From positions 25,879,458 to 25,943,457 of the forward strand of contig NC_091096.1 in NCBI RefSeq assembly GCF_024713975.1: 64,000 nt of DNA. Reading direction: 5' to 3'. The translations under genes were made by a program, and so were the position numbers. This DNA comes from Paralichthys olivaceus. Lineage: Eukaryota > Chordata > Actinopteri > Pleuronectiformes > Paralichthyidae. Positions 1-64,000 of the stretch are shown in pieces. Numbering within the stretch: the stretch's first letter is position 1; each line of letters opens with the position of its first letter. The notes beneath the pieces were generated by a model, which worked only from the letters and a program-made list of their open reading frames with translations, was not told the DNA's origin and did no database searches.

Positions 1-721
1 AATACATTAGTCAGTTAACACTGAGGTGCTTGCCCGCACAAGAGAAAAAAATAGAGCCTTAGATGGAAGGATCTCTCTCCATCACAGAGAGGGAGCTTCC
101 AAAACGTGATTGTCTTGGCAGCTTGTGTTGCTGTGATTCTCCACGGCAGTTTGTATTGGCCAAGAATCCAGACTGGAAGTTACAGGTGTTGTCCGGCTTC
201 ACAGAAAGCTGTGGCTTTCAGCACAGGCTTGAGAGAGGAACAGGAAATATGTCCGAAATCAACGGGCTGCTCACAGAGATGTGAAAGTTGGTCTCGGGCT
301 CCCACACTGACCACAGCATAGGAAACTCCACCTCAAACCTTCCAAGCACTCTGAAAAAGGATGTATCTAAGAGGTTCCTCTTCAGCACAATGTGGGACAA
401 TAACACGTCTCTGTATGACTTGTTATTGGCTTGTTGTGCTGAAAATGAATGTGTGGAGCATGACTCACCCTCCTTTAAAAGTGCCACTGCTTTCATGGAA
501 CATCTTTTCAGCATATCAACAAAGGATCCTGTTTGGACTGAGAGTTCAGTGTCGAGCAAACAGTGTGACGTCAACACTGATTCAAAGAGCCACCTAAAAA
601 AACTACTCACAACGTGTCTACCACTTGTGCTGCTGTTTCTACTGCTCCCATGCTGCACAAAATATATATTGTATGCATCTCATGTTAATGGTTATAATGT
701 CCACTGTCTTAATTGTCTGTG
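1..721. other. Non-coding or unresolved; overlapping open frames on both strands
   Basis: The + frame is open from 288 to 725, and open again upstream (63-284) with one TGA between. The - frame is open from 658 to 218. Neither long frame has a convincing ATG start: the + frame restarts at TTG and the - frame at GTG. Neither protein matches a family I recognise. The + frame contains a leucine-rich hydrophobic run near its end that could pass for a membrane segment. This could be the edge of a 3' exon of a gene lying left of the window, or chance. Confidence 0.25.
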
Positions 722-1130
722 TTAAAGGGATAGTTCACCGAAAAATGGAAATTCTTTAACCACACACCACTATGCAGATGGACAGTGCGTCAAGAGTTTG
801 AGAAAACAGAAAACTTTTGGAGTCTCAGGGGTAAACAGCGTTGCAGCCAAATCCATTTCAATTGAGGTAAAAGGCGACCACTTCTTCAAACTTCTAATAC
901 TGCTCCTGCGAATTCATCCAAGTGTCCGTAAGCCCCGGCATTGAAATTCAACTCGAAACAGCGTAATTTACAACCATTTACTAGCCTAAATGTCCGCTGT
1001 TATCCTTCTAGCCCTCTTAGCGTTTACGTTTGAGTGCACGCACCGCACAAGCTCTCGCCCAAGGGGCGCCAGACAGAATCAGCGAGAACTCCTGATATTG
1101 AAGTCCTCTGATATTTTCTTCTTTGTTAAA
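722..1130. mobile_element. TTAA-flanked DNA-transposon-derived repeat (one terminus clear)
   Basis: The stretch opens with TTAAAGGGATAGTTCACC, the terminus of a very common teleost non-autonomous DNA-transposon repeat whose target duplication is TTAA (piggyBac or Kolobok style). The right end is uncertain: I could not find a clean inverted copy of the terminus, so the copy may be truncated. There is no coding capacity. The body has higher GC and CpG than the DNA to its right. Confidence 0.5.
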
Positions 1131-2470
1131 ACGTTTTGAAAAATAAACTTTAAGCGTTGCAAGTCACATTAAGCGAGCAGCTCACTCTCTGTTGTGAGGA
1201 TTGCAAGTTCAGGTATAGGTGCATTCATCATGAGTTCTGCTGATCTTTTTAAATCCACTATAAATAAAACTAAGCTTTTAGTCTGACACACCCTTCTTCA
1301 CTATAACAGTTTGTTAAAAAGCACCTCGCCACATTTCATTTTAATTCCAACACAACCATGAACATATGAGCACTTTTGTCTGTTTTCTGAGTATAAACTG
1401 TTGAGACTGTTGTGTGGTATAATCTCAGGAGATCAACAGTTTCAGAAACACTCCAACCAGCATCACATGTTTTCATCATTCCAACGTTTCATGTGAACAT
1501 AAACCGCTTCTACTTATCTGACCACCACATGGTTGTCACAACTTTTTAAAATAACTTGTATTTAATCTACTATGCACTCAGATTAAAGACTCTATGTGCA
1601 AGATTTGAAATGCATAGACTTTGAAGACTCCTAGTGGTAGTAACAAAAATAACATATTGCCAGTGTCACTGGGTCAAACCTGTGGGGACACTGAACAATA
1701 GTAAAAGGGAATGAATTTGCCTTAAGCAACCAATAGACAGCACTGTTTTCATAGCGTTGATTTCTACACACTTGCCATTGAAAGTGTTAAAAAACGTACA
1801 CATATTAAACTGCAAATGTTAGTGGTGAAACCTTTAATAGTTGATGGTTGAGATGAATCCATTTGGAAATAATGAGTGTTTATTACTCAGTCACATAATT
1901 GAACTGAAACACTGGATGATGCATATCCTTTAATTCATGATGTATCACAGATGTAGATGATTAAAAAAAACTCAAAATCCCCTGATCTGTCACTTCATAT
2001 GTTGTCAGTGCTGACACATCAGTTCCTGAAGTTTCACATCTGGTCATCACTTTTAAAAATAAACGGAACAGACATTCTTTAAGGATAATAGATTCCAGTG
2101 ACTGTTAGCTGTTTGTGTCTGTGTTTGTTTTACCATTAATTGTATCTTCTCTAACCTTGTGTATCAAAGTGTACAGTGACCTGCAATGTCCACAGCATTA
2201 TGGGATGCTGTCCTCTACTGGAACACAGCTGGAAGTACAGCCTGATAACTCTTCATCTGCCCTGCTGAAGTGTCCTCGAGCAACAATGACTCTTATACCT
2301 TTCAAATTAAACAAGGACATTTTGACCTTCCTTTTATTTTGGTATTGGGGATTTAAAAAAAGATCAAATGCTTCCTATTTACTACGTCGTATTTCAAACA
2401 TTGAATATTCTATCATGGATGATTGTTTGGCTCTATTGCTCTATTAGGCCATTAAATACTATATTATACT

Positions 2471-2473
<3 letters not shown>

Positions 2474-2507
<34 letters not shown>
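2474..2507. repeat. (CA)n microsatellite
   Basis: Uninterrupted alternating CA for about 34 bases. Confidence 0.95.
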
Positions 2508-2515
<8 letters not shown>

Positions 2516-2889
2516 CATTATGCCCTTTATCATGTGACAGTGTCCAAACTAACATTTACATTACACTAACAATTTTAAAAAGGTTGCTTTTAATTATGTA
2601 CTCAATGTCAACTCATATTGATCTGAATGTATTTTGAGATTTGAATATTGTAGTTTGCGGTCGGATAGATGTGTTATGGTCTAGACACAAATCATGGCCC
2701 TGCTTAAACTAATTACAGGAAACCATAGCATAGCTGTATTGATTTGTTAACTCACTCTAGCAAGGGGGGGCGGGGGGGGTGCAGTGGTGTTGTCTTTTTT
2801 TTAGGTTAGAACAATGGCCCCTCAAAATGTCTATATACATCCCTGTATTTAGGCCTATGTATCACATGTGAACTATTAAAAATGTACAG

Positions 2890-2911
2890 CCACACACACA
2901 CACACACACAC
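2890..2911. repeat. (CA)n microsatellite
   Basis: Uninterrupted alternating CA for about 22 bases. Confidence 0.9.
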
Positions 2912-3289
2912 GTTTTAGATAAAAGTTTGATTTGATTTATTTGATTTCCCTTGGCATCATATATCAAGGTCAAAATCCTGTGCAGATCTTGTGAATGAGT
3001 CAATTCCACAATCCTCTGTCTCTTGTGTCTGCAGTGTTTTTTTTCCCCCTTAACTTCAACTTGATAAACGCACAGAACTTTGGACAACTGTCCATCCAAT
3101 TCTTTGGAGTGAGTCAGCTGAATACAGTGTTTTCATCATGTCTAAATCTAACACTAATTAAAGTTCAATTCTGATGAACAAAGTAATGTTGGACATTTAT
3201 GAAAACTATTTTGATAAACGCATGTCCCCCACAAGTTATCTTATTCAATATGAACTATTAAAAAACCTGGTGAGTTGAATGTACAATGG

Positions 3290-3290
<1 letters not shown>

Positions 3291-3350
<60 letters not shown>
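3291..3350. repeat. Long perfect (CA)30 microsatellite
   Basis: Sixty bases of perfect CA, the longest pure dinucleotide tract in the window. It ends about 80 bp before the GC-rich lmo4 promoter region. Confidence 0.98.
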
Positions 3351-3354
<4 letters not shown>

Positions 3355-3424
3355 CACCCTGCGGGGCCGTGCATATTAATAAGCCACTAAAAACTCATAA
3401 ATCATTTTGACTGAGGCCACGCCC

Positions 3425-3545
3425 CCCCGCGCTCCTATTGGCCGCTGCACGCCTCACGTCCCTTGCGTCCCCGCCTGCTCATTTAAATAACATCTTGCGC
3501 AATTTGATGAATAGTGTCGCTGTCAGAAGCGCCGGAGTCGGACGG
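3425..3545 (+). promoter_or_regulatory. lmo4: lmo4 core promoter region
   Basis: A sharp change to GC/CpG-rich sequence follows the CA tract. An inverted CCAAT box (ATTGG) sits at 3437-3441, a run of C (GC-box-like) at 3422-3428, and an AT-rich TATA-like stretch (TTTAAATAA) near 3482-3490. A CpG-rich 5' exon follows. The transcription start is inferred to lie at about 3520-3545 and cannot be fixed from sequence alone. Confidence 0.6.
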
Positions 3546-3620
3546 AGCAATGGTGACGGGCTGTGCGCACGGAAGAGGCTGCGTCATGTCTGCGCCGCGT
3601 AGTTATTAGCGAGGAGCCGG

Positions 3621-3815
3621 ATGTCTGCGGGGGAGAGTTTTCTCAAGTGTTTCCGTCGCCGCGCCGTTGTACGTTGTGCTGGCTTTGCCTTTTATTCTGA
3701 AAAGCCATGGAGAGCAGGACGCGTGAAGTGTAAAAGAAGAGGAGCTGCTGCTGCTGCTGCTGCTGCTGAACTCCGGGCGCGTCGCGGTTCCTGTGGATAT
3801 CCCGCCAGCTCGTGA
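3621..3815 (+). other. Upstream ORF in lmo4 5' exon with polyalanine tract
   Basis: A true ATG opens a 64-residue frame that closes inside the same exon. It is rich in Arg, Cys and Lys, and the (CTG)8 tract reads as eight alanines near residues 42-49. No homologous family is recognised. Its likely role, if any, is translational control of lmo4 rather than a functional peptide. A longer -strand frame over the same DNA (polyGln or polyAla) is a shadow. Confidence 0.35.
3745..3768. repeat. (CTG)8 trinucleotide repeat
   Basis: Eight perfect CTG units lie inside the lmo4 5' exon. Confidence 0.95.
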
Positions 3816-4025
3816 AAGTTGGAGGCAGGAGGACAAGCTCCGGCTCGACAAGGTAAAACACGGCTCTTCTGCTCTTCTCCCTCCGGCGCGCGCATCACCC
3901 GGTGGTAAACACCGTGAGCCATCAGGTTCAACAGTCAGGGACACACAAGAACAGGCTTTTACTTTCGCTTGTAGTTTTACATCGGGCACCAGTGCTCCTC
4001 CTAAAGTCCCATTAGGTGACTTTGT

Positions 4026-4051
4026 GCCTCCTCCTCCTCCTCCTCCTCCTC
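4026..4051. repeat. (CCT)n trinucleotide repeat
   Basis: About eight CCT/CTC units lie in the first intron of lmo4. Confidence 0.9.
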
Positions 4052-4384
4052 TGGGCACCACACATGGAAATACACGGCCGACACAATGTTAGTGCGTGTA
4101 AGTCCATCTCCGCCGTGCATCCGATCATCAGCCACAGACAACATGACTGTGTCACACCGGTGAGTGTGTGCAGGTCAACCTGCTGCAGGTCTGAAAGTTG
4201 CTGCAGTCATGTTCAAGTCCTGCAAGTACTTTCTAGAGGAAGTGGAAAGAGCGTGTGTGCGCGTGTGTGCGTGTGTGTGGTCACAACCCCTTTTTTTTGT
4301 ATTTACAACTTCACATATGTCAGCAGTAGTATTTGCAAATACTGCAATTGTTCACCTGTAAAATCGATTCAAAACATTACAAAT

Positions 4385-4580
4385 CACATTTTATTTGTAT
4401 AGTCCATATTGACTAAAAACAGTTTGTCACATAGGGTTTAACCTCTTAACCCTCAACAAGAGGGAAAAACGATTTAAAAAAACAGAAGTCGACGGGTAAA
4501 AAAGGTGGAAATCTCAGAGAGAGGAATTCCTCTCCCTGGAAGGACCGAAGTGCATTAGATGTCATGTGAAGACATCAAGA
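4385..4580 (-). mobile_element. Dispersed LINE/SINE-type tail, copy 1 (TTGA-tail family)
   Basis: Read on the - strand, this matches the block at 30958-31160: a 'dry' 3' tail running through 'aaccctcaacaag', a 'gggtttaacc' segment and 'tttgtatagtccatatt'. The same family recurs at 33230-33425 (-) and in part at 35610-35690 (+). It sits within lmo4 intron 1. The class is assigned from the simple repeated 3' tail of the + oriented copies, not from any coding sequence. Confidence 0.55.
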
Positions 4581-4943
4581 AAATAACAATATTTACATCA
4601 TTGATGAGAATATGCAGTGGCTAATATAAATGGAGAGTTGTATCATTGTTTTTATACAAAAGAACACGTCTGACAGAGATGAAGGGAGCCGTAATGACAA
4701 TTGTAATGATAAAGATACAGTATTGCCAGTAGTATATTTGAGTAAGTATATTGTATTGTGTCAAAGCAATATGTGTGTTTAATCCACAGTCAGCTGCTGC
4801 AATCTTTCTCACTGGAATTATTGAAAACCTTCATGTCTGACAAGAAATGATCTCTTGAACATAGCGGGGCCAGCTCTTGCACCTGTTTCAGCTGTTGCTC
4901 CTCTGTTCCACATGTAGGAGCCTCTAAGGGGCCACATCACAAC

Positions 4944-6902
4944 ATGGTGAACAGCCAGGCGTCAGGCATGCCCACGGCCCCCAGGTCATGTGCAGGATGC
5001 GGAGGGAAGATCGCAGACCGCTTCCTGCTCTTCTCGATGGAGCGCTACTGGCACACTCGCTGCCTCAAGTGCTCTTGCTGCCAAGCCCAACTGGGGGACA
5101 TTGGCACCACCTGCTACAGCAAAGGGGGCATGATTCTTTGTCGAAGCGACTACATCAGGTGAGAGCAACTAAGGGGTGGTGGAGGAAGAGGAGGAGGAGA
5201 GGAAGTTGCCGGTTTTATATTTTGGAAGCTGCACAGACTGAGCAGTCAGTGTTTTTGTGTTTGCAGACTGTTCGGGCACAGCGGGGCGTGCAGCGCCTGC
5301 GGCCAGTCGATTCCAGCCAACGAAATGGTAATGAGGGCACAGGGAAATGCTTACCACCTCAAGGTAAATCCCAAGCTCTCACACCAACGCCCTTTTGTCT
5401 CCTGCTGCTTGTTTGACAGAAACGTCTGAGATTTGGTGGCAAAAGACGTCGAGATATGTCCCTTTAGTTTTAGAAGAGAAAGCAAATGTCCTCCATGTTT
5501 GTTGTTTTGTGCTGTCATTTTTAGACATAATTTAAAAAAACATTGATCAGTACCAGTTTCTCATAGCAGGTGGCACATTTTTGTTTAAATTTTTGAGAAA
5601 GGAAAAAAGGTTCACTTGAACTGATGTGATGCCCATAGTTTAAATGCTGTAAGGAGCTGAATTTGTATTTGTTTTCTCACCCTTTCTGTTTTCTCTGCTG
5701 CTCTGCAGTGTTTCAGCTGTGCCACCTGTAGAAACAGACTGATGCCTGGCGATCGCTTCCACTACATCAATGGTACAATCTTCTGTGAGCACGACAGACC
5801 CGGCGCTGCCTTGCTCAACAGCCACCTGCCTCCACTTCAGAGCAACTCTGTGCTGACAGACCAGAAGGTAAATAAAAAAGGGTTGCTGACATGACACAAC
5901 GGAGCCTTCTGAATTTACAGCAGAGTGTAAAATCTCTTACATGAATATCTCTGTGCTCTAATGTGAATAATAAAATCTGTTGATTTCCCCTTGGGGAAAA
6001 GGGGCTGCAACAGCAGGACATGGTATTAATAGGAGAAAAATCATATGCAGCAATGTGGGTAAAAATGTGATGACGGAAAAGTCGGAGGCGCTATTTTTAT
6101 AATAAGATCAAGAGTGTTTATGTTACAATGTGTCTGCTCAGGAATGGAAGGAAATTATTAAGTTGGAAAAATAAATAGAGAAAGAATAGAGGTCAATAAC
6201 TCAAGACAGAAAAATAATGTCCATACAAATTTCAGTTTGCTCAAAGCTCTGTAGCATTGTACAATTTCCGGGTACTTGACTTGAGCGTTTCCATTCCTGC
6301 TATGTTATTCTTCTACTCCGCTACATTTCTGGGGAAAAGATGTGCTTTACTCATTTAGTCATCAGTTACTCTACTCATACCTCTGTCTTCTAAATGTATG
6401 TAAGATTTAGTAAAATAAGCTCCACCTTGACCAGTTGCTACATTAAAATACAGCTTGCATTACATAAATAATAGTAATAATAATATAATAATAATTCAGT
6501 ATTATAACATAAAATAACATAAAGTGACACACACTATTCTGCTGCTTGGAAACCGAACAAAACATACCTTGAGTATGTACTTCCATAAGCTGCTTGAATT
6601 ACAATGTTGTTGATGATTAGTATTGTTATAATTTCAATAATTTTTTGCGTCATTGTATTGTATATATAGATAATCCTCAGCAGTATATTTTATTGAATTT
6701 TCCTCTTTAACCTAAAATGAAGTAAAGTAAAAGTGAAAAATATTTCAAAAGAGAATTCCTGAAAAAGAAAGAAACCACCAAAGGGAAACAGCTGTGAGGT
6801 TTTATACTCTCACAACCAGAAGGCCACACAGTTGACTGTGAGGTGTTTGTTGTTGCAGTGACCCTGACCCTGTTCCTTCTCTCTGCTCTGCAGGTTTGCT
6901 GA
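4944..6902 (+). CDS. lmo4: LIM-only transcriptional adaptor LMO4 (4 coding exons, 159 aa)
   Basis: Coding exons are 4944-5158, 5267-5363, 5709-5867 and 6894-6902. All junctions are GT-AG and the phases join to 160 codons. The protein is two tandem LIM zinc domains. LIM1 ligands are C16, C19, H37, C40, C43, C46, C66 and D69. LIM2 ligands are C80, C83, H102, C105, C108, C111, C130 and D133. The short N-terminus starts MVNSQ and the protein ends DQKVC, as in vertebrate LMO4, and the length is close to mammalian LMO4 (165 aa). The last coding exon supplies only Val, Cys and stop. Family knowledge: LMO4 has no DNA-binding domain. It bridges LDB1/CLIM and transcription factors in the nucleus during neural, neural-crest and epithelial development. 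The a or b teleost paralogue cannot be settled here. Confidence 0.96.
5868..6893 (+). other. lmo4: lmo4 intron 3
   Basis: A 1,026-bp AT-rich intron with a low-complexity TAATAA stretch around 6466-6500. No other feature was seen. It ends in a pyrimidine-rich tract and CTGCAG acceptor directly before the last 9 coding bases. Confidence 0.8.
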
Positions 6903-7720
6903 GTGGCAGCAGTGCTGCGTGTTGCCCTCGCCTTTTCTCCTGAGCTTCACTTCTCCTCATCGCAACTCCTCTTCTCCTGCTTCTGTCACCTTTGTGGATT
7001 TTCATCACAGCCTTTGCTTTTTTCTCTTTTACCCGGAGAGGCCACCGTTTTTCGCCAAGATATCCCCCTCCACATCATAGCAGACTCAATATAGCGCATA
7101 CAAAGTGACATTTATGTTGTGTTCAATGTTAAAGTGGTCTGTGCATCATGCAAAGATTTGAAGTGTTTGTATGGACTGCATCGGCAAAAGGCTTCGTCAG
7201 GACAAAGAGGGAGCTCGAGGAAAAAAATGACGATGAAACCCAGCGCCAACTGGAAGAGGGAACAAAAGATGCTCAAATGAATGTTTGATGGACTGCTGTT
7301 ACATGACTGTCAAAGCTTTGCTTACGCCATGTGGCATTATTTCCCCTGAGCATCAGTGTTTTTAACGAACTCTTGATCTCTCTCTCTCTTGTATATGGTA
7401 ATCTGAGATCTTACACTCTGAGGATTGAATGTAAAAATGTGAGGTGCCAGGCAAAATCCAGAGTATCTGAAAATGTCCAATCATGGGAAACCTGTAAATG
7501 GGTTCAACCAGAAACTTTTTTTAAGCACTCAAGGAAAACAGAAATCTAAAATTGCTATTACCTGTGATTACTGATATTTCTGATGCCCTGCACAAAGAAC
7601 TGAAATGATCCAGTGATGGTTTTGCTTTTTTCTCTGTGGAGTTTTATTTCTCTAGTTGAGTATGTGAAAAATATTTGGAGTTAAAAAATCCTATTAAAAA
7701 GATTTTCCTGTAATGTGTTG
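6903..7720 (+). other. lmo4: lmo4 3' UTR (inferred)
   Basis: The sequence after the stop is AT-rich with no other gene. An ATTAAA poly(A)-type hexamer lies near 7692-7698, so I place the 3' end near 7715. Short open frames here (for example 6903-7094 and 7331-7549) have no support as proteins. Confidence 0.45.
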
Positions 7721-7739
7721 CAAAGTGAGCTGAGGTCAT

Positions 7740-8400
7740 TTTGTTCCCCCTTAGCAGCCTGAGAGTGACACTGGTTTTGCATGGGAGCTAGCATGTGGCT
7801 AACTCTCTCACTCTCTTTAGCCCTGTATGGTGAAAACATGCCTGATTACCCAGAGGAATGGAATTAGGAGGCTTGAGCTCTGACCATTTACAGAGGCAAT
7901 TAAACATGAGCCCTGTATCTGTGCTCTTAGAGCTCCTGGGGGGCTGAACTTGGGGCATATCCCGTAGCTGACTGGCTCAGTGGCTGCCTGCCTGCCTCTA
8001 ATAAAGCCTAATCGGAAAGCAGGCTAATTAAAGGGGAGTGGCCCCCTTTACATCCAGGGCATTTGAAACAATCTGATGTATTTACTGTTTACCATGTTCC
8101 AATTAAAGCTCCCACACAGCCCGGGTTGTTTCCCATCACCGCTCTTTGTTCTCTGCCACTCTGCATGGCTTCTGAAAATGATTTTCCTGGGCTGCGTCTA
8201 ATACGCTCTAACTCAGTGTGTCTTTTTAAAGCTACAAACAAAGTCTCAACATACCAACGGAGGCTGGGAGTTTATATTAGTGTGATAGCAGTGGTGGCGT
8301 ATGCAGCGTGCAGGAAGCACAAGATAGCATCTGCTCTACTTTCACACCTTGCCTAGGAGCATGGCAGTCATCAAACTTGCACCTTAATGCGCTTAGCTAT
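7740..8400. promoter_or_regulatory. Candidate conserved regulatory block downstream of lmo4
   Basis: Unique-looking sequence of balanced composition with clustered homeodomain-like cores (CTAATTAAAG near 8023-8032, further ATTA sites), E-box-like motifs and a CCCTTTACATCC segment. No coding frame is persuasive. It has the texture of vertebrate non-coding conserved elements, but I infer this from composition only. Confidence 0.3.
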
Positions 8401-8429
8401 TTCAAAACGTCCCACTTGTCATGGTAGTG

Positions 8430-8830
8430 CTGATACTGCATCAATTATTTATTCCACGTCTGATCAAGGAGCGTCACGCAAATTCATTAACGTATGCAAA
8501 TGATCACAATTACAATTATCTTTGTATCGTGATGGTGAAGAAATAAAACCTCGGCACATTCTCGAGTCCCTCCGCACCACAAGTTACACTTCGCATTCAA
8601 ACTAATCAAGCCTCATCTGCCTTTTCCTAATTAGACGGAACGTTTTCAGATGCCAATTAGCAGGTCTCATGAAAAGACTCTTTGCCATGAGGCGATGTCT
8701 TTTATCAGAGCTTCTGCAGGTGTGTGGCTCACCATGTAGCCTGTGTCATAGGAAAGTGTTTATTCCTGCTAATTAATCATATTAACACATGCAGATGAGT
8801 GTAATTGCCTGAGCTCCTCCACCTCACACT
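8430..8830. promoter_or_regulatory. Candidate enhancer with octamer and homeodomain sites
   Basis: Contains ATGCAAAT (octamer, POU-type) near 8494-8501, repeated CAATTA/AATTAG/TAATTAATCA cores and a CCAATTAG site near 8652. The surrounding DNA is non-repetitive. This is inferred as a possible lmo4 long-range element; no alignment was possible. Confidence 0.3.
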
Positions 8831-11130
8831 GCGTGAAGACACAGGATGATGCCAGGATATTTTTACATGCTCATGATGAAGATGAAGAGGACTGATGGAG
8901 CCTCCTTTTTACCCAGACTTTTCTCTGATATAGATCCAAGATGGCTGCCTCCCCATAGGCCATTTCCATTGTAAAGGTGTTCTGCAGGTTTGTCAGCCAG
9001 AAGCTCTGAGCACTGGGCCTCTGTTTGTGGAGAGGCCAGACCAAGTGTTTGGAAGCAGACACGTGCTGTGACAGTCCAGTCTGCTTTGTGTCCCCAGATG
9101 TCAATGTCTGAACTGTACAAGAGCGCAGATGCTCAGGTCCCACTCTGGCTATCAACCATTGATAAGAATGTTTTGAAAAACACAATAATTCAAGACACTT
9201 CATTTTTACTTTCATCTCATCCATCTTTAAAGCTAAATTATTGTTTGGTGTAAATAGGCTGCATATCATTGAAATTATTCCTGCTGTTAGAAATACTACC
9301 ATCTTAGCTTGTGGCTCATTCAACTAAATTGGTGGCGATTGCGTCCCCGAAAAATAATCAGTCACAAAATGTTAATAAAATAAAATAAATATCTAATTTA
9401 AAAACATAACATTACTATGTCTTCTGTCAAGTTACAGTATACGTTGTTTTCATTCTAAAAAGTCTGCGAAATTTAAAAATTTTTACAATATGGTCTAACT
9501 GCCAGACAAGTTTTTGGAATACATGTATATTCATTTTAAAATGTATCAATTAATAAGTAGTAACAATTGATTTTTAACTAATGGAAATGTCTTTTATTGA
9601 AAGAAATGTCAACGTTTACCAACTTCTTCTATTCAAACTCGATGACAGATATCTGTAATTGAATTTTGTCATGTCATGATTCCAAGTTGACTTGTGCATA
9701 ATGTAATATTGACTTGACAATAATTTGATTTTCACTAGTGAAAATGTTACTGATGTCTACAATTGTTACAGATAATAATTAGATCATAAATTGAATTCCA
9801 AATATCTAAAATACATCAAAATTGAATTATTCATATGTTGGCTTGGAATCGCAGCTAGTAAAAATATATTTCTCATATCTACAATACATATGTAATCTAT
9901 TTTTTCTATCACATTCTAAAATGGTTTGCTGATGTCAGACATGCATCAGACATTCTATTTATTGATATATGAAATCACATTTTCACATGTCACAATCATT
10001 TCCCCCATCGCCCCCCCCCAATATTCAATAACAATAATTATTTGTGATTTGTTTTACAGATATTACAAATCAACATTTTGACAAAATGTAATGTTTTTTA
10101 TTTCCAGAAGTGAAAACTGCTGTTAGACAGCCCTACTACTAAATGTCGAAATGTCTTGTGATATCTGGCTGTCTCTGGTCTCTTGTATCTTAATATGGTT
10201 CGTATGCGTATAAGTTATTGTGTGAGCTGTAAAAATTATTTTTATCCACAAACACCACACAATTAGCAATAATTTGGTGCCTAACCTCATTGCAGTTGTG
10301 AGAAATGTCACTGCTTCTGCTTCCAAATTTCTCGATGCATTTTTCATCACACTGTGGCACAGGATGATTAAATCAGGGAACCTGAAGAAGTATTTTAGAC
10401 CCATGTTTGAATGCTCCAATAACTGGGATGTTAGTCATTGCTTTTGAATTTTGAAATTCTGCATCTTTGAAACTTGGGTGAACTGATCTGTATCATGTGA
10501 GCTGTGAGCAGACAGTTTCTGTTTGGCATGATGTATATTACTGCTCATGCTCTCTAAATAAACTACAAATGTAAAGTGCATTGGTTCCTGTCTGAGGATT
10601 TTTACAGCTGATGTTAGATCTTGATCTCCGCACTGCACACTGTTACATCCACCGATAAATAAGTAATATATAAAAACAGATGCCTGCCTATGAAAATGTC
10701 ACGGATCATTACTTTGAGTCGAGACTTTGCATTTTAATTTGGATCCAATCATTTCAAAATTAGGCCCAATTTTTAAATAGATTTTACTATATTCAATACA
10801 GGACCAAAAGGCAGATGAGTTTTGAATGAAAGACACCGATGAGGTACAGTATGTGTGGAGCCTGCACTACAGATAAATGCTGATAGACAGGTCTTGTCCA
10901 CCCTTAGGCACTGAGCTCAATACAAGTATGCCTGCTGTAAAACCGCCATCTGGTTGTCACCATTCTCAAAACCCAAGCATGTAAATGCTATGGTCCTGTG
11001 TTGAGAGACGTCTGTGGCATTAAACTGTGCTCACAAAGCTGATTGGGCTGTGCAAGCTATTTTTGGTTTGGCTTCCAATCCCTGAGCACCAGATGATTGT
11101 CAAGAAGTAGCCTTTACAACTGCAGACACG
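8831..11130. other. Gene-free, very AT-rich DNA
   Basis: 9340-10120 is extremely AT-rich. Short open frames on both strands (for example 8871-9323 on -) lack ATG or family support. No repeat with clear ends was identified. Confidence 0.5.
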
Positions 11131-11389
11131 CAGCCCATTTGTCATTACCATAATGTGTTAAATGTTCCAATGATTCTCGAGCCCTCTTTGACTCGCTGAA
11201 GTCTCCAGTGCTTCACTGCGTACCCTACATTGTATGAGAGTGAAATATGAGACACTGCTGGAACATGTAGGAAGTGAGGCATGTTGCAGCCATAATTCAC
11301 TGCCTTCAGCATGGGAGTAGAGGAGCATAATGACAAAGAGAGCGACTTTACAACTCCAAGCCCCATACAGGAATGTTAGGGAGGGGAGA

Positions 11390-11700
11390 TGGAGAAAAGT
11401 TCTCCTGGCCAATCGGAGCGCTTTGAATAATTAAAGTGATCGGCTTAATTAGCTCAATTACGTTAATTTGACCACGGAACACGGCCATATGGTGAAAGGA
11501 AACAAAAGAGGGGGGAACTAATTAAAAGTAAAATAATGAGGATTTTAATTAACTGGCTCCCCAGACAGCGGAGCACAGGGATCAGGAGCCTGCTACCATA
11601 ATTAAAGTGCTGTAACGCTGGCAACATCTCTCCTCTCTTTCTTATATCTGTGAGGGCTCTATCCATCTAATTAAATCTGTAAATAAATTAGCAACATTGA
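11390..11700. promoter_or_regulatory. Candidate enhancer: dense TAATTA cluster
   Basis: At least eight AATTA/TAATTA cores occur within about 300 bp (for example TTAATTAGCTCAATTA near 11445-11460 and TTTAATTAACTGG near 11543), with a CCAAT site near 11410. It looks like a homeodomain-bound developmental element. No reading frame is supported. Confidence 0.35.
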
Positions 11701-11833
11701 GGGTTCCTGCTTGACTTAACACCGCCTGCAATCCACCCCCCACCTTCCCAATAACATGCTCACCTTACTTGCAGCACACTGCACCACCCATATGTAGGCA
11801 AAGGTTGAGCTAAGGTCTGTCATTAACAGAGAG

Positions 11834-11834
<1 letters not shown>

Positions 11835-11865
<31 letters not shown>
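11835..11865. repeat. (GT)n microsatellite
   Basis: About 30 bases of alternating GT, followed by an imperfect continuation and a G run. Confidence 0.95.
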
Positions 11866-11868
<3 letters not shown>

Positions 11869-12179
11869 CGTGTGTGTGGGGGGGTGTCTCAGTCTATCAT
11901 GTTTGTGCAGGCTGATGTTTCACCCCAGATTCTGTTTTCCAGTTATCTGCTGGGAACACTGGCAGACACAGACCACAGAAGGCCAGAGTGCAGGTGACAG
12001 AGGCACCAGCTCCACGCTGCAACCAGCCGCCATTTTTGTGCGATATGTGATATGTGGCCTTCCGTTCTGATTCCCTCGTACATTGCACCTCTGCTGTTCT
12101 TCCCGACACATCTTCTCTTGTGTGCTCTTTCCCCTCTGGCCCTGTTCTTTCTCCCCTTCACACACAGCCACAGTCAACC

Positions 12180-12390
12180 TGCAAAAAGCCCCCGCCCCTG
12201 TGGAAGCAGGAGCTTTTTCATTAAAATGCACTCAGATTGACAAGAGACTTATTTGCATATTAAATTAACAAGCACTTAAGAGTTCTGAGCGAACTGTTAC
12301 ACTGCCAGCTCTGGGTAAATGAGGAGCGAGCGAGCATTCGACTGTCATTACGCGAGGCTGTCACTGTTGGACACGGTTGAGGAATGGTGT
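12180..12390. promoter_or_regulatory. Candidate conserved non-coding block
   Basis: Non-repetitive DNA with TTTGCATATTAAATTAAC (octamer-like plus homeodomain core) near 12251-12268 and balanced GC flanks. Inferred from texture only. Confidence 0.28.
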
Positions 12391-15300
12391 GTTCAGAGAT
12401 AGAGAGACACACAGAGACAGATAAATGTGACAGAGTCAACAAATGTATCGTCTCCTCCACCTCTGCTGTCCCAACTATAGTTAGAATGATGCATTGGTTT
12501 GATGATAACAAATGGTTTCTCATTACAATAAGCCAGTTTAGGCCATATGATGGAGTTATTATACAACTGATGAGCTATACCCTGATAATCTTAACAGATC
12601 CTAACCTGACCTTAGATCAAACGTCACACATGAATGGGTTTCTATGTATTTTTATAGGAGCAGTAAGAGTGATGCTGGTATGGTATATGAAAAATCCCTT
12701 CATGATTTAATATATCTAGGTCACAAAAGCTTTGATGTTGGTTGCTATGAAGAGACAATTGTACCTGTTTACGTTCAAGAAATAAAAACTACATGCACAG
12801 TTGCCTTGATGAATTAACAGCCACACCGGCAGAGCAAGTTTCACTTCCACAACAAATAACCCTGAATAACCAGTTGCCGGCTAAGTGCTGCAGCTGTAAG
12901 TTGAACTTCAACACTGCATTGTTATTACTTTTACTTTTTGGCAACTTGAGAGACTCACAACAATCTATACACACAACACTGACATTAATAAGTAGTTGTT
13001 ATGATTATTACTTCAACATCAGGCTCTCTAGCTGCTCCACTCAGTCCCTCAGCTGTTTTTAGTTTGTCTGCTGTTTGATGATACCGAAGCTTCATGACTA
13101 TATGACTGATTAATCTCTTTTAGTCTTAACTATTTAGTCCTGTGGTCTATTGTTAACTTAAAATGCCGATTAACAATCTACACAGAAGTATTAAGTCACA
13201 TCACATTTTTTTCAAATCCTCTTACTAAGATGTAGAAATACAAATGATTTCCATTTATATCTGTTTGCTCATTGTGGGAACTGTTGGGTTTCTCTATATT
13301 AATAAGATTTTAGGGTCTTGAGCTTCTATGTGAAGAGCCTTGAGATAATGTATATTATGATTTGGCGCTTTACAAATAAAATTGAATTGAATAAAATTGA
13401 ATTGCTATGAAAATCCATTAAAAATATTCATAACACTTTATCAGGTCATTCATATTGCAATAATACTTGTCAGTACTGCCTGATAACAGAGAGCAGTCCT
13501 TTCCAATCAATTTGTGATTAAACTGCATTATCGCATCATAATCATGTGATGCCAACTGCTGCTTTTGATTTTCATACCTATGTGTGTCTGTCAGACATAG
13601 ACGTGTCTATCAGCTTCACACTTGGCATGTGTATTGTTACTGGCCCAAGGAAGTACATTGTTGAACTGGGTTTGATTTGTACTTGTGATATGTTCATAAA
13701 AATAAAATGTGAATAAACAGGCGACCAATCAGTAGGGGAGGTGCAGTGTGCCTTTAGTTTGTGGGAGTGAGTTGATCAGCCCTCAGATAAACTATAGCAG
13801 TAGTTTGTAAATGGCGGCCTATGACCGATAATACGTCCTACATTACAATATGTCCTGTCAGATCATTGACAATTACATTCATTTTGTTTCCACATATCAG
13901 CAATTTAGCCTCATACGTGAACAGCAGTGAAGCAAATTGAGTTTCATTTAATTAAAAAACTGACTATGACCACAATGCAGATAAACCAGGTACAAAGAAC
14001 ACAAAGTGTTTCACATTTCAGGAACCTGCATGTGTTTATAAATGGTATAGCATGTGTGGTTAAGGAGATAAAGCTTGCAGATACACTGGAAGTGACAGTC
14101 AGTCAAAGTCAGGAGAGACACATGCTGAAATAAAGGAAAAAGGACTTTTTGGAGTCTCTCAGTGTTGATCAGGGTTGTGCTGTGTGGCGGGTCTCTCTTT
14201 GGAAATGACATTAATGACCTTCAAGCAATAATCGTCTCATCAACACTGAATAATGACTCCAGCTGACATCCATCAGTGGCATTAATAAATACTGTGTATC
14301 TTTATTTTAATTTGGTCCTCACTAAGTCTGTCAGTCTTTAATCTTGGCACGGTAAAAAGGTTGCACCTCCGCTCTGTGTGATGGTGACGACAGTGACGAC
14401 AGTCACCATCACAACTGTGCTCTGTGTTCGGAGAGCACACAGGGGTGTGGTAGCAATGCCCACCTTAGCAAGCTCAGGGGGGAAACATGAGGGAGAGGCC
14501 CCTCACCACAGAGACGTACAGACAGCTGCAGAGCGACAGCATGAGGCTGTTTGCAAAGCAACTGAAGCAACAGTTCACACCCCCTTTTCCCTGAGTGTTC
14601 TGCTCATAGGAAAAAAAAACACTGCTTCACCTCAAAATCACACTGCACAGCATTATGAGGGTTGATTCTCTTTGATTTGGCACTATTGGAATGGGAGCGT
14701 AAAAAATGGTAATGTGTGTTTGTTGGTTTACGATGGAAACTAGTGCTGAACAGGGCGGCTCCTCCTCTGCAGTTCTGTGCAAGAAGCTGTCAAACATCTT
14801 CATTCACTTCCTGCAAATCATCCAGAAACTTTTCCAAACTTGTCTCTGCTCTGTTTCTGAGTATGACTGATTGCTATGATCTTTGTGATTGTCATTGTCT
14901 TATGTGTTTATTTTTATTACTGTTCTTTATCACTCGTTCATTTTATTGTTGCAGTTTTATCACTTTTTCATTTTGGTTTATTGTTTTTACTTGTATGGAA
15001 TTCTGCAACATTGACTCAACGAATGGTCTGTATATAATGCAAAAAATGCATTTGATGTACAGAACATATTTCCACTGTAATGCATTTGAATTTATTCTTC
15101 AGGAGGAAACAAGACATTAGGTACACTGATTAATTGGGCTAACATTGTACTGATAACTTAGCTTTGTTAAGCCAGAACACCGGACAAGCTATGATATTAA
15201 AGCCGAAGGCGCATCCACTGACAATTAAATGTCAGACCTCTCAGAGAATTGTGGGTAATGTTCAGGGTAATTAGTTCTCACCAACAAAACCGGATCACAT

Positions 15301-15839
15301 CCGGGTCTGCGTCAGCAGAGAGTGACACTTTAAGAAATGAGACCATCACTGTTTGTTGCCCATTTCATATCCACTGTCAGCATTTGACATTCCCAGGACA
15401 GGGTGTTGATCTGCTTTAAAGAGTCAGTTTACAGCTCATGAACATTAGTGTTCAAAATATATATATATGATTTATTTAAAAATATTAAACAATGTTCCAC
15501 TTACTCTCATAATAATGCAGACATTTCACAGAGCGCATTTTAAACAGCTTTCATGAAGAGAGGCCCTTTGTTCCAGTGTGAGTTCAGCTCCCACTGGAAA
15601 ACCCATTGTTTTGTGGTGGATGCAGAATCTCCACAAAACAAATAAAGCCAACACTATCTTCATGGCTCAATAGATAAAAGAGGGATATGAGACAATTTGA
15701 TTCTCTTCTCCGACCGCTTCCAACATCAGAAGCATCCAGTAAGATGGATTATTAGTGGTTTCTGCATTGAAACCGTTTTACTGAGGAGTAAAGATCCTGA
15801 ACTCATTTTACTCATTGTATACTAGGACAGACTGTCCAC
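12391..15839. other. Gene-free DNA with one LINE/SINE tail
   Basis: No protein-coding exon is recognised. A retroelement-type 3' tail lies at 13285-13400. The ORF at 14716-15120 is low-complexity, hydrophobic and without family support. Confidence 0.5.
13285..13400 (+). mobile_element. LINE/SINE 3' tail (GGCGCTTTACAAATAAAATTGAA type)
   Basis: Carries the common fish LINE tail 'tgatttggcgctttacaaa' followed by direct repeats of AAAATTGAATTGA. The terminal simple repeat marks the 3' end of a target-primed insertion on the + strand. The body upstream is not recognisable. Confidence 0.6.
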
Positions 15840-16690
15840 AAACATTATAATAACTTTATAATAGCTAACTTGTATAACACATCTAAATGGGGTTACAAAG
15901 TGCTTCACAAAATACATGGCAAAAAAATGAATGAATATATTGCATAACATTTTAAGGTTGAGACCTTAAAAACTATAGAGAAACCCAAGAGTTCCCACAG
16001 TGAGCGAGCACTTAGGCGTCTGTGGAGAGAAAAAACATTCACTGGAAGAAACCTCTAGCAGAACCAGGGGAGGGTACAACCAGGAACAATTAAGTAACCA
16101 TCATATGTAGGCTCTGTCAGACTGGTGGTTATAATGAAAATAATTATAACAGCTCTAAAATGCTGTCTTTTTTCAGAAACTAGATAATAATTATATATAT
16201 GAAATAATAAAAGTAAGTACAAGATTAAAAGGAGTTTAAACAAACAGTTGCACCAGAGTTACAAATGTTAAAAATGCTCTCCAATAAAAATATGTTTTAG
16301 CAGTGATTTAAAGACTCTAGTAGGATTTAAAGAAATCATTGACATGTGTTTTAAAATTCAGTTGGGAATAGAATGTGACACCCAGATTTTTAGCCGCCAG
16401 GTGGGCCGAAAAATGGTAATAATATACCTGCTAGCTGATCAGGACCAAAGGCAATTATTTGTGTTTTGGTTGAATGTAGCTGAAGGAAGGTCCATAGCAA
16501 TGATAAGATGTCAAATTAAAATTGCTGATGAAGTTTCCTAATGGCAGCATGTACAGGGAAAATATAATGGGACCAAGAATAAAATCTTGTGGCAACCTGC
16601 AGTGGAGCCAGAAACAGAAACTTCTCTGTCTGAGAGATAAGACTTGAACCATCTAAGGGCACAAACATTAGTCAGAGCACTCTTACACCA
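15840..16690 (-). mobile_element. Decayed non-LTR retrotransposon (LINE) 3' portion with reverse-transcriptase relic
   Basis: On the - strand, 16675-16640 reads ALRWFKSYLSDR, a motif typical of LINE reverse transcriptases. It is followed, after a one-base frameshift, by an ILGPIIFSLYMLPLGN segment (RT block with LGP..F..YM) around 16580-16530. The expected downstream YADD catalytic box is degenerate (YGPS). The 3' region (16110-15840 on -) carries LINE-tail text such as 'tgaagcactttgtaacccc'. The copy is truncated, frameshifted and non-functional. It is best compared with L2/Rex-type elements. Confidence 0.7.
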
Positions 16691-16739
16691 GTCGTAGTCT
16701 CATAGAAAATTACAGTGTAATTCCCACAGACATGTCCCT

Positions 16740-17345
16740 GACTCTTCTCTGGTCTGTTTTGTTTTTGGAATAGAGTTACAGTCTTGCCCAGCAGCACCGC
16801 CACTGAGCATCACCTTCATCATTAGAGGAGGAACCGCCAAACTGTTGTCAGATGAGCGTCTGGGGGATCGAGCTCCCCTACTTGTCCTGAGACAGTTTTT
16901 ACGATAGGAGAGCTGGGAAAGGCCAGGCCCCCATCAACCCCCCACTCCACCAAACCAGGTGGAACACACGTGCGTTCATTAGCGCCCTTTAATGAGGAGC
17001 AGATGCAACAATGCCGCCTCTCACTCTCACACACAAAGAGCTGCGTATAAAGATAAATACACACACACTGACGCGCACACATGCTGAAAATACACTGCTG
17101 CTCCTGCTAATGCCAAGGAAGGTCACGTGAGAAATGTTAATGTACAGATTCTGACAGACTTTCTCACAATCAAACAATTAGATCTTCACACATGAAAATG
17201 CATACTAAGTGTGTGTGTGCGCGTGTGAATGCACTCTCACACACGGACCCCCTTCCACACCCATTGGCCCATTCATCCAGTCCTATTTGGAGGGGGGCGT
17301 CTTTCACAGCTCAGACGTCTGGGCCTCATTTGCCCAATTTAGATG
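16740..17345. other. Gene-free, moderately GC-rich unique DNA
   Basis: Balanced composition with CACGTG-like and ATTAG motifs and short imperfect CA/GT runs. It could be a conserved regulatory block. No coding frame is supported. Confidence 0.3.
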
Positions 17346-17884
17346 AATGACTGAGATCATATATCATTCCCCTTATGTCAGACTATTTTTATCTCGGAGG
17401 AAGTCGATGCAAGCAATCTGCAAAAGTCAGAGAAAAATGTCCCATTTGTGGATTCGGGTTGAACTTCCACTGATGCAAGAAGCTGAAATTGAAATCACTG
17501 AAAACAACATGTACAAACTGCTGATGGCCATATTGGCTGTTCGTGTTATCACTTAATGTGACAGCAGGTAAATTCACTTTAGTCCATGCTTTGAATATTT
17601 GCCAAGCTAATATATATCCATTTGAATGTAAAGTCAAAGTAGTAGCAGCAAATGTTATTATATTAGGATCAATTGTTTCATTGTTCACCAAACACAGCTT
17701 AATTTTATTAAAATAGTTTAACACTTTAATTTTTACCCTTATTTAATCTTTTTCTAATTGAGATGAGAAGATTCATATCCGTCTCACATCTGTGCCTCAA
17801 GTATGTTAGCCTAGCTTAGCTTTAATTCCAGAGGCAGAGAAAAAACAGAGTAAAGGAGAATATAATTAGACACAGTGCTGCTTT

Positions 17885-18020
17885 GTGCTAAATGTCAACG
17901 TCAGCATGCTAACATGCTCCTAATACAAAATGCAAACATGCTTGTGATAGCTTTTTGCCTTTACCGTGTTCACCGTTTTAGTCTTGCATGTTAGCATGCT
18001 AATATTTGCTTATTAGCAGA
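17885..18020. repeat. GCTAAC-rich dispersed teleost repeat, copy 1
   Basis: Contains repeated 'catgctaacatg' and 'gttagcatgctaa' motifs with palindromic AGCATGCT cores. Related text occurs at 33725-33800 and 43610-43765. Confidence 0.55.
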
Positions 18021-18359
18021 GCCCAAACAGCTGAGGATTGTTTGTTCCTCCTTCTATCACTCAGGGATAGTTTTATCTTCACACCTCCGTAAGGTTAAAC
18101 ACCCAGGGTTTAAGAGAGCCTGGATGTTTATGTTAAGCTAGGTTAACTGTATCCTGACTCAATACACAGGTGTGAGGTTAATGATGATCTTCTCTAAACC
18201 TGCCTGGTCGGAATGGTCTGTTTGCTTGGCCTGTGTGTGGGATCTACTTCAGAACTGTTCCTACAGTATACTACTTTTTATTGTTTGTGTGCAGAGCTGT
18301 TCATAAACAGTGTATGGTGCAGAGTGAAGATAAAAAAAACTACCTGAAACAAGCTTGTT

Positions 18360-18601
18360 AAATGGTAAATGGTTGTATTTATATAGAGCTTTTCTAGTCT
18401 TGATGACCACTCAAAGCGCTTTACACTACAGTTTGCCATTCACCCATTCACACACACATTCATACATACAGTGCTTCTATTGGTAGCACTTTTTTTTGTT
18501 GTTGTTCCATTGGGCACTTTGGCATGCAGATGGGAAGACTGATCAAAGTTCCAACCTTCTGGTTGGAGGACAACCGCTCTACCCCTCAGCCACAGCCACC
18601 C
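18360..18601 (-). mobile_element. tRNA-derived SINE
   Basis: On the - strand it begins with a tRNA-like head: GGCTGAGGGGTAGAGCGG (A-box-like), then a B-box-like region around GGTTGGAACTTTGATC. A body follows, ending in 'aaagcgctttgagtggtc' and 'ctatataaatacaa'. The same 3' body is found on the + strand at 25711-25832 and 56694-56870. Pol III-transcribed, LINE-mobilised non-coding element. Confidence 0.75.
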
Positions 18602-18603
18602 CG

Positions 18604-18921
18604 TTAAAGTTACAGTGTGTAGAATGTTCTGATATATAGTGTTGAAATTGTATGTTGCAGCTGAACACACCTCACCTCACCCTCTCCTTCCAAACATGAA
18701 AAAGAACCTTTAATTTTCATGAAAACTCAAAAGGTGTTTAGTTTGTCCAGTCTGGACTAATGTAAAAAACATGGCAGCCTCCATGAGAGGACCTCTCGAT
18801 GTAAATATGAAGTATTTAAATATAAAGAGCCTTTTCTGGGGTAAAGAAAACTATAATTCATACAATTTAAATTTCTGCCAATAGTTCCCTTTCACCTAAA
18901 TCTTACACACTGGACCTTTAA
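18604..18921. mobile_element. TTAA-flanked MITE, copy 1
   Basis: Bounded by TTAA at 18604-18607 and 18918-18921. Terminal inverted repeats approximate TTAAAGGTCCAGTGTGTA (left end slightly diverged). The body matches copies at 35843-36103 and 55602-55975. Relative to those it lacks an internal segment of about 50 bp (between 'atacaattta' and 'aatttctgcc'). No coding capacity. TTAA targets point to piggyBac- or Kolobok-type mobilisation. Confidence 0.85.
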
Positions 18922-19215
18922 TGCAAAGGCTGGCCAGATGAGTTTCATAACTAAATGTTCTGTATTATTGTTTACATATGTGATTGTTATTTTTTTCCTT
19001 CATATCGGCTATTTCAGACGTCTGTTAAGCAACTGACACAACGTTCAGATCCAAGTTCACAACTTTTCAAAATAAAAACTGTTATTTAGCTGGACATAAA
19101 GAATTGCAGCAACAAAATTAATGTTATAGATTCACTTAGACAATTAGCAAAACAGGAAGTGATTCTATGAATTTTTTGCAATGTTGGAGGCAGCACCTGC
19201 CGCCTGTGACCGTCC

Positions 19216-22200
19216 GATAGGTGAATACAAAAATTAATTATCAAAACAAATAGCGGCAATTTTGAGCTGGGTCAAACCACAGTGTGTAGGAGTGTGTGTA
19301 CGTAGGAGAAGATTCAACTGGGTCTTCAGACTGACCATTAAGGCACGACCCCCCCACAACTCACATACAAACTCAAAAATAACACTCTCTCTCTCACAGA
19401 CACACACTGCAAAAGAGCACTGGTCACTTGTTTATTAAATCTGTATTAATATTAACTTGGTGTCCAACTCGCATCAAACTCAGCACTGCACTTACCATGA
19501 CCACTGAGAATATACATGTCAAGGTTCCAAAGATATGTCTTCCACACACAGACAGACAGAAGTTGGTATGTAGATTAATGCAAATTGTAATCGAATAAGT
19601 AGTTTGGTTGCTTTTGTAAGATGTAATTAGTAACTGTAACTATTTTCTAATTACTAGTAACTTGCCCAACACTGACTGTGTATCTTGCTAAACACTGTCA
19701 GCTGATCTCCCTCTGCACGCTTCTATTTTCAGCCTGTACACGATCGCACTGATTTGTTATATAATGAAACACATTTCTAAATGTGTTTTCCGGCTTGGCA
19801 ATCATAAAACACAAGTGAGTGTCAACTTACTAACTGGTCCCCAGCTAACAGAATGGTGCTGAGTTATGAAACATGTCCATGGTCTCAGCATTTAATTGCT
19901 AGATGCAAAATTATTGCGTAAACATATAGAGGAGGTAATTTCCCAAAAATCCATTCTGACACTCACTTGTTATTTCCTTTCACATAGGTCACAGAAGTTA
20001 ATTTTGTTTGTGCAAAGACCTATCTTGGAGCATATTACTTTGAACAGACGAACAAAGCAAACACACATGACCTTTTGACACATTATTCCTATTGATGTCA
20101 CTCCTGGGTCTGTAAACACAGGTTATGTATTAACGTCTCTCATGCATGCATCTTGCAGATTATTTTTCCTCACAACATTTTGCTGATTCTTCAGCTGGCG
20201 CGCTCAAGGGGTGTATCGAGCTCCATTCTCAGTCTCAACTCAATGTGGCAGTATGAAGCCCAACTGCTCTCCCAGTTCCAATGCCTCAATTAGGGAAGAA
20301 GGCTGGGATGTTGTGAGTTAACTTTAATGGGCAATAATGGGATAGTTGCTCTAAAGCCTGGCCCTTAGAAAGCAGTGGAGGCTGGAAAACTCACGTGGCA
20401 GGGAATTCTGGTCAAAACAACCTACTTACTACTACTACGTGCTTAGCAAACTGATGTGTTTAGAGAAGGCCTGTAAGAGTGTGATCAGTGCATCTGCCAT
20501 ATATTAGTAATTATTTCCCTGTTCCAGATGCAAGCTGGTGTATGGGCTAAGATAACTGTCTGATATGAAACTTCTGGCCTGTTAAATACCTTAATAATAA
20601 ATGATTAGATTTCACCACTGCTAAAGTTGTGAACTTGGGTCTGAAGTCGATTGCTTTACAGACATCTGAAATAGTGTAATAATAAGTAAGTGTTATTTGC
20701 TATAAAGATATAGTGAAACATGATAATAGACAGCTGACTCACGAGTGGTTGGGAGTTTGTACCTAGTTACTATGGCTCCATCCCCTGATCATTTCTGGCT
20801 CCAAATGATGTCACCAGTGCAGTTTCATATCTGGGATACAGTCTATGCTCCCAACACATGGCCATAGCCTATAGTACCAACATACTGTAAGTGGGCTTAT
20901 GGGTCAACAATTAGTTATAGCAAAGTTTAAGTCAGAACAAAGGGCCACTAATGCCTAATGTCAAATTACAATTTGCAGTATAGGAGCATTCATACAGTTT
21001 TACAGATTGTTCCTTTTCCTTCACCAACAATAAATTCACAGTTGTTCCTTGGTGGTAAAAGTGTGGTAAAAACTGAAGAAATTGGAGCCTCGACAACGGC
21101 GTCGTAATTCATTATGAAGACCCACTGGGGCACTAAATGATAATGAAACGCTGAGCTAATTTTCACCTTGCCTCTTTCGTGACCAGTAGGGCTTTCTGTT
21201 TGTGTAGCAGTAGGGACTACACTGAGTCGGGCAGAAAGGACATGTCAAAGAATTTACCATTAACAATATTACACAGTTTGATGTAATAGAAAAACAATCT
21301 GCTCCGTGAAGGAAGATTCTCGGCAATAAGAGGATTCTGGTGGAAGAACGGCAAACACATCAGATCTATTCCTAAAAGAGTAAATTCATAGTGAGGCCTC
21401 AATCTACCTCAATCTTGATACGTGTATTGTTGGTGTCTAATTTGGTGCAATTTGTATGTGCGATAAACTACAAAAAAAATACAAACAAAACAGATGCAGT
21501 CAGTAAATGCGGATGGATAAGATATCTGACCCGCCTGATCGTTTTGATAATTGTATTCATTATTTTTATTCCACCATATGGGACAGTGACAGAAGTGTTT
21601 TAGGAGGACTTACTAATGACAAGGAATCATTCTAGAGCATTAACACAGGCCAAGAGAGCAGCCCATTCCAAACAGGCAGGGAGAATGTGAACTGCTCTAG
21701 TGAGCATAATTTGAAGCAGTTCATTTCTCTCTATATTTAATACTAACCTTATATAAGACAGAAGTGGACCACTTATCCACAAACACTGATAAAGGCTTGA
21801 CTGCCACAGGCATTTTGCCCTTTATAAAATAGATATCACTTAAAAAAGCTCTTTTGTTGACATGTGTGGCCTCATTCTTTTCACTACACATTCAATGCAA
21901 AGTGGAACTTCACACTTTCAACCTAAAGCCACTCAGTGAGCTATACAATTCTGAAGAGCCAAGTGCAAGCAGAGAAAATATGCTGATCAGAACGTGCAGA
22001 TGAAATGTCAGTGTGTGTGTGTGTGTGTGAGGTTTGGCATTTCAGACAGAGATATCATTGCAGAGCAGGGTGAGAGGTGCACAGCGTTGATTCAGGGAGG
22101 GTGGTGGGGCTGTTCATTCTCACCCTGACAGTGGTGGACTATGGTTTTCCAGACTCGAGCAGGACCCTGCTACCAGACAATAGGTGAGATGCTTGGGTGC

Positions 22201-25200
22201 AGGCTAGGAGTTCAAGTCCCTGTAGCTCCGCTGGGTGCCTGGTTCTCAGTCACAGGCTTGATAAGCAGCGCCACTTTTGATCTTCTTGGTAGCGTCTCAC
22301 CTGTTTGGAAATGCCAGGGCAGAGCCAAGGGCACAACTCGCCGAACGCAGCCTCACCTCGATGAACCACAGGGCACATATGCTTCTTATCAGCACCCATA
22401 CACCTGTAGTTATTACAATAGGAGGCCACAGAGGTGTGTCTGTCAGACGGACAAACAGAGCAAGACAGGGAAAGGTAGTGGACCCACACTGGTGTGTTAA
22501 ACTTGGGTGTAAGATGGAGCAGGTCTGTTTTTCCACAGAAAACACAGACCTGACAGTTCGAGGTTTGTTGAGTCAGTGTGCCTCAGCCTGTATCTGCTGC
22601 TGAGCTGAACTTCTCTATTCACCGTGGAGATGCTGCTAGATAAGACATCGGGCCGACAGCCCTCCAACAATCTCTGGCTCCATCTTCTGCTCTGTTTGCT
22701 TATTCTGCTGGTCGTGACCTCAGAAACGAGAGAGAGCTGTAATAGGGCAACGTTTCTGGGATGGTGGGTGAAAGCTATGATGGATCTCTGTAATAAAACA
22801 AGCGCATCATTGTCGCTGTCTGTTCGGCCTGTAAGACTTGCGCTGTAATGGCCTGTGCAACAACTCTTTTGCCTCGAGGAGGTTAACTTGATCTATTTTA
22901 GATTTAAGTGGGCGGCTAAATGCCTCTTTGCATCTGCGTGTATGCTTTGCACACAAGCATGGCTTTGAGTGTATACGTGGCTACACACTTTTGTGTGTGT
23001 TTTCTATAATTGCGTAAGCCAATGAGGAACTGATAAGCCTGGTGGAGCCAGACAGCAGACACTTAAAGATGTCTGCATTGATAATAACGGGAGAGTCTAG
23101 TATGGCAACCTTTCCTCCAAACACACACACGGAACACTCATTGTATCATTTCAAACAGGACTCCGACAGTGAACAGTGTACACAGTCGCATGTGTCTGAA
23201 TAAACATTCCTTCAAGGAAGCAGGTAAACAGATTAATCTCATCACTGCTGGGATAGCAGGTAGAGCTCAGGTTGATCTCTGTTGCATGCGATATTATCAG
23301 GACACCATTTGTTGTTATAACTATCCAAACGCTGGTTCTTGCTCTGTGGTGACCACAGACGGAGGAGGGCATTTATCTCTTTCTTCCAGTTTAATGTAAA
23401 TCTCCATATTGGGAGAGGAAATCTAAACACATGAATGTCTGCGGAGCCTCCGCTCTGGTTGTGGGAGATCAAAGCGCAGGACAGACAGTGTTGAAGGGGG
23501 CTTATCTAACTGCTGCGGCGAGGGGTCAGCGAGCTTAAAACAGCTATGATCTCAGCGCTCATTGAAATGAATCCTCCATGGCCGTGCTCTGTGCGTCTGT
23601 GGCCTTGAAAGAAACGGGCTTCAGAAAAAGGAGGTTAAAAGCTAATTGATTTCATGTTGTCAGAGTGCACAAATCGTGTCTCGGCCTGTGCATGTGAACA
23701 CGTGTGTTTGAGCACAAGGACATCACTAGTGCCTGTGAGTGTGTGCGTGCAGTGCGGCTCCAGCCCCCATCCCTCCTGTCTGTGTTTTTGAACTTGGAGA
23801 TGAAGCCATCTGCACTGCTCTCTGGAGACGCCGGGCTCCCTCGTCTACTCATCTCTCCTCCATTTTCTGCTCCCGCTGTAATGGGAAAATTGCTCTGTCT
23901 TTCCGCTCTAGTTGGGATTGGCAGCCTTGATAAGCATTGCAGGGACAATTAGAGGTAGGAGTTTTCATTGAGAGGCTTTCAAACGACACTCAGCTGTCAT
24001 TGGTGGCTGATACCCCCTGGGACATACCATTGCGCTGAACATGACTCCCTCATCAGTGAGAGAACACCAGAGGTAAAGTCCGGTGTTTGGGTGCAGCAAC
24101 AACCTTCCCTGAGAAACACAGTCTTTCTGTAGTTGCAATCACATTGATGTGCACAGCTTTCACCTTCAGAGTGAACTCCAGAATAAAAAGATATGCAGCA
24201 GCTGGTCTTCGTGTTCTCTTTCATGCAGTTGTCTTGTGACAGCAAGCGCACAATAAAGACAACAAAAGGGCTTTTTCCCCTCCAACTCTTGTCTTTGTTT
24301 GGATGGGTATGATGAGCCTGTCATTATCTCAGCATGCTCCAACCAACACAGCTTTACCTTACCTTTCCCCTTCTCCCAGAGATGGGGAGGAATTAGGGAA
24401 ATATCTTGCTGTGCTGCAGTCCCTCAACTAATTACTGTTAAAAGGTCTGATATGACTTGGAGGCAGGCAGGCAGAAAGAGGCTGGAGCTCATAGGCAGGC
24501 AGAAATATGAAGGTGTGGAAGGGGCTGGGGGCATTGTTTATGAGCTAAGTGAAGTGGACCATCACAGAGGGAGTCAAGCAAAGGCCAAGTAAGTGATGGA
24601 GGGAACGATTAGAGGAGAGTGAGGGTGGGATGAAAGAGGGGGGAGGCAAAAGCAACATTCCTGCGTAGGACTCATTCCCCCCCTTTCAGTAACAGGACAC
24701 TCTTGTCTCTGCGGCGAGGGCGTCACATGAGAAACGCACAGAGCCAGTTAGAAGCAGTCCTGCTACCATTGCTTGTGTGTTTTCCTGTTGCTGGAACTGC
24801 CAAGTATTCACATCTGCTACTAGGGTGCACAGTTTTCAACCTCTTTCCAAATCGGAGCTACGATCCAGCCATACAGCACAGCTCTGCCTCCGTTCCACTT
24901 CTCAGGACCAGGTGTCCAATTTCCTCACGCATCTGGGGTCAAACAAACATCAAAACCCCAACTTAGTAGCCGCCAGGTTTCTCTTGAGCTCAGATAAAAG
25001 CTGTAATAATAACAGCGCTAGGTGAGTCAGTGGTGCTCCATTCACAGCACACTGCTAATTGGCCATAAATGAGTCCATCTGGTTTGATTTGCTGTTCGGT
25101 GAGGCAGCAGGATAGCGGCTCCCTCCTAGCTAAGCTCTGCCTGCTCAGCCCACGGCCCCACTATCACCCAAGACCACCTAAGCTGAACTCATAACACGAA

Positions 25201-25700
25201 ACCCAAACTACACCTCTCCACACCAGCGCATAAAAAAACTAGGTGCAGCTTATTCGTAAGCCTTCCCTTAATGGCAGCATTATAAATAAACCCTGAGCTC
25301 AGGCCTTCATTCGAGAAGTTGCATGCAACATTCATGCCTGAGATTAGGACAAATTAAACAGTGAAGTGAAACTTTAGACAGAGCCTGAAGAAATACAAAG
25401 TGCAGTCAGGAAGGTTTTACTTTCCCACAGTGTAACATGATGGAATGGGATGACAGTGTTGTCAGTATGAAAGACTGAATATGTGAGTATGACTGCTCAG
25501 CCAGGTGCTGGAAATTGTGGGTGGAGGCTGGTGAGTCAGATCCATCACTATAAAAAAAATGTTTTCTCACCAACTCTAGTTAGATACAGTCATGCAGATA
25601 GTTTTGTTTTTAACAACCATGGTTTTGAGATTTCTGCCTCCGCCACAATGAAATATAGGAAAGTGGAATTTTGTATCTGGTGGTCACATCACTAAAGAAA
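19216..25700. other. Gene-free DNA
   Basis: No coding exon is supported. Many short frames (for example 22141-22500 and 23704-23952) lack homology, and several lack ATG starts. A short GT run lies at 22013-22029. Non-repetitive, moderately GC blocks around 22600-24250 and 24380-25330 could include regulatory elements. Confidence 0.5.
23480..23700. promoter_or_regulatory. Candidate conserved non-coding block
   Basis: Unique balanced sequence with GCTAATTGATTT (homeodomain/TALE-like) near 23641-23652 and no open frame. Inferred from composition; low confidence. Confidence 0.22.
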
Positions 25701-25710
25701 TGACCTTTGC

Positions 25711-25832
25711 CTATGCTAATAGATGCACCGTATGAATGTGTGTGTGAATGGGTGAATGGCAAACTGTACTGTAAAGAGCTTTGAGTGGTCATCAAGACTA
25801 GAAAAGCTCTATAAAAATACAGCCCATTTACA
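25711..25832 (+). mobile_element. tRNA-SINE 3' body fragment
   Basis: Matches the 3' half of the SINE at 18360-18601 (opposite strand), including 'gtgaatgggtgaatggcaaa' and 'gagctttgagtggtc'. The tRNA head is absent, so this is a 5'-truncated insertion. Confidence 0.75.
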
Positions 25833-25861
25833 TCAGCCTGCATTTATGGTTAATTAGGGTA

Positions 25862-26004
25862 GGGTTAGGGTACAGGTAGCGGGTCGTCCACTAACAGAAA
25901 GGGCAGCCGTCGATCCCTGTTGCCCATTTTGTATGAATGTGTGTGTGGATAGCAAAACTGCAAGTGCTTGAGTGATTATCAATACAACCAAATGCAGACC
26001 ATAA
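25862..26004 (+). mobile_element. tRNA-SINE, diverged copy with head
   Basis: Contains a head region 'tagcgggtcgtccactaac' and a B-box-like 'ccgtcgatccctg', then 'gtatgaatgtgtgtgtgga' and a diverged 'tatcaatacaaccaaa' tail. It lies directly after the truncated copy at 25711-25832, so two SINE insertions are side by side. Confidence 0.55.
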
Positions 26005-29000
26005 TTATTTGCCCCACTTTTGTTCCATAACCACATAAGACATAAAAAGTCACAGTCACATATTTGCATATCCATCAGACATTTGGAGTCTGTTTGCTCC
26101 CTGGCGAACTTACCTCACAAGCTGCAGATATGTCTGATATGTCACAGCACAGAAGGCTCAAAAAGTAGACTTCTCCTACAATGCAAAGGGACTATGGATG
26201 CTGGGGATAAGCCCATGGGGCAAGAATGTACATGACATGAACTGAAGTAACACACAGTTGGTCTGTCCATGATGATGCACAACAACAATCATTTATTGCT
26301 CACACTTCTCTCTACAGTGTGTAATATTGAGGAAATAAATTATGTTTTTGGACTAATAGTAAGATAAACACAATTTCATGCACTTGGATATAAACAATAA
26401 GTGTTATCTCATAGTTATCCAGCCAGAGACTCCCAGATAAATAATAGAAAACGTTACATTATATTGTTATGATACTATGCAAAAGTAGACTAACTTAGCT
26501 GTTGGTTAAAACATTGTAAGTAGATGAGCAGCCGGCTAACCTTTATGATAAAACAAGATAAACAGATAGTTATATTCGGCTGTTTTGGCAGAAAGCAACA
26601 TTTCTTTTAAACCTTGTCCTTCCACCAATAAACTCTGCCTTTAGTTTCTACCATAACAACAGTGAAGTTACATTCCCAAAGTCACAAACTCCATTAACCT
26701 TTGCTCAGTTTAAACTCAAATAGTGGCAAATTTGACTGGTTCCACTCTGTGGGGTCCAGGCCTATTGGCACCACTTCCCCACCTTTAGCCTCAGATGAAT
26801 CCCAGCACATCCTGCCGGCTCTGTTTGCACAGCTTGCCGGCCAACACTCATACTAATACAGTACATTACCTCAAAGCAGAACAAACTATCGCAACCTGTC
26901 ATAATGTGAAGTGGCTGCAGCTGGATCATCAAATAGGGGAACCTGCCAGCTCTGTGATGCTCAGGACAGGATTTGAAGCAGCTTTAAAGTCTGGGTCTGT
27001 TGCTGAGCTCTCTGATATGTAAACTGACTGGGTGGTACCACAGTGTTACTGACATCATTATATTATCAACACTGCAAAGATTTATTTGGTTTCTATTGAT
27101 ATCGCTCTGTTGAGCATGGCCAGATTGACTTGCTAGTGGGCCCTGGGGTTAAAATGACCCCCATTAACCTCCTGTTCCTCCAAGTCTCTGTGCAGTGTGA
27201 ACGGTTTTTCTATGTTAGAATTCTATCTGACACATGGTGTGCTGCGTGATAAAGTTATTGAAGACAAATGAAGCTTAGTGAACGTTCACTCTCTCTGCTC
27301 TTTTCAGTACCGTGGGATTTTGTGACCCACCTCCACCCCTTTCACCCCCTCAGCTGTGGATGCCCGGCCATCTCCAATCAAACCCTCTGATAAAAAGTCC
27401 CAGCATTGTTTTCCATCCTTCATCATCATCAGCAGTGTCCAAAATGTGTTCATATAGAAAGTACCTACTTCATAATATTTCACTTCTATGTTTTCATTGT
27501 AAAACACATTAAATCTGCTACAGAAACAACTGGCATCCACCGTACACTGCAGCTTAAGAGCTGCTACAACTGAGAAGTAGAGAAACGTGGACCGCTGGGC
27601 CCATTAAAGTTTAAAACTTTGAGGTAGCATTTTGGTCTGGGTGGACAGAATCAGAGATGCTTGGAAACTATCACGTAGAACTTAAAACCGCTTGCCGATC
27701 ACGACGTAGCATTCCCTGATTTGTCAGGCTCCATATCACATGACCCAACCGGGATTAGCCTCGGCTCCCAGCATATACCACAACATGGATAATCAATTAC
27801 AAACTGATACAGTGTGGTGTGGATTGACATAGATTAAACGTATGGCAATTTGGTTTTCATTGGATTTAAACATTTAATGTTATTGAAATTTGTTTACAGT
27901 AGGAAAAGAATACAATTAGATATGGATACAGATACCCTCTGTGAGAGAGGGTTAGAATATCAGCTAATAAAGCAGGGTCCACTAGTCTAATATGTGCTGG
28001 CTTGGTGCAGCCTTTGGAAAACTCTTATTTACGTGTCTTTTTGGCCAGCTGATCACTGCCACGTCTTCAGGCAGGACTCAACTTTGTTAAGTTCAAGCTT
28101 GGATGATGTGTGGATCCTATTGCTTTGCTGTGAGGACAGGACTGTCTTGTTTTTTTCATGTGTTAAAGACTAAACATGTGAAAGAGGGCCAGAGTAACCA
28201 GAGCACAGGAATATGATAAGCAATATAAACAGTATAAGCTACTGCAGCAAATGTATCTGTGCTTACTTGTATGATTATCACACACTGGTCTTTCATACAT
28301 AAATGCAGCATATTAAATAAAAGATACACTGTGTAATCTATCACCATATCACAAAAATCCTCAATGAGAAACTCAATGAAAGACATTCAAAATATTCAAC
28401 ATATTGTGTAATTGTGTTAACGTCCATCATGTCAGTGGGCAACAACACTGACTCACTGATGTCTGATGTTTGAATTTAGAGTTTAGAGTTATTAATTCAT
28501 AGTGTACAGACACTCTCATCTTGTTTTTGGAGAGTTGTACCTGACAGGTGACAACATATTGCACACGTACCTGCTCACTGCTGGACAATGTCATCCCACA
28601 ATGACAGTGAGGAACAGCGAGTAACAGTTGAAACGAAAATGTAAAAGAACAAATAATCAAAACATTAAAATATATTTCTACAATTCACATTGAAGGATCT
28701 TCACCTCGGACATTTTGGTTGGACACGGACCTCCCTGTACTACTGAATGATTCAATTACATTTTCTTCTGAAACTACTTAAATTGTATGGGGTATTGGTA
28801 GTTCAGATACATACAATATATTGTGATCACCTTGATTCGAGCTGAGGACTATTCCAAACCATTTCCTGTCTTTTTCTGCTGTCTGACCAGATCTCCCACT
28901 GAGCACTGATTCCTTCTTATGTATAAGATGGCCAGTTCATGTTTGATACAAACTAATATCATTATCAAACTAAAAAATTTCAAGTACATCACCACCAGCC

Positions 29001-30619
29001 ATTGAAAACAGGCAGGATTAATACATACATTTTTGTTTTACAATCACTTCTACATGTTTATAGTTCCCTGTATGTAAGTGTAATGTCACATGGAAGTGTA
29101 TTCTTTGTTCTGGGATTCTTCTCTATACAGTTAATCCATGTGGGCCAGACTCTGTAATGAATGTGCATGTAATACACGATGCTCTCTATCATGCCTGTTA
29201 TTATTACATAGTCAAGGTTTGTCTCAGTTACACTCTACTAAATGTTTCTGTAAGGATGAGTATATACTGTAGTCACCACCCACTCCACCCTCTTTATGTC
29301 TAACTGGGAACTTAATGAGTACTGCAGCATTGTAGTGTTACAATGCTTCTAAATTATGTAATCTCAACAAGGAGTGTCACACCACGACCCTCAGAGTCCC
29401 TGAGGTGGAGGCTGATGCTGGGATAAGGTCAAATCTAACACGGCCAGGTAAGTCAGTGCTTTCACTTTTGTGAGTGTGACAGTGGGAAAATGGGAAAAGC
29501 AATTTTATTCCTATTCACTCCTATTCAGCCGTGGTGTTGTGGAATGTTGCTACTAATGCATCACTTGCAGGTAACTGACTGACAAAAATAGATTTTAATC
29601 TCATTATCTCCAAAACTATGCAGGAGGAGAGCGTGTGCAGGAACAGAGCTGTTGGGTGTGTGTGTGTGTATAAGTTTCTGTGCTCATGCACCGTGAATGT
29701 GTGTGTGTGTATGTGTGTGTATGACTGTTCATAAATGAGTGTTTTTCAGAGGGAGAGAAGAGAGAGTGCAGGAGGGGGTATGGGTTTACAGATATGCACC
29801 CTCGCTTCCTCCCACCCCCGGGTGCTCTAATTGAGAGGAGGCTTTTGTTATATAAACAAGAGGTACACCTCAAGTTGAAAATTAAATATTTGGAGAGCAG
29901 GTTTTGAAAGTGATATATATTCCAGTGGGTGAACGCTGGTGTCAAAGGATTGTCGATGAAGAGGTGGTTATTGGCATGGAGAGCCTGCTCTCTGCACCGG
30001 AGAGTCAATTCTCATCTCTCCTCTCCTTCACAACAATGAACACAACAGCCTCTAAAGCTCTATTTCTGTACGCTCCATTTGGATCACGCTGCTGCCGATT
30101 GTTCTACATCTCAATAGGCTGTTAAAGCTGCAATCTGCAAGTTCCTTGTTATTTTCCTTTTTTACTTTGTCTCCATGTTTGGTGCTAAGCGCTCATTACT
30201 GCAGTTTTTGCTCCAGACATCCCAGGGATCAGTCAGCGTGTCTGCTACTCTGATGTCTTTTCCCTTGAATTTCTGAAGCCTGACTTTCTGTAAGTGGCAA
30301 GCTTTTGTGTGTTTGGCTGTGTGGCTACTACTAATTTTTTCGTCTCTGAAAGTTGGAAAGTCTGACTTCCTCTGAGCAAAAGTGCAGCAAGTGAGGTTAA
30401 CAAGGAGTAAGAACACACACTATGTCCTCCATTTAGACATATTCCACCCAGCAAACCTTTGTTAAACAGATATTGTACAGATGCAGTGAGAAAATCATGT
30501 GATGTTGAGAAGTTATCTTTGTTTCGCTTTTAGGCTTTTTGCCTGTCATAGTTCATAATTTTCTGACATGTGTCATCCAGTGAACCTACAAGATTGCTGT
30601 CATCACAACCTATAGGGGC
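26005..30619. other. Gene-free DNA
   Basis: No supported exon. The part 29640-29745 holds interrupted GT repeats. 29810-30050 is balanced unique sequence with AATTGAGA and ATATAAAC motifs and could be regulatory. Short frames (27304-27540 on -, 29616-30008 on -) show no family signal, and the latter is driven by the GT repeats. Confidence 0.5.
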
Positions 30620-30790
30620 CTTAAGTTAATGGCGGATCCTGTATCATGCTGGCATCTGATCGTAGTGGTGGACCATGATTAAGGTGGCAGCTGATGGTGG
30701 ATCATGATGGCGGCTGTGGATCCTGATGATGGATTATAATGGTGTATCCTGATCATGGTGGTAGCTGATCTTGGACTATGACTACAACAA
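30620..30790 (+). repeat. Degenerate tandem array of GGTGGATCATGATGG-like units
   Basis: Units such as 'gatcatggtggtagctgat' and 'ggtggatcatgatggcg' recur five or more times with variation, at a spacing of roughly 30 bp. The array flows directly into the LINE/SINE-type block ending at 31160, so it is probably the 5' part of the same mobile element. Confidence 0.6.
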
Positions 30791-31160
30791 GACTGCTTGA
30801 CATACAGAATGTCTCCTCAGATACTCGACCATTACTGACAATAATTCCTCAATTCATTTACCTTCCATCAAGCTACAAACTATTTATTCTAACCAATGCT
30901 GTAAAGTATTTCTCTGACGTTCTCCATTACATGTGGCATCTATTGCTCTTCTGTCCATCCTAGGAGAGGGATCTCTCAAATGTGGCTCTCTGTGAGGTTT
31001 CTACTTTATTTTTTCCCCTGTTAAACAGGTTTTTTGGTAGTTTTTCCTAACTCTTGTTGAGGGTTAAGGACAGAGGATGTCAGAGCTTGTTAAAGCCCTC
31101 TGAGACAAATTGTGATTTGTGAATATGGACTATACATATAAAATTCGATTGATTGATTAG
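30791..31160 (+). mobile_element. TTGA-tail retroelement, copy 2 (best copy)
   Basis: Includes 'ttgttgagggttaaggacag', 'aaattgtgatttgtgaatat' and a final 'gattgattga' direct repeat, the terminal simple repeat of a target-primed insertion. It matches copies at 4385-4580, 33230-33425 and 35610-35690. No ORF was seen. Confidence 0.6.
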
Positions 31161-33229
31161 GTTCACACTGAAGTCTTAGAAGTACCTGAAATTGATCAGC
31201 AGCACTGAGCCCAGATGATTTATGTTATGATCATTGTGAACAGACCATAGTATCTTTGGGTGCCCTCAAAGTAGCTACTAATTGTGCATCATTAACATTA
31301 TTTTCTAGATTACCCTTCAATAAGTTTTTGTCTTTGTAAAATATTGCTGTACCTGCTGGAACTGTTACAGAGAAAGTTATTTCTCATAATAGCAGATGCT
31401 GCAATTAATGAGAAACATTTGAAAGTTGAGTGATTTTATTTTGAGATGCAGAATAACCACACTGGCCTCTCTCTGCATTGATCAGCCACACATGGGGGCA
31501 AAAAAAAAACCTGTGCCCATGCATCAGCAGAACAGAATAGTACCACTTAACAATAGCTGCCTTTGCAGATCCAGCTTCTAAGCTTGTGCAGCAAAGCAGA
31601 GGGTAAATGGGAGCTGGAGAGTCTGGTTCGAATCAATAAAAGCCATCAAACACCTGAGGGGTCCCCCAATTTTCCCACAAACCACTCCACCCCCTGGGCA
31701 GGGGGGAAACAATGGCAGGGCATCAATACCTGCAATTGGGAGAAGGTGGGGCAGGAGACAGTGAGCAAACCACACAAGTGGGTCACCTCTCCTCCAGACA
31801 GCAAATGGGCGCACAATCGTTTACATCAATTCAGTGCAGTGGGAGATGGAGGACAGGATGGGGAAGGGGTGCCATTAGGGATGTGTTGGTATAGAAGGTG
31901 GGCGCTGGGGATGAAGAAGGGGTGTGGAGGTTTTTAAAGCAGGTAGTGATGGAGACACAGGGGGATATAGGTGTTTTCAATTACCCACAAATTCAGAGCA
32001 ATTTCCTCCTCTTTCTGACCACACCCCCCACTGTGAGGCTGATGGGAGTCCTGAACAAAGAGGCGTGGAGATTGCGATTGTTTGACTGCAGGTTGGTGGG
32101 GAGGAGCAGGGGGAGGTCTGTTTTCATCTGTCTGCCTTGTTCAACCTTTCTCTGTCACCTTGCAGCTTTTATTGGAGCCTTCTTTTTTTGCAACAGGCAG
32201 GAACTTCAAAGTGCATTTCAACTTCTGTGTAGATGTTGATAAGCCACTTCCTGAGAGCGAGCGATACTCTTATGCTGCCTAAAGATAACAGGCAAATATA
32301 CACGCACTTCATTGTTCCATTCAGCAGAACAAAATCGTGCTGTTTCTGCTTTGCAAAGTGGTTAGATTTGCACTGTGGCGATGCATGCTTCACATCACTG
32401 ATCACTGTCACCTTCAGTTAAAAAGTCTTCCAGTTGCTATTAGCGGAGAGAGGAGGTTTGTAAGGCTTCACATTAAATTACAGCAAATACTTGTCAGACG
32501 TGTGGGGTCCTGGAGCAGTTATGTACTGACAAAAACACCATGTGAACCATTATCCACTCATACAGGCCTTGACTGGCTCTTATCAACTCTTTTTTTGTGT
32601 TGGTAGAAACTCTTATCCCTTGATCCAAGGTCAGAGCTCTACTACTGAGTTATTGTTTACAATTTACTTTTTTCTCCAATAGATTCAAATCAAGCATAAA
32701 TACAAAACATTCTATGATTCAACTGGAGGCTAGGATTAAATGCTGAACAGCAAGAAGGTGAATTAGCAACCAGAGGGACCCTGCAGGGACCCCAAGAACC
32801 CTGGTTCACTAAGTTAAGTTTTTGATGAATCCTAAATTTGATTAAGAACTTACCGGGACACTATCCAGTACTGCAGGGCTGTAGCTGATGATGATGCTCA
32901 TACTCATAATGATGCTGCCAGTTATTTTCCTAAATTAATCTTTCAGTATGTCACATTTTGCATGTAAAAATAGCGCCCATCAAATCCAACAAAGCCCAAG
33001 GTAACCTGTTCAAACACATTAGTTTCTTTAAATTAGAGAGATAATTTGTGGATAAAGAAAATTCAAATTTGAGGAGCTTTAAACTGAACATTTTTAGCAT
33101 TTTTGATTGAAGAGGAATTACACGATTAATTATCATAATTGTTGCTGATTCATCTTCTGTCACTCAGCTAATTGATTCATCTTCACTGCACTGGCTGTTG
33201 GCCTTGTAAATAAAGAAGCTGCCATGTAA

Positions 33230-33425
33230 AATCCAATCAATCATTTAAATTGTATTTGTATATTCACAAATCACAATTTGCCTCATAGGGCTTAACAAGG
33301 TTTGTCACCCTCTGCCCTTAACTAGGGTGAGAACAAACTACCAAAAATAACCCTTTTAAAAATGGAAAAGTGAGGGATCCCTCAGGATGAACAGAAGTGC
33401 AATAGATGTCACGTGTAAGAGGGCA
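33230..33425 (-). mobile_element. TTGA-tail retroelement, copy 3
   Basis: Reverse-complement match to 30958-31160: 'atattcacaaatcacaattt', 'cataggg', 'ccaaaaataaccctttt' and 'gaagtgcaatagatgtc' (the last also shared with 4385-4580). Confidence 0.6.
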
Positions 33426-33724
33426 TTAGAAAGAGTCGATCCACCAACCACAATGTGGCCACAGCCGCAATCCTGGATCTGCATCGATAAGGCACAAGGA
33501 CTCTGGGGAAGAAAATGTGGTTTACAGAAGATGAACCCTGAATTTCACTGTCATCCCACCATGAAGATATTTGATATGTACATATAGACACATGCATATC
33601 CCCCTAATCTAGCACCATAATCCGATCACAATTTCAGTTGATCAAATATTTTGAGACAGATAGCTGCAAAATCAATGACTTTCCAGTCTCGGTTGTAGCT
33701 ACTTTACATTTCGTTCTCATTCGC

Positions 33725-33800
33725 CAAAGTTAGCGTGCTAACATGCTAAACTGATGACCATGGTAAAGGTTAACGCTCACGTTAGCATCTAGACACAGCC
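33725..33800. repeat. GCTAAC-rich dispersed repeat, copy 2
   Basis: Carries 'gttagcgtgctaacatgcta' and 'gttagcatctag', related to 17885-18020. Confidence 0.5.
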
Positions 33801-34085
33801 TCACAATGCCTTGTGAAAAAAGCACAACAGAGTCAAAACAGAATAATGAGTGCCAGCTTGTTTCCTGCACATTTTTTTTTACCAATGCTACTGTGCACAT
33901 GAGAATCCTCTATACAGGAGACAGGAAGTTTGCTCTGCTTGCAGACATTGCAACATGAACATATGAGAGGCCTGATAGCAGCCTCTATCAACCCGGTCAC
34001 TTCCCCTGTTCCATAGCTCAGTAGCGAGGAACAACAAGGTAGCCATTTTACACACTTACCCTGATAGTGGGCTACATCTGAAATA

Positions 34086-34109
34086 GTGTGTGTGTGTGTG
34101 TGTGTGTGT
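34086..34109. repeat. (GT)n microsatellite
   Basis: About 24 bases of alternating GT. Confidence 0.9.
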
Positions 34110-35609
34110 TTGTGAAGGGGGTAGGTTACGGCTCTTTCTGGATGGTTAGCCTTATCTTCCCTCCCATGCACATTCACAATGTATGCTGCGCCAGATGGCC
34201 AGAGAACACAGAGCCACTAATGGTACCACTTGATCATGTCTTCGTTCTGCTATAAATCAGTATATTAACAACGAACATAAATGCAAAACACAGAGCGTTT
34301 GACTGATCCCCCATGTGACGCATAAGCCAGTTCATAAAATGAGAGGTAACTCTTAAAGGACAATGTAGATTTCGATGTGTGACTGAGTGTGAGTCCACAG
34401 AAGGGCTCCAATAGGCATTATCCATAATTTAAATATGTTTGCTTAAATCTAATTAGAATGGCTGCTCATGCTTGCATTTACATACTGCGTGTTTTTAGTT
34501 TGTTTATATCTATATTAGTTTAATTGCACTGCATATATGACTAAATACCTGCCACAACCCCAACACACACACACACACTCATACACAGTGGTAAATGAGA
34601 GGCTGTGTGAATCTAGTAATACATTACTGCTCCCGTGTGGTGACATCAGGTCTGACTGCACTCAAACACATGTACTGGTGATTCTCCATGCAGCTAGTTT
34701 AAATTTTTTTTGTGATACCTGTCTCTATACTCTAATGCGATGAGGGTAGGATTTTTCTGTGTGCCACACACAGAACTGGGAAATGATGTTTAAATATTCA
34801 CTGGCAACATGTCTTTACTCTGTCACATTGCTCTAATTAATCCACAGAGCTCATATGGTTAACAGATTTCCTTGGAGCTATGTTTTACCCATTATATACT
34901 CACTAGGAAAATTGATGAAGACTGTCTTTTCATGACGAAGAATGAATGTTGAATGTATGAATGAAGTGGAAAAATAAGATGTGGAGCTGAGACAGGCTGA
35001 ATGCACAGTATAATATAACGAAGGCATCTTGTACAGGCCCTCTCAAACATGGGATGTATAAATGAAAGTATCCCATTCAGACAGTGGGACAGTGGATCAG
35101 CCTGTAGAATGCAAGGAGATAAATGGACTTCAGCCTTCAGTCATTTGGCTTTTTGAACTTGTTATGATTATGATTATTATTAAGTCAGAATGTAATCTCT
35201 TAAAAAGGCCTTTAATATTTTTGATTTACCAAGGAACAATATATATTTTATATTATTGTGCGATATCTGTCTGACATATTTTAAATAATAAAACAAAGAT
35301 ATAGTTACAGGTGATGGTCACTTTGACAACAATACAACTAATATATAGTTGGATAGTGTTATAGGGCCACATTATGGGTTGGGTGTGCATGCGTTAACCT
35401 CACTGTAAACAAACTTCTTTGGGACTACTTTCTTTGAAATTGTCAGCCATGTCAACAGATACATATTACATCTTGTTCAGGCAGTAGTTCCAGCTAAACT
35501 TGTTCACAACAACTGGAAATGATCCGTACTCATGCAGAGTTTTTATGTTGTACAGGTTGGAGGTGGAGATACTTTTAACTGCTTTACATACAGTTTGTTT
35601 GCTTTGTCT

Positions 35610-35690
35610 GATGCAATACATCGTGATTTGTGAATATGGGCTATACAATTTGACTAATTGATTGATGACATTGTATTGATTGATTGACTG
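35610..35690 (+). mobile_element. TTGA-tail retroelement fragment, copy 4
   Basis: Only the 3' end remains: 'cgtgatttgtgaatatgggc' followed by ATTGATTGA-type repeats. Severe 5' truncation is typical of target-primed retroelements. Confidence 0.55.
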
Positions 35691-35842
35691 GTTTTATAAG
35701 ACTATCCTTTTTTCAATATAAAATGCCAGAATTGCAGAGACAATACAAGCTCACATACAAGTACCTCAAACTTGCTTTTATTTAGCAGGGTACCGGTGAT
35801 TGGGCATTATGACAACAACAATTTAAACAAATGTATTGCAAT

Positions 35843-36103
35843 TTAAAGGTTCAGTATTTATAATTTGGTGACATCTAGTGTTGAAATTGCATGTTGCAGT
35901 CTGGACTAACGTAAAAAAACATGAGGACCCCCTCGATGTAAATATAAAGTATTTGAATATAAAGGGCTTTTTCTGGGCTACAGAAAATTACAATTCATAT
36001 AATTTAGATGAAATGAACTCGTGAAAACATCATGAGGATTATTCTACATTACATTCATGCCAATAGATCCCTTTCACCTAAATCTTACAAACTGGAACTT
36101 TAA
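35843..36103. mobile_element. TTAA-flanked MITE, copy 2 (internally deleted)
   Basis: Bounded by TTAA at 35843-35846 and 36100-36103. It matches the copy at 55602-55975 but lacks about 110 bp between 'gcatgttgcag' and 'tctggactaa'. A CAG flanks both deletion edges in the longer copy. The ends are more diverged than in the other two copies. Non-coding. Confidence 0.8.
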
Positions 36104-36419
36104 GCTTAGTAAACTGCAGTTAGCAAAAAGGTCAATGAATGTAACAAAAGCAGTGGGTCATTTGTAATTAATAATCACAATAAAGTATACTCTGCTGTGA
36201 GATACTGTGATGGTGTGTCAATCATCATTCCAGCTGTAACCTATCTTCACTTTACAAGCACACACACATACACAGTGTAAAGCTAACCTGTTCCTCCTCG
36301 GTGTGCAGGTTCTCTGTGCTTTATTCTTTATTTAGCCTCCTGCTTGTGTTGGAATGGGAATGTGTATCAGGAACAGCTATGACTGTGCATATGAGGTTGG
36401 AGATCCGTGTCAGTTTCCA

Positions 36420-36782
36420 ACAAGGGCTCTATATTTAGCTGGTGAGGGGACTGGCTGACCCAGTCTGACTACAACACACTCACAGACACACTCCTCCGGA
36501 CCCCAAATCTCTTTTACCTGCTGGCTCTTCCCTCAGCATTGGTGTGTGTTTGTATTAGTGGAGAGGAGGTGAGTCGAAAATACTTGATTATATGATGCTG
36601 CAGTATGCATGTTAATTCCCCTCCTCCCTATACTAATGTGAATTTTTACTCCACCGTATCCCTACAGCACCATGACAGACTGAGGAGACATGGAGATTGG
36701 CTATGCTGCATGGAAATAATTCTGTCAGCTGAGGCCTAATGAGAAAAAAGCTTGGTGGTTAGTTGAGTGGTCAGAGGTGATT
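36420..36782 (+). promoter_or_regulatory. Promoter and spliced 5' leader of the Bcl-2-family gene
   Basis: A TATA-like CTATATTTAG lies near 36429-36438. A donor (GGAG/GTGAGT, exon end 36568) and an acceptor (CTACAG, next exon from 36668) predict a leader intron of 99 bp. The second leader exon contains two short upstream ORFs: ATG at 36672 (3 codons) and another ATG about 20 bases later (9 codons). Both close before the main ATG. Inferred from sequence; expression data would be needed to confirm it. Confidence 0.45.
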
Positions 36783-37856
36783 ATGTGTCAGTTGGAGGAG
36801 CCAGAGGCCACACTGGGCCTGGACAGTCCTGATCCGCTGGTGAGAGAAGCATTTCTGATGGCCTATGATTACATCGACTATGTTACCACAGGGGGGGCTG
36901 ATGGGACCATGGGTCCTGCCCCTACAGCCTGCACCGCAGCCTTGCGGCATGCAGGAGACGAGCTCCTCAACCGTTTCCCCATCTTCTTCAGACGCTGGCC
37001 TCGTGTCTTCCAGGATGTGACGGAGAACACAGCCTGCACTATGCTCATGAGCATCCTTGATGAGCACTTCTTTCTCCCTGTCCCTGGGGGGCGCCGCAGG
37101 GACCTGGCCTGGAGCGCTGTGCTGTCAGTGTATGTGCTGGCTGGCCAGATGGCTCTGCATTGCCATGAGAGGGGCATGTTGGGGGTCTTGCCCCAGCTGA
37201 AGGAGTGTGTGGGCACCTATGTACAGAGGGTCATCTGCCCTGACATACGAGACAAGGGAGGATGGGTGAGTGCTCACAAGTGAATACGAAATATTTTTCT
37301 TACTTTTAAGTAATTCAATTGATAAATAAAGTCAATAAAAATGAATGTATTACTTTTAATTCATTTGAATACACATGTATTAATATTATTAATAATTGTT
37401 ATTATTAGAAAGGTTATGTAATAACAGCTTGATAAAAAGTCCTGGTAAAAATATATGTTCAGTTTACAAATGGCCTGCATTACTTGATTAATAATCCAAC
37501 TTTGGAGGTGTACATCACCATCCTATTTCAGACAACATGCTTTTACAAATTTTGACAGAGTGGTATCAAAACTGAATTGTGCAAATTATTAAACATGTTT
37601 TTTTTTATTGGTTTATAAGATCACTTCAAATGTACTGGCAGTTTCTCCAGTCTCTCACCTCTGCATAAAACACAGCCTACTATCACTTTATAAATTATGG
37701 TGAAATCTTTTTATTTCGGTGTGACAGGATGGCTTTGTGTCACGCTTTGGGAAGAAGAAGGACTTGGAGGGTCAGGTGAAGAGAGTGTGCCGCTGGACAC
37801 TGCTGGGACTAGCCACAGGCCTCCTCACCTACCTGCTATGGAAAAGAATGACTTAG
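36783..37856 (+). CDS. Bcl-2 family apoptosis regulator, multidomain, tail-anchored (Bcl-wav/bcl2l16 or divergent Bax-like)
   Basis: Two coding exons, 36783-37265 and 37728-37856, joined GT-AG in phase 0 inside the BH2 motif, give 203 aa. I chose the ATG at 36783; a GTG two codons upstream is not needed. Visible regions: a BH4-like first helix around residues 18-34; BH3 at 54-65 (LRHAGDELLNRF, with the L-x3-G-D-E core); BH1-like at about 107-124; BH2 at 157-168 with DKGGWDGF; and a hydrophobic tail at 185-199 followed by KRMT, like Bax's WKK end. BH1 lacks the canonical NWGR: the aligned residues read DLAW. An intron within the BH2 GGW codon region is the usual Bcl-2-family position. The family acts at mitochondrial or ER membranes to permit or block outer-membrane permeabilisation. 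The fish/amphibian-specific Bcl-wav is my best guess for orthology, with a fast-evolving Bax paralogue as the alternative. Whether it promotes or prevents death cannot be read from the sequence. Confidence 0.88.
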
Positions 37857-38410
37857 CCAGCACTGCCTCCTACTGTTCACCATCAGAAAGTGCTACATCA
37901 GTGTCCTCTTGAGCACTGTAGCTTCTATAAAGGCTACAGAAGCCATACTCAGTTAACATATCTGAACCATTTTCATATCATTACATTGTTAATGTTTGAT
38001 TGATAATTGGTGTTGGAACCGGTAATGCACATAAGTATTCAAGCCATTTCGTCAGTCCCATGTCAGCTTATTGTGTTTACACAGCAATTCATGGACTTTG
38101 ACCTGGTATACGTCACCAACCTCTGCTGTTTTAAACTCTACATGTAGTTAGCGAGGATTAATCAACAAGCTGATTTATACTGGATTTCTGTTAGTGTTGA
38201 AATGACATTCTTCATATTAATCAGCATTTTCAGACCAGAGTAAATATGGAAACACTTTTAAGAGGCAAAGTACAAGCTACAGTAAAGCTATTATCTGGAC
38301 AATATTACTTTAACTGCTTTCATGACATCATTAAGTAACTTACAGCATCTGCCAAACATTTAAACTTGTACATGATAAGTCAATATCAAAATGTACACTC
38401 ATTAAAAACA
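37857..38410 (+). other. 3' UTR of the Bcl-2-family gene (inferred)
   Basis: No AATAAA is seen before the tubulin gene. The first reasonable poly(A) hexamer on + is ATTAAA at 38401-38406. The 3' UTR would then end about 30 bp from the predicted 3' end of the opposite-strand tubulin transcript. Confidence 0.4.
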
Positions 38411-38433
38411 GACACATTGCATATGCAAGAACT

Positions 38434-38439
38434 TTTATT
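38434..38439 (-). terminator. tubb: Poly(A) signal of the beta-tubulin gene
   Basis: TTTATT on + (AATAAA on -), 188 bases after the tubulin stop codon and the only canonical hexamer nearby. Confidence 0.7.
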
Positions 38440-38449
38440 AACAGAACAG

Positions 38450-38612
38450 TAGACAGAACACTGAAAATTACATGTCCACTGCAGAGAGAGAACAGCAAAT
38501 GGAACACTGAAAGTTACTTTGAAACATTACATTTCCACTGCAGAGACAGGACAGCAGCTGGAACACTGAATTACTGTGAACGTTATTTTTCACTGTAAAA
38601 TAGAACAGCAGA
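38450..38612 (-). repeat. Three imperfect tandem units in the tubulin 3' UTR
   Basis: Read on +, the motif 'gaacactgaa...ttac...cactg...agaacagca' occurs three times, starting near 38456, 38502 and 38561 at intervals of about 50-60 bp. The units differ by small insertions and deletions. They lie between the stop codon and the poly(A) signal. Confidence 0.7.
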
Positions 38613-38626
38613 AGGAAGACTGGAAT

Positions 38627-41057
<2,431 letters not shown>

Positions 41058-41335
41058 TTTCGCAGTAGGTTGGGTGGACTTCGACTCACACGACTTCGGC
41101 TTTCTTTGTGCGCGCTACAAGGCGCAACCCTCCTTTTATCATAAGCTAGAACCCGCCTATTTCTCCGCCACTCGAATGCCCATTGGCTGATCCGCGGAAG
41201 CATTTCTTACGGGCACAATCTTTGACCAATCAAATCTACCAATACTGATCGCCCATTGGCCCAGACAGCCTGTCCGTCACACTCATCTCTAACGTGTGAC
41301 TGCTAATCTGTAGACGTTGGACTACTCCCCTTAAG
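41058..41335. promoter_or_regulatory. tubb: Beta-tubulin promoter, possibly bidirectional
   Basis: On the - strand, a TATA-like TATGATAAAAGG lies near 41130-41143, about 75-85 bases before the tubulin ATG. Several CCAAT boxes follow upstream (ATTGG or CCAAT near 41182, 41225 and 41256). At the far edge, on +, AAGATGGCGG at 41334-41343 matches the YY1-type element found at many start sites, suggesting divergent transcription. Confidence 0.55.
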
Positions 41336-41518
41336 ATGGCGGACAAGATTCACGATGCTGACATCACGCTATGTTCTGCACTTCACTGCCGCATCGAAGC
41401 TGTAGACGTAGACAGCGAAACGTTTTTTTTTAAATTTTTTATTAAAGGATTTCATCAAATCCATGATCCCAATCCCAGTGCTATCCCACTGCTAGTTAGC
41501 CACAGCCGACGTGGCTAA
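41336..41518 (+). other. Possible divergent first exon or short ORF (MADKIHDAD...)
   Basis: An ATG in good context (AAGATGGCGG) opens a 60-residue frame that soon runs into a T-rich stretch and stops. The opening residues look like an ordinary protein start, but no family is recognised. A possible donor (CTG/GTGAGG) lies near 41611. It could be the first exon of an uncharted + strand transcript or chance. The YY1-like motif itself explains the ATG. Confidence 0.2.
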
Positions 41519-43609
41519 CAGGATGCAGTGGTCAGTGTGGTTTCATTAGCGGAAACTGTCGCAGTGACACAGGCCCTGCCTCTGCTACAACAGAGATTTT
41601 CAGTCGTGTGCTGGTGAGGCCTGTATACACACTTGCATCACAGATCAGCACATTCGACACGTCAGAGCCTGATTCTGCTGCTGCTGCTGCTGCAGATCAT
41701 CTCTGAGCCTCAGTCTGAGTGAGATTCTCACACATTCATTGTTGATTCTGATGATAAAGAATGAGTATTACATACAAGCCTGCAGCCCCAGTGTAAGGCT
41801 CAAACATAATGTGTATAAAACCTGACACGCTGTATAGAGAAAAGAAAGGTTTGTCCTCATGTTGCTGTGGAATGAGGGCAGGTGATTTTATTGATAGTTA
41901 ATTTAAAGGCCAGTTGAGACAGTGGCTGTGCTTCCAGCATTTCTTCCTGTTGCAGTTGCCATGGCCTTGTCTCTAAGGACAGATCCTCACTCCTAGGTAG
42001 TTGTCGCCATGACGATTAAGCTGGACACAGCTGACTGGTGTGCATTAGCACAGGGGTTTCATAGTAGGCTTTCTGTGGAGCCACCAAGCCTTTAGCACAG
42101 TATCTGTACATACCATACATTGTTATGTAGATTAGTTCTTGTGCAGAAAAGTAAAGGCTTTCTGGGGGTGTATGAATAGCAGTGGGTTCATTCTGTTTCA
42201 TTAAATCTAATCATGTTCTATTAAATTCATATTCTCTGGGCCTGGCAGGAATACCACTGCTATCATATCACACAGTATGTAGGCCAGGCTCAGTCTCTGT
42301 GCATTGTAATCTAACACACAAAAGCCTCGTCTGTGTGCTTCATGACAGAGGTATGCCACTGAGAGGATGACTCAGGGTATAAGACCAGCTAGCTTGTATT
42401 GCAGCCTCTTCCCCTTTTTACTTTGGGTCTTGCTTCCAGAGTGCTTCCTGAAACTGCTGAACACAATATGACACAATTTTTCAAACTATATCCACAGTGT
42501 TTAGCTCAGCACTGGAATCCCATGCCCTCATTTGGCAAAACTATCATGCAATGAAAATGTGACAAGTTGGAGCCCTGCAACGGCATGTGTGTTATTATTG
42601 TTATCAGTATCTTATTTTCAGCAGGGAGATATAGGGATTCTGGAGACTCTTCAGCAAAGGCCCAGGGTTCAGAGGACCACTCTGCTGAGGTCTCTGAAAT
42701 CCCCTTTAGCTATAGAGGTGCTGCTCTCTCAGTGGAGGTTTGATCTCTCCCTACAGCACATCCATCTCCAAAAAATAATTTCTTAAGTCTCCAGTATTCT
42801 CTTTTCAGACTTTAATCTTTCTCTAGCATGATACATGTTCTAGTTGACGAAACACTGCTAAAAAAGTGCTTACTGTATTTTAGGTGCAGGGAGTGGATAT
42901 TGTAGGAAAACAAATGGCATACAGTTTTTCAGATATATGCAGTGTGAGTTTATTGGCATGTTATCATATTTTCAGATACATTCAGTGTAACTGTGAGAAT
43001 CTAATTTTAAAGTCACAGCCATGTATATACACTGCGTTCCAATTCATCCCGAATGCGTTGGATGGGCTTGAGGTCAGAGCTCTTTTCAGGCCAGGTCAGC
43101 TTCTTCCACATGTTCTTCACATGCTTTCGTAGACATGCAGTTCATCCGATGTATTTGTTCTCTTCTCATGAGGATAAATATTCTGTGTAAAACGAATGAA
43201 ATATACAACATGATATTCAATTCAGTTTTTGTAACATGAACATGAGCACTGAGGAGACAGAGGTCATGTCCTGGGTAAAATATGTGAATAATTTGGCATG
43301 TTGAAATAAAATGTGTTGCATTTTAGATTTTACAGTTCCACACATACATTTTGACCAATGTTACTGCTTAAGCTCACAAAGTGATACCTCGGGCAACTAC
43401 TGTGTAGTTTGACACATCATTTTAATACATTGTCATGGTGCCCTGAGGAACAATCATAAGGATTTTAGTCATCCTTTCATGTTGACTCAAGTCACTATGA
43501 GGATGACAGTTATGGTTCCATATTGTTCATTATTGGATGGATAGATAGGACATTTGCATTCATATTGTCCTTATGTTGTAGGATCAGTTTAGTAATCATG
43601 CAATGCTTT

Positions 43610-43765
43610 GCACCAACAACACAATACATCAAAATGGTGAACATGGCAAACATTATACCTGCTAAATATTAGCATTGTCATTACAGGCATGCTAGCATAT
43701 TAACATTGGCATTAGCTCCAAGCACTGTGGTGGCTGAGCACAGCCTCATGGAGCATCTTGAATAG
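43610..43765. repeat. GCTAAC/GCATGCTAGC-rich dispersed repeat, copy 3
   Basis: Includes 'catggcaaacattatacctg', 'ggcatgctagcatattaac' and 'gagcacagcctcatgg', text I know as a common teleost interspersed repeat. Related to 17885-18020 and 33725-33800. Confidence 0.55.
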
Positions 43766-43924
43766 ATGTAGACCACTAATCCTGTCAAGAAAAATTCAGT
43801 TGTTTCAGACAAAGGACTGAATAAATATATAAATAACTAAAAGGCATATAGGAGTCATTTGCAGAATTACATTTGGTATCAGACCATAATGTATTGAGAA
43901 ATAAATTACAGAAAATTCATCAAT

Positions 43925-44260
43925 CATTTATACTGCTTCTCCTTTTGAGGGTAGAAGGCGGAGGTAAAGACAATCTCAGCTGACATTAAGCGAGAGGCAG
44001 GGTACACCCTGGACAGGTCACCAATCCAATGCAGGGCCAAGATACACAGACAAACAATCACTCACATTTATACCTACCGTCAATTTATAGTCTCCAATTA
44101 GCCTAACCTTAGACTACATGTCTTTGGACTGTGAGAGGAAGCCAGCTTACCCAGACAAAACCCCTGCAAACCCAGGGAAAACATGCAAACTCCATATAAA
44201 AAAAGACCCAAGACCTTGTTGCTGTGGGACAACAGTGCTAATAACCACACCCCTATCCTG
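43925..44260. mobile_element. Ubiquitous teleost interspersed repeat ('ggtacaccctggacaggtc' type)
   Basis: Contains 'cagctgacattaagcgagag', 'gggtacaccctggacaggtc', 'catgtctttggactgtgaga' and 'aaaacatgcaaactcc', in the order of a repeat found widely in fish. It carries no ORF. I cannot assign the class with certainty. Confidence 0.65.
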
Positions 44261-45344
44261 CCCTATAATGAAAAAGTGAAATGTAGATAAAACAAATTTA
44301 TTTTTTAAGACTGGATTCATTGTACTGTCTATCGTGCAGTATACTCTAGCAGGCCACATTGTCTGACAGTATATTGCAGGCAGCCTCAGGACTCAGTGGA
44401 GATTCTTTTTGATCCAAGTCATTTCTGTTTCCCTGCAGTCTGCTGCCTTTGTGTAAAAAACAATCAATTATTCATTGACCTCTTTCTTTGGGGGGATAGG
44501 TGCTCTGAGTGGTTTGTGGGAATAGCTTAAGCAGGTCAAAAGCTTTCAGTGGTCAGGGAGGAGATTTTGCTTTTTGATGCTTTTCAAGAGCATCGTACCT
44601 CATTACCAGGCACTTGCCTTAGTGTGCTCACAGTACAGTAACAAGCAGCGTGTGTCTGTGAAGCCCTGTTGAACCACTGCTGCATCCCATGACTCAGCAT
44701 CTCTCATGACACTGCAGCATCCACCATTCAACCTCCAGCAGCCAGATCAATACTACAAAAAGGAAACAGATGCTGCTGGGCTAGATGTGCCCTCATCAAC
44801 CCTGCTCAAAGGTTATAATGCTTTACCAGACTTCCTGTTGTGCCACTGATGTAATTTCATCATAAATATCCACTTAGGAAAACTGCCTTACTGTCTTCCA
44901 AACAGGGAGGAAATCAGGTAGTGAAGAATATGGTCATAGCATTTTAATATTTCCATCATGACAAGACTAAAATCTAAAGATGGTGAATTTAAATTATGCT
45001 AAGTTTTAATCCTAAAATATAAGATGTAGTGTAGTGTTGCACAAAATAATTTGTGGAATGTTGCTGGATGTTTTAGTTACCAACTTTTGGATTTTCAGTC
45101 CAAGAACTTGTGTTGAAAACAGCATCGAGTGATACATCAATGATTTATAATGATCAAAGAACAGGCTCCGAATCCCTGAACTATTAAACAGCCAAACAAC
45201 AGCTAATACAACTTAAACAGAGTAAGTACCAGTGCAATGAAATGCACTTTAAGATAATGATGAATGCCTGATTAATGGTCAGAATAAACAGATCATATGC
45301 ATCAATAACAAAAATACGTACATAGGGTAAGTGTAATTTGTACA

Positions 45345-45560
45345 ATCTAAAACACTGGTCCCCAAACATTTTCAGTCATGCTCTCCTTTGGAAGCCAAAG
45401 GTTGGCCCATGGCATGATGAAACCTCCTGCACTCATAGGTGTTTACTCACTCTGTGGCCAATGGCAATGTTTTCTGGAACTTTTAACTCCCTGTGACTTT
45501 AAATTCAGCGACTGGTGCACGGGGACCTACGCTGTCCAATTAACCAGTTAAAACTGTAAG
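45345..45560 (+). mobile_element. Possible hAT-type element terminus
   Basis: Begins CACTGGTCCCCAAACATTTT, similar to hAT inverted-repeat ends. A different hAT-like end, read on -, appears near 47540-47500 (CCAGTGGTCGTCAACTGGCA). The two ends do not match well enough to call one element, so these are probably separate fragments. Confidence 0.35.
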
Positions 45561-45992
45561 AGCAGGTGAAGGTGGTGTTGAGAAGTCCTCAACAACAAAG
45601 AGCTGACTGTTGTCACGATGTCCATGTTGAGCTGCTTGTTACCGTCAACTCCGCCATGGGGACATGACACACATTCACAGCGCTATTGGCTATTGCAAAT
45701 GCCAAACAATATCAGTGACACTCATGAAAATCAAGTAGCTCTCTGACCTCTGTTTAACAGAGTCTTTAACGCCCTGGTCTGTGTATTTTATTTAAACTAA
45801 GTAACAGATCATATTAAGGTAGAATTCTCATGATTAAGGCCACTGCATGTTTCTTTTCTTAAACGTGTAATAATATTTTACATTTCAGTAATGTAAAGTG
45901 AGTACAGAGACTGTTAACTCAAGGATCACCTGCTAAATAGTGAAGAAATCACAAGAAAGACACTGTTCCATGTTTGGATGTGACTGACTGTA

Positions 45993-46400
45993 GTATCCTG
46001 TTTGGAATGGACCTTTTGCTTCCTGTGTAAATGCTCTGGAGCTACTTCAGAATTATTCCTTGTCATTGCTGAGTCCTCCTCAAACAGTTCCACAAAAAAT
46101 TGTCACTTTTTATTGTTTGTGTGCTGGATGTCATGTGCAGAGCTTTGTATTAATAGTATGATGCAGAGTGAAGTTAGAAAGATTTTATCCTACCAGGTTT
46201 ATCTGCAATGAATATTTCATAGTCAATCGAGCAGGTGATTTTGCTTCATGACTGTTTACATATGTGGTTTATATACAAGTCTGAATGAGTTACTGAACTG
46301 CTGTTGTTTTCACTATATAACAGCAAGTTCAGAAATCTGTTAAGTGAGCGACACAATCTTCAGAATCAGGGTCACAACTTGTTCACCTAAAGGCTCTGTA
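45993..46400. repeat. Uninterrupted copy of the repeat split at 18202-19215
   Basis: Shares ordered text with 18202-18358 and 18925-19215 (see that entry) without the SINE and MITE. Family unknown. Confidence 0.5.
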
Positions 46401-46489
46401 ATGTTGCTAATGTGGCAAGGAGTTTTTTTAAAATTAAATAAGGGGAGAGATGGAGATAACTAAGGAGGTAACAATAACTTAGGGACCAA

Positions 46490-47390
46490 CAACGCCACCT
46501 GGGGCCTTTCACCCCAGGGTATAATGTAAAAAAAAATAGTTTAATGAACAGAAACCTAAAGGGACACAGGTTCATGACTGAGGAGGCAGAGACAGCAAAT
46601 TATATTATGCAACTATGTTTATTGATTCAAAGAATTCAAAGAAATCAGGACTGGACCTAAAAGAGAAGAAAAAAGTAAACAAATTACTTTATTAACAGAA
46701 CACAATATCTAAAATTTAAGCCAGCAATACTAAAACTCTAATGATTATAACAGAAAACGAAAATCAGTGGGCTGGGGCCTTAGTGGGAGGCAGACTACTT
46801 ACCTCAAGCCTGGGGTGCATCATTACAAAAAAAATCACAGCAAAACATGCACTAGAAATGCCCCAGTGCCTACTTGCATGCAACAGGAGTGAGGTCCTCA
46901 CCACGGTGCCTAGCCCCTCCCCCCCACCTGATGACACCCAGTCCGCACTGAAAATCAAAGAAACAAAAAAACTTCCTGAAACAAAGAGAACAAAAAGTTG
47001 ACAATACCAACAACCCAATTGATAATTGACAGAATCCCAAAACATACAGACTCAAAACAAGGAGTCAAACAGAAATGTACCTAAACTAAGCCACCTTAAT
47101 AAATCTGGATCAACAAGCAAATCAAAACTACAGAAATATGCAAAACAGACAAACAAAGGCAAACCTAACAAAAGCAGAACAGGACAACAGGTAACCACCA
47201 GCAGCGACCTGCAAAGAAGGAGAACTGAGCCAGCTGAGGCTTTTATACTGCACCTGGGCAGGGGGAGGAGCTTAGGGAGGAGTCTTGCTGGACTACCTGG
47301 GCTGCATTCACAACACTTCACTACACTAACATTAAAGCATTACAGCATCACAAAAATGGTGTCGTTGCTCTAAAGACAACTTGATAAAGA
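46490..47390 (-). mobile_element. Possible LTR-like or other unassigned insertion
   Basis: Read on -, it has GC-rich sequence and a clear TATAAAAG at 47247-47240, followed by a long pyrimidine-rich transcribed-looking stretch. The corresponding place in the copy at 19140-19215 lacks this segment. No ORF, primer-binding site or repeated end was recognised, so the class is open. Confidence 0.25.
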
Positions 47391-48659
47391 GGAAGTGATT
47401 GTGTGAATGCCATGCATGACGGAGATCAGCACCCGCAATACCCGTAAATGAGGAATAAAAATAAGCAGATCATCAAAATGATCTGGTGGAACAAATAATA
47501 TTGGCCACAGGCTGCCAGTTGACGACCACTGGTGTAGTTTATCAGATGATGTAGAAGAAGACATGTTCCACGTGGGTCAACAGACTGAAGCCACTCCGCC
47601 TCCACTGACTTATACAGTGAGCTGGGGTTGTAAGAAGAGGCCATAATGTAAAGTAGAATACAGGTTAGATGGAGATACAGATCATGTGAGAGCTTAGAAT
47701 AATTATGCAGAAACATTTGCATTCAACATGAAACTTAACTACATTTTGCATTTTGAGGAGAATAATGCACCAGCTGGTCGAATGTTCATCTCATGTGCAA
47801 CTGGTCCTGTTATAGATATTGTGGGGAAAGGGCTGTTAGGGTGGACAGGTGTCAGCCAGGAACAGCTGAGATCATGTACAGTATGTCTGCTGGGAGAACC
47901 ACTGAATCACTCTAATATCAGGTTACTGCCTTCCCACTGCAGAAGCACTCAGCCAGTGTCACATTCTGCTGCACACCATGGCTCTTTCAGTCTATAGAAA
48001 CACATCGACATGATCCAAGTGTGTCAGGACAACCTGTGTTTGACTGGAGGTTACACCCTCAGGTGTCTTTGTGAAAGATGCTGGAAAGTACAATGGCTGA
48101 GCTGGGAAAGAAGCAGAATGAATGGAGTTTTCACAGAGCTGTAAAGTTGAAAGCTGACACTGATAGCTTTTGGATCTAGGCCACTGAGAGCTGACTATTG
48201 AGACAGTATTTGAATATATATGAAAAAGCCAAACACTCGTTCTTTTTGTAATTGAAAACTACATATTTTTGAGGGTCAAATTTCATTATTATTGATTTTC
48301 TTTTTTATATTTAAATAAATAAAGCAGTTGCTCAACCGTAATGCAACATATGTAGCTCAGAACAGCGCAGTAACATCTCAGCTCTGTCCGAAAATCCGCC
48401 CCCTGGTAATTCACCAATCCCTATATGATAGAAAGTATTTTGTTTTTCATGTATAAGTTCCACCAGTTTAACAATTTTGCTTCTGAGGAGTCATATGTGC
48501 ACTGTCATGTGTTCACATGGCCCCAGGGTTTGAATACCAAAATAAACTACAAATCAGCCTGTGAAGAGGAAGCCAGAAGTAAACACGCCCTATTGAACTA
48601 TAAAAAATGTCATAATGCCTCATCTCTAGATTTGTATCCTGCTCAACTGTGGTCAATGT

Positions 48660-48800
48660 AAAGATGTAACATTACATTGCATTACATATCATTTAGCTGA
48701 CACTTTTATCCAAAGTGACTTACAATAAGTGCATTCAACCACGTGGGTACAAACAAGAATCATGTAAGTACAATTAGCTTTCAAAAAGCCAAACTACAAA
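48660..48800 (+). mobile_element. Ubiquitous teleost repeat ('catttagctgacacttttat' type)
   Basis: Carries 'catttagctgacacttttat' and 'ccaaagtgacttacaataag', a motif block found across teleost genomes in non-autonomous elements. Non-coding. Confidence 0.6.
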
Positions 48801-50734
48801 GTAAGACATGTAAGTGGAATATATAAGTGCAACTAAACTTTTTAATCTATTTTAAATCATTTTACACTGTGTGCTCTTATGCTGGTTTAGTGGTGTGTTC
48901 CACCATGTGACACAACCTTAGGCTCACTTTCACTTCTGCTGTGTGTCCTGGTAAACATTCTCTGAGATATTCCCAACAGTGTACAAGTTATGTAACACTT
49001 ATACTGTCTCCTTATGTCTACAAATATGTTATCATATGTATTCATCTAGGAGGATTTACATGAAGCCTAATGTTCAGTTTTAAAGTCCATAAAATAAATA
49101 GAAATTTTGATAGGTTGCAGAGGGGTACTAATGAGTTCCTTCATTAGTATTGCCTGTGTCTTGTTAACTAAGTGTATTTATATTTCTTTGTTCAGTGTCA
49201 GTTCATTTCAGCAGATCTACATTGGTGTTCCAGAGTTTCTTTTGCTTGTGATGATTCCTCATGCCTGTTACTAATTTAAATTTTTTGCGTGTGCCTTTCG
49301 CCTGTACGGTGGCGTATTAGGGCCATGTGGAAATTCCTTGTTTTTCTCCTCAAAAGAGGAACTTTCCTTCAAGTCTGCGTGGTTCTTTCTTCAGAACAGA
49401 CTGTTTGTAACATAAGTATTAAGTTATTTGTAAAATGTGTACTTAACAGTATGCTACATATTCCTCATTTTAAGGCTGAATGCTCTCCTGACATTTCCCT
49501 TGTAAAATATATTGTTTTGTCTTCAACATCGCCCTGAAACTTAGGTTCCAAGTGTAACGCAACCATTCTATCTGCAAAACCTTAACCATTTCCTCAACTT
49601 CATTGATTCTGCATCAATATTCTTTTTTTATGTTATAAATTATCAACAGAAGATGAGAGCCTTCCACTGGAACAACTGGAAATGCAGATCCAGCTGCATT
49701 GCAATGCTGAAGCAAAATGGCATACACCATTAGTCAGACCCCATTAGCCAGATAAATATAAGAAGTGATAAAGAGAGAGAGCTGCATCCATTAATTTCCC
49801 TCCATATCCTTTAGTATGTGTGTCTTTAAGAGACACACAGGAGTGCCTATTTGGCTGCTGTCCAGACATTAGAGTGAAAAAGTAAATCTGATGCTAATAA
49901 AGCCAGACAGTCACCAACGGGCTATGCACAGTCACAGCCCTACAGAGCACAAAGCATGATGGTCAGTGTGGTGCAGGGGAAGTCCAGGATGCATCAACAC
50001 ACCCTGCTACAACAGGAGATCATGTTACATAAAAACAGCAGCAGTGTTGTAGTGAAGGGCCAGCTGGATGCAGCGGGGGAGGGTCCAGTCTCAACTGTAC
50101 CGTCAGTCTGCATCTCTGGACTTAATTGGGTGTGTACTAAGGTAAATACTGAGTATTAACATCCATTTTAGAGTTGAGCTTAAATTTGCTCCATGTAGCA
50201 TTGCATTATCTATAATCCATATTCTATTCCTCACTAAAATGTTGTCAGCAAAAAGATTGGCAGCCTATAATGGATTGAGGCCTGCAGTGCAGATTTCGTG
50301 GCATCCACTTCCATCATGACAAGATGCCAGCAAAGGGGAGGGATCACAAAACTACAGGGCTCATGGGAAATGTAGTTTCATTGAGACATGAAACGTGGTC
50401 ACCCTTTGAGTCACTGACTGCAGTTGAAAAGTAAAAAAAAAATCTCCTTTCCAAACCTCCTTTCCTCAACCCAGATAGAAAAATGTTGTGATCAAGGACA
50501 GATCTAAAGGAGAATCTGATCAAAATAAAACAAACAAAAAAACATTTTCTACAGTAAAATGAAAACAATTGGATTTAAGACTTTCTAAGACCCTTTAAGG
50601 ACCTGGAGTCTGTGTTTGGTTTGTTTCTTCTGGCCTTCTGTGGAAACATGGAGGACTCGGTGGAAGATGACCTGTGCTTGATGAAGACGGTGATGTGAGT
50701 GAGTTGGAGTCGAAACAGATAAATTCTAAAATAG

Positions 50735-51070
50735 CATACGGATGTGGGCCACTTCAGACAAAGATATGTTACATCTGACCTTCATGTGGCCCAAACAAAA
50801 TGGATGTGGGCCTAAAGTGGCCAGTGTGGTAAATGGTGAATTTGGCTCAAATAGAACATTTCGTGCAACCTTTGGTACCTTTGGTTGTCATACGGTATTG
50901 CTGTGGCTTACATCTGACCCAGATCTGGCAAATAGGAGCAGACCGTCCAAAGTGCCATCATTCCACATGGTATGTGTGCCAGATGACTTGGTTGATGAAG
51001 GTATTTCATGGTCATATACTGCACATATGATGATGATCCCATCCATGTATGAGCGTTAAAAGGGTGACCC
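50735..51070. repeat. Dispersed 'atgtgggcc' teleost repeat
   Basis: Repeated units of 'gatgtgggcc', 'gtggccagtgtggtaaatgg' and 'catctgacc' typify a common fish interspersed repeat. The open frame at 50742-51059 is produced by this repeat and is not treated as a gene. Confidence 0.5.
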
Positions 51071-51515
51071 TCGAAGTCCATGTATATACCTGAAAATGAT
51101 CCTGACTGTAATCCAGCAGGTCCATCCTGCTCCTCGTCACTGGACAGACCCACAGTACATGCATTTTCGTCCCTATTCTTACTGATAATTCATCAGCTGA
51201 AGCAGAATAAATAAGACTATAGTAGGTGTAGTCTATTACTTGTATATGAACATTATATTACCCCTTTATTCTATTTTGTATTTATCAGTCATATTCAAAG
51301 AAAGTTAATTAATAGTTAATGAGCCAGTTCTTAAACAAGATCCCCTGTTCTGTGGTGACAACTATTCTGAATATTAATCAGATTCATGTGAAAGCATCAT
51401 ATTTTCCAACCTGAAGAGAGAGGGGACAGGATTTGTTGTATTATGCCGCAACCTAGTGGTACTTTTTGGAACTTCAACCTGTCTGTCAACATAGCTTGTT
51501 TATCAACATAGCTCA

Positions 51516-51521
51516 TTTATT
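51516..51521 (-). terminator. Candidate poly(A) signal for the CAP-domain gene
   Basis: TTTATT on + (AATAAA on -), about 165 bases after the stop codon. Confidence 0.45.
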
Positions 51522-51686
51522 AATTTTAATACATGTCAATAACTATGTTTCTCTCCAATAGAGTACAATATACACCTAAAAGCATTCTGAATCAAAACAA
51601 TTTTGTAAGACAAGCTTTAATTTTAATTTACAACATGGGATATTAAGTGGTGGTGAGTTGGTGGCTGCAGGGATGGTCTAGGTCGT

Positions 51687-53959
51687 CTATAGCAGTGTGC
51701 ATTTTTCCCCTTTGCTCTTGTCAGAACCCCCACTGGAGCTGCTGCCTTCTCCCCTCCCCTCTCCACTTCCTGTAAAAGTTAAATTTAAGCTGAATCAACA
51801 AAAACACACTGCTGCTGCTGTTGCTGCAGGGAAAAACATAGGAAAGAGTAAAACCTGCTTGATAACTGCATGAGAAGATACACATCCTTGTCTGCTTTGC
51901 AAACAGTGAGCAGAAGATAATCCTCTAATAGCAGTTGCATCAAGCACATAAAAATGCTAAATGCAAGATTTTCTTCATCAGTCCACCAACATAAAGACAA
52001 TTTGGATCCAACATAACTGGTTTGTTATGACACGATTTTCTGCTCACACCTACAATTGCCTAAAATAGAAATCCAGTTCTGCAGCATTCCGAAAACCAAA
52101 ACAGGCTTATTATGTGTCTGCAGCCTTCACATTTCTGACAATTGCGCTGGTGAACGCAGACGTCTTTTGATCTTGGTCAGTAATTAGATGCTTCGAAAAG
52201 TAGCAGTTTAAATATACTGAGTTACAAGCAAAATGACTGCATTTAAAATATATATGACTCAGAGATCATAGGTTTGTGCAGCAAAGTGTGATTAACATTT
52301 CAAAAGTAACTAGAAACTAAATCCTTTGCATAGATAGTAAATATATTACATTAATAAGACTGTATGATTGCTGTTAGTTTAGGTTTTTCTCATTCCTTTC
52401 TCTATAGCATAGTGTATTTTTATCTTTTACTTTTTTTTTTTCTTGCAGACCTTTTATCTATTTGTTTTCACTTTTTTACCTGCACTGTAAAGACTGCACT
52501 AATTTCATTGTACAATGCCACATTGGATGTACAACTGGAATCTTCAAAGTAACTATATTGAGGTCAAATACATGTAGTGTAAGAAAATTATACAATATTT
52601 AGTGGACAAAGAGTAAAACTAAGTAAGTACCAGTGGTCTAGGTTAGGTGATTTTTTTACCTTTCTGGAGGACGTTTTTCTCGAAGTATCCCGGCATGTTC
52701 ATGTTGCCAGCTGGCCAATACTGGGCGACCACATAGGCCCTTGATCCAGCAGAAGCTAAACCAACACCCAGTTTTGTGCTGTCTTTCCACACCACCTGAG
52801 TAAAATGCCCTGCGGGACGAAACACAGCGGTGTAGAGAGGAGACAAGTGTGGTGATCTGATTCTAACTTGAATCTCTCAGTGTTTTATAAAATTAATATT
52901 AGAAGTCGATATAAATGTTTACCTTTTCCACTGAAGTTAATAGATTATTACAGAAAAACATAAATCCATTATTTGTTATGGTTTAATCTTTAAGTGATAT
53001 ATATTTTACCCACACATTTTAAATCTGGCTCTATTAATGGACTCCCTATGGAACCCATCAGATGTTATGTGTTTTACCAGTTTGGCTGCCAAACCCAGGA
53101 CTGCTCCATTTGTAGTTTGTGACCTCACTGTACCAAGAATCTACAGCTTCTTTTCCTGAGAACGCACAAAAAGAACACAATATAAACAAACTACCATGAG
53201 TTGATTGAAAAAAAAAATAATAATAATGCCATTATGGCAAACATATGAAGCTGTAAGGGAAAATTACAGGGTATTGGTAAATGTTAAACATAGTGTAACA
53301 TAACACCATAGTAAGTAAAGAAGACTCGTTAAGTTACACAACTGACTAAGGAATGCCATAAAGCTTGTTAATTTCAGCCCCCATGAGCTGCTGGTTATAC
53401 TGCAGCACCAAATCCCCTGAGTGTGCTATGAGGCTTATTCATTTAGTTTTAAAATGATCAGTCAAGAAAAGTGATATTCATTATTTGAAATGTTTCAATA
53501 TCTGTGGTCATGTCAGCAGGTGAACCAAAACATTAAAGTAATGCAATGAATATGATTGTGTAATCCACCTGTCAGGGTATCGGAGCTTAACTTGGAGTAG
53601 ATGTTCTCTCCATTCTTTGTGTCGCTGTGGCTCATGAGCCCGAGAGCCAGCAAGTGATCGGCCCATTTCTGAGCTGAATCATTCAGGTCGCTGCTAAGCG
53701 TCAGTGGCGGTGCGCCATGCATTGCCCTGTACTTATTGTGAGTTTCCAGGAACTCCCTCTGAAAGCTTGCATCTGCAGAAAAAAGGCACTGATTGATGAG
53801 CTTTCAGTGCACAGAAATAAACACGTCTCGAGCAATTACTGTGGCTGGCTGTCCACACGCTTGGGTGCAGACAGGATGACTCGTGATCTGTGATGACAAA
53901 GATATTGACAGTGATGCTGTTTTCAGGTTCTTAATATTTGCTGAGCACTAACCTGCCAT
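51687..53959 (-). CDS. GLIPR2/GAPR-1-like CAP (SCP/PR-1) domain protein with C-terminal CAAX-like box (173 aa)
   Basis: Five coding exons on the - strand: 53953-53959, 53569-53772, 53078-53155, 52660-52809 and 51687-51769. Phases are consistent and all junctions are GT-AG, giving 174 codons. The CAP domain spans residues 6-145. Conserved CAP residues are visible: H51 (in SHSD), E58 (GEN), E81 (WYSEV) and H98 (GHFTQVVW), plus YWPAGN near 127-132. There is no signal peptide, as in GAPR-1, so it should be cytosolic and membrane-associated, not secreted. The start MADAS lacks the Gly2 that is myristoylated in mammalian GAPR-1. Instead, a Gly/Ser/Lys-rich tail (146-169) ends in Cys170-Thr-Leu-Leu-stop, a CAAX-like box whose final Leu favours geranylgeranylation. 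Mammalian GAPR-1 binds Golgi/lipid-raft membranes and Beclin 1. Function here is inferred by family. Confidence 0.93.
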
Positions 53960-54240
53960 TGTGTCTGTAGTTGTGAGGGCTGCAAGTGAGAACAGAACAA
54001 ATGAGGACAGGGTTAAAAGATAGAATCCAATAAATGATAACAATTATTCTGAAGGACCCCTCAGCAGGTGCTTAGGCACAATGTGGTGATGGTGGAAAAC
54101 AAAAAATCTAGTTCAGATTTCACAAACTGGAGTAATCTCTTGCACTCACCTGAGTCAGGGTGTTTTCCTGAGATCCGAGGTAATGTCCTGTGTACACACT
54201 GATCCGTCTGCTGTCTGAAAGCCAGTATTTATCCAGACGG
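53960..54240 (-). promoter_or_regulatory. 5' leader exons and promoter of the CAP-domain gene
   Basis: The ATG exon begins after an acceptor (CTTGCAG on -, exon edge 53979). An upstream leader exon ends at 54150 with a good donor (CTCAG/GTGAGT). A TATA-like GATAAATACTG on - lies near 54222-54232, placing the start near 54195-54200. No upstream ATG is apparent in the last leader exon. Confidence 0.5.
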
Positions 54241-55601
54241 ATCTCACTGCTCTTTCCTCTTGTCTGTATGGAGGAGGAGACACCCAGCCCCTTCCTGCTG
54301 TTACTTCACTGCAGCCACTTAACCTAGTCATGACTCACAGCAACGTGTGGCTGTTTGCTGGGTAGCCCACATTCTTCACACATCCGCACCACTCTTGATT
54401 GATGCAGAGTGGTTGTCTCTCTAATCCATGATTCCACACACATCAGTGCAATTCAGGCTTTTTCAAACTTTTCTTTTTCCTTTTTGAGGGGAATATTCAA
54501 GCGTGGGATAATAAATAAACTTTTTCTGGTTCCTTAGTACCTTTTTTAAATTCTTTAATTAAAAAATGGAAAATTTGTTCATATTAATTCTCAGATAATA
54601 CCTGTTATACTGCTCAGTGTGAGTTACCACCCTGGATCCATAAAATACAAGGGGTGAATTAAGCAACTGAAGAGCTGCACACAAAGAAAACACGTAAACA
54701 GATAATAGATGAGTGAAGCCTTGAGTTGGTTGAGGTCTCTATCACACAGGTTGTGGTAAAGTCTCCTCCGGTGCAGTTTCCTTCCTGCCATCTGATAGCA
54801 ATCGTCCACAGTTGCTGCCGGTTTTAACAAGCACAAACTGCAAAAGCAAAGACTGCATAATCACTACCCGGCTCTTAATGCATGCTCATGCTAACTACAA
54901 AACAAGCATCACGCCATCATCTGCAGTGGTGAAAAGGTTCAGTTGAGCTCACCACCATGCACAGCACTGACTGTGGGACCAAACTCCCTCTTGATCTAGT
55001 GCAAGCAACAGCAAGTTGCTCCAAGGACGGCTCTGATTATTGCCAGTATATGTATGCAACAAACAACCATTTAGAGCCTGTGGGTGGGGTCCTGGAGAGG
55101 ATATCACCTAGGGATGCTGTAGCCCACTTGATAAGCATCAATGAACTGTGACTCCAGGTGAAGATTCCTCTACGGCAGCAGGGCCTGAAGCATTGAGCTT
55201 CATTCTTTACTGTCTTCATCGAGACCAGCCGATTAGCCAAAGCACAAACAACAATTCACAACATTGGCTCTTCAATTACATGCATATGCACATTGCTGTA
55301 AATTACAATGTTACTCAGTTAAGTCAGGTAAGTTTTATCTGTTCATTATCATTGAGCTCATTTTGTTTTGGACAAGAGAACTGAGAAAAGATTACACACA
55401 GTGTTGGTTTGGAACTGTAACTAGTAAGAATGCAATTTCATTGATGTAGAAATCCATTTCAAAAGTAGGTGAAAATTATATTCATACTGGTTGGAATTAT
55501 ATTGAGGAACTCTACATTTTCCTTTCAACTCGGTATGAATCAATATTTGTACCAACAAAAGAGTAATAATTGTAGATACGTGGACCAAATGAATATGCTA
55601 C
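54241..55601. other. Intergenic DNA
   Basis: No coding exon recognised. Frames at 54624-54836 (-) and 54957-55151 (+) have no family signal. Confidence 0.5.
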
Positions 55602-55975
55602 TTAAAGGTACAGTGTGTTGAATGTTGTGATATCGAGTGTTGAAATTGCATGTTGCAGCTGAACACCCCTCACCTCACCCTCTCCTTCCAAACATGAAAA
55701 AGAACCTGTGGTAGCTTCAGTTGTCATAAAAACTCAAAAGGTGTTTAGTTTGTCCAGTCTGGACTAATGTAAAAAACATGGCGGCCTCTGTAGAGAGGGT
55801 CCCCTCCATGTAAATATAAAGTATTTAAATATAAAGGACCTTTTCTGGGGTAAAGAAAACTACAATTCATACAATTTAGATGAAACGAACTAGTGAAAAC
55901 ATCATGAGGATTATTCTACATTACATTTCTGCCAATAGATCCCTTTCACCTAAATCTTACACACTGGACCTTTAA
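55602..55975. mobile_element. TTAA-flanked MITE, copy 3 (longest)
   Basis: Bounded by TTAA at 55602-55605 and 55972-55975. Inverted ends: left TTAAAGGTACAGTGTGT, right (reverse complement) TTAAAGGTCCAGTGTGTA. At 374 bp it contains both segments that are separately missing from the copies at 18604-18921 and 35843-36103. Non-coding. Confidence 0.88.
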
Positions 55976-58900
55976 AGTGACATATCTTTATCAATCAATT
56001 AATTATTTCCTGAAGTCAAATGTTAAAGTATTTATGTTATGTAAAGTACTTCATGTTATATACCTAATCTTACCTCATACCTAATTAGAGATAATCAGTC
56101 CTTATGAAAAATGTTTACTTATTCACAGCAGATGGGTTCATTGTTAGTATATAATATTGCAGAGTAACACAATTTGTATTGATTGGATTCAAATTATTAT
56201 TGATTATAAATATCATAAGATCCCTACCTTAGAATGGTAAGTGCCTATAAATATTGGAGTTGCTAGTACTCGGGCCCGCTCAGTGCTGCTTGCAGCCCTA
56301 GTGTATATTGTGATAAGCTACTTTACAAATAAAAATGAATTAAATTACTGTAGCACTGTTTATACACTAGTCTGTTGGTTCATCAGTGACACCTTGTTGT
56401 TTGATATATTGTTAAATGAGAATATCAATCATAACCACTTCAAGTACTTTGTATGTAATGCACAGTCTATTACATAATGGGTCAATATCATATCATATCA
56501 TATTGATCACATTACATTGTCTCTCAAGCTGTATTTCACCCAACTTTGTGCATATTTTTAATTTGTGCATAAACATTTTATTTTATTTGCACTAGGTGAA
56601 AAACTGTGACAAAATACAATGAAGAACACAACTGGTGAAGCATGTGACTTAAATGACCACTCAGACTGAAAAGCATGAAAGAAAATAATTCATCAGTCCT
56701 TGGGCAAGATGCTGAACCCTGAAATGCTCCTCATAGAACAAAAAAGTGGTGCTAATAGATGCACCGTATGAATGTGTGAGTGAATGGGTGAATGGCAAAC
56801 TGTACTGTAAAGAGCTTTGAGGTCACCAAGACAAGAAAGGTGCTTCATCAATACAAACCATTTACCATTTAAAATAACACTAACACTTTGTTATTGGTCC
56901 ATTAGGCAATTACATTCTGCGGTCGAACGACTGATGCAAAAAACAATATGTCTGAACACACCTCAATCTAAGGCCAAAACGTCCTCTTGTACAGTTGTTA
57001 TTTAAAAAGCTGCATTCAATTGCATCAGTCTGAGACCTAGTTTGCATATACCATAGACTGACTGAACTGGTTTGGACATGTTTTTGAGAGGTTCCTTCGA
57101 ATGTCACCTGTAATTATACAGAGCACATATTTGTCTGTTTTGTTCAAAGTTCGAACCTTTCATTCCATTCCCAAGATTTAAGGGTTGTAAAACGGTTGAA
57201 GCTTTTAACTCAGAGAGAAGAGAGGCCTCTGTTAGATCTGTGTTCACGTCTGCAAAGTGATGATAGTTGTGTAAACTGCATTGTGCAACTCTGCCCTCAC
57301 TGCCCTCATATTTCACCCAACATGATGATGGTGTAAAACACAGGCTGATACATATAATTAGGCTTTTAATTGGCCAAACATTTATTAATTACATTTTGTG
57401 GATTGATGGATATTAAATGGCATGATTAAACCACACTATTTCATTTGTTGCCAATGTCAAACCAACTGTGACAAAGAGACCTGGGTTGACTCATCTTCGT
57501 GCCCTGACAGCAAATAAGACAAACCAGTTTATGTTGTGTTTTTAGATTTTGCACTACACCACTGTCTGGTGAACCAACCCTTTAACATAATCAGATTAGA
57601 ATATAAGAAAGTAATTTGATAACTTCAAATTATTTCTCAGAAACAGGGCTGTGTGTTCTGCTTGCTTGTTGTCAGTACAGTCGGCTAGCATCATTTCTAA
57701 TTGAATGGGTCTGTCTTCCTCCTTGTTTCAATGGGTCGTGTGGGAGTGAAAGGAGACTCTCTGTTGTCAGATTCTTGACAATTAACCAGGAATAATGTTG
57801 TTGTTGTTGTGGGAGCTCAAGAAGAGAATTTTTATTTGTTCCAGTTTATGGGACTGTATCAAGAAAAGAGAACATAACAATTCTAGGGTTTTCATAGAAT
57901 CACAGTACAAACAAATTAGTTTTTCTTTTGAATTTTTCAAATTATGTTCGAGAACATCAGCTACAGCTATATACATAATCAAACTATACAACTATTTAAG
58001 AAGGTGCAGAGTAATACATAATCTACTGAATGTGTCCATCCACACCCAGTGTCACATGAATAACAAAAAGAAACATATGCTCTCCTCACCGAACTAAGCC
58101 TAAGAAAGTACATTTTTGAACTATGTACATGATTCAAACTGTTCAGTCACAAACAAAGAACATTATGCATATAAGTATAAGTATGCCGGAGGTAAACTGA
58201 GAGGCTTCCATTGACCTGCAGTTTGACTACTTCATAACCCTGAGCACCTGGTAAATCTCTCTTTCTCCAAAGACGTGTTTCTATGTCTCACACAAAAAAG
58301 TATATTTTTTAAAGAAATATAAATGAAATCATAATTTTTGTTTATATCAGAAACCACTGTGATCATAAGAGTGGTGAGTTTGGGTATTCTTGGAGCCTGG
58401 AACACAAACTCAATTTTACAAGCTGATACTGATACAAATGTGATGAACCATAATAGGATAATGAAAACCAACTTTTACAGTTAAGAGGAGACCAATAACA
58501 ATACATGTAAAGAAAAAAATCACATTTAGAATCTTTGTAAGTCAATTAACTCTATTTTGTAAGCATTAGATATCAAATTAAATTAGAACAATGGAATTGT
58601 TTGCACAACAAACAAAAAACTATGTAGTGACTAACTAACAGTGAGCAATAGCAATACTGAACTGGAATGGTCAGGTTTCTGTCATTTTTAACAGGTTGTG
58701 CAATAAGTTGGTCCAACACAAACATTGAGAAGTCCTTTGTGTGCATTCCACAGGAGTATTCAGTACTCATTTGTACACCCTCTGCTTTTGTAAGAAGATT
58801 TGTCCTGTCAAAGGTTTTTTTTGTCTGAATTGAAATTAACTATAATTAAATTTAATTGATGTGAATTGAAATTGAATCCACTTGTATGGCATTGAATTGA

Positions 58901-59558
58901 ATTGCATTGCAGGATTTTCATTTTGAAGAGTGACTATATGTTCTCCTGCACAATTTTTAAAACTGATATGTTTGCAGGAATAATTCAACAGGGTCAAAAG
59001 ACATGTTAACAACAGAATCAATAAAAACTGTGATGCTACATCTCTACATGCAAGAGACACAATGTGTATAGTTGCTTCACAGCAAGATGGCTCTGGGTCT
59101 ACTGAATCTTGTGTTAGGTCTGACATAGATTTGTTTTGAGTGCTCTGCTTTTCCTCTCACTGTCTAAGGACGTGAAAATAGGATGTTAGGAAATCTCCTG
59201 CTGTTGCCTTGGAGCTAGAGTTGTCTCAAATCTGGATCTGGTTTGTGTGCACTATATAGTGATAATTTGTGCGTGTCTTAAAATGGGTCAAATGCAGATA
59301 TACGTTTTCCCATTGACATCAATAGAATCAAGCTCACCTGAAAAATCATTTATCAAGTATAACAAACAACCTGCACTCATCAGTTGCACTTGCTTTTCAC
59401 ATGAAGAAAATGCCTTTAGCAATAACAACCGGTTTATAACTATTTAAGTGCGTCAGCTCTCTGCTTAACCATTTCAAGACTCCAGTAAAAAACACCCTGC
59501 TATTTACAACATCCACTGTACAATTTAGTTGTTGTTTGCCTTGTTTAGGTGATACCAG
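55976..59558. other. Intergenic DNA left of the retroelement
   Basis: Contains a SINE at 56694-56870, a LINE-like tail text 'ctactttacaaataaaaatg' near 56319-56338, a TTAA-type terminus (reads TTAAAGGGTTGGTTCACC on -) near 57567-57584, and AATTGAAATTG-rich simple sequence at 58830-58910. No host gene is recognised. Confidence 0.45.
56694..56870 (+). mobile_element. tRNA-SINE 3' body, copy with 'ccttgggcaagatgctgaac' segment
   Basis: Shares 'gctaatagatgcaccgtatg' and 'gggtgaatggcaaactgtac' with 25711-25832, and ends 'atacaaaccatttaccattt'. It extends further 5' than that copy. Confidence 0.75.
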
Positions 59559-59614
59559 GGACACACTTGGAAAATGTTTACCAGTTTCATCCTCAGAAAA
59601 ACCAAAACACGTCT

Positions 59615-59656
59615 TGTAACTATGTTTTAGGACAAGGGCACTGGAAAAGGGAGTGC
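59615..59656 (+). pseudogene. gag zinc-knuckle remnant
   Basis: CCHC spacing is kept (positions 1, 4, 9, 14 of CNYVLGQGHWKREC), but the second Cys is Val, so metal binding would be impaired. This marks the 3' end of gag. Upstream gag is not recognisable. Confidence 0.65.
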
Positions 59657-59879
59657 CCCATGTTGAAATCCAAAAGCGAATTTCAGAGGAAATCGTCCTG
59701 CAAAGCCAGTTGCGCTTGCAGTCTCAGTCTGTACAGCAGAAAAAGCTGAGGCAATAGCTGCAGTTCAGTTTCATACTAAGCCTATTGAGACTGTTAACCC
59801 TTGTGTTCTGGCGGTTGTTGGGTTAGCGAATGAACCTGACTTGACAGTTGACCCAGGATACCATCCATTTGTCTCCAAT

Positions 59880-60563
59880 GGGTCTGTGTCCTTGGAGGGA
59901 AATGATAAAAAAGTGCCGGTCAACATTCTTAGAGATTCAGGTGCTTTGGGATCTTTCATTTTAGAGTCTGTGTTGCCATTTTCCTCAGACAGTGACACTT
60001 GAGGTTGGATGATAGTCAGGGGTATGGGTCTTAAGGTTTTGACTGTCCCTGTACATAATGTCAACCTGTCTTCAAATCTGGTGAAAGGTGAAGTTCCACT
60101 GAGTGTGTGTCCTGAGTTGCCTGTGGAGGGAATACAGGTAGTTTTAGGCAATGACTTGGTTGGTGCACGTGTGTGGAGTGATTTGCCTCTTCCCCCTCTA
60201 GTTGCTTTAACTCCTTCTGTTGGTGATGGAAGCCTTGGGAGACCAACAAAGTCATCGGTTGGTTCAGCCTGTGTGGTCACCAGGGCCCAAAGCCGTACTG
60301 ATTCTCATGCTGAAAAGTGGGTTACGGAGAAAATCCAAAAATCAAAAGTGTGTTTTCCATTACCTGACTGTTTGCTATCTGTTACTCGCAGTGAGTTAAT
60401 ACAGGAGCAGGGAGAGGAATTCTCCCTGAAAGAACTGTTCCAGCAGGTCGGTCCATCTGATGAGTTGGAGATTGCTGTTCCAGAGTACTTCCTTGAGGAC
60501 GGTTTGTTGGTGAGAAAGTGGGTTCCTCAGAGTGACAGTTATGTGGTGGATGCCATTTTTTAA
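59880..60563 (+). pseudogene. Retroelement protease and linker region
   Basis: A DSG triad at 59934-59942 in the context ILRDSGA is the likely aspartic protease active site. A TGA at 60000-60002 interrupts the frame, which then continues to 60563 without family-specific motifs. This part lies between protease and integrase. Confidence 0.6.
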
Positions 60564-60579
60564 AGTTGTAGTTCCGACC

Positions 60580-61361
60580 AAACTAAGACCTAAAATTTTG
60601 CGTACAGCTCATAATACAGCAGGACATTTAGGGGTTAAGAAAACGTACAACTTCTACTGGCCAAGGCTAAAAAGAGACATCTTTGCTTATGTCAAAACCT
60701 GCCATACGTGTCAAATTACAAGCCTTATCAGTGCATAAAGCCTGCACCTTTGTGTCCTGTATCAGCAGCCAGTCAACCTTTCGAGCTTATTGATTGTGTT
60801 GGCCCGTTACCCAAGTCTAAGGCTGGTAGTATGTATTTGTTAACTGTGATGTGTTTAAGTACACGCTACCCTGCAGCTTATCCATTGTGTAACATCACAA
60901 CAAAGTCTGTTGTGAAAGCATTGTCCCAGTTCATTTCAGTCTTTGGCATTCCGAAGGTTATTCAAAGTGATCAAGGAACAAATTTCACTTCAAACATGTT
61001 TTCGGAAATTCTAAAACAACTACATTTCAGACATGCCCAATCTACTCCTTATCATCCTCAAAGCCAGGGAGCTATTGAGTGTTTCCACCAGACCCTAAAA
61101 TCCCTGTTACGTTCTAATTGTACAGAACTTAACCGTTACTGGGAAGAGGGGTTGCCTTGGTTTATGCTGGCTGCAAGAGAGGTTACTCAAGAAAGTACTG
61201 GGTTTAGCCCAAATGATCTTGTGTTTGGGCATACTGTACGTGGTCAACTTGCTGTCCTACAGGGTGATTGGAAGAAAACTTCTCCACCAACAAACTTGAT
61301 TGACTACATGAATGGTTTCAGAAGGCGATTGAATGTAGCTGGTAAAAAAGGCGAAAATTAA
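60580..61361 (+). pseudogene. Retroelement integrase
   Basis: The N-terminal HHCC finger (H-x4-H at 60610-60627; C-x2-C at 60700-60711) is in one frame. The catalytic core follows in another, with D at 60792-60794, D at 60969-60971 and E at 61077-61079; the last two are separated by 35 residues (DD35E). The frame break between finger and core makes it non-functional. Confidence 0.85.
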
Positions 61362-61744
61362 CCTTGTGAAATCTCAGAAAAATGAAAAAAATTATTTGAC
61401 CGTAGGACAGAAAAGCGGGGTTTTGCTCCAGGGGATCACGTATTGGCGCTTGGCTGTAATTCTTAGGAAAGTTTCTGATCAGAACTATGTCTACCCCAGA
61501 TCCACCTCACCCCAACGAGAAAAATGCAACTGTATCATGTAAATCTGTTGAAAGCTTATTACTTGCCTTCTTCTGTGGGCCCTTCTACAGGGGAAGGGAG
61601 ACCTGTGGTAGTGGCAGCTCCCATGGGAGATTTGTGCCAAATGCCTTTGCTGGTAGAGGGTAAGAAAGATGATGTAAATACCCCCGATGATTGCGTCATG
61701 CAGGGCCGACTTAAGAACTCTGAGTCCCTCAGTAAATTGGACAG

Positions 61745-62460
61745 TTGCAGTTGAGTAAGCTGATATTGTCTTTCCCTTCCTTGTTTTCAGATACTCCTTC
61801 GCGTACTCACCTGATCAAACATGATATTGATATTGGAGATGAAAAACCTATTCGGCAACGGTTCTATCGTGCTTCACCAGAAAAATGTGACCAGCTGGAA
61901 TCACAAGTGAGGTTGGACATGGTCTTGCAGTTCCATCAGATTCAAGCTGGGCGTCGCCATTTTTGTTGGTGACTAAACCAGACCATACTTTTAGGCCGTG
62001 TACTGACTTTCGCAAGGTTAACAAGATCACCAAACCAGACTCTTTTCCGTTGCCCCGAATGGATGATTGTGTCGATCAAGTTGGTTCTGCAAAATTTGTC
62101 AGTAGATTTGACCTTTTGAAGGGTTACTGGCAAGTGCCTTTGTCCAAACGTGCTCAGGCCATTGCCTCGTTCATAACTCCTTCGGACCTTTACTCATACA
62201 AAGTAATGCCATTTGGTCTACGAAACGCACCTGCCACTTTTCAAAGATTAATGAATAGAGTGGTTGCAGGTTTGGATGGCTGCGCGGTATATTTAGATGA
62301 TGTTTTCATCTACAGTGACACTTGGGAACAACATTTACCGTGCGTCAAAGCACTATTTGACAGACTTGCATGGGCCAATCTGACAGTGAAGTTGGCCAAG
62401 TGTGAGTTCGCCAGGGCTACCGTGACTTACTTGGGTAAGGTAGTGGAGGCAACAGGAACG
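61745..62460 (+). pseudogene. Retroelement reverse transcriptase (truncated)
   Basis: The first part (61745-61972) and the palm region (from 61963) are in different frames. The palm shows FRPCTDFRKVNK, SRFDLLKGYWQVPL, MPFGLRNAPATFQR and the catalytic YLDD at 62290-62301. Similarity stops near 62455 at a YLGKVV motif, just before RNase H would begin, at the junction with the Tc1-like sequence. Confidence 0.9.
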
Positions 62461-62464
62461 ACAG

Positions 62465-63180
62465 CAACAGGTAACAGGAGGCATTTCTTTGGAAGGCCGC
62501 ACAGCCCTCCATGTGCTAGCCAGAGGTACCCTGACTGCCATTAGGTACCAGGATGAGATCCTCAGACCCATTGTAAGGCCATATGCTGGTGCAGTGGGCC
62601 CTGGGTTCCTTCTCATGCATGACAATGCTGGGCCTCATGTGGCTGGATTGTGTCAGCAGTTCCTGCATGATGAAGGCATTGATGCTATGGACTAGCCTGC
62701 CCATTCCCCAGACCTGAATCCAATCGAGCACATCTGGGACATCATGTCTTGTTCCATTCACCAACACCACGTCGCACCACAGACTGTCCAGGAGTTGACT
62801 GATGCTTTGATCCAAGTCTAGGAGGTGATCCCTCAGGAGAACATCCGTCTTCTCATCAGGAGCATGCCCAGGCATTGTATGGAGTGCATACAGGCACGTG
62901 GAGGCCACACACACTACTGAGCCTCATTTTAACTTTTGTTGAGGAATTTCCACAGAAGTTGGATCCAGCCTGTTATCTGATTTTTCCACTTATTTTTGAG
63001 TATGATTCTGAATCCAGACCTCCATGGGATAATGATTTTGATTTCCATTGATCATTCTTATTTTATTTTGTTCTCAACGCATTTCACTATGTAATGAATA
63101 AAGATTTTCAACTGGAATATTTCATTCATTGAGATCTAGGATGTGTTGTTTAAGTGTTCCCTTTATATTTTTGAGCAGTG
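62465..63180 (+). mobile_element. 3' half of a Tc1-like DNA transposon with broken transposase
   Basis: Transposase similarity begins mid-protein (TGGISLEGRTALHVLARG at 62474-62527). It includes the second catalytic D at 62621-62623 and E at 62726-62728, 34 residues apart (DD34E). Two in-frame TAG stops (62693-62695 and 62819-62821) replace conserved tryptophan-type positions. The 3' UTR and a terminal GTTCCCTTTATATTTTTGAG end at 63180, typical of fish Tc1 elements. The 5' inverted repeat and N-terminal DNA-binding half are absent. Confidence 0.9.
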
Positions 63181-64000
63181 TTATGGTGCAGCTGGTGTAT
63201 TGCACATGATTCCAACAAGACTGGACTAGCTGTGTGTTTGTTCAAGTTGAGATGAAAACTGACTCATGACATGCTGAGGCAAGTTTAAAAAAAAAACTGA
63301 CAGAAACTAACGACACTGGACGATGAAGAAAACAAGATGAAACTACTGTGGGAATATTTACAATATTAAGGTCAAATCAGTATAGCCATATTCAAACAAC
63401 AGAGACAATTAGTAATTGAAATCTGTGAAAGCTCTTGATAAACAACATATTGTCTATACTGCAGAATCACAGGGAGTCCATTGAGAAAGGTAAAAAATAT
63501 CTTGCTTTTTAATTAAGGTTAATTCATTTAATTCCATTATAGATTATAAATACTTATTATTAGTCAAAATGGGAAATATCCCTCTTTTTCATGGACGGCT
63601 AACGCAACTGGGCTTTATTATTACGCTAGGCTAATTTGAAAGTTAATGTTAGTTCTGTTATGCTGATCACTTCTCTGCATGCATCTAACTACTTTCTTTA
63701 ACCTGGCACCAACACCTCACACACTCATCTCCACAAACTTAACACCTACATGTGATCTCAGCCACATGGTCTCACAACTCCAGGGGGCCTTTTGTCTTCA
63801 TAGTGGCCAGCCGCCATTTTGAATCTCAATCACTCACTCACACACACGCACACACATACATGCATACTCACATACACACCTGTATATAGTAAGTACACCT
63901 TTTGTTAGTTTTTGTGTTTATACTTTTATTATTCTCATAATAAATGTTTTTCTCTAAAACACGTCTTCATTAATGTTGCATAAGTATGAATTTTGCCAAC
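63181..64000. other. Non-coding DNA to window end
   Basis: AT-rich. Interrupted CA repeats lie at 63835-63880 and an AATAAA-type hexamer near 63940. RNase H, the expected continuation of the retroelement, was not found here. Confidence 0.5.

What the first reader, a model, noticed from the sequence alone, without database searches (positions are those of the whole stretch)
51687..53959. CAP-domain protein that appears to have swapped an N-terminal lipid anchor for a C-terminal prenyl anchor
The assembled protein is GAPR-1-like and keeps the CAP histidines and glutamates. It begins MADAS instead of Met-Gly and ends in Cys-Thr-Leu-Leu after a Gly/Ser/Lys-rich spacer of about 24 residues that mammalian GAPR-1 does not have. 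Established: mammalian GAPR-1 is N-myristoylated at Gly2, and CAAX boxes ending in Leu are geranylgeranyltransferase-I substrates. Inference: membrane attachment has moved from one end of the protein to the other, which would flip the domain's orientation on the membrane.
Basis: partly seen in the sequence, partly recalled or inferred. Interest (0 to 1): 0.75.

Follow-up and report, generated by a model that had tools for sequence, protein, structure and literature searches.

The report
Fish GAPR-1 paralogue with prenyl tail
A flounder gene makes a small CAP-domain protein that lacks the N-terminal lipid signal of its mammalian cousin GAPR-1 and instead ends in a prenylation signal, carried on its own last exon and shared by many bony fishes; whether the lipid is really attached has not been tested.

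Summary
Five coding exons on the minus strand (53959-51687) encode a 173-residue CAP protein, MADAS...KCTLL, identical to a Paralichthys olivaceus database protein. The CaaX end recurs in 32 of 138 listed relatives (X = Leu 25, Gln 4, Phe 2, Met 1), from Arapaima, Megalops and eels to salmon, cod, gobies, icefish and flatfish. None of the 32 starts Met-Gly. In 17 of them the linker has 22% pairwise identity. Cys170 is the flounder protein's only cysteine, and the last-exon tail is predicted disordered.

The evolutionary reading needs correcting. This is a paralogue, not the orthologue of mammalian GAPR-1: teleosts, a flatfish among them, also keep a Met-Gly orthologue in a separate clade (100/100), and joining the two teleost groups is rejected (AU p 0.003). 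So two old paralogues carry different ends. A flipped orientation is not supported.

Against a constitutive prenyl anchor: 80 of the 138 rows end within six residues of the CAP domain's NV, and 0 of 17 Otocephala rows have the box. The last exon looks optional. Prenylation itself is inferred.

The parts
54150..54200 (-). Probable non-coding 5' exon; the 3' edge (54150) has a strong donor, the 5' edge is a guess from a TATA-like stretch at 54234-54222
   Evidence: CAG|GTGAGTG donor and TATA-like stretch located; no in-frame ATG upstream of the MAD start in the joined frame. No transcript evidence.
53953..53979 (-). First coding exon: acceptor at 53980, start codon at 53959, coding part ATGGCAG (Met-Ala plus one base, phase 1)
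53569..53772 (-). CAP domain, coding exon 2
   Evidence: GT-AG splice sites and frame; Pfam CAP 11-127
53078..53155 (-). CAP domain, coding exon 3
52660..52809 (-). CAP domain, coding exon 4, ends in NVLQK plus one base (phase 1)
51687..51769 (-). Last coding exon: Gly/Ser/Lys-rich linker and CaaX box CTLL, then stop
   Evidence: in the identical database protein P0002; pLDDT under 50 for residues 147-173
51687..51701 (-). CaaX box Cys170-Thr-Leu-Leu and stop codon

Best explanation
The window holds a teleost GAPR-1-like paralogue: a CAP-domain protein with no N-myristoylation site, whose last exon encodes a flexible, lysine-containing linker and a CaaX box. Most likely the transcript with the last exon yields a protein that is prenylated on Cys170 (probably geranylgeranylated in flounder, since X = Leu), then trimmed and methylated, and so tethered by its C terminus to a cytosolic membrane face. 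There the CAP domain would hold partner proteins or lipids, much as GAPR-1 does from its N-terminal anchor. In many relatives another 3' end gives a form without the box, so the last exon probably decides between a membrane-bound and a soluble form. Shown: gene structure, fold family, recurrence of the box, absence of Gly2, separate clade, existence of records with short ends. Inferred: prenylation, membrane, partner binding, the splice switch.
For: 32 of 138 listed window-clade relatives end C-a-a-[L/Q/F/M]. Tails run from 24 to 65 residues after NV, yet the Cys stays fourth from the end. In 17 of the 32 (chosen for having the Cys) linker identity is 22%, against 49%, 68% and 60% at a1, a2 and X and 67% in the CAP part. 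The tail is predicted disordered. Three Lys lie at -1 to -7; PMC1175975 (passages) says substrates need a small, flexible, hydrophilic linker of about 11 residues, GGT1 prefers X = Leu or Met and has more lysines at -1 to -7. No N-terminal Gly in 32 of 32. Sole cysteine is Cys170. Membrane attachment matters in the sister protein: GLIPR-2 without its myristoylation site had no effect on EMT markers, ERK or migration in HK-2 cells (PMC3596275, passages). For the switch: of 80 short rows, 52 have a four-residue tail after NV, and all 52 end in Ala, Glu, Val or Asp, residues whose codons begin with G, as expected of a phase-1 junction followed by two bases and a stop.
Against: No labelling, transcript or localisation data. 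80 of 138 rows are short and 24 end otherwise; 0 of 17 Otocephala rows have the box (my assignment by genus name, several are partial or fused models). Two CaaX rows end C-T-P-F, an unusual box. Gadus, Champsocephalus, Dunckerocampus and Entelurus end in Gln, which points to farnesylation there and not geranylgeranylation. Diretmus P0046 is modelled with a hydrophobic N-terminal stretch, which if real would not suit a cytosolic protein. In the flounder DNA no clear short last exon was found. No gene was seen carrying both ends.
Confidence: 0.8

Rival explanations
1. The box is real and under selection, but the main product in flounder tissues is a form without it, so the protein works mainly in the cytosol and the prenylated form is minor.
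For: 80 of 138 listed rows are short; 15 of 20 short rows with an isoform label are called isoform 2, and 11 of 14 labelled CaaX rows isoform X1 (my reading of the names), which fits two ends of one gene.
Against: The only flounder protein listed has the box. NCBI numbering need not reflect abundance. No short exon of the usual form was found in the flounder DNA.
Confidence: 0.12
2. The C-terminal cysteine serves another purpose, such as palmitoylation or metal or redox chemistry, and the likeness to CaaX is incidental.
For: 8 of 32 rows have Cys-Cys before a-a-X, which would allow palmitoylation beside or instead of a prenyl group.
Against: The Cys stays exactly fourth from the end although tails vary from 24 to 65 residues after NV, and X is limited to L, Q, F, M. 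The position is partly by selection, since rows were called CaaX for Cys at -4; but among the other 104 non-insect rows only P0030 has Cys there, inside the CAP end.
Confidence: 0.06
3. The last exon is a gene-model artefact and CTLL is chance.
Against: The same exon and box are in the identical database protein and in 31 further listed rows across distant teleosts.
Confidence: 0.02

Closest known systems
GAPR-1 / GLIPR2 (mammalian and teleost Met-Gly orthologues)
   Same: CAP fold (1smb best, TM 0.69 by query length, 46% identity); the CAP His, Glu and Asn residues kept; no long secreted-type extensions in the flounder protein; a likely membrane tether at one end.
   Different: No Gly2, no Cys32 or Cys63, about 27 extra residues with a CaaX box, separate clade.
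CaaX proteins with a divergent linker, such as Ras and Rho GTPases (recalled; linker rules from PMC1175975, passages)
   Same: Folded domain, variable hydrophilic linker, conserved CaaX end.
   Different: Not a GTPase; processing not shown.
SmVAL6 of Schistosoma, a group 2 CAP protein (PMC7957364, passages)
   Same: GAPR-1-like CAP domain with a C-terminal extension, cytoplasmic, lipid anchoring predicted.
   Different: 73-residue extension and predicted palmitoylation; no prenyl mentioned in the text as searched.
Yeast Pry1 CAP domain (5jys, 5ete)
   Same: Same fold.
   Different: Secreted in yeast (recalled); no CaaX box compared here.

Membership tests
CAP superfamily | CAP domain above Pfam cut-off | tested here: met
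   PF00188 83.4 bits against a cut-off of 21.1
GAPR-1 / GLIPR2 orthologues | N-terminal Met-Gly for myristoylation | tested here: not met
   Begins MADAS; Gly2 has no counterpart
GAPR-1 / GLIPR2 orthologues | Falls in the clade of mammalian GLIPR2 | tested here: not met
   Outside a 100/100 clade that holds the Met-Gly rows; AU tests p 0.003 and 4e-5
GAPR-1 / GLIPR2 orthologues | CAP His/Glu residues (His54, Glu65, Glu86, His103) | tested here: met
   His51, Glu58, Glu81, His98
GAPR-1 / GLIPR2 orthologues | Golgi membrane location, Beclin 1 binding | not testable with these tools
   Known for GAPR-1 (PMC6803662, passages)
CaaX-prenylated proteins | Cys fourth from the end, aliphatic a2, permitted X | tested here: met
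   CTLL
CaaX-prenylated proteins | Flexible hydrophilic linker before the Cys | tested here: met
   pLDDT under 50 for 147-173; Gly/Ser/Lys-rich. No prenylation predictor was run.
CaaX-prenylated proteins | Box conserved in orthologues | tested here: met
   32 of 138 listed rows; the remainder are short (80), other (24) or insect (2), so conserved in distant lineages but not in every record
CaaX-prenylated proteins | Covalent prenyl group on the Cys | not testable with these tools
   Needs labelling or mass spectrometry

The most novel reading that the evidence does not exclude
Lipid anchoring of GAPR-1-like proteins is modular and exon-encoded. An old paralogue carries its anchor on a separate last exon that splicing can include (prenylated, membrane-bound) or replace (soluble), while the first exon of the sister family carries the myristoyl site. 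Lineages then retune the ends: cod, an icefish and pipefishes have X = Gln and seahorse and another syngnathid X = Phe in place of Leu, which may change the prenyl group; seven goby-like rows and one Platichthys row add a second Cys; and an eel relative (P0125) lacks the box but begins MGQLC, a likely acylation start. It would be a CAP protein whose membrane attachment is set by splicing.
Probability: 0.45. Interest if true: 0.65.

Novelty: new variant of a known kind. Interest (0 to 1): 0.5.

Why it matters
GLIPR-2 without its myristoylation site had no effect in a human cell assay in which the normal protein did (PMC3596275, passages), so the anchor seems to matter for this kind of protein. 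A natural paralogue with the anchor at the other end, perhaps switched by splicing, gives a ready test of whether the position, the lipid or mere membrane contact is needed. It also warns that 'GAPR-1' in fish papers can mean either of two old paralogues with different membrane chemistry.

Tried and rejected
Orthologue-level anchor swap: rejected by the tree and the AU tests.

Chance CaaX: made unlikely by recurrence. Two rows with Cys at -4 were not counted as CaaX: P0030 (NVCPLA, the Cys belongs to the CAP end) and P0249 (a Met-Gly protein ending CLRS).

Tandem copies in the window: none found with five protein queries.

Alternative short last exon in flounder: two and three weak acceptor candidates under two filters, none giving the usual one-residue end; undecided.

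Alternative Met-Gly first exon upstream: one weak candidate at 61624, in the retroelement region; dismissed.

Rows left out: 68 of 258 retrieved proteins were put in the first tree, 26 of the 32 CaaX rows among them. Paramormyrops P0106 was taken out before the AU tests for its long branch, so these used 67 rows. 17 of 32 CaaX rows went into the linker comparison and 35 proteins into the structure alignment.

Papers: GLIPR2 + prenyl gave 4 papers, judged unrelated from the listing. GAPR-1 + CAAX gave one, in which the GAPR-1 mention is a table row. GAPR-1 + prenylat gave none. CAP superfamily + prenylat gave one review on ergosterol, listing only. Searches were read as listings, apart from the papers named elsewhere in this report. 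PMC7554809 was searched for passages and held no mention of myristoylation; PMC12561119 held no mention of the gene. Most subscription journals are not in the library.

The single-sequence structure was poor (mean pLDDT 40.4) and was not used.

Full report
What is there. The minus-strand gene was rebuilt exon by exon. Coding parts are 53959-53953, 53772-53569, 53155-53078, 52809-52660 and 51769-51687, all introns GT-AG, giving 173 residues that begin MADAS and end KCTLL. [quoted passage not shown] The window is therefore most likely from that fish, and the last exon is in a public gene model. Pfam CAP is clear. Human GAPR-1 is the closest solved chain by sequence and by fold (1smb, E 4.9e-15, TM 0.69 by query length). 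Residues aligned with GAPR-1 His17, His54, Glu65, Glu86, Gly102, His103 and Asn138 are kept; Gly2, Cys32 and Cys63 are not; the sole cysteine is Cys170.

Is the box more than chance? The two window-clade searches listed 138 different proteins (each shows only its best 120, of 613 and 1463 hits). In one search, 32 of 138 end in a CaaX-like box, 80 end within six residues after the NV of the CAP end, 24 end otherwise (many look like models that read into the intron, or fused models) and 2 are insects. X is Leu in 25, Gln in 4, Phe in 2 and Met in 1. The 32 include Arapaima, Megalops, Conger, Anguilla rostrata, Oncorhynchus and Salmo, Gadus, Centroberyx, Lates, Morone, icefishes, gobies, syngnathids and flatfishes (names). 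None of the 32 starts Met-Gly. In 17 of them, aligned, the linker averages 22% pairwise identity, while a1, a2 and X keep 49%, 68% and 60% and the CAP part 67%. The Cys is invariant there by choice of rows. A fast-evolving linker with a fixed terminal box is what a working CaaX signal shows.

Does the tail look like a substrate? According to PMC1175975 (passages read), substrates need a small, flexible, hydrophilic linker of about 11 residues; GGT1 prefers X = Leu or Met and has more lysines at -1 to -7; boxes ending in Leu can also be farnesylated. The flounder tail, with three Lys at -1 to -7 before CTLL, fits. The AlphaFold model built on 35 sequences gives pLDDT under 50 for residues 147-173, which is the part encoded by the last exon (codon 147 is split by the junction). 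No prenylation predictor was run. The model is weaker in its middle (blocks of 60 to 76 at residues 81-110), so the fold match rests on the family as much as on the model.

Orthologue or paralogue? A search with human GLIPR2 listed 120 of 310 hits; 71 of the 120 start Met-Gly and 76 contain the MGKS-type start, the others being alternative, extended or partial N-terminal models as far as I can tell. They include sharks, gar, bichir, paddlefish, coelacanth, tetrapods and many teleosts, among them the flatfish Platichthys flesus (P0211), which also has a CaaX protein (P0007) on a contig of another length. In a tree of 68 chosen rows the Met-Gly proteins form one clade at 100/100, apart from all window-clade rows. 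Holding the window clade together with the eight teleost Met-Gly rows lowers the log-likelihood by 42 (p-AU 0.003), and with gar, bichir and paddlefish added by 46 (p-AU 4e-5). Long branches are in play, as the tool warns. So the duplication is probably older than teleosts. Window-clade proteins of gar, sharks or tetrapods were not seen, but the lists are cut at 120.

How the ends are encoded. In the window the first coding exon gives only Met-Ala and one base. In mammalian, bird and reptile records, alternative N-termini diverge just before A/S/T/P-SKQF, which implies a phase-1 intron at the matching place. So the N-terminal anchor of the sister family and the C-terminal box here each sit on a separate exon. 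Of the 80 short rows, 52 have a four-residue tail after NV, and all 52 end in Ala, Glu, Val or Asp: codons beginning with G, as a phase-1 junction followed by two bases and a stop would give. Isoform labels run 11 of 14 X1 among labelled CaaX rows and 15 of 20 isoform 2 among labelled short rows (my reading of names). This suggests alternative last exons. But no gene was seen with both ends, some short rows may be separate tandem genes (Platichthys has P0007 and P0011 on a contig of one length), and the flounder DNA shows no clear short exon. All 17 rows that I assign to Otocephala lack the box, so zebrafish may not be the fish in which to test it.

Function. GAPR-1 sits at the cytosolic leaflet of the Golgi, dimerises, and inhibits autophagy by anchoring Beclin 1 to the membrane (PMC6803662, passages). 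PMC7957364 (passages) says that its membrane interaction is facilitated by myristoylation. GLIPR-2 without its myristoylation site had no effect on EMT markers, phospho-ERK or migration in HK-2 cells (PMC3596275, passages). By analogy the flounder protein should need a tether, and CaaX would supply it. A zebrafish gene, im:7150988, described as GAPR-1 and listed as expressed in presumptive epidermis, fell 7.9-fold in yap1;wwtr1 mutants (PMC5773182, passages); the same gene name is attached to window-clade proteins of stickleback, Sphaeramia and Amphiprion. That points to epithelia as the first place to look. The flip in orientation is not supported, since a tether of about 27 disordered residues does not hold a domain in one pose.

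Verdict. It is a new variant of a known kind: an old GAPR-1 paralogue with a recurrent, exon-encoded and probably optional prenylation signal. I found no paper that mentions it in searches.

Noticed in passing
P0007, P0068, P0070, P0074, P0078, P0082, P0083, P0085: Eight CaaX rows end Cys-Cys-a-a-X, one from Platichthys and seven goby or goby-like rows, some unnamed; a second lipid beside the prenyl group is possible.
   Followed up: no
P0125 (Anguilla anguilla): A window-clade protein that begins MGQLC and ends LPAVG without a CaaX box: the N-terminal type of anchor may have arisen again in this clade.
   Followed up: partly
P0046 (Diretmus argenteus): CaaX protein modelled with a long, hydrophobic N-terminal extension upstream of MADQSF; probably a gene-model error, but it would change the topology if real.
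   Followed up: no
window 54150-54220 and 53953-53979, minus strand: The spliced 5' frame reads GKHPDSALTTTDTMADAS without an upstream ATG, and the swordfish model P0020 has GKHPDSAFITKDTMADAS; the 5' UTR seems conserved and some database proteins extend into it.
   Followed up: partly
window 36720-37283, plus strand: ORF with a Bcl-2 family domain, E 5.9e-16.
   Followed up: no
window 38627-39751, minus strand: Large exon of a tubulin gene (Pfam Tubulin and Tubulin_C).
   Followed up: no
window 4851-5162, plus strand: LIM domain exon.
   Followed up: no
window about 59700-62550: Retrotransposon remains: integrase core domain at 60639-61361 and a reverse-transcriptase-like ORF at 61891-62544 (by eye).
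   Followed up: no
P0001, P0004, P0006 and others: Several teleost records of 250-300 aa appear to hold two CAP domains in one chain (lengths), perhaps tandem genes merged by prediction.
   Followed up: no
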